A stretch of DNA of 64,000 nucleotides from Planctomycetota bacterium (GTDB lineage: Bacteria > Planctomycetota > JAJSAM01). How positions within the stretch are numbered: the first letter of the stretch is position 1; each line of letters begins with the position of its first letter. The stretch is from NCBI GenBank assembly GCA_024274785.1, contig JAJSAM010000027.1:40376-104375 (forward strand), read 5' to 3'. This document shows, in pieces, positions 1 through 64,000 of this stretch. The notes below the pieces were generated by a model, which was not told the origin of the DNA, ran no database searches, and saw nothing but the letters and a program-made list of their open reading frames with translations. Both the position numbers and the translations under genes were made by a program.

Positions 1-13
1 GTCCCTCGAGTAC

Positions 14-892
14 ATGCGCACCGACTGGAAGGACGGCCCGTCCCTCGCGAACCCTTCGCTTTTCCCCAACACCGTGCCGAACGGTCCCGCCGGCCAGCTC
101 ACGATCCAATTGAAGCTCCGTGGGCCTCTCACCAACTTCTTCGATGCCGGGGTCGCGGGGGAGAACGCCGTCGCCTACGCCCGCTCTGAGATCGTCGCCG
201 GCAACGCCGACGCGATGGTGGTCTGCGGGGTGGACGAGCGCTCCGAGCCGGTGGTGGCTCTCGAGAGCGTCTACGCCCGCGCGGCCGGGGAGCGCCATCC
301 CGATGGGTTGCTCCGGCCGTTCGGCAACGCCCGTTCCGGCGCGACTTTCGGGGAGGCGGCCGGCGTCCTGGTCCTCGAGTCGGAGGCGCATGCGAGGGCG
401 CGGGGCGCCACCGTGCTCGCGGAGTGCGGGCCGGTGGCCCGGCGGGCGGAGGCCACGCCCCCGGGGACGCGTTCCGACCATCCCGGGATGCTCGCGGCCG
501 TGGCCGCGGCAGCGCTTCTGGAGCGGGGATGGGAACCCGCTGACCTCGGTTTCGTCAGCGCTGCCGCCTGTGGCTCTCCGGAGTTCGACCGGATGGAAGC
601 CGCCGCCCTCCGGGCCATACTGGCGGGAACTGCGACCATGGTGCCGGTAGTGGCCCTGAAGGGATACTGCGGCGAGCTCTCCTCCTCGGGCGTACTGCGT
701 GCGGTGATGGCGGTCCTCAGCCTCGAGGAGGGCTTCGTGCCTCCGTCGGCGCGGGTCGGGGTCGTGGATGCGGAGCTCGGATTGTCCGTGACCGCCGGTG
801 ACGCGCCCCGGCCGCTCGCGCGAGGCCGGATCCTGCAACTCGGAGCGGGTGCGGGCGGTGGCTTGACCGCCCTGACGCTCTCCCGCCCGTGA
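14..892 (+). CDS. beta-ketoacyl synthase-like protein (5' part probably outside the window), KSbeta/CLF-like
   Basis: Thiolase-fold KAS architecture (SLFPNTVPNGPAGQLTIQLKLRGP; EAAGVLVLESEAHARARG) but expected catalytic Cys position reads NFFDAGVAGENA and the HGTGT region reads SAAACGSPEFD. Confidence 0.75.
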   Translation: MRTDWKDGPSLANPSLFPNTVPNGPAGQLTIQLKLRGPLTNFFDAGVAGENAVAYARSEIVAGNADAMVVCGVDERSEPVVALESVYARAAGERHPDGLLRPFGNARSGATFGEAAGVLVLESEAHARARGATVLAECGPVARRAEATPPGTRSDHPGMLAAVAAAALLERGWEPADLGFVSAAACGSPEFDRMEAAALRAILAGTATMVPVVALKGYCGELSSSGVLRAVMAVLSLEEGFVPPSARVGVVDAELGLSVTAGDAPRPLARGRILQLGAGAGGGLTALTLSRP

Positions 893-2130
893 TGGGGCGT
901 CTGCTGCCGGTCCTCGTCCGCACCAACGGGACCCTGATCCTCGTCTACACCGCCGCCGGTCTCATGAGCTGGGGATACATCAAGCTCGTGGCGGTGAACC
1001 AGAGCGTCACCGAATTCGGACGGTTCGCCGCAGTGTCGTTCCTCGGGCTGATCCTGGCCGCCCCGCTCGCCACGCTGCAAAGCGGTGTCGCCCGCCAGGT
1101 GTCCGCTTTGCGGGCAAAGGGGCGCGAGGCCGAGGTCCCGGCCTACCTGAAGACCCTGCTGTTCCGCTCGGCCCTGCCGATACTCATCGGGGTGGCGGTC
1201 CTGACTCTGCTGGCCGGCCCGTTGTCGGAGGCTATCCATCTGGACGGCGCCGCGGCGATCCGGATTCTCCTTCTGACCATCGTGCTCTTCTTCCCGTTTC
1301 ACCTGGTGCTCGGGGGACTGGCCGGACGGGAGCGGCTGATTGCCTATTCCGTCGTGCTCCTCCTGGACGCCTCGATCCGGCTCGGCTACGGGCTTCTGCA
1401 TCCCGAAGCCATCGCCACCACCGCCGGAGCACTCTCGGTCTACCTCGGCTCGCTCGGCGTTGCCGTTACCGTCGGGGCCCTGATCTCGCGTGCTGATTTC
1501 CTCAAGCCCGGCCGGGTACCGCTGGCGGGACTGCACCCGATCGTGCCGGTCTTCCTTCTCGGCACCACGCTGCTCTACCTGCTCGCCTTTCAGGATGCCT
1601 ACCTGGTGCGACTCGTTCTGGACCCCGTCCCGGCCGCGCGCTACGGAGCGGCCGCCACCGTGGGGCGCCTGGTGCACCTGCTTCCGATGCCGATGATCCC
1701 CGCGCTGGTGCCACTCGTCACCCGGCTGTCCACCGAGGGAAAGTCCTCGCGGCGGGTGCTCGTGTTTCATCTCGTCATGGTGCTGACTCCCGGCGCCACC
1801 GCGGTCATGTTCGGCTTCCTGCGTCCCGATCTCGTCGGCGCGCTGGTCCTCGATCCCGAGGGGCACCGCGATCTCGGTGCGCTCGTTCCCCTGGCCCTGC
1901 TGACGGCGACCTTCCACGCGGTGACTCTGATCAGTTTGAGCTATCTCCTGGCGTTGCGCCGCAGCCGGGTACTGTTCGTGCTCGGCGCCGCGGTTCCCCT
2001 CGGTGCTGTGCTGATCCTGCTGCCGCCTTCCGAACCGGTCGTGATCTTCGCGCGCATGGCCGTTCTCGCGGGAGCGGTTGCCTCGCTGGTGCTGTTCTTC
2101 GCCTTTTCGAAGAGCGGAGGGGAAGCATGA
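889..2130 (+). CDS. polysaccharide flippase / MATE-like membrane protein
   Basis: 413 aa with many hydrophobic segments; overlaps the upstream stop; sits next to methyltransferase and ATP-grasp genes. Confidence 0.55.
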   Translation: MMGRLLPVLVRTNGTLILVYTAAGLMSWGYIKLVAVNQSVTEFGRFAAVSFLGLILAAPLATLQSGVARQVSALRAKGREAEVPAYLKTLLFRSALPILIGVAVLTLLAGPLSEAIHLDGAAAIRILLLTIVLFFPFHLVLGGLAGRERLIAYSVVLLLDASIRLGYGLLHPEAIATTAGALSVYLGSLGVAVTVGALISRADFLKPGRVPLAGLHPIVPVFLLGTTLLYLLAFQDAYLVRLVLDPVPAARYGAAATVGRLVHLLPMPMIPALVPLVTRLSTEGKSSRRVLVFHLVMVLTPGATAVMFGFLRPDLVGALVLDPEGHRDLGALVPLALLTATFHAVTLISLSYLLALRRSRVLFVLGAAVPLGAVLILLPPSEPVVIFARMAVLAGAVASLVLFFAFSKSGGEA

Positions 2131-2963
2131 GCACCTGCCCGGTCTGTGGATCGACCCGGACGACTCCGACGCATCACGAGAACGGGCACGAGTACGTTCG
2201 CTGTGGAGCGTGCGACCTCATCCGGCGCGACCCACTCCCCACTCCGGCGGAGCAGGCCACCCTGCACCGGGATTATCTGCCGCCCACGCGAGCCCTCCAG
2301 CGCCGTTTCGACCTGATGAGCCGGGAGGTCTGGGCCCGGGCGCGCCGGGCGTTGAGTCGTGAGCACGGAACCGGTCGGATCCTCGACATCGGCTGCGGGC
2401 ACGGGGCGTTTCTCGCCATCATGCGGTCCGCGGGCTGGGAGGTGATGGGGCTCGACGTCTGTCCCAGAGGACTGGCCGCGGCGAGGGAGCGCGGTATTCC
2501 GGTCGGGCACGGGACGGTGGAGGAACTGGTGGAGGGCCCCGTCACTCCCCCCCTCTTCGACGCCGTCAGCGCGTTCTACGTCATCGAGCACCTGGCGGAT
2601 CCGCTCGGTTTTCTCCGCGCCTGCCGGGCGGTGTTGCGGCCGGGTGGAACCATCTACCTCCGCTTCCCGGAGACCACTCCGCTGAAGGATCTGCTGGCCC
2701 GGTTTTCCATCGACAATCGGCTCTATGATGCTCCCTTTCATGCCCTCGACTTCTCCCCGCGAGCGATGGGGAACGCCCTCGCCACTGCCGGGTTTCAGGA
2801 CGTGCGGGTTCGCGTGGGCGGCTTTACGGTCCCGATCAGGTCGAGGGACCGGTTCCTCGGAGTGTTGCCCGCGGTCTGCGGCGATGTGCTCGATCTGGCC
2901 ACCGGCGGCCGGTATCTGCTCCCCGGCGTGAGCAAGGTGGCGCTGGCCCGGAGGCCGAAGTGA
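2127..2963 (+). CDS. class I SAM-dependent methyltransferase with N-terminal zinc-ribbon (CPVCGS...RCGACD)
   Basis: Motif I ILDIGCGHGAFLAIM; post-motif FYVIEHLADPLGFLRACRAVLRPGG. Confidence 0.85.
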   Translation: MSTCPVCGSTRTTPTHHENGHEYVRCGACDLIRRDPLPTPAEQATLHRDYLPPTRALQRRFDLMSREVWARARRALSREHGTGRILDIGCGHGAFLAIMRSAGWEVMGLDVCPRGLAAARERGIPVGHGTVEELVEGPVTPPLFDAVSAFYVIEHLADPLGFLRACRAVLRPGGTIYLRFPETTPLKDLLARFSIDNRLYDAPFHALDFSPRAMGNALATAGFQDVRVRVGGFTVPIRSRDRFLGVLPAVCGDVLDLATGGRYLLPGVSKVALARRPK

Positions 2964-4114
2964 GGGGAAGCCGGGGCGTCCTCGTCACCGATGGGCTGTT
3001 TCGGAAGTCGCTGGCGGCGGTCAGAGCCCTGGGGCGGGTCGGGGTCCCGGTCACGGCGGGGGAGCGCGTTCATCTTGCGCCCGCGGTGATGAGCAGATAC
3101 GCCACCCGCCGGGTGACCTACCCCGATCCGATCCTCGACCCCGAGCGCTTTCTGCACTCACTCTCCCGGATCCTTGCGGCGGGAAGAGTGGCTGTGCTCC
3201 TGGCGATGGAAGAGACGACGCTCCTGGCGATCCTCGATCGCCGATCGGCACTCCCACCGGGTTGCCGGTTGTTCGCCGCTCCCGCGGCCGTGATCCGTGG
3301 CTTCTCCGACAAGCTTGCGTCTGCGCGCCTGCTGGCATCGGCGGGCTGGCCGGTTCCTGCGACCTCGCAGGATCCGGCGACGATTCCACTCCCGGCGGTG
3401 GTGAAGCCGCGATCGGGGTCCGGGGCGCACGGGGTGGTTCGGGTGGACGATCGCGAGGTCTGCATCCGGGAGTTCGAGCGCGTCCGGCGGAAGTTTCGCG
3501 AGGCTGTCGTGCAGAAGTTCATCCCCGGGTGCGGCGTCGGCGTCTCGCTGCTCGTGGACCGGAACGGCGATGCGTCCGCCGCGTTCGCCCACCGCCGCTT
3601 GAGGGAGAACCCCGCGAGCGGCGGCGCCTCGACTCTGCGCGAGAGTATCCCGCTGCCGCCGGATTACCGCGACCTCGCCCGGACGCTGCACCAGGAGGGT
3701 TTCATCGGCCCGGTGAACGTGGAGTTCCGGGAAGAGGCCGGCACGGGAACGCTTTGCCCGATCGAGATCAACCCGAGGTACTGGGGCTCCCTGGCCCTCC
3801 CGATCCGCGCCGGCGTCAACTTCCCGCTCCAGCACGTGCGCCTGGCGCTGGGAGAGCACCCTGGCCCCAAGGTCGACTACCCCATCGGCGTAAGGTGCCG
3901 CTGGCTGCTGCCCGGCGACCTCCTCTCCGGATGGGGCCACCTCCGCCGGGGAGAGTTCAAGAAGGCGCTGGCCGTCCTCAACCCCCGCGGCCCCTTCGAC
4001 ATCCTCTCAACGACCGATCCCGCCCCGACCCTGGCCAGAATCCTGGCCCCGGTGGCCTGGGCCGCGTCGCCAGGCTTGCGCCGTCTCCTTTCGGGACGCC
4101 GAGTCGGAGATTGA
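2960..4114 (+). CDS. ATP-grasp domain protein
   Basis: VVKPRSGSGAHGVVRVDD, EVNPRYWGS-type motif (PIEINPRYWGSLALPI), 4-nt overlap with upstream methyltransferase. Confidence 0.8.
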   Translation: MRGSRGVLVTDGLFRKSLAAVRALGRVGVPVTAGERVHLAPAVMSRYATRRVTYPDPILDPERFLHSLSRILAAGRVAVLLAMEETTLLAILDRRSALPPGCRLFAAPAAVIRGFSDKLASARLLASAGWPVPATSQDPATIPLPAVVKPRSGSGAHGVVRVDDREVCIREFERVRRKFREAVVQKFIPGCGVGVSLLVDRNGDASAAFAHRRLRENPASGGASTLRESIPLPPDYRDLARTLHQEGFIGPVNVEFREEAGTGTLCPIEINPRYWGSLALPIRAGVNFPLQHVRLALGEHPGPKVDYPIGVRCRWLLPGDLLSGWGHLRRGEFKKALAVLNPRGPFDILSTTDPAPTLARILAPVAWAASPGLRRLLSGRRVGD

Positions 4115-4341
4115 AATCCTCTCGCGCGGACCACGCTCCAGGGATGACTCCGGAACGATACTACCGAGACAAACGCGCCTCGGCCCCGCCTGTTCGGCAA
4201 GAGAGCTACCCGGCGAGCGGGAGGGTGACCCGTACCGAGGGCTTCTGGAAGAAGTAGCTGCCGGGTTTTCGGGGCCAAACCGGGAACACACGCCGTGTCG
4301 AGCTTTCGCCCGGGCGCGGAGGTCGATAGAGTCTCTGCACC

Positions 4342-5487
4342 TTGAGACACATCCTGACCATCGACCTGGAGGAGTGGTTTCACGTCTGCGGCGCGGAGGC
4401 GACCCTGCCATCCGAGCAGTGGGATGCATTGCCGAGCCGGTTGCCGGCGGTGCTCGGCGATCTGCTCGATCTGCTGGATCGCCTGGCCGCCCGGGCCACC
4501 TTCTTCGTCGTCGGGTACGTGGCGGATCGCTATCCCGAACTCGTTTTGGAAATCAGGGAGCGGGGCCACCGGATCGGCTGCCACGGATATCTCCACCAGC
4601 GGATCTACGACATGACCAGAGACGAGTTCGCTCGTGATCTCGATCGGTCGGTCCAGGCGATCGAACGGGCCTGCGGAGTGACCCCGATCTCCTACCGCTC
4701 GCCGGAGTGGTCGCTGCGGCCCTCCTGCCTGTGGGCCGTCTCGATCCTTGCTTCGCGAGGGTTTCTGTTCGACTCGAGCGCGGTGCCCATGTCCCTGATG
4801 GGCTGGCGCAGGTTCCCCCACCATCCGATCACGGTGGAGACCGAGCACGGCCCGATCATCGAGGTGCCGCTCAGCACGGCCCGCTGCGGCTGGGAACGCG
4901 TGCCCTTCTCCGGCGGACTGGGCTTTCGCTGCAATACGGAGTGGTACGCGCACCGGCAGATCCGACTGCTCGAGGAGCGGGGCCGGCCGGCCGTGGTGTA
5001 CGTGCACCCCTTCGACATCATCAGCGAACTGCCGGGGGCGTCCCTTCCGCTGACCCGCCGGTTGATGCAGCGATTCGGGAAGAAGTCGGGGCCGGCGCGC
5101 GTCATCCGGCTCCTGTCCGCATTTCAATACGCTCCGCTGGAGGAGGTCTGCGGGGAGGGGCCGGCGGTCGATGAGGATCCCGCGCCGCCGAGAGACCCCG
5201 AACTGATAGCTCACCTGCGGCGATCCGCCTGGCGCACGGGGCTCGGGATCTCCGGCCTGACCGTCGCCGCCGGTTTGCTCGGCGCGGCGCTCGGCCCGGT
5301 CGCCCTGCTGCTGCCCCAGGCGGGCCTGGCGGCCATCTACGGCAACCATCTCAAGCATACCCTGGCCTGCCGAAGGAAGCAGAGGAGAGTTGATGAGGCC
5401 GATCTTGCGGTTGATCTTGTGCCTGATCCTGCTGGCATGCTCGACGGGCTGCCAGGCGAGTCGCCCGATTCCCAAGCCGGGGCTTGA
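4342..5487 (+). CDS. polysaccharide deacetylase, DUF3473-type (XrtA-associated style)
   Basis: MRHILTIDLEEWFHV, ATFFVVGYVADRYPEL, GHRIGCHGYLHQ, SYRSPEWSL; VVYVHPFDI. Confidence 0.85.
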   Translation: MRHILTIDLEEWFHVCGAEATLPSEQWDALPSRLPAVLGDLLDLLDRLAARATFFVVGYVADRYPELVLEIRERGHRIGCHGYLHQRIYDMTRDEFARDLDRSVQAIERACGVTPISYRSPEWSLRPSCLWAVSILASRGFLFDSSAVPMSLMGWRRFPHHPITVETEHGPIIEVPLSTARCGWERVPFSGGLGFRCNTEWYAHRQIRLLEERGRPAVVYVHPFDIISELPGASLPLTRRLMQRFGKKSGPARVIRLLSAFQYAPLEEVCGEGPAVDEDPAPPRDPELIAHLRRSAWRTGLGISGLTVAAGLLGAALGPVALLLPQAGLAAIYGNHLKHTLACRRKQRRVDEADLAVDLVPDPAGMLDGLPGESPDSQAGA

Positions 5488-6151
5488 CCTCGATCCGGAG
5501 GAGGCCTGTCGGCGCGTGGTGACCCGTCTGGCCGGCGTCGATGCGTTCAACGCCGAGATCGGCATCACCTTCACCATGAACGGAGAGGAGCGCTCCGCCT
5601 CGGGCGCCCTGGTGGTTGCCCGCCCGGATCGCGTCCGGATGCGCTGCTGGGGACCGCTCGGAGTGACGGTGATGGACCTGCTCGTGGCGGACGGCCGGGC
5701 GACCCTCTATCTGCCGCAGGAGCAACGCGCCCTCTCCGTCCCGCTCCGCGACGGCGACCGTGGGGCGGACGTGCCCCGTCAGATCCGCGCACTCATGCTC
5801 ATGGACCTGCTGATCGATGAACTCCGCACCGCCGACCGGGACTGGCGCCGCGACCAGGCGCAGGACGAGGCCGCCGTGCTGCTTCTCGATGCCGGAACCC
5901 CCGTCACCCGGATCGTCTACGACCCGGCGACCCTCCTGCCCATCCGGCGGGAAGACCTCCGGCGGGGCGCCCGGGTCGAGTATGCGGATTACCGGGAGGG
6001 TGTCCACCGCTTCTGGCCGGGGACCATCACCGTCACGGAGGGAGCCATCACCGTCGTCGTCACGGTCGAAGACGTCGTCGAAAACCCCGAACTCAACCCG
6101 GCGGTCTTCGTGATGGATCTGCCCGAGGACACCGTGGTCGAGAGGCCATGA
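5393..6151 (+). CDS. outer-membrane lipoprotein, LolB/DUF4292-like
   Basis: Signal peptide with lipobox (LILLACSTGC); LolB-like fold cues; adjacent to MMPL and LolA-like genes. Confidence 0.6.
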   Translation: MRPILRLILCLILLACSTGCQASRPIPKPGLDLDPEEACRRVVTRLAGVDAFNAEIGITFTMNGEERSASGALVVARPDRVRMRCWGPLGVTVMDLLVADGRATLYLPQEQRALSVPLRDGDRGADVPRQIRALMLMDLLIDELRTADRDWRRDQAQDEAAVLLLDAGTPVTRIVYDPATLLPIRREDLRRGARVEYADYREGVHRFWPGTITVTEGAITVVVTVEDVVENPELNPAVFVMDLPEDTVVERP

Positions 6152-8562
6152 CCTTCATCTCGAAACACCCGGGACTGATCATCGGGTTCGCCGTTCTGCT
6201 CACCGCTCTCGGGGCTGCGGGGATCCCCCGCCTCACGTTCGACACCGACCTGCGATCCCTGGTCGGCGATGAACTCCCCTCGGCGGACCTCTTCTTCGAG
6301 ATCCAGGACCGGGGGGCCGCCGGCGAGTCGCTTTTTCTGACCGTGGTGGGGGAGTCCCCGGAGGACCTGGACCGGGTTGTTCAGTACGCGGGGCGCCTGG
6401 TGACACGCCTTTCGGAGCTTCCGGAGGTCGCCGGCGTGGAGTCCGCTCCCTCCCCGGAGCAGGTCGCCGCGTTCGAGGAGTACGTCGGTCGAAACCTGTT
6501 CCTGCTCCTCGATCCGGAGGTGCTGCCCTCGGCCCTTGAGCGCCTGAGCCCCGCCGGGATGGACCGCTCGATGGCGGAGGCGAGATCCATGCTCGAATCC
6601 GCCGCGCCGCTGGCGATGCGCGAGTTGCTGCTGATCGATCCCTTCGGCTTGCGGGAACTGCTCGGCGAGATGGACCTCGACCCGGGGGTTTCGATCCGGG
6701 ACGGGTTGCTGGTCTCCAGGGACGGTGACGCGGCGCTCCTCGTGGTGCGGAGCCGGGTGGCGCCGACGGAGCGGGAGGGAGCGCGGGCGTTCCTCTCGGC
6801 GGTGCGCGGCGAACTGCTCGTGGCGCCGCCGCCGAAGGGGCTCACCGTGGACCTCGCCGGCGGCTACCTCTTCGCCGAGCAGGACGAAGGACTGGTGCGC
6901 GGCGACCTGATCCGCACGATCGTGCCCTCGGTGCTGGCGGTGGCCCTGCTCTTCTTCATCTTCTTCCGAGGCGTCCGGGGGCTCTTGCTTGTGGCGCTGC
7001 CGGTATTGCTCTCCCTGGTGGTCAGTGTGGGGGCGCTCGGGTGGCTCGGGGTGCGAATCACGCCGGTCGCCGCGGCGTTCTGCGCCCTCCTGGTCGGCGT
7101 CGGTGTGGACTTCGGCATCCACTTTCTGGTCAGTCTGGATGTGGAGCGCCAGCGCACGAGTGACCACCGGGAGGCCGTGCTCCGGGCCGCGCTCGGTATC
7201 CGGAGAGGCGTGCTGCTCGGAGGGATCACCACCGCCATCGCCTGCGCTTCGCTGACCGTCCTCGGCATTCCCGGCCTCTCGTCGCTCGGCATTCTTCTCG
7301 GGATCGGGATCCTGATGTCGATGGCCGGCGCGCTGGTCCTGGCCCCGGCGGTGGTGATTCTTTGGCCGGGCCGGGCACACGGTCTCGGCGGTCGCCCGTT
7401 CGCCGCCCTCGCCGCCACGCTCGAGCCCCGGGGACGCCTGCTCCGGATTGCGACGATCGGCCTGTTCGTCGCCGCCGCGGCCGTGCTCGCCGTCCTCGGT
7501 ACCCCCGCCCTGCACACCGATCCGCGAGGTCTTCGCCCCGACGACGATCAGGCCACGCTCGCCGTTCGCCGCCTCTCCGACCGGTTCACCCATCTCTCCT
7601 TCACCGATCTCGCGGTGACGAAAGGGGCTGATCCGGCCACGGGGCTGAACGCATTGGCCGACGCTCGCCGCCGCCTCGAGCAGGCCGGCCTCATCGCCCA
7701 TTGGTCCGGCCCGGATCTCTTCGTGCCCGGAACCGAGCGCCAGAATCGCAGCATCGATCTGCTCGAGACGGTGGATGCCGACGAGTTCCGGCTCGGGGCC
7801 CGTGCTGCCATGTTGAAGCACGGCCTTCGACCGGAGCCCTTCGAACCGGCGGTGGAGCGCATCGCCACGGCGCTCGCGGTGAGAGCCCCGATTCCCGCCG
7901 CCGCCCTCCTCACCGATCCGATTCGCCCTCTCGTCTCCCGGTACGTCGTCCCCGGCGGCGCGGAGACGCTCCTCGTCGCCTACCTGCGGCCGGTCGATGG
8001 GGAGCGGCACTATCCGGAGATCCGGAAAGTGTTCGAGGAGGAGCCCGGCTCCGTCGTGCTCACCGGCCCCCGCGCGATTCTCCGGGACATCGAGGGGAGC
8101 GTCGAGCGCATCGCACCGGGCATGGCGCTGGCGGTGGTCGTTGGTGTTCTGCTGGTGGTCGCCATCGGCCTGCGGCGATTCGGGGCCACCTGCTCGGCGG
8201 CGATGCCCGCGGCGCTCGGTTCCCTCCTGACCCTGGCGGTGATGCGGATCTTCGACCTCGACTTCGACCTGGTGAACATCGGCCTGGTGCCTATGATCCT
8301 CGGCCTTGGGATCGACGACGGGATCCACCTGGTCAGCCGGTACCGGCACTCCGGTGATGCCGGTCTCGAGGAGACCTACCGCCACGTCGGTGGCGCGGTA
8401 CTGCTGACGACGCTGACGACCTGCGCGGCGTTCGGTTCGCTCGTGCTGGCGCGAAGCCCCGGGCTCGCTACGATGGGGGTGCTGGTGGTCTGCGGCGCCC
8501 TGTCCTGCTGCTTGATCACCCTGCTCTTGATGCCCGGTTGGCTGGGAAGAAGAAGGGAGTGA
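6148..8562 (+). CDS. MMPL/RND-superfamily exporter
   Basis: 804 aa, two repeats of TM bundles with GVGVDFGIHFLVS and GLGIDDGIHLVSRY motifs. Confidence 0.9.
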   Translation: MTFISKHPGLIIGFAVLLTALGAAGIPRLTFDTDLRSLVGDELPSADLFFEIQDRGAAGESLFLTVVGESPEDLDRVVQYAGRLVTRLSELPEVAGVESAPSPEQVAAFEEYVGRNLFLLLDPEVLPSALERLSPAGMDRSMAEARSMLESAAPLAMRELLLIDPFGLRELLGEMDLDPGVSIRDGLLVSRDGDAALLVVRSRVAPTEREGARAFLSAVRGELLVAPPPKGLTVDLAGGYLFAEQDEGLVRGDLIRTIVPSVLAVALLFFIFFRGVRGLLLVALPVLLSLVVSVGALGWLGVRITPVAAAFCALLVGVGVDFGIHFLVSLDVERQRTSDHREAVLRAALGIRRGVLLGGITTAIACASLTVLGIPGLSSLGILLGIGILMSMAGALVLAPAVVILWPGRAHGLGGRPFAALAATLEPRGRLLRIATIGLFVAAAAVLAVLGTPALHTDPRGLRPDDDQATLAVRRLSDRFTHLSFTDLAVTKGADPATGLNALADARRRLEQAGLIAHWSGPDLFVPGTERQNRSIDLLETVDADEFRLGARAAMLKHGLRPEPFEPAVERIATALAVRAPIPAAALLTDPIRPLVSRYVVPGGAETLLVAYLRPVDGERHYPEIRKVFEEEPGSVVLTGPRAILRDIEGSVERIAPGMALAVVVGVLLVVAIGLRRFGATCSAAMPAALGSLLTLAVMRIFDLDFDLVNIGLVPMILGLGIDDGIHLVSRYRHSGDAGLEETYRHVGGAVLLTTLTTCAAFGSLVLARSPGLATMGVLVVCGALSCCLITLLLMPGWLGRRRE

Positions 8563-9770
8563 TCCGTGTGAGCCGTGTGAGCCTGTCGACGATGGTCTTC
8601 CTCGCCCTCGCGGTGGCTTCTCCCGCGGCAACGGGGCAGCAGGACGCCGGCGCATTCGGCATCCTCGACCGCACCGGAGTTTCCGCCCGCCTGGTGCGGC
8701 ACGGCTCCGGTTCGAGGCTCTATCACACCGGCGGGCGGCTCACCATCTCCTCCCGGCGGGCGGAGTTCGTGCCGGAGCGGGCGGGGATTCACCTGCGCAT
8801 GGCCTTCCGTCGCGACGGGGGTTGCCGCACGGTCGCCTCGCGCACCGCCGGATCCTGGACCCTCGTGGCGGAGAGCGCCAACCTGCCCTTTCCGGAACTG
8901 CTCGCCCTCCCCGATTTCGACCGCCGGTTCAAGGAGTCCGCGAAGCCGGGGACGTATACACCCCGCAGCAGCGAGGACCGGAAGCTCCTCGACCGTATCA
9001 CTGTGACCCGGGATCGTGCCGGCCGCCCGGAGCGGGTCATGCTGTGGTGGGCCGGCGGCGACCTCGAAGTTCGCGAGTACTCCAATTGGGCAGAGATGGC
9101 CCCGGTCATCATCGATGTGCCATTGCCGGAACGCAGCGTCGTCTGGCCCCCGGAAAAGGTGTGGGGATCGCACCTGGAGAACGCGCTCGAGACCCTCGAT
9201 CAACAGCTCGGGAAGCTCGAGGATCTCTCCGGGACCTTCATCCGTGAAAAGCGCACCCTCCTCCTCAATCGCCCGGTCCGGGCCACCGGTCGCTTCGTCT
9301 TCGTCCCCGGTCGCCTGCTCTGGATCGACGAGCAGCCGCGGAAGGTGGAAGTCCTGATCACCCGGGGAGGCATGGAGATCCACGACCCCGGGAACCGGCG
9401 GCTGGAGCGGTTCAGTTTCGGCGGCCACGCGCTCGGCCGGTACGTCTTTCTCGGCTTCGGCGATTCCCTGGCCGAGGGTCTGCGCGGCCTGGACCCGGTG
9501 GTGTTCGAGCGCACCGGCGATGAGCTGCGGCTCGAACTCGTCCCGGTCCGGGGGGAACTGGGAAAGCATGTGAAGCGGATCTCGTTTCGGTTCGACATCA
9601 GGACCGGGATGATCAGGCAACTCGGCTACTCGGACCCCGCAGGCGATTCGGTGACGACCACGTTCACCACGATCGAGAAGAACACCGGAATGGATCCTGA
9701 GGCGGTGAGCATCCGTCCGGCCGCCGGCACGAAGATCGTCGAGAGCAGGGGAGGCATGCCCTGGCGATGA
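8538..9770 (+). CDS. LolA-like outer-membrane lipoprotein carrier protein (start uncertain, GTG alternatives near 8560)
   Basis: Secretion signal; C-terminal LolA-like segment (LDQQLGKLEDLSGTFIREKRTLLLNRPVRATGRFVFVPGRLLW). Confidence 0.65.
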   Translation: MAGKKKGVIRVSRVSLSTMVFLALAVASPAATGQQDAGAFGILDRTGVSARLVRHGSGSRLYHTGGRLTISSRRAEFVPERAGIHLRMAFRRDGGCRTVASRTAGSWTLVAESANLPFPELLALPDFDRRFKESAKPGTYTPRSSEDRKLLDRITVTRDRAGRPERVMLWWAGGDLEVREYSNWAEMAPVIIDVPLPERSVVWPPEKVWGSHLENALETLDQQLGKLEDLSGTFIREKRTLLLNRPVRATGRFVFVPGRLLWIDEQPRKVEVLITRGGMEIHDPGNRRLERFSFGGHALGRYVFLGFGDSLAEGLRGLDPVVFERTGDELRLELVPVRGELGKHVKRISFRFDIRTGMIRQLGYSDPAGDSVTTTFTTIEKNTGMDPEAVSIRPAAGTKIVESRGGMPWR

Positions 9771-10186
9771 GCAGGTTCCTTGACGAGGACGCGGTTCGCA
9801 CCATCCTGCCGCATCGCGAGGAGATGCTCCTCTGCCGCACCGCCACCGTGGACGGCGAAGGGGGCGGCCGCGCCGACCTCGACCTGACGGCAGAGCAGTG
9901 GGGGGCGCGGCTCCACTGTCCGCATCTCTTTCTGGTGGAGGCGTTGGCCCAGTTGTGTGGTCTCGCGCTGGCGGGGCACCGGTCTTCGGAGGAATGCGGT
10001 CCGAGCCGAGGCTACCTGGCCGAGGCGGGGGAACTCGAATTCACCGGAGCGGTGGTCGCCGGGACGACGGTCGGCCTGTCCGTCGAGAGCGAAATCTCGT
10101 TCGGACCACTGCACCGTTACCTGGTGACGGCAAGGTGCGGGGGCGAAGTGCTCGTTCGCGGTTGCCTTACTGTCGCCACCGCTTGA
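9767..10186 (+). CDS. 3-hydroxyacyl-ACP dehydratase-like (FabZ/ApeI family, hotdog fold)
   Basis: ILPHREEMLLCRTA...FLVEALAQLCGLA hotdog motifs; 4-nt overlap with LolA-like gene. Confidence 0.7.
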   Translation: MSRFLDEDAVRTILPHREEMLLCRTATVDGEGGGRADLDLTAEQWGARLHCPHLFLVEALAQLCGLALAGHRSSEECGPSRGYLAEAGELEFTGAVVAGTTVGLSVESEISFGPLHRYLVTARCGGEVLVRGCLTVATA

Positions 10187-11066
10187 GCCCCTCCGCTTCG
10201 AACACCGGGTGGAAGTTGTACCACTGGTCGGGGTAGCGCCGGATCAGGGCTTCGAATTCGGTCGCCAGAGCCTGCCCGGAAGCGGCGATGGCTTCCGGGG
10301 CGGGGCTGTGAACTTCGATCGCCGGTCGGATCCGGACGACGTAGCGGTCACCCTCCCGCACTGTGACCACGGGGACCAGCGGCGCACCGGTCAAGGCGGC
10401 GATGTGGAGGGGCCCCGAGGGCATCTCGATCTCTTCGCCGAAGAACCGGACCGGTTGCGAGCGCCCGGAATAGATCCGGTCTCCAAGCATGGCCACCGCT
10501 TCGTTGCGGGCGAGCGCCGCCTGGATGTCGAGAATGCTCCCGGCGTCGTTCGGGCCTCCCACGTAGATCATCTTCATCTCCGCGCGGTCCCGGAACCGGG
10601 CGCGGTAGCGGTCGAAGACGGGGAAGGGGTCGCGGATGGAGAGGACGCTCACCTTGCAGTTCACCTCCTTCAGCAGGAAGCCGGCCAGTTCCCAGTTGCC
10701 GAGGTGCGGGCCGATGATGATGACGCCCTTCCCTTTCTCCCGGGCTTCGTGGATGTGCTCCTTGCCGTGAAGGGCTCCCATCAGTCCGAGCACCTGCGCC
10801 TCGCTCCGGAACGGCAACGCCATGTAGTCAAGCATGTAGAGGCCGTAGTTCGTGAAGACGCGCCGGACCAGGCGTTTCAGCTGTGGCTCGTTCAGGTGTT
10901 CACCAACGGCTACCCGCAGGTTGGAGGTGACCGCCTCGCGCACTCCCGGCATCTGGCGCAGGAAGACGTTCGTGAGCCCGTTCGACAGGTTTCGGTGCAG
11001 ACGCCTTGGAAGAAGCAGCGATGCGGGCGTGTAGAGGAACGTGAGATACGGGGTGAGGTTCCTCAT
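10167..11066 (-). CDS. lysophospholipid/lipid A acyltransferase-like (HtrB/LpxL superfamily)
   Basis: GPHLGNWELAGFLL, ISGRSQPVRFFGEEIEMPSGPLHIAALTGAPLVPV; start chosen at MRNLTPYL. Confidence 0.85.
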   Translation of the reverse strand: MRNLTPYLTFLYTPASLLLPRRLHRNLSNGLTNVFLRQMPGVREAVTSNLRVAVGEHLNEPQLKRLVRRVFTNYGLYMLDYMALPFRSEAQVLGLMGALHGKEHIHEAREKGKGVIIIGPHLGNWELAGFLLKEVNCKVSVLSIRDPFPVFDRYRARFRDRAEMKMIYVGGPNDAGSILDIQAALARNEAVAMLGDRIYSGRSQPVRFFGEEIEMPSGPLHIAALTGAPLVPVVTVREGDRYVVRIRPAIEVHSPAPEAIAASGQALATEFEALIRRYPDQWYNFHPVFEAEGLKRWRQ

Positions 11067-12241
11067 GACTCGAGCACGATCGCCGCGGCGGCGCCACCGG
11101 ACGCAATCCCGGCGATCAGCACGCTCGAGAGTTCGAGATCTTCTGTGGGCGCACGCGGCAGGTTCATGCCGTGGCACTCCGGGATGGCGTCCTGAAGATC
11201 GGGAAGGCCCGGCGCCACCGCTTCCGTCAGGGCGATCACCCCGACGGCCGCGGCGAGGACGCCGGAACTGATGGACTCCCCGAACATACCCTTCGGTGCG
11301 GTGATCAACGGCGGTTCTCCTCCGGGAAAGTCCCGCAGCGCGCGGGCATGGGCCAGGTCCAGGTCTCGATCTCCGCTGGCTCCGCAGACCACCAGGCCGG
11401 GACTCGCCTGAGACTCCGCGCGGCAGTCCTCGATGCACGCGCGAAGCGCTGTCCCCGAGCGGTCCACCGTTTCCCCCGGGACCGGCGTTCCGAGCATTGC
11501 GCCGGCGGTCACCCGCGCCCGGCGGCGCTCCTTCCCGCCGCTCCCTTCGAGCAGGAGGAAGGTCACTCCCTCTCCCACGGCGGCTCCGGTGGACCGTTGG
11601 TCGAAGGGACAGGAGGGTTCACCCGACGCGGCCACCTGACCCAGACCGGCGAGGTGCTGCGGCAGGAAGTTCGAGAACTCGTCGGCGCCGCCGACCAGGA
11701 CTCGCTCCGCCCGGCCGCTTCGGATCCAGTCCATTCCGAGCAGCAGGGCGATCTCGCCGGATACCTCTCGCTGGGAGACCGTGACGTTGGGTCCCCTGAT
11801 CGAAAGGCGCATGGCCACCTGGCTGGCGATCGCGTTGGGGATGCTCGTCGAGAAGATCGCGGGGTTCGCCAGGTCCGGTCCGTCGACCAGCGTCTGCCGG
11901 AAGAACTCGTCGATGGACCGCGTGCAGCCGAGGCCGGTGCCGAGCGCGATCCCGGTGGTTTCCGGAAGATGTCCATCGTCCGGGATTCCAGCGGATTCGA
12001 GAGCCAGGTGCGCGGCCACGGTGGCGAGGAGGCCGATGCGGTTCATGCGCCTCGCCTTGATCGGACGGACCCACCGGGAGGAGTCGAACTCTCCGATGGC
12101 GGCCAGCGGCGAGGTGCAGTCCGGCGGTGCGCGATCCACCTGGGAGTCCGGCAATCCGAGCAGTGTCCGGAGCTCCGCATGGCCCGTCGCTCCGGGCAGC
12201 ACGCATCCGATCCCGGTGATGTAGACCGGCTCACTCATCAT
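11063..12241 (-). CDS. beta-ketoacyl synthase-like, catalytic residues missing (CLF-like, ApeC-like)
   Basis: KAS fold (GIALGTGLGCTRSIDEFF; VGEGVTFLLLEG), nucleophile site reads NVTVSQREVSGE (no Cys). Confidence 0.8.
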   Translation of the reverse strand: MMSEPVYITGIGCVLPGATGHAELRTLLGLPDSQVDRAPPDCTSPLAAIGEFDSSRWVRPIKARRMNRIGLLATVAAHLALESAGIPDDGHLPETTGIALGTGLGCTRSIDEFFRQTLVDGPDLANPAIFSTSIPNAIASQVAMRLSIRGPNVTVSQREVSGEIALLLGMDWIRSGRAERVLVGGADEFSNFLPQHLAGLGQVAASGEPSCPFDQRSTGAAVGEGVTFLLLEGSGGKERRRARVTAGAMLGTPVPGETVDRSGTALRACIEDCRAESQASPGLVVCGASGDRDLDLAHARALRDFPGGEPPLITAPKGMFGESISSGVLAAAVGVIALTEAVAPGLPDLQDAIPECHGMNLPRAPTEDLELSSVLIAGIASGGAAAAIVLES

Positions 12242-13436
12242 CGGGCGCTTGCAGGACGGTGGAGATGTTGTTGCCCCCTAACGAGAAGGCGTTGCTGAGG
12301 ATTCGCACGGGCCGCGTGTCGCGCGCCATCAGCAGCACGTGAGGGGCCCGGCATTCCGGATCGACCTCCTCGAGGTTGGCGGTGGGGAAGACCACTCCCT
12401 CCTCCAGTTGCAGGATGGACGCCAGGATACCGAAGCCTCCCGCGGCGCCGAGGGTGTGTCCGATCGCGCCTTTCACTCCCGAGACGGTGACCTGGTCGAG
12501 GTGGTCCGCGAACACGGTCTGGATGCCCCGGATTTCCGCCACGTCGCCGGCCGGAGTGGCGGTGCCGTGGGCGTCCACGTGGTCGATCCCGGCTGCTGTG
12601 ATTCCGGCGTCCCTTAGCGCCAGGTGCATGGTTCGGGCCGCCTCTCTTCCCGTAGGTTCCGGTGCGGTGATGTGGTGGTGGTCGCAGCAGAGGCCGTACC
12701 CGGTGAGAAACGCCAGGGGAGTGCGTCCTCGCTTCCGGGCGCGGCTCTCGCTCTCCAGCACGACGACGGCGGCCCCTTCACCGAGCACCAGTCCCCGCCG
12801 GCGGGAATCGAAGGGGCGGCAGAGCTCCGGGTCGAGGGCCATCAGCGAGTGGAATCCGGAGAACAGGGATTCCGAAGCAGCTTCCACGCCACCGGCCACG
12901 GCCACCTCCGCGCGTCCCGAGCGGATCAGGTCGGCGGCGATGGCGATGGATACCGCGCTCGACGAGCAGGCGGTCGACACGGCCATTCGCGGGCCGGAGA
13001 GGCCGAGGTCGAGGGCAACGCTGTCCCCGGGGCTCGACAGCGTGCACCCGCGCAGGTTGCGGAAGTCCGGCGTGTGCTCGCCGAGAATCTGCTCCCGGCG
13101 CAGGCGCTCGACCGCCGTGGTGCCGCCGGCGCTGGATCCGATCAGCACCGCGGTGCGTTCTCCTGGAACCTGATCGCCGCCGAGTCCCGCGGAGTGAAGT
13201 GCCTCGCGTGCGGCCCACACTGCGAGGGCGTCGCAGCGGGTGGTCGCTTCCGGCAAGTCGGAGCATGGTGGGGCCTCGGCCATCACCTTCACCCGGTAGG
13301 GATCCGCGTTGAAGGAGCGGATCGGGCCAATCGCCGAAGCCCCGGAGCGAAGGCCCGCGCAAAGAGCCTTGACCCCGAGCCCGAAGCCGCTGACGGCTCC
13401 CATTCCGGTGATGGCGATTGCTGATGATCCGGGCAT
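12231..13436 (-). CDS. beta-ketoacyl-ACP synthase II-like (catalytic KS)
   Basis: MAVSTACSSSAVS, DHVDAHGTATPAGD, GAIGHTLGAAGG: intact Cys-His-His. Confidence 0.9.
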   Translation of the reverse strand: MPGSSAIAITGMGAVSGFGLGVKALCAGLRSGASAIGPIRSFNADPYRVKVMAEAPPCSDLPEATTRCDALAVWAAREALHSAGLGGDQVPGERTAVLIGSSAGGTTAVERLRREQILGEHTPDFRNLRGCTLSSPGDSVALDLGLSGPRMAVSTACSSSAVSIAIAADLIRSGRAEVAVAGGVEAASESLFSGFHSLMALDPELCRPFDSRRRGLVLGEGAAVVVLESESRARKRGRTPLAFLTGYGLCCDHHHITAPEPTGREAARTMHLALRDAGITAAGIDHVDAHGTATPAGDVAEIRGIQTVFADHLDQVTVSGVKGAIGHTLGAAGGFGILASILQLEEGVVFPTANLEEVDPECRAPHVLLMARDTRPVRILSNAFSLGGNNISTVLQAPDDE

Positions 13437-13567
13437 CGCCCCGAGCTTATCCGGCCACCGGGCAGATAGGCAACGGGTCCCGCCGGGACGCAGGCATCGA
13501 GCTTGATCGCTGCATTGAGTTTGCGGGCTTGTGCGTGGTATGGTCGCTGTCGGGAACGCAGGATCTC

Positions 13568-14018
13568 ATGAGCAAGTTGGCGTTGTTTCTGCCGCTGTCT
13601 CTTCTCCTCGTGGCCTGTGCCGGCTCCAGTGGCTACATGAAACCGGGGGGGATGCGCCCCACCGAGCCTCCCCCGGGAATGGCGTTGGTGTACATCCTGA
13701 GGCCGACCGGATTCTTCGGCGTCGGCAGTGATTTCCAGGTCTGGGATGGGAACAACTGCATCGGGGTGGCGTTGGCGAACAAGTGTTTCGCCTACACTTG
13801 CGCTCCGGGGCGGCACTTCTTCATGTTCATCGCTGAGAACAACGTGGGGATCGACGCGGATCTGAGCGCGGGACCTGACCTACGAGGAACCGCGCACCGC
13901 TCTACTGGTCCAGTGGCAGACCGGCAGGCAGGCGAACGCTGAGAAGATCATGGCCATACTCCGGAGTCCCGAGGGTCGGGAGTATGTGAAGCAGTTGCCC
14001 TCCAGCGCGGGAAGGTAG
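13568..14018 (+). pseudogene. DUF2846-like lipoprotein, frameshifted
   Basis: MSKLALFLPLSLLLVACAGSS lipobox and GMALVYILRPTGFFGVGSDFQVWDGN...GIDADLSAG in one frame; coding-looking tail DLTYEEPRTALLVQWQTGRQANAEKIMAILRSPEGREYVKQLPSSAGR* in another frame from 13872. Confidence 0.55.
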
Positions 14019-14143
14019 CTCCCTCCACTGGTGTGTCCGGGGGGGGCGGCACTCAGCCTGAGTCGGCCTGGTTTTCCATGTGCGCCCCTCTCGCAGACCG
14101 GTACCACTGGAGCCGGAGGCTGGAGTTGTGCGAGAATCACTCC

Positions 14144-14944
14144 ATGATCTTCTCTTTCTTCCGCCGCCGCCGCCGCCGGGCCCTGCTCGCTCTGCCCTTT
14201 CCCGAGGAGTGGGTTCCGTGGCTGCTCGAGCTGCCCTTCTACCAGGGGCTCGATGACGGGGAGCGGGAGCGGCTGCACGGCATCCTGCGGGTCATCATCG
14301 CGGAGAAGGAGTGGGAGGGGTGTGCCGGGTTCGAGATCACCGACGAGGTCAAGGTGGTCATCGCCGCGCAGGCCGCGCTGCTCGTGCTCTCGATCGAGCA
14401 CGACTACTTCCGGCGCGTGAAGACCATCCTCGTCTATCCCAGTGCCTACGACACCGGGCGGCCGAGGGGGCAGGGCGGGATCATCGTCGAGGAAGGCGCC
14501 GGGACCCACCTCGGGGAGGCCTGGTACCGGGGACCGGTGATCCTCTCCTGGGACTCGGTGCGGTACGGCGCGGAAGACCCGAGGGATGCCCACAACCTCG
14601 TCCTGCACGAGTTCGCGCACAAGCTCGACATGATGGACGGGACCATCGACGGCACTCCGCCGCTGACGGACAAGAAGGCCTACCGGGAGTGGGCGCGGGT
14701 CATGACCGAGGAGTACGAGACGCTTCGGGGGAAGGCGAAGAAGGGGAAGCGCTCGGTGCTCGATCGTTACGGGGCCACGAACGAGGCGGAGTTCTTCGCC
14801 GTCGCCGTGGAGACGTTCTTCGAGAAGCCGTTGCAGATGGAAAAGCGCCACCTGGAGCTCTACGAGTTGCTCCGGGAGTACTTCAAACAGGATCCGGCCC
14901 AACGCCTGCGGCGCGCGGCGGCGGAGGATGCGAACGACGTGTAA
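14144..14944 (+). CDS. mtfA: MtfA-family zinc-dependent peptidase
   Basis: VLHEFAHKLDMMDG HExxH-type motif, FAVAVETFFEKP. Confidence 0.85.
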   Translation: MIFSFFRRRRRRALLALPFPEEWVPWLLELPFYQGLDDGERERLHGILRVIIAEKEWEGCAGFEITDEVKVVIAAQAALLVLSIEHDYFRRVKTILVYPSAYDTGRPRGQGGIIVEEGAGTHLGEAWYRGPVILSWDSVRYGAEDPRDAHNLVLHEFAHKLDMMDGTIDGTPPLTDKKAYREWARVMTEEYETLRGKAKKGKRSVLDRYGATNEAEFFAVAVETFFEKPLQMEKRHLELYELLREYFKQDPAQRLRRAAAEDANDV

Positions 14945-15027
14945 ATTGACTCGCTGCGGGTGCGGCGCTACACCATCCGTCTGCCGAGGCAGGAATCGTT
15001 CATCCTCACCCCCGATAGGAGTACCCC

Positions 15028-15420
15028 ATGCCGAAGATCAACTACGCCACCGGGATCACCGACGAGATGAGAGAGGCGAAGCGCGACTACGTGGACCGTC
15101 ACACGCCGCATGTCGTCGCCCCGGCCACCGCGAAGAAGGGCGAGATCGTCGTCGTCAGCGTGAAGATGGGTGCCGACTACGTCCACCCGGACGCCGACGA
15201 TCACCACATCCAGCGTCTGCAGCTCTTCGACCGCGACCGCCTGCTCGCCACCACCATCTACGAGCCGGGCGCCACCACCGCGGGCATGGAGGAGGCGAAG
15301 GGTTTCACTACCGCGTCGTTCGCCATCTCGCTGGCGAAGAGCGCGAAGCTCACCGCGCTGACCTACTGCACCAGGCACGGTCTGTGGATGAGCGAAGAGG
15401 CTGCTGTCGAGGTGGCTTGA
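15028..15420 (+). CDS. superoxide reductase / neelaredoxin-like protein
   Basis: RHTPHVVAP, YVHPDADDHHIQRLQLF and CTRHGLW match the His4Cys iron-site layout of SOR. Confidence 0.8.
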   Translation: MPKINYATGITDEMREAKRDYVDRHTPHVVAPATAKKGEIVVVSVKMGADYVHPDADDHHIQRLQLFDRDRLLATTIYEPGATTAGMEEAKGFTTASFAISLAKSAKLTALTYCTRHGLWMSEEAAVEVA

Positions 15421-15470
15421 CCACCTGGAGGGACGACCTCCGGGCGTCCGCGATCGCCTTGCGGGAACCC

Positions 15471-15505
15471 GAAAGCCCCTGCTTGCCTTCCGGGTGGGGG
15501 CTTTC
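15471..15505 (+). terminator. stem-loop terminator candidate downstream of the superoxide reductase
   Basis: GAAAGCCCC (15471-15479) pairs perfectly with GGGGCTTTC (15497-15505). Confidence 0.6.
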
Positions 15506-15562
15506 TGATTCCGATCGCGACCCACTGCCGGCGAACGCCCCTTGACCCATCGCCGCGCCGGC

Positions 15563-16016
15563 CTACGCCCATCTCTTGCCGGCCACGCCCGACCAGGGGA
15601 GGATCTGCGTGTTCCGGCGACGGTGGCGGCTGTCGCCCCCGTACACGAGGTACCTCTCGAATTCGTACCCTTCGATGCGGGCCGTCACTTTCTCCTCGAG
15701 GAGGTCCAGACCCCGGAAGAAGGATCGGTTTACCGTCCGGCCCGCCTTGATCTCCAGCGCCGGGATCCGGTTCCCCCGCTCGATGATCAGGTCCACTTCC
15801 GTCTTCAGGTGCTCCCCGATCGAAGAGAGCGGGGAACCCACCGGGGAACATCGCCTGGTCCAGGTTCTCCGGCGGATCGGGAAATCGCCGTAATTCGTCC
15901 AGGCTGCAAGGCAGCAGGTGGAACATGGCGGTGCGGCCGGCGATAGACTGCGAGATCGTGTCCATGAGGGCGAAGTGGGTCGACCCTCCATTGCGGCAGG
16001 GCCGCGCTGTGTTCAA
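15563..16016 (-). pseudogene. AAA+ ATPase / DUF4143 protein remnant
   Basis: Two frames: NGGSTHFALMDTISQSIAGRTAMFHLLPCSLDELRRF...FPGGFPALFDR and EVDLIIERGNRIPALEIKAGRTVNRSFFRGLDLLEEK; middle of the family missing. Confidence 0.7.
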
Positions 16017-16041
16017 TTCCGTGGAATCGACGTACTCCGGG

Positions 16042-16923
16042 TCAGCTTCGCCGGAACACCGCGCAAACCACCGGCGGCCCTTCGCGATGCCGGTCGGACG
16101 GTAGCGCCTTCGCGGTCACCCGGAGGATCTCCCGGCGCGGGCCGAGGGCGTACTCCTCGCGGGCGACGACTTCTTTCTTCGTGAGCGATGCGCGGTACAC
16201 CGCGGATGTCTCCGGGACCGACTTGCCGGCCGGGAAGAGGAAGGGGAAGCCCGGCCCCTTGAAGACCCTTCGCACCCGGTAGGTGACCTGGCGCCGAGGA
16301 TCGCTCCCGCGGTCGCTCGGGCGTGCGGCGAAATCGAACAGTCCGGCGGCGGCGGGGCCTTCCTCGGTTTCGAGGAGGCGCAGTGAGGCGGCTTCGAGGG
16401 AGGCGCGGTAGGCGTCGGCCAGGGTGAAGATCGTCTCCGGGTGAAAACCCTGGCGCTCGCGGAGTTTCGTGAGATCGGCCGAGGGCATCATGAGTTCCGC
16501 AGCGCCCAGATCGCAGGCCCGCTCGAGTTCCCGGGCTTCTTCGGTGGCGTAGACCTCCCGGCAGGTGGTGCGGAACTGGTACTCGCCCTCGCGCTCAAAG
16601 ACCAGGTGTGCCAGCTCGTGGGCGATGGAGAAGGCGACGCGCGCCCGGGAGCGGATCCTGCTGTTGACGCCGATAATCGGTCGGCCGGCGATTTCGAAGA
16701 GAAGCGCATCCCAATCCACCCGCTCGGTGGTGGTTCGCTTGACCGGTACCCCGATGGCTCTCGCACAGCGCTCCGGGTCGTAGGGCGGTGGGTTGAAACC
16801 GGGGTCGACCTCCCTCACCGTTTTGATGAGGTGTTGGATGCGGGACGTGGCCAGGCCGCGCGCCTCGTCCGGATTCCCGGCGGGGAAAGGCACCGCGTCT
16901 TCGATCCAGGGGTGGTTCTGCAC
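16042..16923 (-). CDS. ImmA/IrrE-family metallo-endopeptidase
   Basis: FSIAHELAHLVFERE zinc-protease motif; directly downstream of the XRE gene. Confidence 0.88.
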   Translation of the reverse strand: MQNHPWIEDAVPFPAGNPDEARGLATSRIQHLIKTVREVDPGFNPPPYDPERCARAIGVPVKRTTTERVDWDALLFEIAGRPIIGVNSRIRSRARVAFSIAHELAHLVFEREGEYQFRTTCREVYATEEARELERACDLGAAELMMPSADLTKLRERQGFHPETIFTLADAYRASLEAASLRLLETEEGPAAAGLFDFAARPSDRGSDPRRQVTYRVRRVFKGPGFPFLFPAGKSVPETSAVYRASLTKKEVVAREEYALGPRREILRVTAKALPSDRHREGPPVVCAVFRRS

Positions 16924-16933
16924 GTCGTCGTTC

Positions 16934-17344
16934 CTATTCGATCACTCGCTTGATGAACTCATACAGCAGCTCGAAGTCCTTGTCCGTCTTCGGCGGGGTG
17001 CCCCGGTACTGGATCCCCGTCAGCATGTCCACGTCATCCTCGGTGAGCGGCTCGCCGGCACGCTTCTTCCGGGCCGCGAACCTCTTCAAACCGTCCGGCA
17101 GGGGGACTTTTCTCCGGTCCCTCTTCGGGTTTTCTCCGAGGAGATCGGCGACCGGCACCTCGAGCCCGGCGGCCAGTTTGCGCACCGCTTCGACCGAGGG
17201 ATTGTTGGCCTCACCCCGCTCGAGCTGGGAGAGGTAGCCCTTGCTCACCTCGCAGCGCCTCGCCAGTTCCCCGAGTCCCAGACCGCGGTCGGTGCGCAGT
17301 CGGTGCAGCCGCTGCCCCAGGCTTACTCGCTCGTCGTTGGTCAA
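16934..17344 (-). CDS. XRE-family HTH transcriptional regulator (probable TTG start)
   Basis: LGQRLHRLRTDRGLGLGELARRCEVSKGYLSQLERGEANNPSVEAVRKLAAGLEV; GGGAGGA Shine-Dalgarno 6 nt before TTG at 17344. Confidence 0.88.
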   Translation of the reverse strand: MTNDERVSLGQRLHRLRTDRGLGLGELARRCEVSKGYLSQLERGEANNPSVEAVRKLAAGLEVPVADLLGENPKRDRRKVPLPDGLKRFAARKKRAGEPLTEDDVDMLTGIQYRGTPPKTDKDFELLYEFIKRVIE

Positions 17345-17466
17345 GAGGTGTCCTCCCGATGTTCTCCACACCATACGGTTGTTTTTTGTGGGAAACAAGG
17401 CTCTTGACAGGGTGTTCTCTGTCGAATACGGTGTTTGCTGTAGAGAACAGAGCGGGTGGGCGAGTC
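17345..17466. promoter_or_regulatory. divergent promoter with duplicated operator
   Basis: + strand TTGACA (17404-17409)/17 bp/TACGGT (17427-17432); - strand TTGTTT (17398-17393)/17 bp/TATGGT (17375-17370); direct repeats at 17373-17400 and 17426-17453. Confidence 0.6.
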
Positions 17467-19041
17467 ATGGAAATCAGAAACCAGCGGATCGAGATCAGGG
17501 TGGGGAACGTCGAAATGCGGCTTTGCGGGCCGGTTCCGCGGCAGCTACTCGACCGGGAGTTGAACCCTCATCTCCCCGCCTGGCAACCGGAGACGGGTAC
17601 GCCCATGGCACGGGTCTATGAGCCCGAGAACGCCACGGTGCTGACCGGCGCACTCAGCAAGTTGAAGCGCGTGCTGCGCGGCGCCGGGGTGCTGTATCAC
17701 CTGAAGGACGTGCGCTCCGCGGGTCGGCCCTGCGTCAACTTCCACTTCTTCGGTCCGGTTCTGCGCCCCTACCAGGAGGACGTGATCGACGTGGCGCTCC
17801 GCATCGGGCACGGGATCATCGACATCGGCACCGGTGGGGGGAAAACGCTGCTTGCCGCGGCGATCACCGCCATGTTGCGCCGGCCGACGCTCTACGTGGT
17901 GACGACCCGCACCCTCCTGCATCAGACGCGGGAAAACCTGGGCACGTTCCTTGGCATCACACCGGGGGAAGTGGGGGACGGGCGTCGGACGATCTCGACC
18001 GTCACCGTGGCCCTCGCGCAGAGTCTCACCGGGGGAGATGTGGACCTGACGCCGTTTGAGGGGGGCACGCTGGTGTGGGACGAAGGCCATCACGCTGCCG
18101 CGCAGAGCTGGCAGAGCCTGATCCGCCGCATTGCCCCCCGCTACCACTACTACCTGTCCGCGGTGCCTTATCGGAATGGAGGGGACCAGGTGGTGCTCGA
18201 CGCCCTGGCGGGGCCACGACTCACCGGGGGGGCCTACTCCGCCCGGTTCCTGATCGAGCGGGGCTTTGCCTGTCCGGTCGAGGTCCGGGTGGAGACGTGC
18301 CGTATTGAAGCGGAGATGCGGGAGCGGACGTTCGCCACGCTGTACCGGGAGTTCATCGTCGGTAACCGGGAGCGGAACGGGATCATCTCGAGTCTTGTCC
18401 GCGAGCAGGTCGGGGAGGGCCGGTCGGTGCTGGTGCTGGTGGATCACGTCCGCCATGGTGAGTTGCTTCAGAAGGGGATCGGCAGCCGCTCCGAGTTTGT
18501 CTGCGGCGCTACGGGGACAAGGCGCTTGACGAACCAGGTGAAGCGGTTTGCCGAGGGGAGGCTTCCGTGTCTCATCGCCACGTCCGCATTGTTCCAGGAG
18601 GGCGTTTCGATCGACGGGATCGAGGTGCTCGTGCAGGCCGGGGGGCTCAAGTCGAGGAGCAAGGTCATCCAGGCGATCGGCCGGGGCATGCGGAAGGCAA
18701 AGGGCAAGGACTCCTGCCTGTACGTGGATTTCCTGGACGACGACGAGTCCGGGTACCTGCGTGGTCACTCCCTCGAGCGCCTGCGTGTGCTGAAGGAGGA
18801 GGGATTCGATGTCCCGTCGGTTTCGCGGCCCCGGCTCGACCTGGGGAGTGGAGAGGCGGTGCCTCCGGTGTGGTCCCACGTTGCCGGGAGCAACCGATTC
18901 GTGCTGATGGGGTCCGACGGAAGGGTGCGAAAACGGGCGGTCTGCCTCGACCGGCGCCCCGTCCCCGCCCGCTATTGCGAGAAGTGCAGGAACCGAAGAC
19001 CGTGCCAGGAAGGAGGGACGATCACATGGCAAGAAGGATAG
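17467..19041 (+). CDS. phage-like SF2 DEAD/DEAH helicase (UvsW/COG1061-like) with C-terminal Cys cluster
   Basis: GTGGGKT Walker A, VWDEGHHAA motif II, QAIGRGMRKAKGK motif VI, C-terminal CEKCRNRRPC. Confidence 0.85.
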   Translation: MEIRNQRIEIRVGNVEMRLCGPVPRQLLDRELNPHLPAWQPETGTPMARVYEPENATVLTGALSKLKRVLRGAGVLYHLKDVRSAGRPCVNFHFFGPVLRPYQEDVIDVALRIGHGIIDIGTGGGKTLLAAAITAMLRRPTLYVVTTRTLLHQTRENLGTFLGITPGEVGDGRRTISTVTVALAQSLTGGDVDLTPFEGGTLVWDEGHHAAAQSWQSLIRRIAPRYHYYLSAVPYRNGGDQVVLDALAGPRLTGGAYSARFLIERGFACPVEVRVETCRIEAEMRERTFATLYREFIVGNRERNGIISSLVREQVGEGRSVLVLVDHVRHGELLQKGIGSRSEFVCGATGTRRLTNQVKRFAEGRLPCLIATSALFQEGVSIDGIEVLVQAGGLKSRSKVIQAIGRGMRKAKGKDSCLYVDFLDDDESGYLRGHSLERLRVLKEEGFDVPSVSRPRLDLGSGEAVPPVWSHVAGSNRFVLMGSDGRVRKRAVCLDRRPVPARYCEKCRNRRPCQEGGTITWQEG

Positions 19042-20072
19042 GCCTGCGAAAGACGCCGCTCACCCAGGTGGAGGGGATGCTCCGGAAACACCGCACCAAC
19101 CTGGAGGACCGTTACCTGCCGCTCTCGCAGATCCGGCTCGAGATCGGCGACGCGCCTGGACCGACGGAGGGCCGCTACTGGATCCGGTTCGTAACCGACG
19201 ACAAGAAGAGGCGGTACACGCTGACCGTGAACTCCCTGCGCCAACTCTGCGCCATGGCCGGAATCCCCCTGCAGTTCATGGACCGCGTACCTCCGGCGAT
19301 GGGGCTCCGGCTGTTGCGGGGGATGCTCGAGGCGGTCCGGGGCGAGGACAGTAAGCCCTTGCTCTTCCGCCTGCGCGTGGGCAGGCAGTCGAGGGTCCGG
19401 GCGATTCTGCCGCAGAGTCACGTGCGCCTTTCGGACCTCGATGTGCTGAGCTCTGTCCGGGACGCCGTGCAGCGCCTTTCCGCCACCGCCATTCGCGTCT
19501 CCATCACCGAGGACATCTTCTTCCTGCGGCTCATCTTCAGCGAGGGCCTGAACGTCGGAACGCAGAGTGTGCCCGACGATTGCCAGGGCGGCTTCGATGT
19601 GATCTCGAGCGAGACCGGACGCCACTCCCTGGAGATGCGCCACGTGCTGTTCCGGGTGATCTGCGGCAATGGCATGACGGTGGACACCCGGCGCGATCAG
19701 ACGATGCGGACGCGCTACACCCGGATGGATCGGGATGTCTTCAAGAGTACGTTTGAGGAGGCCCTTACCGGTTCCCTGACCGAGGTGCGCCGCCTGGCCG
19801 GACTGATGGCGGATACCCGCAGCACCTACATCGCGGACCCGGACCAGGAGATGCGCGATATCTTCGCGCGCTTCGACCTGGGCAGCCCCCGCGGTCGCCT
19901 GTTCCAGTTTGTCAACCAGGAGGTCCGTCAGATGAACACGCTCTTCGGGGTGAGTCGCTTCGACCTGGTGCAGGGTTTCACCGCGACGGCGAGGGACCTG
20001 GAGTACCGGGACCGTATGCGGCTGGAGGACGCGATGGGGGAGTACCTGCTTTCGCCGGTGGCGGCGAACTGA
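19026..20072 (+). CDS. DUF932-like phage/plasmid-type protein
   Basis: FDVISSETGRHSLEMRHVLFRVICGNGM resembles the DUF932 core; overlaps the helicase 3' end by 16 nt. Confidence 0.6.
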   Translation: MARRIGLRKTPLTQVEGMLRKHRTNLEDRYLPLSQIRLEIGDAPGPTEGRYWIRFVTDDKKRRYTLTVNSLRQLCAMAGIPLQFMDRVPPAMGLRLLRGMLEAVRGEDSKPLLFRLRVGRQSRVRAILPQSHVRLSDLDVLSSVRDAVQRLSATAIRVSITEDIFFLRLIFSEGLNVGTQSVPDDCQGGFDVISSETGRHSLEMRHVLFRVICGNGMTVDTRRDQTMRTRYTRMDRDVFKSTFEEALTGSLTEVRRLAGLMADTRSTYIADPDQEMRDIFARFDLGSPRGRLFQFVNQEVRQMNTLFGVSRFDLVQGFTATARDLEYRDRMRLEDAMGEYLLSPVAAN

Positions 20073-20506
20073 GGGCCGTCCCCGGTAGTCCCGCCTGTGC
20101 AGGAAAGCCGCCCATCGCCCGGTGCGCCAGGAACTTCCGCTCCGCGAGTCGCCCCCCGGCCCCACTACAACTGGGCCTCACACTCGTTCGCATGACTGAA
20201 TCCGACAGATTCTCTGGGTTTCCCGATAGTTTACCCTTGACTCCCCCCTTTTTTTTCAAGCATCCAGTCCTCACCTTCCGGTTCGGTTCGTTGCTTCTTG
20301 ATCCGGAATCAGGCCGAGCCGGAGAACCTCGCAGGGGTGAGATCGATGGAGAACGGGATCCTGAGAGCCGGTCCGGAGCATCTGTCCGGCTGATTCCCCT
20401 GTGCACCGTCCGCCCGTTCCTCCTTCCCCGGCTCGCTCTCGGAGTGTTCGCCCCGCGGATCGGGAGAAGCCGCGTGGCCTTGAGAGGTTCTCTCCCGGAG
20501 TTCAGG

Positions 20507-20806
20507 ATGGAGGTGAAACTGTGCCAAATGTCAATACTTGAGGGCATCAAGAGTAGGGATGCGAAGTCCATTCTGGTGTTCCTCGCCTTTTTGCGGACAT
20601 CGGGCGCCCTGGGCGAAGTCCTGGCCGCGTGGTATGCCGATCTCGGCTGGTGGGATATCACCTGGGCAACTGCGAAGTTCCTGGCCTTCTGCCTTCTGGC
20701 GATCGCCAGCGCTGGGTCGGTTGCACTGGTCAAGGTTGCGAGTGCTCTATTGAACGCGATGGAGATCAAGGCCAAGTTTGACATGCTTGGGAAAATCCAG
20801 GTGTGA
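20507..20806 (+). CDS. small hydrophobic hypothetical protein
   Basis: ORF with hydrophobic helices (ITWATAKFLAFCLLAIASAGSVALVKV); no recognised family. Confidence 0.3.
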   Translation: MEVKLCQMSILEGIKSRDAKSILVFLAFLRTSGALGEVLAAWYADLGWWDITWATAKFLAFCLLAIASAGSVALVKVASALLNAMEIKAKFDMLGKIQV

Positions 20807-20943
20807 AGACACAGGGAGTATCATCGCTCACGGTCGTCGGCATCTTGCTTCGGGACCAATTCCGAAGTGGATAGCTGCCGGTCCGAGCCGGGTTCCGGAT
20901 TCCGGAATTCGACGAAATGAGCCCGGCTCCGCAGGTCGAAGTA

Positions 20944-22815
20944 CTACGGCCCCTTCCGCGACGCCCGCTTCCGCTCCGACGCACCCAGAATGCGCTTCCG
21001 GATCCGGATCTCGGCAGGTGTCACCTCGACCAGCTCGTCTTCCTGGATGTATTCGAGGGCGGCCTCGAGGCTCAGTCGTCTCGGCGGGCGCAGCGCGGCG
21101 GTGTCGTCCTTGGCGTGGGTCCGGATGTTCGTCTGCTTCTTGGCGCGGACGATGTTCACCGGGATGTCGTTGTCCCGGTTGTGCTCGCCGACGATCTGGC
21201 CCTCGTAGACTTCGTCGCCGGGGGCCACGAAGAAGAAGCCGCGGTCGTACAGGTTGTCGATGGAGTAGGCGGTGACCCGACCCTTCTCGGTAGCGACCAT
21301 CACGCCGGCGGTCCGAGCGGGGATATCGCCGCGCCAGGGGCCGTAGTTGAAGAAGGAGTGGTGCATGATCGCTTCGCCCTGGGTCGCGGTCATCATGCGG
21401 CCCCGCAGCCCCACCAGACCCCGCGCCGGGATGGTGAACTCGAGGTGCACGAAACCGCTGGCGCCGGGCTTCCCGTCCATGCTCACGATCTCCGCGCGGC
21501 GGTTTCCGATCAGCGACATCACCGCGCTCTGCATGGCGACCGGCACGTCCACGACGAGCAGTTCGATCGGCTCGTGGATCTTCCCGTCGATCTCCCTGGT
21601 GACCACCCGCGGCTTCCCGACGGTGACTTCGTAGCTCTCCCGCCGGAGGTTCTCGAGGAGGATGCCGATGTGCATCAGGCCTCGGCCGGAGACCTGGAAC
21701 TCGTCCGTACTCTTCCCCTGCGTCACCCGCAGGGCCACATTCGAGAGCAGTTCCTTGTCCAGCCGATCCTTGATCTGGCGGCTGGTGACGTACTTTCCAC
21801 TCTTCGCAGCGAAGGGGCCGTCGTTCACGCGGAAACTCATGTGCAGCGTCGGCTCGTCCACCGGGATGGATTCCAGCGCGCCCGGGTTCTCCGGATCGCA
21901 GAGCGTGTCCGAGATGTAGATGGGATCCAGTCCCACCACCGCGCAGAGATCGCCGGCGGGGACCGTCTCCTGCCGCTTCCGGCCGAGCCCTTCGAAGGTG
22001 TAGAGCTCCGCCACTTTCCGGTGGTAGGGGATGACGTTGCGCCCGACCACGGAGACCTCCTCGCCGGCTCGCATCTCGCCCGCGGTGACCCGGCCGATGG
22101 CGATCTTCCCCACGTACTTCGAGTAGTCGAGGGTGGTGACCAGCATGCGCAGCGGGTCCTGCGGACGGACCGTGGGCGGGGGCACGTGGTTCACAATGGC
22201 GTTGAGGACCGGCCGCAGGTTATCACCGTGGGTCTCGAGGTCTTCCGTGGCCCACCCTTCCTTCGCGGAAGCGTAGATCACCGGGAAGTCCAGCGTGTGA
22301 TCCCCGGCGCCGAGATCGACGAGCAGGTCGAACACCTCGTCGAGGACTTCGTGGCAACGGGCGTCCGGGCGGTCGGCCTTGTTCACCAGGAGGATGGGGT
22401 TCAGGTTGTAGCCGAGCGCCTTCTGCAGCACGAACCGCGTTTGCGGCATCGGCCCCTCGAAAGCGTCCACCAGGAGCAGCGCCCCATCGGCCATGGACAA
22501 CACGCGCTCCACCTCGCCACCGAAGTCGGCGTGGCCGGGGGTGTCGATGATGTTGATCTTGATCGGCTGCCCATCGGCGTCGTGATACCGGATGGAGCAG
22601 TTCTTCGAGAAGATCGTGATGCCTCGCTCCCGCTCGAGCGGGTTGCTGTCCATGATCAGGCCGTGCTGGCCGCCGGCCATGCGGTCGAGGTCTTCGGTGC
22701 GGAACATCCCCGACTGGTAGAGCAGCCGGTCGACTAAGGTGGTCTTGCCGTGGTCGACGTGTGCGATGACGGCGACGTTCCGGATCTGTTTTGCGTCCAT
22801 TTCCTGGGTTTCCAT
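20944..22815 (-). CDS. typA: translational GTPase BipA/TypA
   Basis: [52 protein letters not shown]-terminal [23 protein letters not shown]. Confidence 0.95.
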
Positions 22816-22926
22816 TGAGAGAACCCCGGAGTCTACCCCGGTGGGCCGCCGACCCTGCGGTTTTCCGCTCGTCAAACCCGTCCAGTTGGCGAGAATCGCT
22901 CCCGAAACCAACCACAGGAGGAATGC

Positions 22927-23499
22927 ATGGAACTTACAGGGTCGAAAACAGAGAAGAACCTGCTCGGATCCTTCGCCGGAGAGAGCCAGGCCCGGAACCG
23001 GTACACCTACTTCAGCTCCCAGGCGAAGAAGGATGGCTACGTGCAGGTCGCGAAGATCTTCGCGGAGACCGCCGACCAGGAGAAGGAGCATGCCAAGCGC
23101 TTCTTCAAGTTCCTGAAGGGCGGCACCGCCGAGATCACCGCGACCTTCCCCGCCGGCGTCATCGGCAGCACGCACGAGAACCTGGTCGGCGCCGCGGCCG
23201 GCGAGCACGAGGAGTGGAGCGACCTCTATCCCGCGTTCGCCGCCGAAGCGCGCGAAGAGGGTTTCGAGGCCTGCGCCAGAGTCTGGGAAGCGATCTGCGT
23301 CGCCGAGAAGAACCATGAGAAGCGCTACCTGGCCCTGGCCCGCAATATCGAGGCCGGCCTCGTCTTCGGCCGCGAACACGACCAGGTCTGGTACTGCCTG
23401 AACTGCGGCTACATCCACGAGGGCCCCGAAGCTCCGAAGGCGTGCCCCGCGTGCGCCCACCCGCAGGCGCATTTCTGCCTGCTGGCGGAGAACTGGTAG
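22927..23499 (+). CDS. rubrerythrin
   Basis: GSKTEKNLLGSFAGESQARNRYTYFSSQAKKDGYVQVAKIFAETADQEKEHA and C-terminal CLNCGYIHEG...CPACAHPQAHF rubredoxin domain. Confidence 0.95.
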   Translation: MELTGSKTEKNLLGSFAGESQARNRYTYFSSQAKKDGYVQVAKIFAETADQEKEHAKRFFKFLKGGTAEITATFPAGVIGSTHENLVGAAAGEHEEWSDLYPAFAAEAREEGFEACARVWEAICVAEKNHEKRYLALARNIEAGLVFGREHDQVWYCLNCGYIHEGPEAPKACPACAHPQAHFCLLAENW

Positions 23500-23525
23500 G
23501 CACCGCCCTTCGCTCCCTGCGGGGC

Positions 23526-23639
23526 GGGACGCGACTTCGTCGGGTCCCGTGTTCGGATCGCCCGCACCGCTCCTCCTTCGTCGGAGGCGTGCGGGCGATC
23601 CTCACCGGTGCATCGTTTTCAGGGGCGTGTACGCCCCTG
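23526..23639. repeat. three consecutive hairpins downstream of rubrerythrin
   Basis: GGGACgCGACttcGTCGgGTCCC (23526-23548); GGATCGCCCGCAC...GTGCGGGCGATCC (23555-23601); CAGGGGCGTGTACGCCCCTG (23620-23639). Confidence 0.7.
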
Positions 23640-23859
23640 CGCCTCGTGCTCGCTCCGCTGCGCGCGTGGCTACCCAACACGCTCACGCGGAACCGGACCC
23701 CGGCGAAATCGCTGCGCTCTTCGCCTCCCTCGGCGGACGGTGATTGTCGCCTCGAATCTCGCTTCGCTCGAATCTCGTCTCCCGGTGTCGAGGAGGTTGT
23801 AGAGTACGTGGACGAGAGCCTGACCTGGCCCTTGCAGAGGAGAGACTCCCATCGAAGTC

Positions 23860-24261
23860 ATGGTGACGCTGGGTTCGGATCTGGCCGAGGTGCCCCGGCT
23901 CATGGCGGCGGTGGAGGCGTTCTGCTCCGACCACGACCTCGGTGCGGACATCGCGATGGAGATTGAGTTGGTGCTCGAGGAAGCGGTCACCAATTCGATG
24001 CGGCACGGTTTCATGGACGGCGGCGAGCACTCCGTCACGGTGCTGATGTCCTGCATGGACGCGGAACTGACGCTCGAGGTGACCGATGACGGTATTCCGT
24101 TCAACCCCCTTCAGAGGGCACCGGTGGATGTCGATGCTCCCCTCGAGGAGCGCAGTGTGGGTGGCCTCGGCATCCACCTGATCAGGAATCTGATGGACGA
24201 AGTCGAATACGCTCGCGTCGGAGAGCGAAATCGCTTGCGGATGATCAAGGCGCTTGCGTAG
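23860..24261 (+). CDS. anti-sigma factor-type serine kinase (HATPase_c_2, RsbW-like)
   Basis: IELVLEEAVTNSMRHGF, LEVTDDGIPFNP, GGLGIHLIRNLMDEVEY. Confidence 0.85.
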   Translation: MVTLGSDLAEVPRLMAAVEAFCSDHDLGADIAMEIELVLEEAVTNSMRHGFMDGGEHSVTVLMSCMDAELTLEVTDDGIPFNPLQRAPVDVDAPLEERSVGGLGIHLIRNLMDEVEYARVGERNRLRMIKALA

Positions 24262-24263
24262 GT

Positions 24264-24674
24264 ATGGTTTGTCAGGAACAGAGGGAGGCTCAGTTGGCAT
24301 TCAACGTAACGATTGAAGACCTGCGTGAGGGCGTGAAGGTCGTCCGCCCGGTTGGGCGGCTGGACACCACCACCCACGCTATGCTGGATACGGCTCTGGC
24401 TCCCGTCGTGGCCGACTTCTCCGGCACGCTGCTCTTCAGCATGACCGGCCTCGAGTTCATCAGCAGCGCCGGCCTCTCCGTCCTGTTCAAGACCAGAAAG
24501 GCCATGGCGAAATCCGGCGGCCGGGTGGTCTTCGCCAATCTGAAGCCGCAGATCGAGAAGGTCTTCGAAATCGTGAAGGCCCTCCCCGACACGAACATCT
24601 TCACGAGCGTCGAGGAGGCGGACTCGTACCTCGCGGCGATCCAGGAGAAGGAGATCGAGAAGCAGGGCGAGTAG
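24264..24674 (+). CDS. STAS-domain anti-sigma factor antagonist
   Basis: VRPVGRLDTTTHAML...LLFSMTGLEFISSAGLSVLFKTRKAM. Confidence 0.88.
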   Translation: MVCQEQREAQLAFNVTIEDLREGVKVVRPVGRLDTTTHAMLDTALAPVVADFSGTLLFSMTGLEFISSAGLSVLFKTRKAMAKSGGRVVFANLKPQIEKVFEIVKALPDTNIFTSVEEADSYLAAIQEKEIEKQGE

Positions 24675-24814
24675 CCTGGTGCTTCGCCGCCCGGAGGCGC
24701 TCGATTGCCGCCCGTTCCTGCCGCTGCACGAATACCGGGGTCGAGTTTCGTCAATCGCGATCGACGAGGCGAAGGGAAGCCGGAGACATCGATATGCCTC
24801 CCTGGTTCGCTTCC

Positions 24815-25174
24815 TCAGGGCCGCAGCTCGTTGAAGCCGGCGGCCGAGAAGTCCCCGTCGAAGGCCAGCGTGTCTTGCAGTTTCAGGAAGCGCATGGCGG
24901 CAAAGCTGGTTGCATCCACGAACGAGTATGTCCGTTCGTCATGCCGACGGAGCCAGTCGAGGGCATCCCTCTCGATCCCTCGCTTGCCCGGAAGACGTGA
25001 ATGCGCGGCGAGTTCTCGATCACATCGAGGAAGCTCACGGCCACACCGTGGCTTGAGTTCGCGAAACGAGATGCCCAGTATGGCGTGCCGCAGAAACAGG
25101 CGCCTTTCGAGGTGGTGACACGATGCGAGAGTGCGCATGCGGCGAAGGGCGAGATCCCTGGTTTCCGCCACCAC
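24815..25174 (-). pseudogene. PIN-domain (VapC-like) toxin, frameshifted remnant
   Basis: C-terminal RDALDWLRRHDERTYSFVDATSFAAMRFLKLQDTLAFDGDFSAAGFNELRP; preceding VAVSFLDVIENSPRIHVFRAS lies in another frame. Confidence 0.65.
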
Positions 25175-25958
25175 TTCTGGATTCAGGTCCGACCTCGGGG
25201 GGGGGCAGGCGGGACGGAGGAGGGGGCGGTATCGCCTTCCCCACGATGTCGCACGGTTTTCAGTACTCCGTGCAGAAACGAGTTGAGTGGTCGGCAGCCG
25301 TCATATCGCCACAGGGCACCCACCTTCAGTGCGATGAACGCCTCAGAAAGAACATCACCTCCAGGGGAGGGAATTCTCTCGCCAGGGCCGCCAACCGCCT
25401 CGCGATTTCAGCCCAGGCTCCGGGATCATGCCCCTGCAAGCACGCTGCGAGCAGCGGTGTATGCCTGGCGTGCATGTGCCCCCGCACCAATGACCGAATC
25501 TGCTCCTGGTTCAGGTTGCGGTTAGTTGCCTCACGCCAAGCGAACATGACGACGGTCTGCTGGATCTGATTGGGGCTCAAGTGCCGGGCATCGAACGCAA
25601 CCGCCGCCCCCTCACGGGCACGACGCAAGGCCAATCTGAGGCAGTTTCGTACTTCTTCAAGGGCGGCCTCGAGCGCGTCGATCTGTCCGCACTGGTGCTC
25701 GCCGACCCGGACGCCCCTTCGCCAATGGCGAACAGCTCGGAGTGGAATCTCTCGCTCCGCAACATCTCGACCGCGTGAGCAACCTGCCTCGACCGGACGA
25801 AGAAGGGGAATTCCGCGTCGAGGTCCCCGCAGTGAAGGGGATGACGGTGCGTGCGAGCGCAAGGGGTGCGAAACTCGCGCAGGTTGAGCTGGACATCCCC
25901 GAGGATCCCACCGAGCCGGCCCGGGTCCGACTGAAGTTCGAGAACCTTCCCTGCCGGC

Positions 25959-26150
25959 TCAGGGGGACAGTGAGGAACACTCCTCGGAAGGGATGTTCCT
26001 GCGAGCCTTGCAGAATGCCTCCGCAGAGACAGGCTTCGCTCTGCCGAGGTCGATGCGGAGTCTGCGGCACTCGTCCCGGAAGGCGTCCAGCAGGGGTTTG
26101 TATCCTCTTCTTCCAGCGTCCGCGATCACGTACAAACTGGGAGAGAGCAT
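25959..26150 (-). pseudogene. IS4-like transposase N-terminal remnant
   Basis: LLDAFRDECRRLRIDLGRAKPVSAEAFCKARRNIPSE resembles the IS4-type N-terminus; no downstream DDE domain in frame. Confidence 0.4.
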
Positions 26151-26154
26151 GTCG

Positions 26155-27855
26155 TCATCGCGCAGCCGCCCGGTGAGTCAGCAGATCCAGTACCTCCTGG
26201 CGCTGGGTGTGGGTCAGCAGCAGGAGCAGGTCGCCCGGCTCTGACCAGGCGAGCGCGGCCTCGACCGCCTCGAGGTCCGACCCGGCGCGCGACACGATCT
26301 CGTCTGGTGCCCCCTGGCGTTTCAACTCGTTCTCGATGAGCGCGGGGATCTCGCCCTCGTCGCGGCCCCTCAGGAGCGACCTCATCTCCTTCACGATGAT
26401 GCGGTCCGGGCGGGTCTCCCAGGCGATCCGGGCCAGGTCGCGAATGGCGCTGTCGGAGCGGTCGCCGGCCTGGCCGAGGAGCACCAGCTTGCGCTTCGCC
26501 GGGAGCGCGGCGCTCATCTCGAACAGCGCCCGGAAACCGCCGGGATTGTGGGCGTAGTCCACGATGGCGAGGACGCCGCCGATGTCGAACCGGTTGCCCC
26601 GGCCGGGGTTCTCATCGGGAGAGCCGGTGAAGCCCGCGAGACCTTCCGCCATTCCCTCGCGTGAGAGCCCCAGCTTCGCGCCGGCGAGCAGCGCGGCCAG
26701 AGCGTTGGCGACATTGTAGCGGGCGGCTCCGCCCAGGGTGATCGGGATCTCGTCGACTCCGGTGACGCCTGCGACGTCGCCGGCCGCCGCGAGCACCAGC
26801 GTGTCGCCGTCGAGCCAGGCTGCGTCCCGGCCATTCTCGAGTTGCCGCAGGATCGTCTCGTTTACCGGATCGAGCGCGAACCAACCGAGAGGGGTGGTGA
26901 GACCGGCGGCCTCACGGACGAGTTCCGGGTCATCCGCGTTCAGGGCCAGCAGGCCTCTCGCATCAATCGCCCTTCGCACGACCAGCTTGGCTCTCGTCAG
27001 AGAGGCCAGATCGCCGACACCCCACTCCCCGAGATGGTCTTCGGTCACGTTGGTGACGATGGCCGCATCGGCCCGGTCCACCGACAAGCCGCGCCGCAAC
27101 AGCCCTCCACGAGCGGTTTCCAGTACCGCGAAGGTCACATGCGGATCCCACAGCGTCCGCCTCGCCCCTTCCGGGCCAGAGTAGTCTCCGCGCAACACGA
27201 ACTCGTCGCCCACGCGCACGCCGTCCGTGGAGGAGTACCCCGGCGTGAGCCCCGCCGCGCCCGCCATGGCCGCGAGCAGACGCACCGTCGTGGACTTGCC
27301 GTTCGTGCCGGTGACCAGGGCGAGCGGAACGTCGTGGATCCCTTCCCAGTCGATCTCCTCCGGCGCCGGGATCTCCCCGACCGGGAACACCCGCGCACCC
27401 TTTCCGAGCCCCACCGAAACCGCTTCGTGGTCCATCAGGAAGTGGACCCGGTGTTCGTCGGCGGCGCCGCGAAGGGCCATCAGCGCCGGATTCTGCTCCT
27501 CCGCGATGAAGCGCCGGAGTCTGGACGCCCCCTCCTCGAGGTCAGGATCGCCGTAGCCCTCGATCCGGTCGCGCCAGGCGTCGAGCGCCCACTCGTTCAC
27601 CTCGGTGGCGGCGTAGAGCGCGTCCATTGGCGCGGACATGAACAGACTGGCCCCGCCGGGAAAGTCACGGGTGGCGAGTTCCTCTTGTTCCCAGCCGACC
27701 GCCGCAAGGACCCGCTTCGCCTCCACCGCCCACTGCGCGAACAGCTCCTCCTTCAACGCCTCCGGACAGGAGACGTCGAGAATCGCACCCGCCCGGGGAT
27801 GGAGCAGGTTGGGCCCGGTCAGGCGCCGCGAGTCGTAGATCGAAACATCGCCCAT
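26155..27855 (-). CDS. stand-alone Mur-ligase-domain homologue of cyanophycin synthetase
   Basis: VTGTNGKSTTVRLLAAM, AVLETARGGLLRRGL, VTEDHLGEWGV, VDYAHNPGGFRALF; no ATP-grasp domain. Confidence 0.85.
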   Translation of the reverse strand: MGDVSIYDSRRLTGPNLLHPRAGAILDVSCPEALKEELFAQWAVEAKRVLAAVGWEQEELATRDFPGGASLFMSAPMDALYAATEVNEWALDAWRDRIEGYGDPDLEEGASRLRRFIAEEQNPALMALRGAADEHRVHFLMDHEAVSVGLGKGARVFPVGEIPAPEEIDWEGIHDVPLALVTGTNGKSTTVRLLAAMAGAAGLTPGYSSTDGVRVGDEFVLRGDYSGPEGARRTLWDPHVTFAVLETARGGLLRRGLSVDRADAAIVTNVTEDHLGEWGVGDLASLTRAKLVVRRAIDARGLLALNADDPELVREAAGLTTPLGWFALDPVNETILRQLENGRDAAWLDGDTLVLAAAGDVAGVTGVDEIPITLGGAARYNVANALAALLAGAKLGLSREGMAEGLAGFTGSPDENPGRGNRFDIGGVLAIVDYAHNPGGFRALFEMSAALPAKRKLVLLGQAGDRSDSAIRDLARIAWETRPDRIIVKEMRSLLRGRDEGEIPALIENELKRQGAPDEIVSRAGSDLEAVEAALAWSEPGDLLLLLTHTQRQEVLDLLTHRAAAR

Positions 27856-27867
27856 CGGCCTGGCTTC

Positions 27868-30672
27868 CTAATCGTCCGTTTCACGCGCCAGGCGAACCCC
27901 GCGCTCGTCGCGGATGATCTCCGCGTCGCCCAGGTCGAGGTCCATGGGCATCGCCGGATCGAGGTGCAGCGCCTCCTTCTCGGTCCTCTCTTCGCCCGGC
28001 TCCGCGGCGGCCTTCTCGAGTCCCGACTGGTAGCTCGTGATCTGGTTCCAGCTCCGGTCGACGTCGTCGCCGAAGATCAGCACGAGGTCGTCCTTGCCGG
28101 CGATGTCGAGGGCATGAGCCACGGCCTCCGCCTCCGAGGGGATGATCTCGATCCGGCCCTCATCGACCCCCGCTCCGGTCAGACCCTCCCGGATGATCTT
28201 CGGCACCTCGTCGGACTCGCGTCCGCGCAGCTTGTCGTCCCGGCGGCAGATGTAGTGATCGAACCGGCCCGCCGCCAGCCTGCCGATCTCGCGCATGTCC
28301 TGGTCCCGCCGGTCTCCCGGGGCGGCCAGGACCACGATCCGGCGCCCCTTGACCTCGAGCCGGGTGGTGACGTCCACCATCGCTTCGACCGCGGCGGGGT
28401 TGTGGCCGTAGTCGAGGATCACCTTGAAGGGGTGGTCGTGGTAGATGTTCATCCGGCCCGGCGCCTGGAAGTAGGTCGTGTCGAAGGTCTGCAGGCCGTG
28501 ACGGATGTCCTCCAGGCTCACTTCCATGGCGTAGGCGACGGCCGCGGCGAACATGGCGTTCTGTACGTTGTGCATGGCGCGCCCGTCGAGCGTCGCCGGA
28601 ATCTGGTGCGTCCAGAGCAGCGGGATGTGCGATCCCCGATCGTAGATCGTGATGATCTGGCCGTTGATCCCCGTTTCGAGCACCACTGCGTAGCCGCCGG
28701 CCCGGATGTGCTCCTTCACCAGCGAGTGTCCCGGGTTCATGGTGACGTAGCAGACGCGCCTTGCCTCACTGTGGTCGGCCATTTTCAGGCAGAGGGCGTC
28801 GTCGGCGTTCAGCACGGCCACGTCCTGCGCGATCTCCACCACCACCCGCTTGACGTTCGCCAACTCCTCGATGGTGTTCACGCCGCGGAGGCCGAGGTGG
28901 TCCGCGGCGACGTTCAGCACCGCGCCGACGCTGCACTTGCGGTAGCCGAGGCCGGCGCGGAGCATACCGCCTCTCGCCGTTTCGAGCACCGCCACGTCCA
29001 CGGTCGGGTCGCGCAGCACCATCCGCGACGCAATCGGCCCGGTCATGTCACCTTCCACCGTCATGTGACCGTCGATGTAGACGCCGTCGGTGGTGCAGAG
29101 CCCGACGTGCGCCCGCGCCAGCTTGTGGATGTGCGCCACCATTCGCGTGGTCGTCGTCTTCCCGTTCGTTCCGGTGATCGAGGCGATCGGGATCCGCGAC
29201 GGCGTACCCGGCGGGAAGAGCATGTCGATCACCGGCCCGGCGACATCGCGCGGTTCGCCTTCGCTCGGGGCCACGTGCATCCGGAAGCCCGGCGCCGCGT
29301 TCACCTCGCAGATCGCGCCTCGCGTTTCCTTGTAGGACCGGCTGATGTCATCCGTCAGGAAGTCCACGCCGGCGACGTCGAGGCCGATGGCCATGGCCGC
29401 GCGCACCGCCATCTCGCGGTTGTCGGGATGGACCGCATCGGTCTTGTCGACCGCGGTGCCGCCGGTACTGAGGTTCCCGGTGGAGCGCAGAAACACCATC
29501 TCCCCCTCCGTGGGAACGCTCGTGCGGGTGTAGCCCTTCAGATCCAGCAGCCGCTCCGCCTGGTGATCGAACACGAGCCGGGTCAGGACTTTCTCGTGGC
29601 CGATGCCCCGGCGGGGGTCCTCGTTCACGCGTTCGACCAGTTCCGCAATTGTGCTCTCGCCGTCACCCTTGACGTGTCCGGGCAGGCGCTGCGAGACGGC
29701 GACCAACTCTCCGTTCACCACGAGCATGCGGTGGTCGAACCCCTCGATGAACGCTTCGACGATGACCGTCCGGCTGTGCTCGCGGGCCATCTCGAAGGCG
29801 GTCTCCACCTCGTCGTCGTCATTCAGGTGGATGGAGACGCCGCGGCCGTGGTTGGCGTCGAGAGGTTTCACCACCACCGGATACCCGATCCGCCGCGCGG
29901 CCCTGACCGCCTCGCGCGGGTTGTAGACCAGGTGCTGCTCCGCCACCGGGAGGCCGAGATCGGCGAGGATGTGGTTCGTCTCCTCCTTGTCCGAGGCAAT
30001 CTCCACCGCGATGTGGCGCGTCTCGCTGGTGACCGTGGCCTGGATGCGTTTGCCGTATACACCGTGGCCGAACTGCACGAGGCTGTGGCGGTTCAGCCGC
30101 AGGTAGGGGATGTCCCGCTCCTTCGCCGCCCTGACCAGGGAGGCCGTGCTGGGACCGAGGGCGCGGCGCTGGGTGAAGCGGATGAACCAGTCCCGCTCCT
30201 CCGCGAAGTCGAAGTCATCGGGGACGGAATCCAACGGGCGCAGATCCCGGGGAAGCAGGGAGCAGATCAGCGTCAGGGCGATCTTGCCGGCCTGGACGCC
30301 CACCTCGGTCTGCTCGTACTCGTAGACGACGTGGTATTCGCCCCTGGTGTCCGTGCTGCGCGTCTTGCCGAAGGTGACATCCTCGCCGGCCATGCACTGC
30401 ATCTCGATGGCGCAGTGCTCGAGGACGTGGCCGAGCCAGGTGCCCTCGTCCTCCCGCATGCGGCGGATGAAGCCGCCGGGATCATCGTAGGAGCAGGTGT
30501 GTTCCCGCAGTCCGGGGAGGGCCTCGACGAGGTGATCGATGAAGTCGTCACCCAGGCGGCGCGTGGGCCACTCCTCCAGGGGGCCGAGGTCGACGGTCAG
30601 GCGTATCACCGGGAAGTGGGCGTACAGATTGGGGCCCAGGTAGACCGACTTCGCGATGATCTGCATGCTCAT
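27868..30672 (-). CDS. cphA: cyanophycin synthetase
   Basis: N-terminal IIAKSVYLGPNLYAHFPVIRLTVDLG, ATP-grasp (VVKPLDANHGRGVSIHL), Mur ligase (ITGTNGKTTTTRMVAHI; VLDYGHNPAAVEAMV). Confidence 0.95.
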   Translation of the reverse strand: MSMQIIAKSVYLGPNLYAHFPVIRLTVDLGPLEEWPTRRLGDDFIDHLVEALPGLREHTCSYDDPGGFIRRMREDEGTWLGHVLEHCAIEMQCMAGEDVTFGKTRSTDTRGEYHVVYEYEQTEVGVQAGKIALTLICSLLPRDLRPLDSVPDDFDFAEERDWFIRFTQRRALGPSTASLVRAAKERDIPYLRLNRHSLVQFGHGVYGKRIQATVTSETRHIAVEIASDKEETNHILADLGLPVAEQHLVYNPREAVRAARRIGYPVVVKPLDANHGRGVSIHLNDDDEVETAFEMAREHSRTVIVEAFIEGFDHRMLVVNGELVAVSQRLPGHVKGDGESTIAELVERVNEDPRRGIGHEKVLTRLVFDHQAERLLDLKGYTRTSVPTEGEMVFLRSTGNLSTGGTAVDKTDAVHPDNREMAVRAAMAIGLDVAGVDFLTDDISRSYKETRGAICEVNAAPGFRMHVAPSEGEPRDVAGPVIDMLFPPGTPSRIPIASITGTNGKTTTTRMVAHIHKLARAHVGLCTTDGVYIDGHMTVEGDMTGPIASRMVLRDPTVDVAVLETARGGMLRAGLGYRKCSVGAVLNVAADHLGLRGVNTIEELANVKRVVVEIAQDVAVLNADDALCLKMADHSEARRVCYVTMNPGHSLVKEHIRAGGYAVVLETGINGQIITIYDRGSHIPLLWTHQIPATLDGRAMHNVQNAMFAAAVAYAMEVSLEDIRHGLQTFDTTYFQAPGRMNIYHDHPFKVILDYGHNPAAVEAMVDVTTRLEVKGRRIVVLAAPGDRRDQDMREIGRLAAGRFDHYICRRDDKLRGRESDEVPKIIREGLTGAGVDEGRIEIIPSEAEAVAHALDIAGKDDLVLIFGDDVDRSWNQITSYQSGLEKAAAEPGEERTEKEALHLDPAMPMDLDLGDAEIIRDERGVRLARETDD

Positions 30673-31490
30673 CCCCCTGTGGGTAGCGCCACCCCCGGAG
30701 TCGCCCGACGGGTGACCAGATTGAACGTCCCTCCGGAAATCAACACGTGCAACCTGAGCCCGGTCAACGAGATCGGCTTCCTCTGGCTCGCCTGGTCCAT
30801 CGAAGAGTAATCGACCTCCGCCGGATCGACCACCGTGATACCGCCGCTCCCGTACACCGTCAGCGTGTCCTCGGGGTCGATGAAGGCCGCGGTGTCCTCG
30901 TCGATGCCGAGGCCGATCATCGCGGGATTGTACGAAATCGCCGCGAGGAGCCGGCCCAGACGGTTTCGCTGGCGGAAGTGCTGGTCCACGATCACCTGAT
31001 CGGTGAGACCGAGCCCCGGGCAGAGCGTGACCATGTTGAAACGGGGGGTCGGGCCGTCGTCGCCGAAGGCGATCATGTGGGTCGAGATGAAGGCGGCGCC
31101 GGCGGACGTGCCGGCCACGTGCAGCCCCTCGCGGTTGCGTCGGATCAGCGCCTCCCCGATGGGAGTGCCACCGATGATGGTCGAGAGGCGCAGCTGATCA
31201 CCGCCGGTCATGAAAACCCCGTCGGCGCGATCGATCATGCGCAGGTAATCCTCGTCATCACAGTCGGAGCGGCGATGGATGTCGAGGAGCTTCACCTTGC
31301 GGACCTTCAGGTCGCGGAAGAGCCTGACGTAGTCCCGGCCGGTCTCCGGGAGCCGTGATGCCGTGGCAATGACCGCGATCTCGCCGGTGCGCCGTCCGCA
31401 GATCTCTGCAAAGTGCCGCAGCACGACCCGGTCCTTCAGCTTCTCTTCCGCCCCGCCGATCGGGACGATGTAACCTCGGCTCTGACTCAC
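30669..31490 (-). CDS. cphB: cyanophycinase (GTG start)
   Basis: YIVPIGGAEEK, GVFMTGGDQLRL, VAGTSAGAAFIS, GLGIDEDTAAF. Confidence 0.93.
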   Translation of the reverse strand: MSQSRGYIVPIGGAEEKLKDRVVLRHFAEICGRRTGEIAVIATASRLPETGRDYVRLFRDLKVRKVKLLDIHRRSDCDDEDYLRMIDRADGVFMTGGDQLRLSTIIGGTPIGEALIRRNREGLHVAGTSAGAAFISTHMIAFGDDGPTPRFNMVTLCPGLGLTDQVIVDQHFRQRNRLGRLLAAISYNPAMIGLGIDEDTAAFIDPEDTLTVYGSGGITVVDPAEVDYSSMDQASQRKPISLTGLRLHVLISGGTFNLVTRRATPGVALPTGG

Positions 31491-32692
31491 TCGTCGCCTC
31501 TCCTGTTTTCGTCCCGCTCGAACGTGCCGAGGGTCGAAACCACTCCATCTCTCACATGCCAGCGTCCACGCGCCATGACGTCTCGCACGTTGCCAGCCTC
31601 GTCGATCACGAGCAGGTCCGCGTCCACACCGACCGCGATCCGCCCTTTCCCGGGCAGCCTGAGCACGTCCGCGACGTTTGCGGTGAACGCCGGGAGGACG
31701 GTCTCGAGGGCCCGGCCCATGTCCAGCAACTCCGCCAGCGTCGCGCCGAGGGCGGTGGGGCTGCCCACGTCCATCGATTGGAGGTTTCCCTCCTCGTCGA
31801 AGACCGGCAGACTGCCGCCGGCGTCGGTGCTGACCGTGATCCGGTTTCCGGGCAGACCCGCATCGAGATACCGGCGCACCGCGTCCGCCGCCGACCAGGC
31901 ATCCTCGCCATCCTCGACCGGAAACGCGGTGACATCGATGGTGCAACCCCGGTCCGCGAGTTCGAAGGCCTCCTCGAGCAGGGCCTTTCTGCGGTTCACG
32001 TGGGTCGGGTGGAAGATGCGGGGCGGCAGTTCGCTCGTCTCGAGCGCCCGGCGCACCAGGTCGAGTCCGCGCTCTCCGTCCCCCAGGTGCAGATGCGTCA
32101 GTCCGGCCTTGCCCGCGAGCATTCCGGCAACGCGGGCGTCGCTCGCCACCCGCAGCAGCTCGTCGAGGGTGGGCTGCGCGGAGCGGTGGTCGCTGATGGC
32201 GATTTCGCCCACGCCGAGGACGCGGTCGAGCCACACGATGTCGTCCCGAACAGAACCGGTGAGGGTCGTCGGGGGGATGCGGTAGCCGCCGGTCAGGCAG
32301 TAGGCGGTGATGCCCTGTGCGGTGAGGCCCCTCGCCGCCGCGAGCAGCGGCCCCGGGCTCCGCGTCGTGTCGTCGGTGCCGGTTACGCCGAGCACGGTGG
32401 TGGTTCCGCCGCGCGTGAATGCGGAGAGGGGAAGCGGGGGGACGCGCGTCTGGAAGCCGCCTTCTCCGCCGCCGCCGGTCAAGTGGACGTGGCAGTCGAT
32501 CAGCCCGGGAATGACCCGATGTCCGCCGAGATCCCAGGTTTCGACGCCGAGGGCCTTCGGCAGATCCGGTTCGGTGTCGCCGATGAAGAGAATCCGCTCG
32601 CCGCCGATGAGCAGGTGCCGTCGACCCTGCGGTTCGGGAGCGAAAACTTCGGCATTTCCAAGGAGTTTCAGCATCGGAGGACAAGTTAGCAC
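31487..32692 (-). CDS. iadA: isoaspartyl dipeptidase (beta-aspartyl-peptidase)
   Basis: VIPGLIDCHVHLTGGGGEGGFQTRVP, TTVLGVTGTDDTTRS, HLHLGDGERGL, VSTDAGGSLPVFDE. Confidence 0.92.
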   Translation of the reverse strand: MLTCPPMLKLLGNAEVFAPEPQGRRHLLIGGERILFIGDTEPDLPKALGVETWDLGGHRVIPGLIDCHVHLTGGGGEGGFQTRVPPLPLSAFTRGGTTTVLGVTGTDDTTRSPGPLLAAARGLTAQGITAYCLTGGYRIPPTTLTGSVRDDIVWLDRVLGVGEIAISDHRSAQPTLDELLRVASDARVAGMLAGKAGLTHLHLGDGERGLDLVRRALETSELPPRIFHPTHVNRRKALLEEAFELADRGCTIDVTAFPVEDGEDAWSAADAVRRYLDAGLPGNRITVSTDAGGSLPVFDEEGNLQSMDVGSPTALGATLAELLDMGRALETVLPAFTANVADVLRLPGKGRIAVGVDADLLVIDEAGNVRDVMARGRWHVRDGVVSTLGTFERDENRRGDE

Positions 32693-32792
32693 AGGGCCGC
32701 TGGTTCCCCATCGTCCGTCGGGTCCGCGAATGTCGATGGGCCTTCACCTTCCCCGTGCGGCGGTAGCTTCACCTATCGGATACCATGTCGAC

Positions 32793-34229
32793 ATGCACTC
32801 GGAATGGATGACCAGGATTGTCTGCACCATCGGGCCGGCTTCGATCGACCCCGGGGTTCTCGCGGCGATGATCCGGGCCGGGATGAACGTGGCCCGGCTC
32901 AACTTCTCCCACGGCGCCTTCGCCGATCACGCGGTGGCGATCCGCCGGATCCGGGAGGCGTCTTCGGAGGTCGGGCGGCCGGTCGCGATCATGGCCGACC
33001 TGTCGGGGCCGAAACTGCGGGTCGGCCAGGTTCCGGACGGGCCGGTGCTGCTCAAGGACGATGCCTCGTTCGTGCTCACCACCGAGGACGTCGTCGGTGA
33101 CGCCACTCGCGTGACGGTGGACTTCCCTTCACTCCCGGAGGTCGTGAAGCCCGGGGACCGGCCTTCGATCAACGATGGCCTGATCCAACTCGAGGTGCGG
33201 GAGGTCGTCGGGACGGAGATCCGCTGCACGGTGCTGGTTGGCGGTGAGCTCTCCTCGCGCAAGGGCTTGAATCTCCCCGGCATCGATCTCGGGATGAGCG
33301 CGTTCACGAAACGGGATCGGGAGTGCCTCGCCTTCGCCCTCGAGCAGGGCGTTGACGCGGTCAGCCAGTCGTTCGTGGCGGTGGCGAAAGACATCGAGGA
33401 AGTCCGGACCGCCGCGGCGGAACTCGGCCACGAGGTCTTCGTCATCGCCAAGATCGAGCGGGCCGGCGCGCTCGAGAACCTCGACAGCATCCTCGAAGCG
33501 GCGGACGGCATCATGGTGGCGCGCGGCGACCTCGGCGTGGAGATCCCGATCGAGGAGATCGCCGTCACCCAGAAGCGCCTGGTGGAGCGGGCCAACGCCC
33601 TCGGCAAGCCGGTCATCACCGCCACGCACATGCTGGAATCCATGGTCCACTACCGCCGGCCCACCCGGGCGGAGGCGACGGACGTGGCCAACGCGATTCT
33701 CGACGGTACCGACGCGGTGATGCTGTCCGGCGAGTCCGCGGTGGGGAAGTACCCGGTCGATGCGGTGCGGATGCTCGCGTCGATCGCAAGATCCACCGAG
33801 CCTCACCGTCCGGAGTATCGCGCCCGGATCTCCTGGGACGCCCTGGCGCTCGCCCGGAAGCCGGAGGCGGTCGATGTGGTCGCCCGAGCTGTCCACGAGG
33901 CGGTGGAGCGGGCGAACCCGGTGGCGATCGTGGTACCGACGATGAGTGGCCGCACCGCCAGAAACGTCACCCGCTTCCGGCTGCCGGTGTGGATCACCGC
34001 GGTGAGTCCCAGCGCGGCGACCTGCCGACAGCTCCTCTTCTCGTATGGAGTTGAAGCCGTGCATGCCCCGGAGCATCCCGGCAACTGGAACCCGCACATC
34101 CGGACCTACCTGAAGGCCGCCGGCGTGCCGCCCGGAATGGTCATCCTCACCGAGGGCCCGTCATCCGCCAATCCGGACGCAAACCACCGGATGGAGGTGC
34201 TGGATTTTCGTGCGGGGTGGGACGCCTGA
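32793..34229 (+). CDS. pyk: pyruvate kinase
   Basis: TRIVCTIGPAS, MNVARLNFSHGAF, VMVARGDLGVEIP, ITATHMLESMV, DAVMLSGESAVGKYP. Confidence 0.95.
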   Translation: MHSEWMTRIVCTIGPASIDPGVLAAMIRAGMNVARLNFSHGAFADHAVAIRRIREASSEVGRPVAIMADLSGPKLRVGQVPDGPVLLKDDASFVLTTEDVVGDATRVTVDFPSLPEVVKPGDRPSINDGLIQLEVREVVGTEIRCTVLVGGELSSRKGLNLPGIDLGMSAFTKRDRECLAFALEQGVDAVSQSFVAVAKDIEEVRTAAAELGHEVFVIAKIERAGALENLDSILEAADGIMVARGDLGVEIPIEEIAVTQKRLVERANALGKPVITATHMLESMVHYRRPTRAEATDVANAILDGTDAVMLSGESAVGKYPVDAVRMLASIARSTEPHRPEYRARISWDALALARKPEAVDVVARAVHEAVERANPVAIVVPTMSGRTARNVTRFRLPVWITAVSPSAATCRQLLFSYGVEAVHAPEHPGNWNPHIRTYLKAAGVPPGMVILTEGPSSANPDANHRMEVLDFRAGWDA

Positions 34230-34342
34230 TCCCCGGGAACTCGAGGAGTCGATCAGGAGCTTCTCCATCCCTCCCTTCTGCCGGATACTCTGCGCCGTGG
34301 CCGACGAACTGGATGGAGCCGTTGCCGCGGTGCGGAGGGAAC

Positions 34343-35677
34343 TCACTCCGGCAGCGGGTGGAGTTCCTCGGGGTCCTCGAGGATGTCGAAGATCAGCCTG
34401 CGGCCATCCGAGTACTCGATGGTGTGCCGGCGACCGTCGAAGTCGGCGCGAATGTCGACCATCCGCGTTTCGAAGCCCGGTCGGCCGCCGATCTCTCTCT
34501 CCATCCGGTCGAAGTAGGTCTCGGAATGGTCGAGCAGCGCGCGGGCCCGCCTCCCTCCCAGGTCACCGAGGATGGACTCCCCGTCCAGGCTCCGCGGTAT
34601 CGGCAGTCCGCAGACCTCGAGGATCGTCGGCAGGAGATCCTCCAGTCGCACCACCTCGTCCCGGACCTCCCCCGCCCGCTCACCACCCGGCAGGCGCACG
34701 ATCAGGGGGACGTGGCAGATCGTGCGATGCAGGCTGAACATGTGCTCCAACAGTCCGTGGCGGCCCAGGTTCTCTCCATGGTCCGACGTGATGATCAGCA
34801 GGGTGTTCTCGAGCAGCCCCATGGTCCTGAGCTTCTCCACCAGCCGGCCGATTTCGTGGTCGAGGCAGGCGATCTCCGCGTCGTAGAGATCGGAGAGATA
34901 CTCGACGACGCGGGGGCGAATCGGGACCATGCCCACGTTGTGCCTGAACAGGTCGGTGTGCGTGAGTTGGGCCGCTTCTTCGATCACGTCTCCGGGCACC
35001 TCCCGGCCGGCAAAGCGCTCGGCGAACTCCTTCGGCGGGGTGTACGCGAAGTGGGGCTCCATGTCGTTGATGAACAGGAAGTAGGGGGTTTTGGTCCGGG
35101 CGCCCCGGCGCAACCAGTCCACGGCCATCGCGTGCGTCGGAATGGCCGTGGGGTAGACGAGGCCCTCGTAGGCGTAGAGGGGGACTTCCTCAGCAAAACC
35201 CCTCATGAGACCGTGTTCCGCGGAGATGATCGGATTGTTCGTGAAGCAACCGGTGCGGTAGCCCGCCTCGTGGAGGACCTCCGCCAGGGTGGTGGCGTCC
35301 TTTCTCAGGTAGTTTCGATTGCTGCGCCGGAACCCGTGGTTCTCCGGGCGAAGTCCGGTGAAGAGGGACGCGTGAGCAGGTCCGGTCCAGCCCGCCGGGC
35401 TCCAGGCATTGCGGAAGTTCAAGCCCTCGGCCGCCAGCGTCTCGAGAAACGGCGTCGTTTCGCGGGCGTAGCCGTTTACCGAGCAGCGTTCTCCGCTGGC
35501 GGTATCCATCACGATGAGAATCACGTTCGGCGGCAAGGCGGGGCTTGCGCCTTCACCCGCATTGCAGGACGAGAAGAGGAGGCAGCCGGCCACGACGAGG
35601 AGGAGGAGTGGCGAGATGGGTGACCGGTGCCCGAGCGCACGAAGACCTCTCGAATGAACGCTCCGGTGTCCGGCCAT
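34343..35677 (-). CDS. sulfatase-family lipoprotein
   Basis: Lipobox LLFSSCNAG, NVILIVMDTASGERCSVNGYARETTPFLETLAAEG, SPAGWTGPAHASLFTG, ITSDHGENLG. Confidence 0.85.
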   Translation of the reverse strand: MAGHRSVHSRGLRALGHRSPISPLLLLVVAGCLLFSSCNAGEGASPALPPNVILIVMDTASGERCSVNGYARETTPFLETLAAEGLNFRNAWSPAGWTGPAHASLFTGLRPENHGFRRSNRNYLRKDATTLAEVLHEAGYRTGCFTNNPIISAEHGLMRGFAEEVPLYAYEGLVYPTAIPTHAMAVDWLRRGARTKTPYFLFINDMEPHFAYTPPKEFAERFAGREVPGDVIEEAAQLTHTDLFRHNVGMVPIRPRVVEYLSDLYDAEIACLDHEIGRLVEKLRTMGLLENTLLIITSDHGENLGRHGLLEHMFSLHRTICHVPLIVRLPGGERAGEVRDEVVRLEDLLPTILEVCGLPIPRSLDGESILGDLGGRRARALLDHSETYFDRMEREIGGRPGFETRMVDIRADFDGRRHTIEYSDGRRLIFDILEDPEELHPLPE

Positions 35678-35981
35678 GGCCTCTCCGTGATACTGTCCGG
35701 CAGCACCGGTCCGTCGGGGCTGCGGCAGGTGGCTGATCGCCCCATTCGCCACCATATACGACGAGCGGGAAGGAGTGTTTGTTCGCTGAATGGGGACGCC
35801 GAGGGTTGGCTGACGCAGTCCCGGGAAGTCGTGCCTGTCGAGCGAATGACCGCGGACCTGGTCCTTGATTTCACGGAAGCGGACGAGGCGGGGTTCGTCT
35901 CTCCGAAAGCGCTCACCACCCGTGCTCCGCGGTGGCGGGACCATGCAGAGTCTGCGATCATGGTGAAGACAACCACTCCAT

Positions 35982-37457
35982 ATGAAAATTCGCGCACCCA
36001 TCGCCTGGAAGCTGTCCTCGGTGTTCCTCTTCATCCTCGTGCTCGTCCTCGCCGGCACCGGGGCGCTCGGGCACCTGATCCACGAGTACCACCTCCTCCA
36101 GGTGGTCCTCTTCGCCATCGCGGTGGTCGCGCTCACCGTCGCCATGGTCTGGTTCCTGACCAATCGACTGCTCGACCGGCCCGTCCGGCAACTCGCCGAG
36201 GGCATGCGGAAACTCGGCGAGGGAGACATCGGCTTTCGGTTTCCGACCGACCGCACCGATGACTTCGGCCACCTCGCCAGGGCCTTCAACCAGATGGCGG
36301 ACAAACTCGAGTCCTCGCTCACCGAGGTCCGGGAGACCAGGGACTACTTCGAGGGCATCGTCGAGAGTTCCGCGGACGTGATCGTCACCGTCAACCCGCG
36401 CGGCTACGTCTACACGTTCAACCGGGGCGCGGAGCAACTGCTCGGTTACGAACGGTGGGAAGTGATCGGACGTCACGTCGAGAAGATCTTCGCCGATCAG
36501 GGTGAGCGGAAAACGGCGATGGAACTTCTGAAAGACACCGACAACGTCCCGAACTACGAGACCCATCTGCTCACCAGCTCCGGTGAGGTCCGCGAGGTGA
36601 TGCTGACGCTCACCCGCTTGCGGGATCCGGATGGCGAGCCCATCGGCACCTTCGGCATCGGCAAGGATGTGACCGAGGCGAACGCCATGCAGAGGCGGCT
36701 CCTCCACTCGGAACGTTTCGCGGCGATCGGCCAGGCGCTGGCCGGGCTGCAGCACGCCCTGAAGAACATGCTGAACGCCATGCAGGGCGGCGCCTACATG
36801 GTCAAACTGGGGCTCCGGAAAGACGATCGGCCGCTGCTCGAGGAGGGGTGGGCGATGGTCGCCGTGGCGATCGGAAACCTCACCGCCATGACGACGCACA
36901 TGCTCTCCTACGTCCGGGAGTGGAAGCCGGTGCTGGAGGACGTGGACCTGGCGGAGATGATCCGGGAGATCGAGGGCTTCTTCCGCCAGACGATGGAAGA
37001 CAAGGGAGTTTCGCTCTCGGTTTCCATCGAGGACGGCGTCCCCTCCGTGCGATGCGACCGGCGCCTCCTCCACTCCGCGGTGATGGACATCATCTCCAAC
37101 GCGGTGGACGCCTGCATGGAAAAGGACTACCCGGGGGGAGAGACGCCGGCAATCGCCATCCGCGTCCACTCCCCGGACGCGGGAAATTCCATCGCCGTCG
37201 CGGTGAAGGACAACGGCTGCGGCATGTCCCCCGAAGTGCGCGCCAATGTGTTCGCACCGTTCTTCAGTACGAAGAGCCGTCTGGGGACCGGTCTGGGGCT
37301 GGCATTGACATCGAGAACCATTCGCCTCCACGGTGGTGAAATCGAAGTGGAGTCGGAGTTGAATATGGGGTCCGAGTTTCGCATTATCGTTCCTGCGGGC
37401 GGGCCCGTACCGAGCAAGGAGAAGCCTGATGGCCAAGAAAGTGCTGGTCGTGGATGA
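35982..37457 (+). CDS. membrane histidine kinase (HAMP-PAS-HisKA-like-HATPase)
   Basis: FLTNRLLDRPVRQLAEGM HAMP; PAS core YFEGIVESSADVIVTVNPRG; AGLQHALKNMLNAM; VKDNGCGMSPEVRANVFAPFFSTK. Confidence 0.9.
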   Translation: MKIRAPIAWKLSSVFLFILVLVLAGTGALGHLIHEYHLLQVVLFAIAVVALTVAMVWFLTNRLLDRPVRQLAEGMRKLGEGDIGFRFPTDRTDDFGHLARAFNQMADKLESSLTEVRETRDYFEGIVESSADVIVTVNPRGYVYTFNRGAEQLLGYERWEVIGRHVEKIFADQGERKTAMELLKDTDNVPNYETHLLTSSGEVREVMLTLTRLRDPDGEPIGTFGIGKDVTEANAMQRRLLHSERFAAIGQALAGLQHALKNMLNAMQGGAYMVKLGLRKDDRPLLEEGWAMVAVAIGNLTAMTTHMLSYVREWKPVLEDVDLAEMIREIEGFFRQTMEDKGVSLSVSIEDGVPSVRCDRRLLHSAVMDIISNAVDACMEKDYPGGETPAIAIRVHSPDAGNSIAVAVKDNGCGMSPEVRANVFAPFFSTKSRLGTGLGLALTSRTIRLHGGEIEVESELNMGSEFRIIVPAGGPVPSKEKPDGQESAGRG

Positions 37458-37878
37458 CGATCCCAACCTGGTGAGGTTTCTGTCGGTCGCACTCGAAGAA
37501 AACGGTTACATCCCCATCGGGGCCTTCGACGGGAAGGAAGGCTGGGCGAAGGCGGAAGCCGAGAACCCGGACCTGTTCTTCCTCGACGTCATGATGCCGA
37601 AGCGCACCGGGTTCACTCTTTTCAAGCAGATCCGCAAGGACGAGCGGTTCAGGAACACCCCGGTGATCATGCTGACCGGCGTAACCGCGTCCCTGGCCCA
37701 GCAGGACAGCGCTTCGGACGACACCCTGGAGCAACCCTACGGTGCGCTCCGCGAGTCCCTGCGCAAGATCATCACCGAAATGAAGGAGGAGGGCGTGGTC
37801 AAGCCCGACCTCTTCATCGAGAAGCCGGTGGACCCGGAAGATGTCGTGGAGAAGGTGAGGGAACTGCTCGGGGAGTAG
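37429..37878 (+). CDS. response regulator receiver protein
   Basis: KVLVVDDDPNLVRFL, LFFLDVMMPKRTGF, ...FIEKPVDPEDV; overlaps HK 3' end. Confidence 0.9.
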   Translation: MAKKVLVVDDDPNLVRFLSVALEENGYIPIGAFDGKEGWAKAEAENPDLFFLDVMMPKRTGFTLFKQIRKDERFRNTPVIMLTGVTASLAQQDSASDDTLEQPYGALRESLRKIITEMKEEGVVKPDLFIEKPVDPEDVVEKVRELLGE

Positions 37879-38082
37879 GTCAGCACCCTCCACCGCCGCG
37901 GTCCTTCCGGCCATGACGCCGCCGGTAGCTGGATTCGGCTTCGCAGCAGCGTTCGTGTGTGCTCTCGCAGTGAGGACGGGCAGGTTCTTCGATGGGAAGG
38001 GCCCGTTTCCGTCCGCGCGCGGCTATCCGGGGTGGCGTTCGCGTAGCAGGGGCAGGTGGGAACGACCCTGAAGGAGTGATCC

Positions 38083-38823
38083 ATGACGCCAGGCCGCCTT
38101 ATCGCACTGGTCTTCGTGTGCCTGGCCGCCGCCATCCCCTCCTGCGACGGCGGCTCGAGCCGCTCCCGGGGGAGTGGATCGTCCGGGGAGCCGGAGACCC
38201 CCTACAAGCCCACCGTGAGCGAGACCTTCGGCGTGGCGGTGACGATCCTCCTCGACACTTCCGGTTCGATGGGCGACCGCGTTCCCGGCGGTGCCCGAAC
38301 CAAGGACGCGGCTGCCCGCGACGCCATCGAGAGCATGTTGAAGGCCACCGGAGAGTTCACGGCGGCCCATCCCGATCGCAAGGTCCGCGTCGCGCTGATG
38401 CACTTTGCCGGATCGGTTTCCGTGGATCTGCCGATCACGGACTACGACCCCGCGAAGGTGCAGGAGGCCCTCGCCCTCATTCCGTCGCCCGAAGGCCGGA
38501 CCGCCATCGGCGACAGCCTCGCCGAGGCGCGCCGGGAACTCTATCGATCCGGCTGCATGAGCAAGCACATCCTGGTGATCACCGATGGTGAGAACACGAC
38601 CGGAGTCGAGCCCGAGGACATGGCCCGGGAGATCCACCGCCGAAGTGACGGCCGCGTGAAGCTGCACTTCGTGGCGTTCGACACGGATCCGGAGAAGTTC
38701 CGGTTCCTCGAGGAGATCGGCGGCACCCTTCTCTCCGCCAGGGGCGAGACCCAACTCGAGGCGGCCTTGAAAGAGATCTACGAGGACAAGATCCTGGCTG
38801 AGGAGATGGCGGAAGAGGAGTGA
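38083..38823 (+). CDS. VWA-domain lipoprotein
   Basis: Lipobox-type AAIPSCDGG; VTILLDTSGSMGDR MIDAS; HILVITDGENTTG. Confidence 0.88.
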   Translation: MTPGRLIALVFVCLAAAIPSCDGGSSRSRGSGSSGEPETPYKPTVSETFGVAVTILLDTSGSMGDRVPGGARTKDAAARDAIESMLKATGEFTAAHPDRKVRVALMHFAGSVSVDLPITDYDPAKVQEALALIPSPEGRTAIGDSLAEARRELYRSGCMSKHILVITDGENTTGVEPEDMAREIHRRSDGRVKLHFVAFDTDPEKFRFLEEIGGTLLSARGETQLEAALKEIYEDKILAEEMAEEE

Positions 38824-38827
38824 GCCG

Positions 38828-39205
38828 CTACGGTTGCCACCGGAGAATTCGAAACCTGAAGGTCGGGTTCGTGGTCAGGTAATCCCGAACGAAATCGGTA
38901 ATCAGGATCGCATCCCCGCCCACGCTCCGAGCCTGCGCCTCGGCCATCTTCTGCAGCCTCTTCCACGGGACGAGCATCCCCGCGTCCGCGGTGCCGAGGC
39001 CGATGGCCGTGTGGGGGGGTGGTCCGATCTTCGCGTCGGGAAAGGCCTTGATCAACTCCACCGGAGCGGTGGTGGAAATGTAAACCTCGATCGGCCAGTC
39101 ACCCGGTCGTGGAGACAACGTATCTCCGGTCCGCTTCACGTCCGAGGAGGCGCAGCCGGCGAGGGCCACCAGTGCCATCAGAACTATCGGCGCGATCTCT
39201 TTCAT
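38828..39205 (-). CDS. hypothetical lipoprotein
   Basis: MKEIAPIVLMALVALAGCASSD lipobox. Confidence 0.6.
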   Translation of the reverse strand: MKEIAPIVLMALVALAGCASSDVKRTGDTLSPRPGDWPIEVYISTTAPVELIKAFPDAKIGPPPHTAIGLGTADAGMLVPWKRLQKMAEAQARSVGGDAILITDFVRDYLTTNPTFRFRILRWQP

Positions 39206-39504
39206 CGGTCTCCCTCCTCGCGCCTTGCCGGGCGGGCGCATCGGCGCTCTCCGTCCGGTAGTACTGACGTTCAGAATCTTCGCGGTGCACGCAGACTCTG
39301 CGTGACGCTCCCGGACCGCCGGCACGGTCGCCCGGAGGCCGACCCTCCATGGCGGCCGGGCCGCGCCGTGAGGTTATCCTTGCGCGGCTCCAGCGCCGTG
39401 AGACCGGACCCTCATCCGGAGTGTCGAGCTCCCTTCGGAGGGCGGCGCTCCCGGCGCAACGGGCGCACTTGTTCCCGGGCGAGCCCTTGTTTCCGGGCGA
39501 ACCC

Positions 39505-39954
39505 TCAGTTTGCGGCGGTTCGCTCCAGGTCCGCCGGGCCGGCCTCGAGGACCTTCAGCGGCATGTCCACCTCGAGGATCTTGCTGAGGTTCAGCTCGAG
39601 CGGCTGGGGGCCGAGTTCGATCTCTTCCCGGGTCATGCCGGTCACGCGGGCGACTTCCGGGGCCACGTTCACGAATTTCATGCCTTCGCCGCGGGGGTAG
39701 AGCAGGCCGCGCTCTTCGAAATCGAGGTCGAGGACCTTGTAGAGGTGATAGGTCTCTCCGAATTCTTCCGTCTTGAATTCGAAGACCTTGATGTAACCCA
39801 CGATGCCGTGGCGCTCGGATACGACCTTCTTGTAGGCGACGAGGTTGCCGACCCAGGGGTCGGCGCCCTCTGCATACGTATTCTCTTCGGTGGTCTTGCA
39901 GCCGGAGAAGATTGCCAGAATTGCCAGACCGAGAAGGAAGATGCGGATAGGCAT
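39505..39954 (-). CDS. hypothetical lipoprotein
   Basis: MPIRIFLLGLAILAIFSGCKTTE lipobox. Confidence 0.65.
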   Translation of the reverse strand: MPIRIFLLGLAILAIFSGCKTTEENTYAEGADPWVGNLVAYKKVVSERHGIVGYIKVFEFKTEEFGETYHLYKVLDLDFEERGLLYPRGEGMKFVNVAPEVARVTGMTREEIELGPQPLELNLSKILEVDMPLKVLEAGPADLERTAAN

Positions 39955-40074
39955 AGGGTTGTGTCCTCCGCAGGATGCCCGCGTAGCTGGCAAAGGATAC
40001 ATTCGGTGCGTGGGAGCGGGCAACTGTATTCCATGCCGCTCGGAGCCCGGTCGCCGGTGGGGGTGTCGTCGGAA

Positions 40075-40285
40075 GCCCGCCTTTCCCGCCAGGGCGCCCG
40101 CCGCGTTTCTTCATCCTCGGGATTCCCGCGGGCTGGATTCAGGATCGGGAGCATCGGAGGAGGCCGGCGTGGATGCAGCTCCAGGAAGACCGACGATGCG
40201 ATGCGACAGCATCTCTGAGGAGGTCGGACGCTGTGTTGCGCTGCGACCGCCCCCCAGATCGCGTGCCCTGGTGGGAAAGGCGGGT
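40075..40285. repeat. MITE-like element copy A
   Basis: TIRs gcccgcctttcccgccagggcgc (40075-40097) and gtgccctggtgggaaaggcgggt (40263-40285), 20/23 match as inverted repeats; interior matches copies near 45.9-46.1 kb and 61.7 kb. Confidence 0.75.
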
Positions 40286-40297
40286 TAGGATCTTCGC

Positions 40298-42238
40298 ATG
40301 AACGTGGCGGACGTCCTTGGTCCCGGAGGAGTGGTTTCGCGCCGGCTCCCCCACTACGAACATCGCCCCGAGCAGCTTCAGATGGGGGAGCGCGTCGAAG
40401 AGTGCATCGCCGCGAGCCGCCACCTGCTGATCGAGGCCGGAACCGGCGTCGGCAAGTCCTTCGCCTATCTCGTCCCGGCGATCCTCAGCGCGGCCGGGTC
40501 GACCGACAAGGTGGTCATCGCCACCCACACCATCGCGCTGCAGGAACAGCTTATCGAGAAGGACATCCCGTTCCTCTCCGGGATTCTGCCCGCGGAGTTC
40601 TCGGTGGTTCTCGCCAAGGGACGTCGCAACTACCTGTGCCGTCGCCGATTACAGGCAACCGCCGCCGAGGATCGGGCGCTCTTCGAATTCAAGACGGACA
40701 TCGACGAACTGAACCGGATTGTGGTCTGGGCCCGCGATACCGAGGAAGGAACCCTGCAGGACCTCGATTTCGCCCCGCGCGAGGGGGTCTGGAGCAAGGT
40801 CTCCGCGGAAGTCGGCACCTGCCTCGGCCGAAACTGCGATTTCCGGGACTCCTGCCACTTTCAGATGGCGAGGCAGCGCCTCCAGAGGGCCAACGTGGTT
40901 ATCGCCAACCATGCGCTGCTCTTTTCGGATCTCGCGCTGCGGGCCGATGGAGCCAACCTGCTGCCGGATTACAGCATCCTCGTGATCGACGAGGCACACG
41001 AGGTGGAGAACACCGCCGCGGACCACTTCGGCATTCGCATCACCGAGGGCCGCGTCCGCTATCTTCTCGGAAACCTGGTGGGGCGGGGGAAGAGAGGCCT
41101 GCTGTCCGCGGCCGGCGCGAGCACCGAGGCGATGGCGCTGGTCCAGAGCGCGAAGGCCGAGGCGGACATCTTCTTTCACTCGATCCGCGAGTGGGCGAAG
41201 TACAGCGCTCCCCGAAACCTCCGCGTCATGAAGACGGAGATCGTTCCGGACGTGCTCTCGGAGGAGTTGGCCGGGCTGTCCCGGCGGCTCCAGGGTGAGG
41301 CCGAGGAGTGCGAGAAGAAGGACCTTGCGATTGAAATCGCCGCCCGGGCCGGACAATGCGACCTCATCGCCACGGGGATCCGCGCCTTCCTCGCCCAGGA
41401 CCTCGAGGGGCAGGTCTACTGGGTGGAGAACGACCTGGACGGCCGCCGCACCGGACTCCATTCCGCCCCGATCCGCGTCGGCAAGGACCTCGACGAACAG
41501 CTCTTTCAGAAGACCGCCTCGGTGATCCTGACCTCGGCCACGTTGACGATCGGTCAGTCGAACTCCTTCTCTTTCATGCGCGATCGCCTGGGACTGATCG
41601 ACGCGGAGGAAGTCTCCCTCGGCTCCCCCTTCGACTTCCATCGCCAGGCGCGGATTACGCTGCCGCTTCGCATGCCGGACCCGCGTTCCGGCCAGGGTTT
41701 CACCGAAGCGGTGGCGCGGGAGGTCACCAGGGCGGTGTTTCGCAGTGACGGCCGGGCGTTCGTCCTTTTCACGAGTTACCGCATGCTCGACCAGGTATAC
41801 GGTCTGGTCCGCGACGAGATCGAGGATCGAGGCTACCGGCTGCTCCGGCAGGGCGGCGGCCTCCCGCGCGGCAAGCTTCTCAGCGTGTTCCGCGACGACG
41901 TCACCTCGATCCTCTTCGGCACCGACTCCTTCTGGCAGGGCGTCGATGTGCCCGGCGAGTCGCTCTCCCACGTGATCATCACGAAGCTCCCCTTCGAGGT
42001 GCCGGACCGCCCCCTGATCGAGGCGCGCACGAAGGACATCGACGCCGGCGGGGGCAACTCCTTCATGGACTACTCGCTCCCTCGCGCGGTGCTCCGCCTG
42101 AAGCAGGGCTTTGGCCGCCTGATCCGCAATCACGACGACCACGGCGAGGTGACCATCCTCGACCCGCGGGTCACGACGAAGCGCTACGGCCGGATTTTCA
42201 TCGATTCACTCCCGGAGTGCGAGGTGCGAAGAGAGTAG
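40298..42238 (+). CDS. DinG-family ATP-dependent DNA helicase
   Basis: LLIEAGTGVGKSFAYLVPAI, VIDEAHEVENTAADHF, FGTDSFWQGVDVPGE, QGFGRLIRN. Confidence 0.92.
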   Translation: MNVADVLGPGGVVSRRLPHYEHRPEQLQMGERVEECIAASRHLLIEAGTGVGKSFAYLVPAILSAAGSTDKVVIATHTIALQEQLIEKDIPFLSGILPAEFSVVLAKGRRNYLCRRRLQATAAEDRALFEFKTDIDELNRIVVWARDTEEGTLQDLDFAPREGVWSKVSAEVGTCLGRNCDFRDSCHFQMARQRLQRANVVIANHALLFSDLALRADGANLLPDYSILVIDEAHEVENTAADHFGIRITEGRVRYLLGNLVGRGKRGLLSAAGASTEAMALVQSAKAEADIFFHSIREWAKYSAPRNLRVMKTEIVPDVLSEELAGLSRRLQGEAEECEKKDLAIEIAARAGQCDLIATGIRAFLAQDLEGQVYWVENDLDGRRTGLHSAPIRVGKDLDEQLFQKTASVILTSATLTIGQSNSFSFMRDRLGLIDAEEVSLGSPFDFHRQARITLPLRMPDPRSGQGFTEAVAREVTRAVFRSDGRAFVLFTSYRMLDQVYGLVRDEIEDRGYRLLRQGGGLPRGKLLSVFRDDVTSILFGTDSFWQGVDVPGESLSHVIITKLPFEVPDRPLIEARTKDIDAGGGNSFMDYSLPRAVLRLKQGFGRLIRNHDDHGEVTILDPRVTTKRYGRIFIDSLPECEVRRE

Positions 42239-42278
42239 GACCGGGACCGCCCCGCCTCTCTCGACCTTTCCCGCCCGA

Positions 42279-43526
42279 TCACTCCTCGTGCCTGCGCACC
42301 CCGACCCCGATGACCAGTCCTTTCAGCGTATCCGGAAAGACCTTCCGGTTGGCGTCGGCGACGCCGTCGAAGACGAAGCCGCCCTTGCGGGGCTCCGCTT
42401 CGTTCGTGGGGTTGTTCACGAACTCGGAGAAGCCGGACGGGACTTCCTCACTGTAATAGAACTGCATGGTGGTGAGCTTGCCGTTCGAATCCAGACCCAG
42501 CAGGACCACGCGGATGCCGGCGGCGGGTTTGCGGTCCGGGTTTTGCACGGTGAAGCGCTCACCCACGGGTACGCCGAACTTGGTGATCTGCCGGGCCTTG
42601 AGGACGCGCATGCGCTCCAGCAAGGAGGCATTCCGCTCCGCCCTGGCTCGCGCCCTGGCGTCGAGATCGACCGCCGCCACCTCCTTGATCGACACCTCGT
42701 ATCCGATCGACGCCTTGCGCAGGGGAAGATCGAACGTGTGGTAGATCGTACGTCCCGGCAGGATCACGGATTCCGGTCCCGGCGCCACTTCGCTGCCGGC
42801 CGCCTCGCGGTCTTGCGTGAGGGCCACTTCGAGGGTGGTCACGACCAGAGGCTTCGGGGAGACGTTTTTCATCTCCACCAGGAAGGACCGGAAAGAGGGT
42901 GTCTTGATGATCCCGGTCACGTCCTTGTAGCCCTGGCAGAAGATGCTGGTCACCGCGGAGAGAACGACGTCCGACGGCAACGCCTTTTCGGGCGCGGCGG
43001 GGACCGGGGCTGCGGGGCGAGGTGGTGCTGCCGGCGCCGCCCCCGGTCCGATCTTTCTGACCGCCGAGGCGGCGATCATGCGGACATCCTCGTCCGGGTC
43101 GGCAGAGAGCGCGCGCAGGGCCGGGAGCGCCGATCGGGCCGCCGCTCCCAACTGCCCCAGGGTCTTCGCGGCCTGCATCCGGACGAAGGGGTCGTCGTCG
43201 CTGAGCTTCCCGACCAGCGCTGCCACCCGTGGGTCGGGCCCCGCTTCGATCTTGCGGATGGCGTTCGCCGCGACCATGCGGACATCCTCGTCGGGGTCGT
43301 TGGCCAGCGCCTTCAGGGCTGGAATCGTCGAACGCGCCGTCGGCCCCATCCGGCCGAGTTCCTTCGCCGCTTTCATCCGAACGATGGGGTCCGGGTTCTT
43401 CAATTGCTCGACCAGCCCCGGGAGGGCCGCCTCGTCGGCGTTCGCCGGGATGGGGTGGAGAGCGAAGGGGGCGCAGGCGAGCACCAGCATCGCCAGCACC
43501 ATGACCTGCTGTTTCGTTCGGGACAT
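42279..43526 (-). CDS. secreted HEAT-repeat protein
   Basis: Signal peptide; repeats IVRMKAAKELGRMGPTARSTIPALKALANDPDEDVRMVAANAIRKI. Confidence 0.8.
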   Translation of the reverse strand: MSRTKQQVMVLAMLVLACAPFALHPIPANADEAALPGLVEQLKNPDPIVRMKAAKELGRMGPTARSTIPALKALANDPDEDVRMVAANAIRKIEAGPDPRVAALVGKLSDDDPFVRMQAAKTLGQLGAAARSALPALRALSADPDEDVRMIAASAVRKIGPGAAPAAPPRPAAPVPAAPEKALPSDVVLSAVTSIFCQGYKDVTGIIKTPSFRSFLVEMKNVSPKPLVVTTLEVALTQDREAAGSEVAPGPESVILPGRTIYHTFDLPLRKASIGYEVSIKEVAAVDLDARARARAERNASLLERMRVLKARQITKFGVPVGERFTVQNPDRKPAAGIRVVLLGLDSNGKLTTMQFYYSEEVPSGFSEFVNNPTNEAEPRKGGFVFDGVADANRKVFPDTLKGLVIGVGVRRHEE

Positions 43527-43726
43527 GCCAGTTCCTCCCGTGCCGTGCGGCAGGAGAGAGACTACCGTCGAGGCGGGAGGCGGTCAACGGCGGGGGGGGA
43601 GGCCGGTACGCTTCGTCGGACTCGGTGATTTCGCAAGCGGGCCCCCGGAGCGCAGATCGCTTTTCTGGAACGGCATCGGAGCTCTCGCGTAAGAACCCAT
43701 GACCGAGTACCCGGAAGGAGTCCACG

Positions 43727-45250
43727 ATGCGCCATCTATACGCCCTGTTCGCCCTGATCGTGGTGGGCCTGCTTCTCGCCTGTTCCGGACCGACGGCCGA
43801 TTCCGGGCCGAAGCGGATCGCCTGGAACGTCGAGGTGCCCCAGAGCACCGAGCTCGCCGGCCGGGAGGTGACCGAACTGACCAGTGGGCCCTGGGTCGTG
43901 CGGAAGACCGTCTCTTCGGCGTCTGATTCCAGTCGTCGTCGGGGAACTGCGGGGAGTGCCGTCGCGACCGTGGCCGAGCCGATGGACAAGTTGATGGATC
44001 TCGATGACAGTGCCCCCGCCGGTGCTCCGGCACGCGCCGCGGACGCGGGCTCGACCGGCCGGGATCGGGGCGACGACGCGCACGAGGCGCCGGCGAAGGT
44101 GGAAGCCGTCGCCGGGGAGGGCACCATCGCCGGCGGCAAGAGGCGTCTCGAGGCTCACGGTGGGGGAGCGCGCCCGCGTTCACGGCAGTCCGCCCCGGCG
44201 CTCAAGGCGGGCACGACCGACGACAACGAGAAGTACGAGGCTTTCCTGAAATTCACCGCCGAGTGGGGGGATCGGGAAGACACCGCGGGGCTCTACGACG
44301 AACTCGACGTGGCCGACCGGATGTACATCGAGGTGGTGAACGGAGAGGGTGCGGTGGTCCCCGCGGCGAGAGTGCAGGTGGTCGACATCGCGAACGATCG
44401 CACTATCCTCTCCGGCACCACCTACGGCGACGGCCGGGTGCCCTTCTACCCGCATCTCGATGCGGAGCCGACCTCCTTCGTCGATTCGACCCCCCCGAAG
44501 TACCTGGTGGAGGTCAACGCGGGGCTGTCGCGGCGCCGGGTGGAGTGGGACGGCACGTCCGATCTGACGGTGAAGGTCGAGGAGAAGGAGCCGATCAGTG
44601 AACCGGTAAAGCTCGACGTCCTCTTCCTGATCGACACCACCGGCTCCATGAACGATGAGATCGATCGCATCAAGGACTCGCTGCTCTCGATGACGGACAA
44701 GCTGAAGTCGATGGAGCGGGAGTTCGACCTTCGCTACGCGGCGGTGCTCTACCGGGACATCGGCGACGACTACGTGACGAAGGCGCACCCGTTCACGAGT
44801 GATATCCGGGCGTTCGACGCGGCCCTCGCGACGATCCGGGCGAATGGAGGCGGGGACGGTCCCGAATCGCTGAACCAGGGCGTGGCCGAGGCGGTGGGCC
44901 GGGCCGACTGGCGCGAAGGCGCCGCCAAGGTGATGTTCCTCATCGCCGACGCTCCGCCCCACATGGACTACGACGGCGACATTCCCTACGGCGAGAGCCT
45001 GAAGGCCGCCCTGGCCGAGGGCATTCGGATCCACTCCGTCGCCGCGAGTGGGCTGACCCCGGTGGGCACCCTGGTCTTCCGCCAGATCGCCCAGTTCACC
45101 CGCGGCAAGTTCATCTTCATCGAGTACGGCGGCGTCGCGGCGACGGCGAAGTCCCACGGCGTCACGGGCCAGGTGAAGAGTAACAACCTGGACGACATCC
45201 TCTTCGAGCAGATCCGGGAAGAGGTGGCGCGTTGGGGGAGGCCGGAGTAG
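43727..45250 (+). CDS. VWA-domain lipoprotein
   Basis: Lipobox LLLACSGPT; DVLFLIDTTGSMNDEIDRI MIDAS; VMFLIADAPPHMDY. Confidence 0.88.
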   Translation: MRHLYALFALIVVGLLLACSGPTADSGPKRIAWNVEVPQSTELAGREVTELTSGPWVVRKTVSSASDSSRRRGTAGSAVATVAEPMDKLMDLDDSAPAGAPARAADAGSTGRDRGDDAHEAPAKVEAVAGEGTIAGGKRRLEAHGGGARPRSRQSAPALKAGTTDDNEKYEAFLKFTAEWGDREDTAGLYDELDVADRMYIEVVNGEGAVVPAARVQVVDIANDRTILSGTTYGDGRVPFYPHLDAEPTSFVDSTPPKYLVEVNAGLSRRRVEWDGTSDLTVKVEEKEPISEPVKLDVLFLIDTTGSMNDEIDRIKDSLLSMTDKLKSMEREFDLRYAAVLYRDIGDDYVTKAHPFTSDIRAFDAALATIRANGGGDGPESLNQGVAEAVGRADWREGAAKVMFLIADAPPHMDYDGDIPYGESLKAALAEGIRIHSVAASGLTPVGTLVFRQIAQFTRGKFIFIEYGGVAATAKSHGVTGQVKSNNLDDILFEQIREEVARWGRPE

Positions 45251-45652
45251 CAGCGCGACGCAGGCTGAACTCCCCTTGCGCTTCGGAGGGTCGAGCGCTG
45301 TCTCGACCAGTCACCAGGCAGCACCGTCCGCGGTCGTCCCGCCTGTGCCGGAAAACCGTACCGCACTCCACTCAGGGCTCGTCTGGCAAACAAGTGCGAC
45401 CGTTGCACCGAGAGCGCCGCAGGTATTTCCAGGCGGGCCCTCACCTCGAGACGCGGGTTTCCTTTCCGGGGTTGGGCGACGGGCGGTTTGGTCTCGCAGT
45501 GGGCGGACGACTTGCCGGCACAGGCGCAGCTTCCGGGGAAGATGGTCGAGTGGGTGTGGTCGGGACGGCGCCCGACCCTCCGATGAGAATCCGGGCCTTC
45601 GATGGGGGAGGAACGGGATCGACCTGAGTGGCGTTGACACCTCCTCAGCGGG

Positions 45653-45901
45653 CTAGCCGCCTCCGATTCTGGGGAAGAGCGAGAGCACATCGCCTTCCTC
45701 GAGGGCGGAGTCCATCTTTCCGTGGCGTCCGTTCAACAGGATGATCCCGACGGCGAGGCGGTCCTCATCGATCTCCAGGCTCTTGATGACATCCCCGACC
45801 ACCGCGCCGTCGGGGACCTCCCTTTCGCGGTCCGCGAAGCGTCCTTCACGATACTGCGCGAAGAGCCTGATGGTGATGGTGAAGTAGCCCGCCTTTCTCA
45901 T
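45653..45901 (-). CDS. MoaD/ThiS-like sulfur carrier protein
   Basis: Beta-grasp-like ITIRLFAQYREGR...VGIILLNGRHGKMDSALEEGDVLSLFPRIGGG with C-terminal GG. Confidence 0.85.
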   Translation of the reverse strand: MRKAGYFTITIRLFAQYREGRFADREREVPDGAVVGDVIKSLEIDEDRLAVGIILLNGRHGKMDSALEEGDVLSLFPRIGGG

Positions 45902-46118
45902 GAGGGCACACGATCTGAGGGGCGGTCGCGGCGCATCGCGGCGTCAGACCTCCTCCGAGATGGGAAGGCGTCGCGTCGTCGGTCTTCCTGGCGCTGCATC
46001 CACGCCTGCCTCCTCAGATACGCCTCGTCACCGCAGCAGCCCGCCAGGACGCAACCCATCCTCTGATGGATTCCACCGCACCAGAAACGCGGCGCGCGCC
46101 CTCACGAGAAAAGCGGGC
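45887..46118. repeat. MITE-like element copy B (reverse orientation relative to A)
   Basis: TIRs gcccgcctttctcatgagggcac (45887-45909) and gcgccctcacgagaaaagcgggc (46096-46118), 20/23; interior reverse complement aligns with copy A. Confidence 0.75.
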
Positions 46119-46120
46119 TG

Positions 46121-46180
46121 CCGCCTTTCTCATGAGGGCACACGATCTGAGGGGCGGTCGCGGCGCATCGCGGCGTCAGA
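46121..46180. repeat. partial MITE copy, perfect 60-bp direct repeat of 45889-45948
   Basis: ccgcctttctcatgagggcacacgatctgaggggcggtcgcggcgcatcgcggcgtcaga present identically at both positions (offset 232). Confidence 0.95.
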
Positions 46181-47912
46181 AGTCCCAGAATCCGTCGATC
46201 TCCTCGGGGGTGAAGTCCCACACCACGTCGTGCGGAGGGAGCGTTTCATAGGTCATGAACTCCGGCAGCCGGTCATGCGCGCTGTTCAACCCGGCCCTCA
46301 AGTTGAATTCGCGTTCAGTCCTCAGGATGCGCTTTCCCAGTTCCATGACGTTGCTGAAGTCGAGCTCGATGCCGAACCGGGCGTTGATCATGTCGATGAG
46401 GGCGGGCATGCATTCCGGATCGTCGAGAATCGGGAAAGCGACGAAGATGCACATGCCGGTGCTGTCGATGGCCGCGGTTGAAATCTGGAGATTCCTCGAC
46501 AGCTCGATCTGTCCTTCCTTCCCGAGAGGGTCGAGGTGCCCTCCGACGCCCAGGATGTTCGTGGCCACGGCGTATCCCGCCGTGTGGTCGGCGCCCATCG
46601 GGTTGGTCGCGAAGGTAATGCCCTGGCCCTTGACGGCTCGCGGTTCATAGGCGGTGATGCCCTGGTTCTTCACCACCGGTACCCTGACGAGTCCGTAGAG
46701 CCTGCCGAGATTGCCAACGCCTCCGCCGATGATACGCCCCAGCGGAGTTCCGTTCGCGAGGTCGTCCTGGATGATCCTGAGGGCCGCTTCCCCATCGCCG
46801 TAGTCGAGGATGCCCGCATCCACGGCAAGGCCCAGGGTGATGCCGGTTTCGATCGAATCGACGCCGAGATCGTCCATGACGTTGTCGATCCTGGCAATCA
46901 TGTCGAGATCGCTGATTCCCATGTGCGCGCCGAGTGACCAGATGGTCTCGTACTCGAACCCCGAGGTGACGTACTTCCCGTCTTCGTCGTTGTAGGTCTG
47001 GGAGCATCGAATCACGCATCCGCGATGGCATCCGTGAGCCGTATCGCCCTCGCGTTCGGTGATCAGTCGGGCCATGCGCTCGCCGGAAATCTGCTCCGCG
47101 AAATCACACTCGCCGCTCCGGAAGTTGCGGGTAGGAAGGCCACCGGCTTCGCTGAGGATGTTGACGAGGATGGCGGTTCCAAACGCTTTCAGTCCTTCTC
47201 CGGCCACGGGGTGCGCGAGGATGGCGTGCATGAACTTCTTGTTGGCGGCCTTGAGTTTCCCGGGGTCGGAGATACTCACTTCGTCATCGGGGCCCGCTTC
47301 GACCGTGATGCACTTGACCTTCTTGGCGCCCATCACCGCGCCAAGACCTCCGCGACCGTGGCTTCGCAGCTTGCCGTTCGGATCCCGGACGGAGATGTTC
47401 GCGACCAGCATCTTCATCTCGCCGGCACGGCCGATGGTCATGACCGCCGCCTTGTTGCCGACCTTCTCCGCCATGATGTCCAGAACTTCGAAGTTGTTCT
47501 TCCCCACCAGCTCCGGGACTCGCGTGATCTCGACGTTCTCCCTGGTCACGTGCAGGTGATAGAAGGTGGAATCGTCTTCGGGGAGCCCCTCGATGATCAG
47601 CGCCTTGACTCCGAGCCTGGCGAGAATGGCGGCGCTGGTTCCTCCCGCGTTGCTCTCCTTGATGCCGCCGGTGAGTGGGCTCTTGGCGCCGCAGGAGCAC
47701 CGTCCGGAGTCGGTCGCCCCGGTCCCGGAAAGCATCCCGGGCGCGAAGACCAGCTTGTTTCGCGGGCCCAGGGGGTGACACTCCGGGTTGACTTCCTCAG
47801 CGACGATCGTGGAGGTGAGTCCACGTCCTCCCAGCCCCTGCCATGCTTCGGGCACATCCTCGATCTCGAAGCTCAGGTTCGACATGTCCACGCGATAGAT
47901 CCGGTCTGACAT
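46176..47912 (-). CDS. aldehyde:ferredoxin oxidoreductase family (tungsten/molybdopterin)
   Basis: LGGRGLTSTIVAEEVNPECHPLGPRNKLVFAPGMLSGTG, SGRCSCGAKSPLTGGIKESNAGG, GRGGLGAVMGAKKVKCI. Confidence 0.93.
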   Translation of the reverse strand: MSDRIYRVDMSNLSFEIEDVPEAWQGLGGRGLTSTIVAEEVNPECHPLGPRNKLVFAPGMLSGTGATDSGRCSCGAKSPLTGGIKESNAGGTSAAILARLGVKALIIEGLPEDDSTFYHLHVTRENVEITRVPELVGKNNFEVLDIMAEKVGNKAAVMTIGRAGEMKMLVANISVRDPNGKLRSHGRGGLGAVMGAKKVKCITVEAGPDDEVSISDPGKLKAANKKFMHAILAHPVAGEGLKAFGTAILVNILSEAGGLPTRNFRSGECDFAEQISGERMARLITEREGDTAHGCHRGCVIRCSQTYNDEDGKYVTSGFEYETIWSLGAHMGISDLDMIARIDNVMDDLGVDSIETGITLGLAVDAGILDYGDGEAALRIIQDDLANGTPLGRIIGGGVGNLGRLYGLVRVPVVKNQGITAYEPRAVKGQGITFATNPMGADHTAGYAVATNILGVGGHLDPLGKEGQIELSRNLQISTAAIDSTGMCIFVAFPILDDPECMPALIDMINARFGIELDFSNVMELGKRILRTEREFNLRAGLNSAHDRLPEFMTYETLPPHDVVWDFTPEEIDGFWDF

Positions 47913-48147
47913 CACGTTGCCCCTTCCTTGTGTCTCCGCCGGGATGATGGCGCGAAGGCAGAGCCCTCCGGTGAGCCGTGTCCTGCCATGGCGCCCCCTC
48001 GTACGAACCTCTCGATGGTAGTGCGAAGTGGTGCCATTCGGCAAGGGTGCGGTTCGGCGTGGGGAGTGTCTGGATCCTCGAGATTCGAAGCGGCCGGCGT
48101 CGATTCCGACACCGGCCGCTCCTGGTCACTGCTCCGACCCTCTGGTC

Positions 48148-49611
48148 CTATTCGACTTCGTAATCCCCGGCATCGGCCGTGTCGGCATCGCCGTCGGGGT
48201 CGCGGGTGACCGTGACCTCCCAGGTGCCGGCGGCCAGCGGCTTCTTCCAGGTGCCCGGAGGGGCGACCAGGAGTTGCCGGTCGGTCTGCCAGAGGATCCG
48301 GCCGAGTTGCGCGTCGTTCTCGCCGTCGTCGAAGCTCACCTCGATCTCGGTGGTCAACTTCGTACCGAAACCGGTGCCCTTGATCATGATCGGGCGGGGG
48401 AAGCCCCTGCCGTTCCAGGTGTCGGGTCTCATCGACGTGACGGTCAGGTCATTCTCCTGGACGGTGAACGTGACCGCGTCGGAAGTCTGGTCGCCGACGG
48501 TGACGGTGACATCGTACTCACCGTCCGCGAGCTTCGCAGGGACCAGGACCATGAGGCTGCCGGCCCGGTTTCTGCCGAAGCCCGGCATCCCGCCGAAGAC
48601 CCTGGCTTTCACCTGCTCGGTGCCGTCGTCAAAGGTCACGGTCGGCATGCCGCCGAAGAAAAGGAGCCCGTCGCCCGTCAGCCTGACCATGCTGCCGGCC
48701 GGGCCGGACTCGGGGTCGATCTCGTCGATCTCCGGAGCGGCGGGCGTGCCGACTTCGTACTCGAACGAGTCGGTCTCATTCCAGTCCTTGCCGTCACGAA
48801 GCTCGACCGAGACGTCGTAGGTCTCACCGGCGTCGGCCCGGAAGGGGACCGCGGTGTAGATCTTGTCATAGCCGTTGGTGAACCCCCGGGTGACGATCTC
48901 GTCGCCGGCGGAGTCCGTCCAGGTCACGCGGCAGAAGCCCGGGGGCGAGAGGTCCGTGCCCTCGATCATGATCCGGCCACCGGGGAGCGCATCCTCGTCG
49001 GTGATGTCGGTGATCGCGGCGTCGCCGGCGGCCACGATGGTGATCGTTTGAGAGCAGTCACCGGTGTCGATCCCGTCTCCGTTCTCGATCTCGAGCGTGT
49101 AGACGCCCGCGTCGAGGTCATCGGGGATCGTGATCATCAGCGCGCGGCGCCTGCCCTTCGGTTCGACGGTGTCCGCGGTCTCGCCGGAGGAGTCGATGAA
49201 GCGCACTTCGCCGCCGCCCAGTCGCTTGCCGACCACCAGGATCGACATGCCGGGTGTCGCCGTTTCGGCGCTCACGCGGTAGACGACCGGCGCGCCCTCT
49301 TCGAGCACGATGAACTCGTCGTCGAGGAGCGTGCTGTCCACGGTGACGTCGACACCGCCGGTTGCGATGTCCTCCGGGACCTCACAGAGGATGAACTGGT
49401 CGTTGCTTCGAATCACCTCGGCATCGACCCCGTCGATCTGGACCGCGGGGTTGTCGCCGAAGTCTTCGCCCATGATGACGAGCAGGTCGCCCGGGGCGCC
49501 GCATTCGGGCTTGAATTCCGTGGCGGCGAAGGCCGCGCCGGAGAGCAGGATGATGGACAGGATTCCGGCCAGAGAGAGCCGGGTAAGGCTTGCGATCTTC
49601 AGTTTGCGCAT
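48148..49611 (-). CDS. secreted IPT/TIG-domain repeat protein
   Basis: Signal peptide; repeats such as EIDPESGPAGSMVRLTGDGL and SMRPDTWNGRGFPRPIMIKGTGFG. Confidence 0.8.
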   Translation of the reverse strand: MRKLKIASLTRLSLAGILSIILLSGAAFAATEFKPECGAPGDLLVIMGEDFGDNPAVQIDGVDAEVIRSNDQFILCEVPEDIATGGVDVTVDSTLLDDEFIVLEEGAPVVYRVSAETATPGMSILVVGKRLGGGEVRFIDSSGETADTVEPKGRRRALMITIPDDLDAGVYTLEIENGDGIDTGDCSQTITIVAAGDAAITDITDEDALPGGRIMIEGTDLSPPGFCRVTWTDSAGDEIVTRGFTNGYDKIYTAVPFRADAGETYDVSVELRDGKDWNETDSFEYEVGTPAAPEIDEIDPESGPAGSMVRLTGDGLLFFGGMPTVTFDDGTEQVKARVFGGMPGFGRNRAGSLMVLVPAKLADGEYDVTVTVGDQTSDAVTFTVQENDLTVTSMRPDTWNGRGFPRPIMIKGTGFGTKLTTEIEVSFDDGENDAQLGRILWQTDRQLLVAPPGTWKKPLAAGTWEVTVTRDPDGDADTADAGDYEVE

Positions 49612-49621
49612 GGCTCCCTCC

Positions 49622-50062
49622 TCAATTAAAAATGGTAACGGTGGTGTCGTTACCCTGGGTATCGGTGACGGATACGTCGGTCTTCTCAGCAACGCTGAAC
49701 GTGATGACCAGGTGGGAGTTGACCGCCTCCGAGATGGCGGAGTCGATCGTCTGGCCGGCCCAGTCCGAGGTGGCGTCGACCACGTCGCCGGTGGCGGTGC
49801 CCTTCAGGGCTTCGACGATCACCATGGGGGACTCGCTCTTGTCGAGGGTCAGCACGTCCGCCTGGTCGTCGCCGTCGTAGTCGTAGCGCACGACCACGAG
49901 CTGCGCTTCCGGCTCCACGGCTCCACCGCCGCTGCCTCCGCCATCAGCGATGGGCGTCGAGCCCACCGGGAGGGCGGCGGTTCCGCCTCCTCCTCCGCCG
50001 CCGCACGCTGCAAACAGCAGCGCGACCGCGACGCACGTCACCACGTGGGATGTTCTGATCAT
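49622..50062 (-). CDS. putative lipoprotein
   Basis: VVTCVAVALLFAACGGGGGGG lipobox. Confidence 0.6.
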   Translation of the reverse strand: MIRTSHVVTCVAVALLFAACGGGGGGGTAALPVGSTPIADGGGSGGGAVEPEAQLVVVRYDYDGDDQADVLTLDKSESPMVIVEALKGTATGDVVDATSDWAGQTIDSAISEAVNSHLVITFSVAEKTDVSVTDTQGNDTTVTIFN

Positions 50063-50245
50063 GTGTCTCGCCTCCTTGATCTCAGCCGGACGCCCCAGGT
50101 CCGGAATGGCGTAGGAATAGTAACCCTGATACGGTGAATTGGTAGCGGCTGTTGGGAAATCGAGTCAGCCTCGATCCTCCGAAGAGGGGAGGTTTCACCC
50201 CTCGGAGAGTGCCGCGAGTGGGCTCGGCACCGCATGGGCGTACGC

Positions 50246-51019
50246 TCAAACCGCAAGCTGGTGGTCCCGGCTGAACGCGGTGCGGAACGTCAGGCGCGAC
50301 GCCACGAAGCACGAGATTACCGCGGCCGCGGTGAGTTGGAACGCCACCAGCATCTGGTAGAGAGCGGCGTCGAGGGGATCCGCGCCGCCGATGATCTGGC
50401 CGCCCATCATGCCCGGGATCTGGACCAGGCCGACCACCATCATGAAGTTCACCGCGGGGAGCAGCGCGGCACGGTAGGACTGGCGGACCACGTCCTCCGC
50501 GGCGCGGCGGGCGGTGGCGCCGAGGGCCAGTTTCGCCTCGACCTCGCGGCGACGCGCCCGGATCTCCCCGTCGAACCGGTTCTTGTAGAGGGTCACCGCG
50601 TTCATTGAGTACGAGATGATCATGCCGCCCATGGGGATCAGGTACTGCGCCTTCCCGGGAGAGACCTTGATCACGAGCACGATCACCACGGCGAGCACGA
50701 AGAAGGGGCCGATCAACAGCGCCGCGGCGACGATACCGGCGTAGCCTTTCGTCTGGTGCTCCTGTCGCCTGACGGCGTTATAGACCGCCGCGCCGACCAT
50801 CACCATCAGCACGACCGCGTTCAGCCACCAGGCTTCGACCTTGAAGACCCCGCGCAGTACGAAACCGATCGCGAGGAGTTGCACGATGGTGCGGACCGTC
50901 CCGATGAGGAAGAGCAGCGTGTAACCGACCCGGTCGAGCCGCGCGAGGACGATCGCCACGATCATCAGCGCGAGTGCCACGGAGAGATCCGGCCAGTCGA
51001 GGCGGATGTAGCCGCTCAT
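50246..51019 (-). CDS. ABC transporter permease, FetB/UPF0014 family
   Basis: MIVAIVLARLDRVGYTLLFLIGTVRTIVQLLAIGFVL; YLIPMGGMIISYSMNA; VGLVQIPGMMGGQIIGG. Confidence 0.9.
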   Translation of the reverse strand: MSGYIRLDWPDLSVALALMIVAIVLARLDRVGYTLLFLIGTVRTIVQLLAIGFVLRGVFKVEAWWLNAVVLMVMVGAAVYNAVRRQEHQTKGYAGIVAAALLIGPFFVLAVVIVLVIKVSPGKAQYLIPMGGMIISYSMNAVTLYKNRFDGEIRARRREVEAKLALGATARRAAEDVVRQSYRAALLPAVNFMMVVGLVQIPGMMGGQIIGGADPLDAALYQMLVAFQLTAAAVISCFVASRLTFRTAFSRDHQLAV

Positions 51020-51738
51020 TCCTCCTCCCCCGCGAAGAAGGCGCGCGTGTCCTCGAGCTCGGGGCTCTCGAAGATCTCCGGGCCGCCTCGTTCGAGCACC
51101 CGGCCGTCTTTCAGGACGAGCACCTGGTCCGCTACCTCCCGGGCCTGGGCCATGGCGTGGGAGACGAAGATCACGGTGAGGTTTCGCTCATCGCGGAGTT
51201 CCCGGATCAGGCGCAGGAGCCCCGCGGAAGCCTGGGGGTCGAGCGCGGAGGTCGGCTCGTCGAGGAGCAGCACCGACGGCCCGGGGATCAGCGTCCGCGC
51301 GAAGGCGACGCGTTGGCGCTGTCCCACCGAGAGGGCATCCGGGGCGCGGGACAGGAGTTCGCGGTCGAGGCCCACCCGCTCGAGCCAGGCCCCGGGGTCC
51401 TCGAGGTGCGGAGCCGTTGCTTCCGGATCCGCTGCGAATCGCAGGTTCTCCTCGACCGTCGCGCCGAAGAGCAGCGGTTCCTGAAAGACCAGGCCCACCT
51501 GCCGCCGGAGTACGAGGACGTCCATCTCCCGGATATCGTGGTCGTCCAGGAGGATCAGGCCGTCCCCGGGATCATCGAGGCGGCAGGCCAGGCGAAGCAG
51601 GGTCGACTTCCCGGAACCGGACGGGCCGAGGATCGTGAAGACCTCGCCGACCTTCGCGCGAAAGGACACATCCCGGAGGATGGGGACATCCCCGTCGGGG
51701 CCGCTCTTCGTCAGACTGACGTGCTCGAACTCGAGCAT
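51016..51738 (-). CDS. ABC transporter ATP-binding protein, FetA-like
   Basis: ILGPSGSGKSTLLRLACRL, LSVGQRQRVAFARTLI, VLLLDEPTSALDP. Confidence 0.9.
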   Translation of the reverse strand: MLEFEHVSLTKSGPDGDVPILRDVSFRAKVGEVFTILGPSGSGKSTLLRLACRLDDPGDGLILLDDHDIREMDVLVLRRQVGLVFQEPLLFGATVEENLRFAADPEATAPHLEDPGAWLERVGLDRELLSRAPDALSVGQRQRVAFARTLIPGPSVLLLDEPTSALDPQASAGLLRLIRELRDERNLTVIFVSHAMAQAREVADQVLVLKDGRVLERGGPEIFESPELEDTRAFFAGEEE

Positions 51739-51746
51739 TTTGGTCC

Positions 51747-52733
51747 TCACCCGGAGGCGCGCCAGCGATCGCCGAGCACCTCCGCCGCCCGGGTTGTGTT
51801 CATCCCGTCTTCCGCCGCGATGCGCAGCACCTCCGCCGCCGAATCCTCGATGCGTGCCACCCTCACCCGGGCGTACTCCTCCTGGTAGCCGCCCGGCACG
51901 AGTTCGGTGGCGAGGTTCAGCAGCCACCCCGCGCCGGCCACTTCCTCCGGCACCATGAGGATACCGCGATCCGCAATCATCTGCGCGTGACGGAGCTGTT
52001 CGAGCTGTCCGTTCGCCGCGCCGGCGATGAACCGGCAGTGGAGCCGCGGGATGGTCTCGTCGGTGAACACCGGGCCCCGGGCGTTCGGAGAGAGCACGTC
52101 GCACGACAGCGTGAGCATCTCCTCGGGAGAGACCATCGTGGCGTCGACCGCCTTCGCCACCGACCGGGCCTTCTCTCGATCGGTGTCGGCGACGAACACC
52201 TTCGCGCCCGCCGAGGCGAGCTCGCCTGCCAACAGCCCGCCAACCCGTCCGGCGCCGAGCACGGCCACCGAGACGCCGGCGAGATCCTCGAGGCACGCCC
52301 TGATGGCCGAGAGAGCTCCTCTGGCCGTCCACGGGCCGGGATCGCCGGAGCCGCCCTGCCCCACCGGGAGTCCGGCCACGTGGTCGGTGGTCTCGAGCAG
52401 GATTTCGAGTTCAGGCGGAGCGAGCAGGGGCCCGGGAATGGCGAGCACCCGGCCGCCGAGCCACTCAAGCGCCCGTGCCAGGGCGCCGAGCGCCACTTCG
52501 CGCTCCAGGTCCTCGGGAACCCCGATCACCCGCAGCGCGGCCACTCCGATGTCCAGGCCGAGGGCGCCGGTGCGGATCGACAGGCTGCGGACGATCCGCG
52601 ATAGCTCGTTGTTGACCGCCTGGCCGTCGGTCGCGGTGGTCATCCCGGCCGGTGCGAGTGCGGGCGGAGCCCCCGGGCCGATCTCGACCAGTGTCTTGAG
52701 CCCGGTTTCCGGATCCGTTCGGCGGAGTTGCAT
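51747..52733 (-). CDS. Glu/Leu/Phe/Val dehydrogenase-family protein
   Basis: VAVLGAGRVGGLLAGELASAGAKVFVADTD; CDVLSPNARGPVFTDETIPRLHCRFIAGAANGQL. Confidence 0.75.
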   Translation of the reverse strand: MQLRRTDPETGLKTLVEIGPGAPPALAPAGMTTATDGQAVNNELSRIVRSLSIRTGALGLDIGVAALRVIGVPEDLEREVALGALARALEWLGGRVLAIPGPLLAPPELEILLETTDHVAGLPVGQGGSGDPGPWTARGALSAIRACLEDLAGVSVAVLGAGRVGGLLAGELASAGAKVFVADTDREKARSVAKAVDATMVSPEEMLTLSCDVLSPNARGPVFTDETIPRLHCRFIAGAANGQLEQLRHAQMIADRGILMVPEEVAGAGWLLNLATELVPGGYQEEYARVRVARIEDSAAEVLRIAAEDGMNTTRAAEVLGDRWRASG

Positions 52734-52742
52734 CGGTCCTTC

Positions 52743-54866
52743 CTACTCGTTGACCAGGCGGAGGCGGAACCGCACGTCCACCGCCAGGCACTTCTCCTCT
52801 TCCGGACTGGCGATGAAGGGGTTCACGTCGAACTCGACGATTCGCTTGAAGTCGTTGACGAGCTGGGAAACCCGCAGCAGTGCGTCCTGCACCATGTCCA
52901 GGCGAACCGGGTCCTCGCCCCGGACACCTTTGAGGAGCGGCCACGCCCGGATCGACCGCATCATGTCCGCGGCGTCCGCTTCGGTGATCGGGGCCAGACG
53001 GAAGGCCACGTCCTTCAGCACCTCCACGTAGATGCCGCCCGCGCCGAACATCACCATCGGGCCGAACACCGGGTCGGTGGAGACGCCGAGGATGGTCTCC
53101 TTGCCTCCGGTGATCATCTGCTGGACGAGGAAGCCGTCCACCACGATGTGCTCGTCGGCCTGACCCACCTTCTCGAGGATGCGCGACACCGCCTTCTTCA
53201 CGTCCTCCGCCGAGCGCAGGTCCACCACCACGCCGCCGTAGTCGGACTTGTGGGAGATGGTGGGGGACATCAGCTTCACCACCACCGGGAACCCGCACTC
53301 CGCGGCGAAGGCGGCGGCGTCGTCGGGCCCCATGCAGAGCTTCCAGTTCGCCACCGGGATACCGTACGCCTCGAGGAGGTCGAAGCCTTCCATGGTGGTC
53401 AGGTAGTCCCGGCCCTCGGTGACCGCGTCGTCGATGATCCCGGCCGCGGTGTCGTAGTCCACGTCGAGGATCGGGACGACTCCCTCCGGCTTGTCGAGGA
53501 AGCGCTTGTACTTCAGCATCTGGGCCAGCGCGTTCACCGCCGACTCCGGGAACTCGTAGATCGGGATGCCCCGGCCGAGGTCCTTGATCCCGTTCAGCAC
53601 GTCTTCGCGGGCCATGAAGCAGGTCAGTACCGGCTTCTCCGCCCCGCGGGCGCCATCGAAAATCGCGCGAGCCACCACGATCGGGTCGTGGATGACCGGC
53701 GGGACATACAGCGCGATGACCGCGTCCACGCCCGGGTCGGCGAGCAGCATCGGCAGCGCCGTCTTGTAGTGGTCCGCGGTGCAGTGACCGAGCATGTCCA
53801 CCGGGTTCCCGAAGGCGGCCTCCTCCGGGAGGATCTCCATCAACTGCTCTTCGGTCTCCGGCGACAGCTTCGCCATCGTCATTCCGGAGGAGATGATCGC
53901 GTCGGTGGCCATGATCGCCGGGCCGCCTGCGTCGGTCAGCACCGCCACGCGGCCACCCATCGGCAAGGGCTGCGTGGAGAAGGCCATGGCTACGTCGAAG
54001 AGGGTCTCCACCGTGCCGACGCGGATGATTCCGGTCTGCTCGAAGAGCGCGTCCGCCGCGACGTCGAGGCCGGCCAGCGCGCCGGTGTGGGAGATGGCCG
54101 CCCTCGCGCCGGCCAGCGTTCGCCCACTCTTCACGCAGAGCACCGGCTTCTTGCGGACGACGCGCCGCGCGAGGCTGGTGAACTTCCGCGGCTCACCGAA
54201 GCTCTCCAGGTACATCAGGACGACCTGGGTCTCCGGGTCGTCCTCCCAGTACTCGAGGAGGTCGATGGTATTGACGTCGGCCTTGTTGCCCATGGAGCAG
54301 AACATGGAGCAGCCGAGGTTCAGCTCCCGGGCGTGCTCCAGAATGGCCACGCCCATGGCGCCGGACTGGGACAGGAAGCCCAGGTTCCCGGGCAGCGGCG
54401 GCGTCGGGGCGAAGGTGGCGTTCAGGAAGAAGTTGCGGTGGGTGTTGACGACGCCCATACAGTTCGGGCCCACCATCCGCATGTTGTATTTCTCGCAGAT
54501 GGCGATCAGTTCCTCTTCGCGCCGGAGCCCCTCGGGGCCGACCTCACGGAAGCCCGCGGAGATCACGATTACACCGCCGATGCCGCGCCGTCCGCAGTCT
54601 TCGAGCGCCTGGGGGACATGTTGCTTCGGAACGACCACGATGGCGAGGTCGATGTCGTCGGTGATCTGGAGGACGGTGTCGTAGACCTTCATCGAGTGGA
54701 TGACGTCCGCCTTCGGATTCACCGGGAAGACCTTCCCGTTGAACTCGTACTCGATCAGGTTGTGCATCATCTCGCGTCCGATCGAGCCCTTGTGACGCGA
54801 GGCGCCGATCACCGCGATGGAGCGAGGCTTGAAGATGCTGTCGAGAGACCGTTTCTGCTCAGCCAT
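52743..54866 (-). CDS. acyl-CoA synthetase (NDP-forming), fused alpha/beta
   Basis: KPRSIAVIGASRHKGSIGREMMHNL, SQSGAMGVAILEHA, VAVLTDAGGPAIMATD, ATP-grasp C-terminal FPVVVKLMSPTISHKSDYGGVVV. Confidence 0.93.
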   Translation of the reverse strand: MAEQKRSLDSIFKPRSIAVIGASRHKGSIGREMMHNLIEYEFNGKVFPVNPKADVIHSMKVYDTVLQITDDIDLAIVVVPKQHVPQALEDCGRRGIGGVIVISAGFREVGPEGLRREEELIAICEKYNMRMVGPNCMGVVNTHRNFFLNATFAPTPPLPGNLGFLSQSGAMGVAILEHARELNLGCSMFCSMGNKADVNTIDLLEYWEDDPETQVVLMYLESFGEPRKFTSLARRVVRKKPVLCVKSGRTLAGARAAISHTGALAGLDVAADALFEQTGIIRVGTVETLFDVAMAFSTQPLPMGGRVAVLTDAGGPAIMATDAIISSGMTMAKLSPETEEQLMEILPEEAAFGNPVDMLGHCTADHYKTALPMLLADPGVDAVIALYVPPVIHDPIVVARAIFDGARGAEKPVLTCFMAREDVLNGIKDLGRGIPIYEFPESAVNALAQMLKYKRFLDKPEGVVPILDVDYDTAAGIIDDAVTEGRDYLTTMEGFDLLEAYGIPVANWKLCMGPDDAAAFAAECGFPVVVKLMSPTISHKSDYGGVVVDLRSAEDVKKAVSRILEKVGQADEHIVVDGFLVQQMITGGKETILGVSTDPVFGPMVMFGAGGIYVEVLKDVAFRLAPITEADAADMMRSIRAWPLLKGVRGEDPVRLDMVQDALLRVSQLVNDFKRIVEFDVNPFIASPEEEKCLAVDVRFRLRLVNE

Positions 54867-55028
54867 GTGCCACCCTGTTGAGAGATACTCTGGATCGCGC
54901 ATTCTCGCCCCTTCGGACGCGGAATTCGACAGAATCGGGGGCTGCCGGAGTGGCTTCACAGAATCTTCACGGTGGCAACCCGGGTTTCGGCATGGTGTTT
55001 GTCCCGGATTCGAGTGGAGGTTCGCTCG

Positions 55029-55560
55029 ATGAGAGAATCGCTGCCGGTGCTCATACTCGTCTGGTTCGTGGTCGTTCCCGTGGGCCTGGCCGAGGACGGG
55101 GATTCTCTGGCGATCTCCCGCCAACCCCGACCGCAGTTTCGACTTCGCGGAGGCGACCGTGTTCTTTGCGAGGGGTGCGGTGGGAGGGGAGAAGCTGCGC
55201 GTCACGATCCGCGACGCCATCGACGACGACCTGCGGAATCCGGCTCCGGCCAGGGCCCCCCGCACGATGGCCGGCCGGACTCTCCTGCCGGGCCACTTCG
55301 TGCTCAAGGGAGTGGCGCCGGTTCATGATTTCGCAGGCCGCGTATCCGGACATCCACTTCGACGCTCCGGCCGAAATTCGCTTCCCCGTGGGCACGCCGG
55401 AGGGCAACGAGCCAGGCACGGCGATCCACCTGGCCTCGATCGGCCGGGAGTGGGGCGCCCCTCGCCCTCGGCGGGTCGGCCGCCGTGCCGACCACCCACC
55501 CCCGCCCCCCGTCCGGGGATGCCGCGCCCGTGCCGGCAATCCGCGTCGCCGTCCTGACCG
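55029..55560 (+). pseudogene. decayed secreted protein with ZU5-like segment
   Basis: Signal peptide MRESLPVLILVWFVVVPVGLA in one frame; FDFAEATVFFARGAVGGEKLRVTIRDAIDDDLRN in a second; DIHFDAPAEIRFPVGTPEGNEPGTAIHLASIGREWG in a third. Confidence 0.5.
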
Positions 55561-55581
55561 CGAGAGCTTCCCCCGGTTCGC

Positions 55582-56391
55582 CTACTCGATCCGCCGCCGT
55601 CGCCGGATGACCCGGGTTCCGGCGAGACCGCTGAGCATGACGAGGCCGAGCCAGACTGCGCCGGGGAGAGGTACGATGCTGGTTGGCGTTTCGTTCACTC
55701 CGACCCGGATCCGGTAGGCGCCGTCGTTGTCGTCGTAGGCCCCCGGCGCTCCAGAGAATCCAAACCCGTCAGGGATGCCGAGGAACAGGCGGGTCGCTCC
55801 GGCCGGCGCCGTGAATTCCTGGAACAGGCCGCCGCTCGTCACTCCATTGCCGATGTAGAAGACCTGCCCGAGGGCCGGGGTCAGGGCCAGGAAGTCTTTC
55901 CCCAGGCCCCCAGTGGAGAAGTCCAGTGTCGCCGGCGCCCCGGAAATCGGAATCGATGCGCCGAGGAAGACCCCGGTCAGCGGGCCTTGCGGGCCCCTGT
56001 AACCGCTGATCCCGCCATACGAACTCAGATTGCTGCCACCCACGCCGTTTCCGTCCGGCCCGAAGAGGGGCGCGCCAAATCCGTTGAAGAAGCTGATCCC
56101 TCCGCTGGCCGGGTCGAGGACTTTGACGACGTCTCCGGCGACAACCGCGATGACGGGTGGGAGAGTCTCCTGGATCTCCTCCGGGGTGGGGCCCCAATGC
56201 CGGCTCATGCCGCCCGGCCACGGGTCGGACGCCGCCGGAATGGTGAGGTCGGTCCGCCCGGCCAGGAAAATGGCGTCGCTGCCGTCGATCGTGATCGTGT
56301 GGATGGTCCCGGCGAGCGCCGGTGTACCGACCATCACACCAAGACACCCGATTGCCACCCAGAGCGTGGCGAGCCCGTATCGTCTGCTCAT
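55582..56391 (-). CDS. PEP-CTERM-type secreted protein
   Basis: Signal peptide GVMVGTPALAG and C-terminal VPLPGAVWLGLVMLSGLAGTRVIRRRRRIE. Confidence 0.75.
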   Translation of the reverse strand: MSRRYGLATLWVAIGCLGVMVGTPALAGTIHTITIDGSDAIFLAGRTDLTIPAASDPWPGGMSRHWGPTPEEIQETLPPVIAVVAGDVVKVLDPASGGISFFNGFGAPLFGPDGNGVGGSNLSSYGGISGYRGPQGPLTGVFLGASIPISGAPATLDFSTGGLGKDFLALTPALGQVFYIGNGVTSGGLFQEFTAPAGATRLFLGIPDGFGFSGAPGAYDDNDGAYRIRVGVNETPTSIVPLPGAVWLGLVMLSGLAGTRVIRRRRRIE

Positions 56392-56578
56392 CTGCCGCCT
56401 CCCTCGCAAGAATTGCAAGTCAGTACGCATTGATTGGCCGGAAACGCATCGATTCACGAATCCATCCCACCAGCTATTGGTGAAGTCGCGGGTAACTTTG
56501 CGGAATTTCACGAGATTCCGCCCCCGCCTGCCGGTCGGCGAACGGCTTCAGGGCCATCGTGGACCCGACGGAGCGGCT

Positions 56579-56947
56579 CTACGCCAGGTACTTCTCGAAG
56601 TACTCCCTTGCGCTCATCCGCTCCGCGCACGGCATGCAGATGAAGCCTTCCAGCTTGTCCGGGATGGCCCAGATTCCGTCGGTGCGGTTCAGGTCGCAAT
56701 AGGTCGCGCAGTGCTCGCAGAGGCGGATCTCGTAGATGCCCGTCTCCAGGCCTTCGATCCACTCCTTCGCGAGCTCCCGGAAGGGGACGTAGCTCGGAAA
56801 AGCCACGCTCTGGGTGGCGGGTTCGAAGGAGAGCTCCGGGTAGCTGATCAGGCTGATCAGGGCCTCCCAGAAGCCGGGTTCCATGTCGACGTCGAGGAGG
56901 TCATTGGCCTCGGCGATCGTGAGTCTCTCGGTCGTGATGCGCTTCAT
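56579..56947 (-). CDS. hypothetical protein with two CxxC-type cysteine pairs
   Basis: LCEHCATYC...ICMPCAERM. Confidence 0.6.
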   Translation of the reverse strand: MKRITTERLTIAEANDLLDVDMEPGFWEALISLISYPELSFEPATQSVAFPSYVPFRELAKEWIEGLETGIYEIRLCEHCATYCDLNRTDGIWAIPDKLEGFICMPCAERMSAREYFEKYLA

Positions 56948-56956
56948 GTCCGGGAT

Positions 56957-58330
56957 CTATCTCGTCAAGGCCTTGACAATGATGGCGAAGAGGCCGGTCT
57001 CGGCACGGCCGGCGCTGACGACCACCGCTCCTTCGTTCCCTGCGGCCGGCGTCACCGTGAGTATGGTCCGGGATCCATCCGGCATCCCGGGAGCACCGAG
57101 CAGCGACAGCAGGCGTGAGAGTTTTGCGTTGATCACCATCGGCGACCCGAAGGTCGATTCCTCGCCCACTTCAGCGGCGGCGACGGCCTTCGGATCCTCC
57201 CCGAAGATCATCACGCGCCCCTCGACGCGGGCGTTGTTCCGGTACTTCTTCGCGACCTCCTCGAGGCTCACCTCGGGCCGCAGCGAGAACCGAAGCAGTG
57301 GCGCCTCCCCGGTGCGGAGCAGGATCTCCATCGGCCCCGCGGCGATGTCCCCGATCCCGTCGGCCGCCTGGGCCTGCCAGAACTGCATACTCGCCGCCGC
57401 CACTCTCTGGATGGCCCGGGGGGAGAGGTTCGCACCCATCCACACCCCGTCGGCATTGCTCTTCACCCAGGCGCCGGGAGCCTTTCCGCCCGCGGTGAGC
57501 TGCCGGAAGATGCTCTTCTCACCGGTCGCCACGGTGACTTCGTCCCGGTAGCCGTCCTCCGTCTTCACCAGCACTCCACCGGCCCGGCGGCCATCGAAGA
57601 ACTCCGGCATCGGGAAGAACGAAGCATCCCTGACCCACAGGAATCCGTGCGGCTTCCGCTTCGCCTTCGTCGCGGCGTCGGCCCGGGCGGCGACGAACTC
57701 GTCCACGTAGGCGAGCGTTCTCCCGGTCGGACCCGTCACCTCGCGCAGCACTCGCCCGAGGATCAGCGCGCTCGAAGAGATGAAGATCCGACCGCGTGCA
57801 TAGACGACATAGAGGTCCGGACCCTTGCCGGAGAGGTGCAGGCAGGGAAACCCGGTGAGCAGCTCTTCCTTGGCCTTCTTCGCGAAAACCGGGGCGAGCA
57901 GTCCGCGAACCAGTTCGCGCCCGACCTCCTGCAGGCCGTCGCCGTTGCGGCGGGTGGCGAGAGTGACGAGGAAGTGCCGCGTCCGGCTCGCCGGAATGCC
58001 CGGCCGCGCCGGCAGGCCCACCGTGTGCAGGGACAGGGTCACCGGTCCATCGGCGGCGGCCTGCACTATCTCGAGCAGCGTGGCCACGGACTCGGGCTCG
58101 ATCGCGCTCCCGGCGACGAGCCGCTTCGCGAGCGCGGCCCGATCGTCGCCGGTCCGGGTCAACAGATCCGAGAGGACGTTCGCGTTCGGCAGCTTGACAA
58201 AGAGCAGGGTGCCCCTCGGCAGGAAGTCCTCCATCGGCATGATGATTCGCTCGTTCTGCGCGGCGGCCGGTCCGGAGGCCGCCAGACCGGTCAGCAGGAC
58301 GAGCAGGGCAATCGTTCTCACTCTTTCCAT
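56957..58330 (-). CDS. secreted hypothetical protein
   Basis: Signal peptide MERVRTIALLVLLTGLAASGPAAAQ; long uninterrupted frame. Confidence 0.6.
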   Translation of the reverse strand: MERVRTIALLVLLTGLAASGPAAAQNERIIMPMEDFLPRGTLLFVKLPNANVLSDLLTRTGDDRAALAKRLVAGSAIEPESVATLLEIVQAAADGPVTLSLHTVGLPARPGIPASRTRHFLVTLATRRNGDGLQEVGRELVRGLLAPVFAKKAKEELLTGFPCLHLSGKGPDLYVVYARGRIFISSSALILGRVLREVTGPTGRTLAYVDEFVAARADAATKAKRKPHGFLWVRDASFFPMPEFFDGRRAGGVLVKTEDGYRDEVTVATGEKSIFRQLTAGGKAPGAWVKSNADGVWMGANLSPRAIQRVAAASMQFWQAQAADGIGDIAAGPMEILLRTGEAPLLRFSLRPEVSLEEVAKKYRNNARVEGRVMIFGEDPKAVAAAEVGEESTFGSPMVINAKLSRLLSLLGAPGMPDGSRTILTVTPAAGNEGAVVVSAGRAETGLFAIIVKALTR

Positions 58331-59397
58331 GCCTTCACCATCGCTTTCGCCACCTTCTCCGCCTCGAGTCCCCGGAAGTTCCGCGCGACCCGCCCGGCGA
58401 TCTTCCTCGCTTCGCCGGTCTCGCCGGCCGCCCCGGCCTCCCTCGCTGCCGCGAGCATCTTCGCGGCGATCTTTTCCAGTTCCTCCCGGATCTTCTCCGA
58501 GTCCGGCGAAAGCCCCGACTTCTCTTCGAGGCTCGTGAGTTTCTTCAGATCCCGGCAGGCGTTCCGGTACTTCTCCCTGCCGATGGCCTCGCGGATCTCT
58601 TTGGTCAGCAGGTCGGCCTTGTCTCCGGCGGCAAAAAGCCTCCTGCTCTTCGCCAGGTATTCGCCGAACCATCCCGCGGCGATGCCGGGCCGGCTCTGGT
58701 GGCCCATCCCCTTGATCATCTCGAGTTTCACCTTCGGATACCCGGCTCTGGTCAGTGCGTCATAGGCCTGTTGCGCCTGCCCCGGCTTGCCGTCCTTGCC
58801 GAGGATCAGCGGATGATCCTTGTCTCCATAGTAGATGTAGATGTCGAGGCGTTTTCTGCCGGCCTCGAGGAGTTTCTTATCGGTGACGAGCCACTGCGGC
58901 GCCCAGTTCCCGCCGCGCGTGCAGATGTGGGTGATCAGGTCCGGGTGGCGCAGGCCGGTGTGGTAGGAGGGGTTCCCGCCGCCGGAGAAGCCGGTGATCA
59001 TCACGGCACGCCGATTGATGCGGAAGTACCCGGCGAGTTCCTCGTAGATGGAGAGCAGGACCTCCTCGTCCTCCACTTCCGGTCGGAGGTTCGAGTTGGG
59101 CGCGCGGTTCACGGTGGCGCTGCACATGTCCGGGCAGGCCACGATGAAGCCGTACTTCCTGGCCAGCCCGACCCACTGGCCGATCTCCCCCTTGCCCGAT
59201 CCGTTGCGGCCGTGGCTCGAGAGGACGAGCGGCATGGAGGCCCGGGGGGAGTAACTCGCCGGGACGTAGAGCGAGTACGGGTGGGCGTGCTTCTTCGAAG
59301 TCCGGTGAAGGACGGTGCCGGGTCTGGGCGGTGCCTCGGCCGCGAGCGAGGTCGAGACGAGCAGCATCAGGAACAGGGTGGTGAGCCGGGTGGTCAT
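58318..59397 (-). CDS. secreted alpha/beta hydrolase (esterase / PHB-depolymerase-like)
   Basis: SMPLVLSSHGRNGSG, MITGFSGGGNPSYHTGLRHPDL nucleophile elbow. Confidence 0.8.
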   Translation of the reverse strand: MTTRLTTLFLMLLVSTSLAAEAPPRPGTVLHRTSKKHAHPYSLYVPASYSPRASMPLVLSSHGRNGSGKGEIGQWVGLARKYGFIVACPDMCSATVNRAPNSNLRPEVEDEEVLLSIYEELAGYFRINRRAVMITGFSGGGNPSYHTGLRHPDLITHICTRGGNWAPQWLVTDKKLLEAGRKRLDIYIYYGDKDHPLILGKDGKPGQAQQAYDALTRAGYPKVKLEMIKGMGHQSRPGIAAGWFGEYLAKSRRLFAAGDKADLLTKEIREAIGREKYRNACRDLKKLTSLEEKSGLSPDSEKIREELEKIAAKMLAAAREAGAAGETGEARKIAGRVARNFRGLEAEKVAKAMVKAWKE

Positions 59398-60797
59398 GGA
59401 AACACCTTGCCGGGGTTCAGCAGGCCGTCGGGGTCGAAGACTTTCTTCAGGTTCCGCATCAGTTCGATGGCCTCCTTCGAGTGTCGCAGGTGCAGGTGAT
59501 GGCGTTCGGTCAGGCCGATGCCGTGCTCGCCGGAGATGGATCCACCGAGGGAGATCGCCGCTTTGACCACGTCTTCGTGGGCCGCCTGGAGTGTCACCTC
59601 CCACTCTTCATCGGTTGCCTGGGCCGCGGTCCGCAGCAGGTTCACGTGGAGGTTGCCGTCGCCGGCGTGGCCGAAGGAGACTACCTCGAGGCCGTGCTTC
59701 TCCCCGACTTCCCGTGCCCGGGTGACCAGGGTGGTGATCGAAGCCCGGGGGACCACGGTGTCGACGCCGCGGTAAGTGGTGAAGGTCTTCAGCGCGTCGG
59801 CGATGACCCGGCGGATCTCCCAGAGTTCCTCCTGTTTGCGCCGTTCCGTGGCCAGGAGCACATCGATCGCGCCGACGTGCACCAGCGCCTCGCCGATCTT
59901 CTCGAGGTCCCGGGCGACGCGATCTTCCTCGCGCCCGTCGACTTCGACGAGCATGTGCGCTTCGGCTTCCATGAACGGGAACTTCTTCTCTTTGAGCCGG
60001 GCGCCGAACTCGATGGAGCGCCGGTCCATGATCTCGAGGGCGCTCGGGGTGATCCCGGTCCAGAAGACGGCGTTGACGCCCTGGGCGGCGCGCTCGAGTG
60101 TGGGGAAGGGGGCGAGGAGGATGGAACGGTGGCGCGGCAGGGGCAGGAGCTTCAGGATCGCGCGGGTGACGACTGCAAGCGTGCCCTCCGATCCGATGAT
60201 CAGGCGGTGGAGGTTGTAGCCGGAGCTGTCCTTGCGGTTCTTGCCTCCGGCTTCGATCACGCGGCCGTCGGGGAGGACGAAGGTCAGCCCGTAGACGTGG
60301 TCCGCCGTGACGCCGTATTTCACCGCGCGCATTCCGCCGGCGTTGGTCTGGATGTTGCCGCCGAGGTGGCAGGAGCCCTTGCTGGCCGGGTCCGGGGCGT
60401 AGAAGAGCCCCACCTCTGCCGCGGCGTCCTGCAGGGTTTCGGTGATGACGCCGGGTTCGACGACCGCGAAGCTGTTCTCCCGGTCGATTTCGATGATCTT
60501 GTTGAACCGCTCGAGCGAGAGGACGATTCCGCCGTGCACCGGCACCGCCGCCCCGTGCTTCCCGGTCCCCGCGCCGCGAGCGGTGACCGGCACGCCGGCG
60601 GACCGGGCCAGCCGCAGCACCGCCGAGACATCTTCGGTGGACCCGGCCCTGACTACCACTTCGGGTGTGGCGGAGAGGTTCTGGGTCTCGTCGTGGGAGT
60701 AGGGTTCCTTGTCGTCCGGATCGGTCAGGACGTACGGTTCGCCGACCGCTTCGCAGAGCCGTCTGACCAGTCCGTCGTCTACCGGTTTGAAACTCAT
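59394..60797 (-). CDS. FAD-linked oxidase (GlcD / D-lactate dehydrogenase-like)
   Basis: VTARGAGTGKHGAAVPVHGGIVLSLERFN, GGNIQTNAGGMRAVKYG, VSFGHAGDGNLHVN, SGEHGIGLTE. Confidence 0.93.
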   Translation of the reverse strand: MSFKPVDDGLVRRLCEAVGEPYVLTDPDDKEPYSHDETQNLSATPEVVVRAGSTEDVSAVLRLARSAGVPVTARGAGTGKHGAAVPVHGGIVLSLERFNKIIEIDRENSFAVVEPGVITETLQDAAAEVGLFYAPDPASKGSCHLGGNIQTNAGGMRAVKYGVTADHVYGLTFVLPDGRVIEAGGKNRKDSSGYNLHRLIIGSEGTLAVVTRAILKLLPLPRHRSILLAPFPTLERAAQGVNAVFWTGITPSALEIMDRRSIEFGARLKEKKFPFMEAEAHMLVEVDGREEDRVARDLEKIGEALVHVGAIDVLLATERRKQEELWEIRRVIADALKTFTTYRGVDTVVPRASITTLVTRAREVGEKHGLEVVSFGHAGDGNLHVNLLRTAAQATDEEWEVTLQAAHEDVVKAAISLGGSISGEHGIGLTERHHLHLRHSKEAIELMRNLKKVFDPDGLLNPGKVFP

Positions 60798-60929
60798 GAT
60801 GTCCTCCGGCTCGCCGCCGCCTCTCCCCGAAGCGCCATCGATCGAGCGGTGCACCATTGTATGGTTCGCGGGAAGAGTTCCTACGGCATCCGGGCGGCGC
60901 ATCGGCCGGGGAAGGGTAGAATTGGACCG

Positions 60930-61451
60930 ATGCCGCCGCCCCGCAAAGAGAAACTCACGACCCGGAGACTCCTCGCCTTCGGTCTCACGACCTGCTTCGC
61001 GGTGTGGGTGGGTGGGAGCGTCATGACCGATGTCGTCATGATTCCCATTGCCTTCAGGGTATTGCCGAGAGAGCAGGCGATCATCTTCGGTGCGGAGGCG
61101 TTCCGCCAGCTCAACATCATCGAGTCCATGCTGGGCGCGGCCACGGTCCTGATGACGTTTGCTTTTGGCCGCCCTGGCTTCGGCACCCGGCGCAGGAGCA
61201 TCGTCGCCCTGTGTTTGAACCTGGCGATGACGCTCTGCGCGCTGATCTTCCTGCTCTACCTGACGCCGTACATCACCGCGAGGGCGGAGGCCCTGGTCCA
61301 CGCCGGCGTGGACCTCGACGACCTGACCTTCATGCCCCCCGACCGCGTGAAGCTCCGGGACATCCACATCGTGTACGCCTTGCTGGACGGCCTGAAGATC
61401 TCGGCGGGCGTGGCGCTCCTGTGGCTCCTTTCGACGCGCCGGAGCCGTTAG
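60930..61451 (+). CDS. DUF4149-like membrane protein
   Basis: FAVWVGGSVMTDVVMIPIAFRVL; four hydrophobic helices. Confidence 0.55.
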   Translation: MPPPRKEKLTTRRLLAFGLTTCFAVWVGGSVMTDVVMIPIAFRVLPREQAIIFGAEAFRQLNIIESMLGAATVLMTFAFGRPGFGTRRRSIVALCLNLAMTLCALIFLLYLTPYITARAEALVHAGVDLDDLTFMPPDRVKLRDIHIVYALLDGLKISAGVALLWLLSTRRSR

Positions 61452-61595
61452 GCCCCGTCTGGTAAGAACTGCTGCATTCGAGGGCCGCTGCATCCCGCTG
61501 CGCATTGTTCCCCGTCGGTTGAGCCCAGTGACGTTGCGCCCTCCCCACGCCTTGTCGGATCGGGCCAGGCGGCGCTCGGTCCTGCGAGCTTGTTC

Positions 61596-61770
61596 TTGCG
61601 TGCGCCGCGTTTCCACAACCTGGGAATCTACGGGAGATTGTGTTGCGTCGATGCGGGTGGCAGCCATGACAAGGTGTGTCGGAGGAGGCAGGCGTGGATG
61701 CTTTGCAAGAAGGCCCGACGATGCGATGCGCCGCAACCGCCCCGGAGATCGCGGGAAATGGTGAGAGATG
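61596..61770. repeat. degenerate/shortened MITE-like element copy C (boundaries approximate)
   Basis: ggaggaggcaggcgtggatgc...cccgacgatgcgatgcgccgcaaccgccccggagatcgcggg matches copies A and B with an internal gap. Confidence 0.6.
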
Positions 61771-61979
61771 CGGGAGAGAGGCCGCCCTTTCACTGGTGCG
61801 TTCCCATCACCCCTCGGAGGGCGCCTTGTCGTCGGCGCCGCGCTGACCCGGACGGCGGCGTCCACGGATTCGGCGGCAGGCCGCAGCCGGAACCCCCACC
61901 CGCAGCGGACCTTGACCCCTCGGCCCCAAGCTGCCAATCTGTCCGGCGCAGCCAAGGCTGCACCAGCCCCAGGTACGGT

Positions 61980-62055
<76 letters not shown>

Positions 62056-62125
62056 ACCCAAGCCCGCCTGTTTTCCGGGGTTCCAACGTTCTGCCTACGA
62101 GTAATCTACGAGTGGCGACGGTACG

Positions 62126-62173
62126 GAATGGACGCCAGAATGGACGCCAATTGGACTCCAGGATGGACTCCAG
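62126..62173. repeat. four tandem 12-bp iterons
   Basis: GAATGGACGCCA / GAATGGACGCCA / ATTGGACTCCAG / GATGGACTCCAG. Confidence 0.85.
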
Positions 62174-62234
62174 ATTCTGAAGGGGCGGGTGCATCCCGGT
62201 CGAGAGGTCTGGCACAATCTAGCCGAGGTGAAGA

Positions 62235-62843
62235 ATGCCAATGGTGCCAGGACCGCACGACAGAATCAGATCCCGCGAATGGGAGAGGCTCGAGTACCAC
62301 GACCCCGCAGAGGTTCTTCGACGTCTTCGCTCTTTCGAGCCGGAGGTGGCGGCCTCGGACCTGCCCGACGAGGCGAAGAGTCTCAGGACCCACGACCTAC
62401 GCCACTTCAAGGAGAAACGAGAGGCTGCGCTCTTTTGCCACGGACTGACCGTCACGGGGATGGGACCGACGGTCTACCACGCATCATACGAGTCCCAAGA
62501 TCTTGATTTCGTCACACGATGGGAGGTGGATGGCGTCCGCCGCTACACGCCGGTCCAGCTGAAAGAGGTTCCGCCCCAGGAGTTGAATGCTCGGGCCAGC
62601 ATCGAGGAGACCCTTCTGAATTTACAGAAGTACGTGGACTCCCGCGACCTGGTTGTTGCCCTCTTCCTGAACCGCAGACTGCAGCATCTCAATCTCGCCG
62701 ACATCGAGGTCCCGTCGCTGTCTATCGGTGGGCTCTGGTTCTTTGGCGCGGCGTCCGAGGACGGGGATGCGTGGTTCCTCTACGGCGATGTTCTCAAGGC
62801 TCCTCAGCTGCATCCGTTCAGCTACCCTGAAGGCGGTTTGTGA
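62235..62843 (+). CDS. hypothetical cargo protein, possible PD-(D/E)XK-like fold
   Basis: GAGGTG Shine-Dalgarno before ATG; SQDLDFVTRWEVDGVRRYTPVQLKEV fits a D...(E/Q)xK layout. Confidence 0.5.
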   Translation: MPMVPGPHDRIRSREWERLEYHDPAEVLRRLRSFEPEVAASDLPDEAKSLRTHDLRHFKEKREAALFCHGLTVTGMGPTVYHASYESQDLDFVTRWEVDGVRRYTPVQLKEVPPQELNARASIEETLLNLQKYVDSRDLVVALFLNRRLQHLNLADIEVPSLSIGGLWFFGAASEDGDAWFLYGDVLKAPQLHPFSYPEGGL

Positions 62844-62900
62844 GCCATACCCGTTCCGTCTGAGGGGTGAGCAGAGGGTACGTGGAGGGAGTGGTGCCTG

Positions 62901-63944
62901 TTACAGGGAGGGCGCTGTGGAGGGGGCCGCTTCGCGGATGCGGGTTTCCAAGAGTGTCAGCGCCACCTCCGCCGCGTTCCCCGGCGCGTGCTGCGCATAC
63001 CGCATCGTGACCATCAGGCTGTTCGGCGAGTGCCCGAGCCATCGGCCGATGTCGGGCAGCGGCACTCCTGCCCGGACCAGATTGACCGCTGCCTGATGCC
63101 GAAGGTCGTGCGGGCGGAGGTCCGGGTAGCCGATCTTCGCGGCGGCGCATTTAAACGCCGCCCCGTCCTTCCCTCCCCACTTCGCCGAGATGTGCGCGAA
63201 GACCCGGTCCGGCCCGCTCATGGGGACCACCCGGCTATCCCGGATCTCCTTCAGGCGGTCACGGAGACGGTGGGGCAGGGGGATGGTGCGGGTCCTGGCG
63301 CTCTTGGACTTCCGAACCGTGAGCAGCCCCTGCCCGGTGGATACGTCCTGCCACTCAAGGTTGAGCAGATCTCCCATCCGGCACCCGGTGTCGAGGGCAG
63401 CCAGCATCAGATCCCGGAGCCGATCCGACAGCGCGGCGATCAGTGCGTTCTGCTCCTCCACCGAGAGGGCGGGGACGGGCCGCTCCTGCTCGGGGACCCA
63501 CTTGATCCCGAGCATCGGCGTCTCCTCGATGTGCCCGAAGTCCTTGGCCCGCTGGAACATGACCGACAGGATCGCCACGTAGCGGTTCCGTGTGGCCTTG
63601 GAGGCGCCGTCGGCAACCCGGTCGGCCAGGAACTCCTCCACATCTGCGCGTTCGATGTCGGCCAACACGAGCCCCTTGAACGCGGGGAGGGCGACGCTGT
63701 TCAGGCGGGAGCGTTCGTTCTTGAAGGTCGAGGTCTGGTGCTCTGCCTCGAGGTGCTTGAGGTGGATGGTGAGGAACTTGTCGAACGTGATGTCGCTCCG
63801 AGTCGGCGGCTCGTCCTCGAAGGGAAGGCCGGCCTTCACTCGCCGGGTGACCTCAGCCGCATACTGCTCTGCGGCCTGGATGATCGTCCTTCCCATGGTG
63901 ACTTCCTCGTGTAGCTTTCTGACCTGTGCATCCGTGATTCGCAA
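62901..63944 (-). CDS. tyrosine recombinase/integrase (TTG start)
   Basis: ALDTGCRMGDLLNLEWQDV, LRPHDLRHQAAVNLVRAGVPLPDIGRWLGHS catalytic R-HxxR-H; terminal Tyr in MVTMRYAQHA. Confidence 0.92.
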   Translation of the reverse strand: MRITDAQVRKLHEEVTMGRTIIQAAEQYAAEVTRRVKAGLPFEDEPPTRSDITFDKFLTIHLKHLEAEHQTSTFKNERSRLNSVALPAFKGLVLADIERADVEEFLADRVADGASKATRNRYVAILSVMFQRAKDFGHIEETPMLGIKWVPEQERPVPALSVEEQNALIAALSDRLRDLMLAALDTGCRMGDLLNLEWQDVSTGQGLLTVRKSKSARTRTIPLPHRLRDRLKEIRDSRVVPMSGPDRVFAHISAKWGGKDGAAFKCAAAKIGYPDLRPHDLRHQAAVNLVRAGVPLPDIGRWLGHSPNSLMVTMRYAQHAPGNAAEVALTLLETRIREAAPSTAPSL

Positions 63945-64000
63945 ACCGTCACCTCCCAGGAGACGGTTCGGCAGCGAGGGAAGATCCCTACACCGCGCCA

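What the first reader, a model, noticed from the sequence alone, without database searches (positions are those of the whole stretch)
16042..20072. XRE/ImmA-controlled two-gene module: phage-like SF2 helicase plus DUF932-like protein
XRE regulator and ImmA/IrrE protease (10-bp gap) diverge from a helicase whose 3' end overlaps a DUF932-like gene. The order mirrors the immR-immA repressor/anti-repressor-protease switch of ICEBs1 and related phages, but no integrase, capsid or conjugation gene is nearby; instead the switch controls a helicase with a C-terminal Cys cluster and a phage/plasmid-type DUF932 protein. This could be a domesticated phage replication fragment or a stand-alone damage-inducible defence/recombination module.
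Basis: partly seen in the sequence, partly recalled or inferred. Interest (0 to 1): 0.72.

Follow-up and report, generated by a model that had tools for sequence, protein, structure and literature searches.

The report
Damage-switched helicase and DUF932 gene module
A four-gene chromosomal cassette, found in three distantly related bacteria, pairs a repressor and protease of the kind that senses single-stranded DNA with a DNA-repair-type helicase and a phage-family protein of unknown function; it looks like a small stand-alone emergency DNA-handling or defence switch.

Summary
A CapH/DdrO-like repressor and a CapP/PprI-like M78 peptidase (10-bp gap) diverge from an XPB/UvsW/RadD-type SF2 helicase that overlaps a DUF932/phrog_1362 protein by 16 nt. 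The repressor aligns with DdrO over its full length and keeps the Arg-Gly of the cleavage site. The peptidase aligns with PprI through the GAF-like domain and keeps HEXXH and two of three ssDNA-binding arginines. The same gene order recurs in two other genomes, in two other families of the phylum (helicase 50-53%, DUF932 about 42% identical), with the same overlap and a similar row of 16-bp operator-like palindromes. In 392 genomes of the phylum only these three carry the helicase. Viral-contig scans found no close copy. The flanks are housekeeping genes, and this M78 gene is the only one found in the genome. So it is a stand-alone accessory module, not a prophage or ICE fragment. Most likely ssDNA activates the protease, the repressor is cleaved, and the helicase and its partner are made to process DNA. 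Whether the purpose is repair or anti-phage defence is unresolved. The switch type is known; I found no description of this pairing. New variant of a known kind.

The parts
16042..16923 (-). CapP/PprI(IrrE)-like M78 metallopeptidase, 293 aa: peptidase (H101-E102-L-A-H105), HTH and GAF-like C-terminal region; presumed ssDNA-activated protease
   Evidence: Peptidase_M78 5.4e-15; PADLOC capP 4.8e-26; PDB PprI 8slm 8.7e-8 aligned 82-258 to 76-249, IrrE 2.3e-6, CapP 7t5t 7e-6; only M78 gene found in genome
16934..17344 (-). CapH/DdrO-like HTH repressor, 136 aa, with DdrO-type C-terminal domain and cleavage-site region GIQ-Y-R-G
   Evidence: PADLOC capH 9.8e-16; DdrO 6jq1 1.6e-15 over residues 7-135 of 136
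17361..17376 (.). operator-like palindrome (GTTY-N8-RAAC, 1 mismatch), repressor-gene side
17381..17396 (.). operator-like palindrome GTTTTTTGTGGGAAAC, exact, overlapping the putative -35 of the repressor gene
   Evidence: counterpart exact in L166 and L169
17404..17432 (+). putative helicase promoter TTGACA-17 nt-TACGGT
   Evidence: read from the sequence; TTGA-type -35 and 17-nt spacing also in L166 and L169; not picked up by the generic promoter scan
17414..17429 (.). operator-like palindrome GTTCTCTGTCGAATAC (1 mismatch) inside the -35/-10 spacer
   Evidence: counterpart in L169 at the same spacing
17433..17448 (.). operator-like palindrome GTTTGCTGTAGAGAAC, exact, just downstream of the -10
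   Evidence: exact counterparts in L166 and L169
17467..19041 (+). SF2 helicase of the XPB/UvsW/RadD group, 524 aa, with N-terminal extension and C-terminal four-Cys cluster (C493, C504, C507, C513)
   Evidence: ResIII 7.6e-15; phrog_16 DNA helicase 3e-60; PDB profile XPBII 1e-25, UvsW 4e-16, RadD 1e-14; Foldseek XPB/UvsW/RadD; 50-53% identical homologues
19026..20072 (+). DUF932/phrog_1362-family protein, 348 aa, start overlaps helicase end by 16 nt
   Evidence: phrog_1362 2.6e-21; Pfam DUF932 sub-threshold; AlphaFold model pLDDT 79.7, no convincing PDB fold, BFVD DUF932 matches

Best explanation
A stand-alone accessory module that is switched on when single-stranded DNA accumulates. Shown by sequence: four genes, divergent, with operator-like palindromes over both putative promoters, conserved as a unit in three families. 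Inferred from homology: in the resting cell the DdrO/CapH-type repressor sits on the palindromes and silences the helicase-DUF932 operon and its own gene. ssDNA from damage, stalled forks or invading DNA binds the PprI/CapP-type protease, which cuts the repressor in its C-terminal domain at the Y-R-G site, so it leaves the DNA. Inferred more weakly: the XPB/UvsW/RadD-type helicase then remodels branched or unwound DNA together with the DUF932 protein, a phage recombination-module protein whose biochemistry is unknown. I favour processing of DNA-damage and replication intermediates as the direct activity, in an element distributed like accessory stress or defence genes.
For: Gene order conserved in 3 genomes of 3 families at helicase 50-53%, DUF932 41-43%, CapH 40-43% identity. 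Helicase-DUF932 overlap present in all three. Palindrome row at matching spacings (20/33/19 bp in the window; 21/33/20 in L169); none of 5000 shuffles reached the observed total. The extended operator motif occurs exactly only twice in the genome, both here, with no 1-mismatch site. Repressor: full-length DdrO match with conserved Arg-Gly of the cleavage site; DdrO with R118A was not cleaved even with ssDNA (PMC10904395). Protease: HEXXH, plus R94 and R217 aligned to PprI Arg85 and Arg207, two of the three residues whose joint loss abolishes ssDNA binding. Helicase nearest to repair helicases XPB, UvsW and RadD. DUF932 relatives lie near PD-(D/E)XK exonuclease genes in 15 of 38 loci, and in a phage early region with RecT and SSB.
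Against: No experiment. ssDNA sensing is inferred; the third PprI arginine (Arg267) lies beyond the alignment, and zinc/redox signalling is an alternative trigger for IrrE (PMC7907104). The helicase is the only one of the two products with a predicted activity. The two other copies sit on 4.9- and 3.2-kb contigs of fragmented genomes, so their context, and all or part of their protease gene, is missing. The operator motif was found on the same sequences it was tested on.
Confidence: 0.5

Rival explanations
1. Anti-phage defence system. The same ssDNA-triggered switch, as for CapH/CapP beside CBASS, turns on a helicase plus DUF932 effector that acts on replicating or recombining phage DNA.
For: PADLOC's best models for the regulators are capH and capP. 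Patchy distribution: 3 of 392 genomes, absent from the other 8 genomes of the order. An AbiEi-like antitoxin gene lies about 0.7 kb downstream in L166, sub-threshold. DUF932 relatives of the phylum sit beside DISARM, type I and III R-M and a PDC-S37 kinase-helicase in hand-picked loci.
Against: No PADLOC model for a defence system is a convincing match for helicase or DUF932. No nuclease or toxic domain is recognised. The defence neighbours of DUF932 were chosen by eye, without a control. The genes annotated around the window locus are housekeeping genes, not a defence island.
Confidence: 0.3
2. Remnant of a phage or ICE early region (immR-immA plus replication genes), kept by chance.
For: DUF932 and UvsW-type helicases are phage families. 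A Faecalibacterium phage has a metallopeptidase gene and a small gene diverging from an early operon with DUF932, RecT and SSB.
Against: Flanks are housekeeping genes. Frames are open in three copies about 50% identical, and third codon positions differ most. No viral contig found carries the pair.
Confidence: 0.1
3. The switch is real but answers zinc or redox stress rather than ssDNA, so the module is a general stress cassette.
For: IrrE is also activated by zinc shock and oxidants (PMC7907104). Rubrerythrin and desulfoferrodoxin genes flank the module.
Against: A DNA helicase payload fits DNA damage better. Two PprI ssDNA-contact arginines are conserved.
Confidence: 0.1

Closest known systems
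Deinococcus PprI(IrrE)-DdrO
   Same: Full-length repressor match including the cleaved C-terminal domain (Arg-Gly of the cleavage site kept); peptidase with HEXXH, HTH and GAF-like region; two of three ssDNA-contact arginines aligned.
   Different: PprI-DdrO runs a genome-wide repair regulon; here the genes are adjacent and the extended operator motif occurs only at this locus.
CapH-CapP regulators of CBASS and other immune operons
   Same: Adjacent repressor and protease pair next to the operon they control; best PADLOC hits; CapP solved structure matched at 7e-6.
   Different: The payload is a helicase and DUF932, not CBASS, Bub or another listed immune operon.
ImmR-ImmA of ICEBs1 and phages
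   Same: Repressor and M78 protease next to a divergent operon.
   Different: No integrase or conjugation gene among the flanking genes annotated; the repressor and protease align with DdrO and PprI over nearly their whole length.
XPB / T4 UvsW / RadD helicases (phrog_16)
   Same: SF2 core; profile E 1e-25 to 1e-14.
   Different: Own N-terminal extension and C-terminal four-Cys cluster, both modelled with low confidence; at most 34% identity to listed phage homologues.
DUF932 / phrog_1362
   Same: Whole-length profile match and matching predicted fold.
   Different: Its own branch: the NSEVG motif of most relatives reads SSETG, TSQTG or TSETG in the three module copies, and its neighbour is a helicase instead of an exonuclease.

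Membership tests
PprI-DdrO / CapP-CapH type switch | M78 peptidase with HEXXH | tested here: met
   HELAH at 101-105; Peptidase_M78 5e-15
PprI-DdrO / CapP-CapH type switch | HTH and GAF-like C-terminal region on the protease | tested here: met
   Alignment to PprI spans residues 82-258 of 293; by sequence only
PprI-DdrO / CapP-CapH type switch | ssDNA-binding arginine patch (PprI Arg85, Arg207, Arg267) | tested here: inconclusive
   R94 and R217 align with Arg85 and Arg207; Arg267 lies beyond the alignment
PprI-DdrO / CapP-CapH type switch | Repressor with cleavable C-terminal domain | tested here: met
   DdrO match over residues 7-135; Arg-Gly of the cleavage site conserved; cleavage itself not testable here
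PprI-DdrO / CapP-CapH type switch | ssDNA-stimulated cleavage of the repressor | not testable with these tools
   needs purified proteins
Deinococcus radiation/desiccation regulon (PprI-DdrO) | Operator shared by many repair genes | tested here: not met
   Extended 20-bp motif: exact or 1-mismatch sites only at this locus in the genome; the shorter GTTY-N8-RAAC motif was not scanned genome-wide
CBASS-associated CapH-CapP | Next to a CBASS or other known immune operon | tested here: not met
   Divergent operon is helicase-DUF932; no convincing PADLOC match
ICEBs1-type immR-immA on a mobile element | Integrase, conjugation or virion genes nearby | tested here: not met
   ORFs annotated between 10.2 and 30.7 kb are housekeeping or unassigned; the rest of the window was not scanned by family
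XPB/UvsW/RadD SF2 helicase | SF2 motor with family-specific similarity | tested here: met
   below NCBIfam equivalog cut-offs for XPB and RadD, so no orthologue claim
DUF932 | Score over Pfam's gathering cut-off | tested here: not met
   19.0 of 23 bits; phrog_1362 2.6e-21 and the fold match place it as a distant relative

The most novel reading that the evidence does not exclude
An undescribed two-protein DNA-processing system (XPB/UvsW-type helicase with Cys cluster plus DUF932 partner) with its own ssDNA-sensing switch, which protects cells against phage or lethal DNA damage. It would be a first function for a DUF932 protein, as far as I could find.
Probability: 0.35. Interest if true: 0.72.

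Novelty: new variant of a known kind. Interest (0 to 1): 0.52.

Why it matters
The ssDNA-activated protease/repressor switch is known to guard repair regulons and immune operons. Here it appears to guard a compact two-protein payload for which I found no description, conserved at about 50% identity across families and outside phages. The DUF932 family is common in phages and mobile elements without a known function; a four-gene, self-regulated unit makes that function directly testable.

Tried and rejected
(1) DUF932 as a Rad52/RecT-like annealing protein: rejected as a claim, because the model has no convincing PDB match (best E 0.055, probability 0.06; RAD52 only at E 0.83) and a phage carries both DUF932 and RecT. 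(2) 'Helicase and DUF932 are not co-conserved': this looked true in the first searches but was overturned when a wider draw of genomes and the class of the second host were searched. (3) The helicase-like neighbours of other DUF932 genes: those checked were SNF2, R-M or DISARM helicases, not this family. (4) The helicase near DUF932 in viral locus L134 was set aside as another type from its sequence start and weaker score. (5) A scan of genome contigs with single-protein patterns found only distant SF2 helicases. (6) The generic sigma-70 scan found no promoter; the promoters given rest on three-way comparison.
Full report
Observation. The four genes exist as described. Borders: repressor 17344-16934 (-), protease 16923-16042 (-), helicase 17467-19041 (+), DUF932-like 19026-20072 (+). 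The repressor-protease gap is 10 bp and the helicase-DUF932 overlap is 16 nt. The longest helicase ORF start, at 17359, lies in the regulatory region; the homologues begin near 17467.

Regulators. PADLOC's best models are capP (4.8e-26) and capH (9.8e-16). Against solved structures the repressor matches DdrO over residues 7-135 of 136 (1.6e-15), including the C-terminal domain that PprI cuts. DdrO of D. deserti is cut between L106 and R107 (PMC7907104); the window reads Y-R-G there. [quoted passage not shown] The protease matches PprI, IrrE and CapP (8.7e-8, 2.3e-6, 7.2e-6). Its alignment to PprI runs through the GAF-like domain; HEXXH is present, and R94 and R217 align with PprI Arg85 and Arg207 (numbering fixed on His92/Glu93/His96). 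It is the only M78 peptidase found in the genome. CapH+CapP are described as controllers of adjacent immune operons, with CapP activated by ssDNA (PMC13373217). So the switch works like PprI-DdrO and CapP-CapH; cleavage itself is inferred.

Operators. The intergenic region holds palindromes of the form GTTY-N8-RAAC at 17361, 17381, 17414 and 17433 (two exact, two with one mismatch). L169 has four at 21/33/20-bp spacing (window 20/33/19); L166 has two exact ones, 54 bp apart (52 and 53 bp between their counterparts in the window and L169). Ten sites in three regions against a shuffled mean of 0.74; none of 5000 shuffles reached ten. The motif was defined on these sequences, so the count overstates the case; the matching spacing is the stronger point. 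A TTGA-type -35 with 17-nt spacing to TACNNN, and a palindrome in the spacer (imperfect in L166), is visible in all three. The extended motif TGTTCTCN6ATACGGT occurs exactly twice in 4.5 Mb, both here, with no 1-mismatch copy. This fits a dedicated local switch, not a regulon.

Payload. The helicase is nearest to XPB (1e-25), UvsW (4e-16) and RadD (1e-14) by profile, to phrog_16 (3e-60), and to the same group by Foldseek. The model is confident only in the motor (pLDDT 69.9 overall; ends mostly below 50). Four cysteines at the C-terminus are invariant in three homologues. The DUF932-like protein is sub-threshold for Pfam DUF932 but a full-length phrog_1362 match. Its model (pLDDT 79.7) has no convincing PDB counterpart and matches DUF932 phage proteins. 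Relatives of this family (37 loci of the phylum and one Bacillus-group plasmid) have a PD-(D/E)XK exonuclease gene within 6.5 kb in 15 of 38 loci and a clamp-like gene in 10 of 38. In Faecalibacterium phage Roos the gene lies in an early region with RecT, SSB and a DnaD-like loader, beside a metallopeptidase gene. In the best-scoring non-module locus, L039, DUF932 directly follows an XRE-like gene and an M78 gene.

Conservation. First searches suggested the pair was unique. A wider draw with the protease as query found L166 (G319) with all four genes in the same order, and the class of that genome gave L169 (G313) with repressor, helicase and DUF932. Identities to the window: helicase 50-53%, DUF932 41-43%, repressor 40-43%, protease 39% over the 84 aa present. 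Third codon positions differ most, as expected for genes under selection. In 392 genomes of the phylum only these three have the helicase at E<=1e-60; none of the other eight genomes of the order has it. Viral-contig scans by conserved peptides gave only distant SF2 helicases (29% over the longest match), none with DUF932 or the protease in reach. In the window the flanks are TypA, rubrerythrin, ketosynthases, desulfoferrodoxin and an M90 peptidase.

Limits. The two other copies lie on 4.9- and 3.2-kb contigs of fragmented genomes (80% complete each), so binning errors and missing context are possible. The collections searched are samples, and the viral scans depend on short conserved peptides. 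No name could be given to the phylum. The original CapH-CapP paper is not held; statements on it come from papers that cite it.

Verdict. A conserved, stand-alone, probably ssDNA-inducible helicase-DUF932 module; known switch type, payload for which I found no description. Repair versus defence is open; I lean to DNA-intermediate processing (0.5) over dedicated defence (0.3).

Noticed in passing
L042, L044, L045, L047, L048, L050, L052, L054, L056, L081: In this phylum DUF932/phrog_1362 genes recur with a PDDEXK_1 exonuclease, a small 'ASYG..YSSE' protein and, in part, a DnaN-like protein (weak phrog processivity-factor match); several copies per genome in one family.
   Followed up: partly
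L041, L047, L050, L052, L057: DUF932 relatives beside strong defence genes: PDC-S37 kinase-helicase, type I R-M, DISARM DrmA/DrmB, type III R-M, DrmMI; loci picked by eye, no control.
   Followed up: partly
L039:6186-10126: Co-directional XRE-like, M78 peptidase, DUF932 and PDDEXK genes: a second, independent link between an M78 switch and DUF932.
   Followed up: partly
L163:8133-9409: Another CapH/CapP-like pair (capH 8.7e-34, capP 3.5e-22) without helicase or DUF932; neighbours are a coiled-coil gene with a sub-threshold DUF2325 match and a metallo-beta-lactamase-fold gene.
   Followed up: no
L166:4251-4868: AbiEi-like antitoxin gene (sub-threshold) downstream of the module in the second genome.
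   Followed up: no
window 15563-15991 (-): Possible C-terminal remnant of a DUF4143 ATPase gene next to the protease gene (E 0.07, weak).
   Followed up: no
L061:5872-8281: Pontibacillus megaplasmid: DUF932 gene next to a dnaN gene.
   Followed up: no
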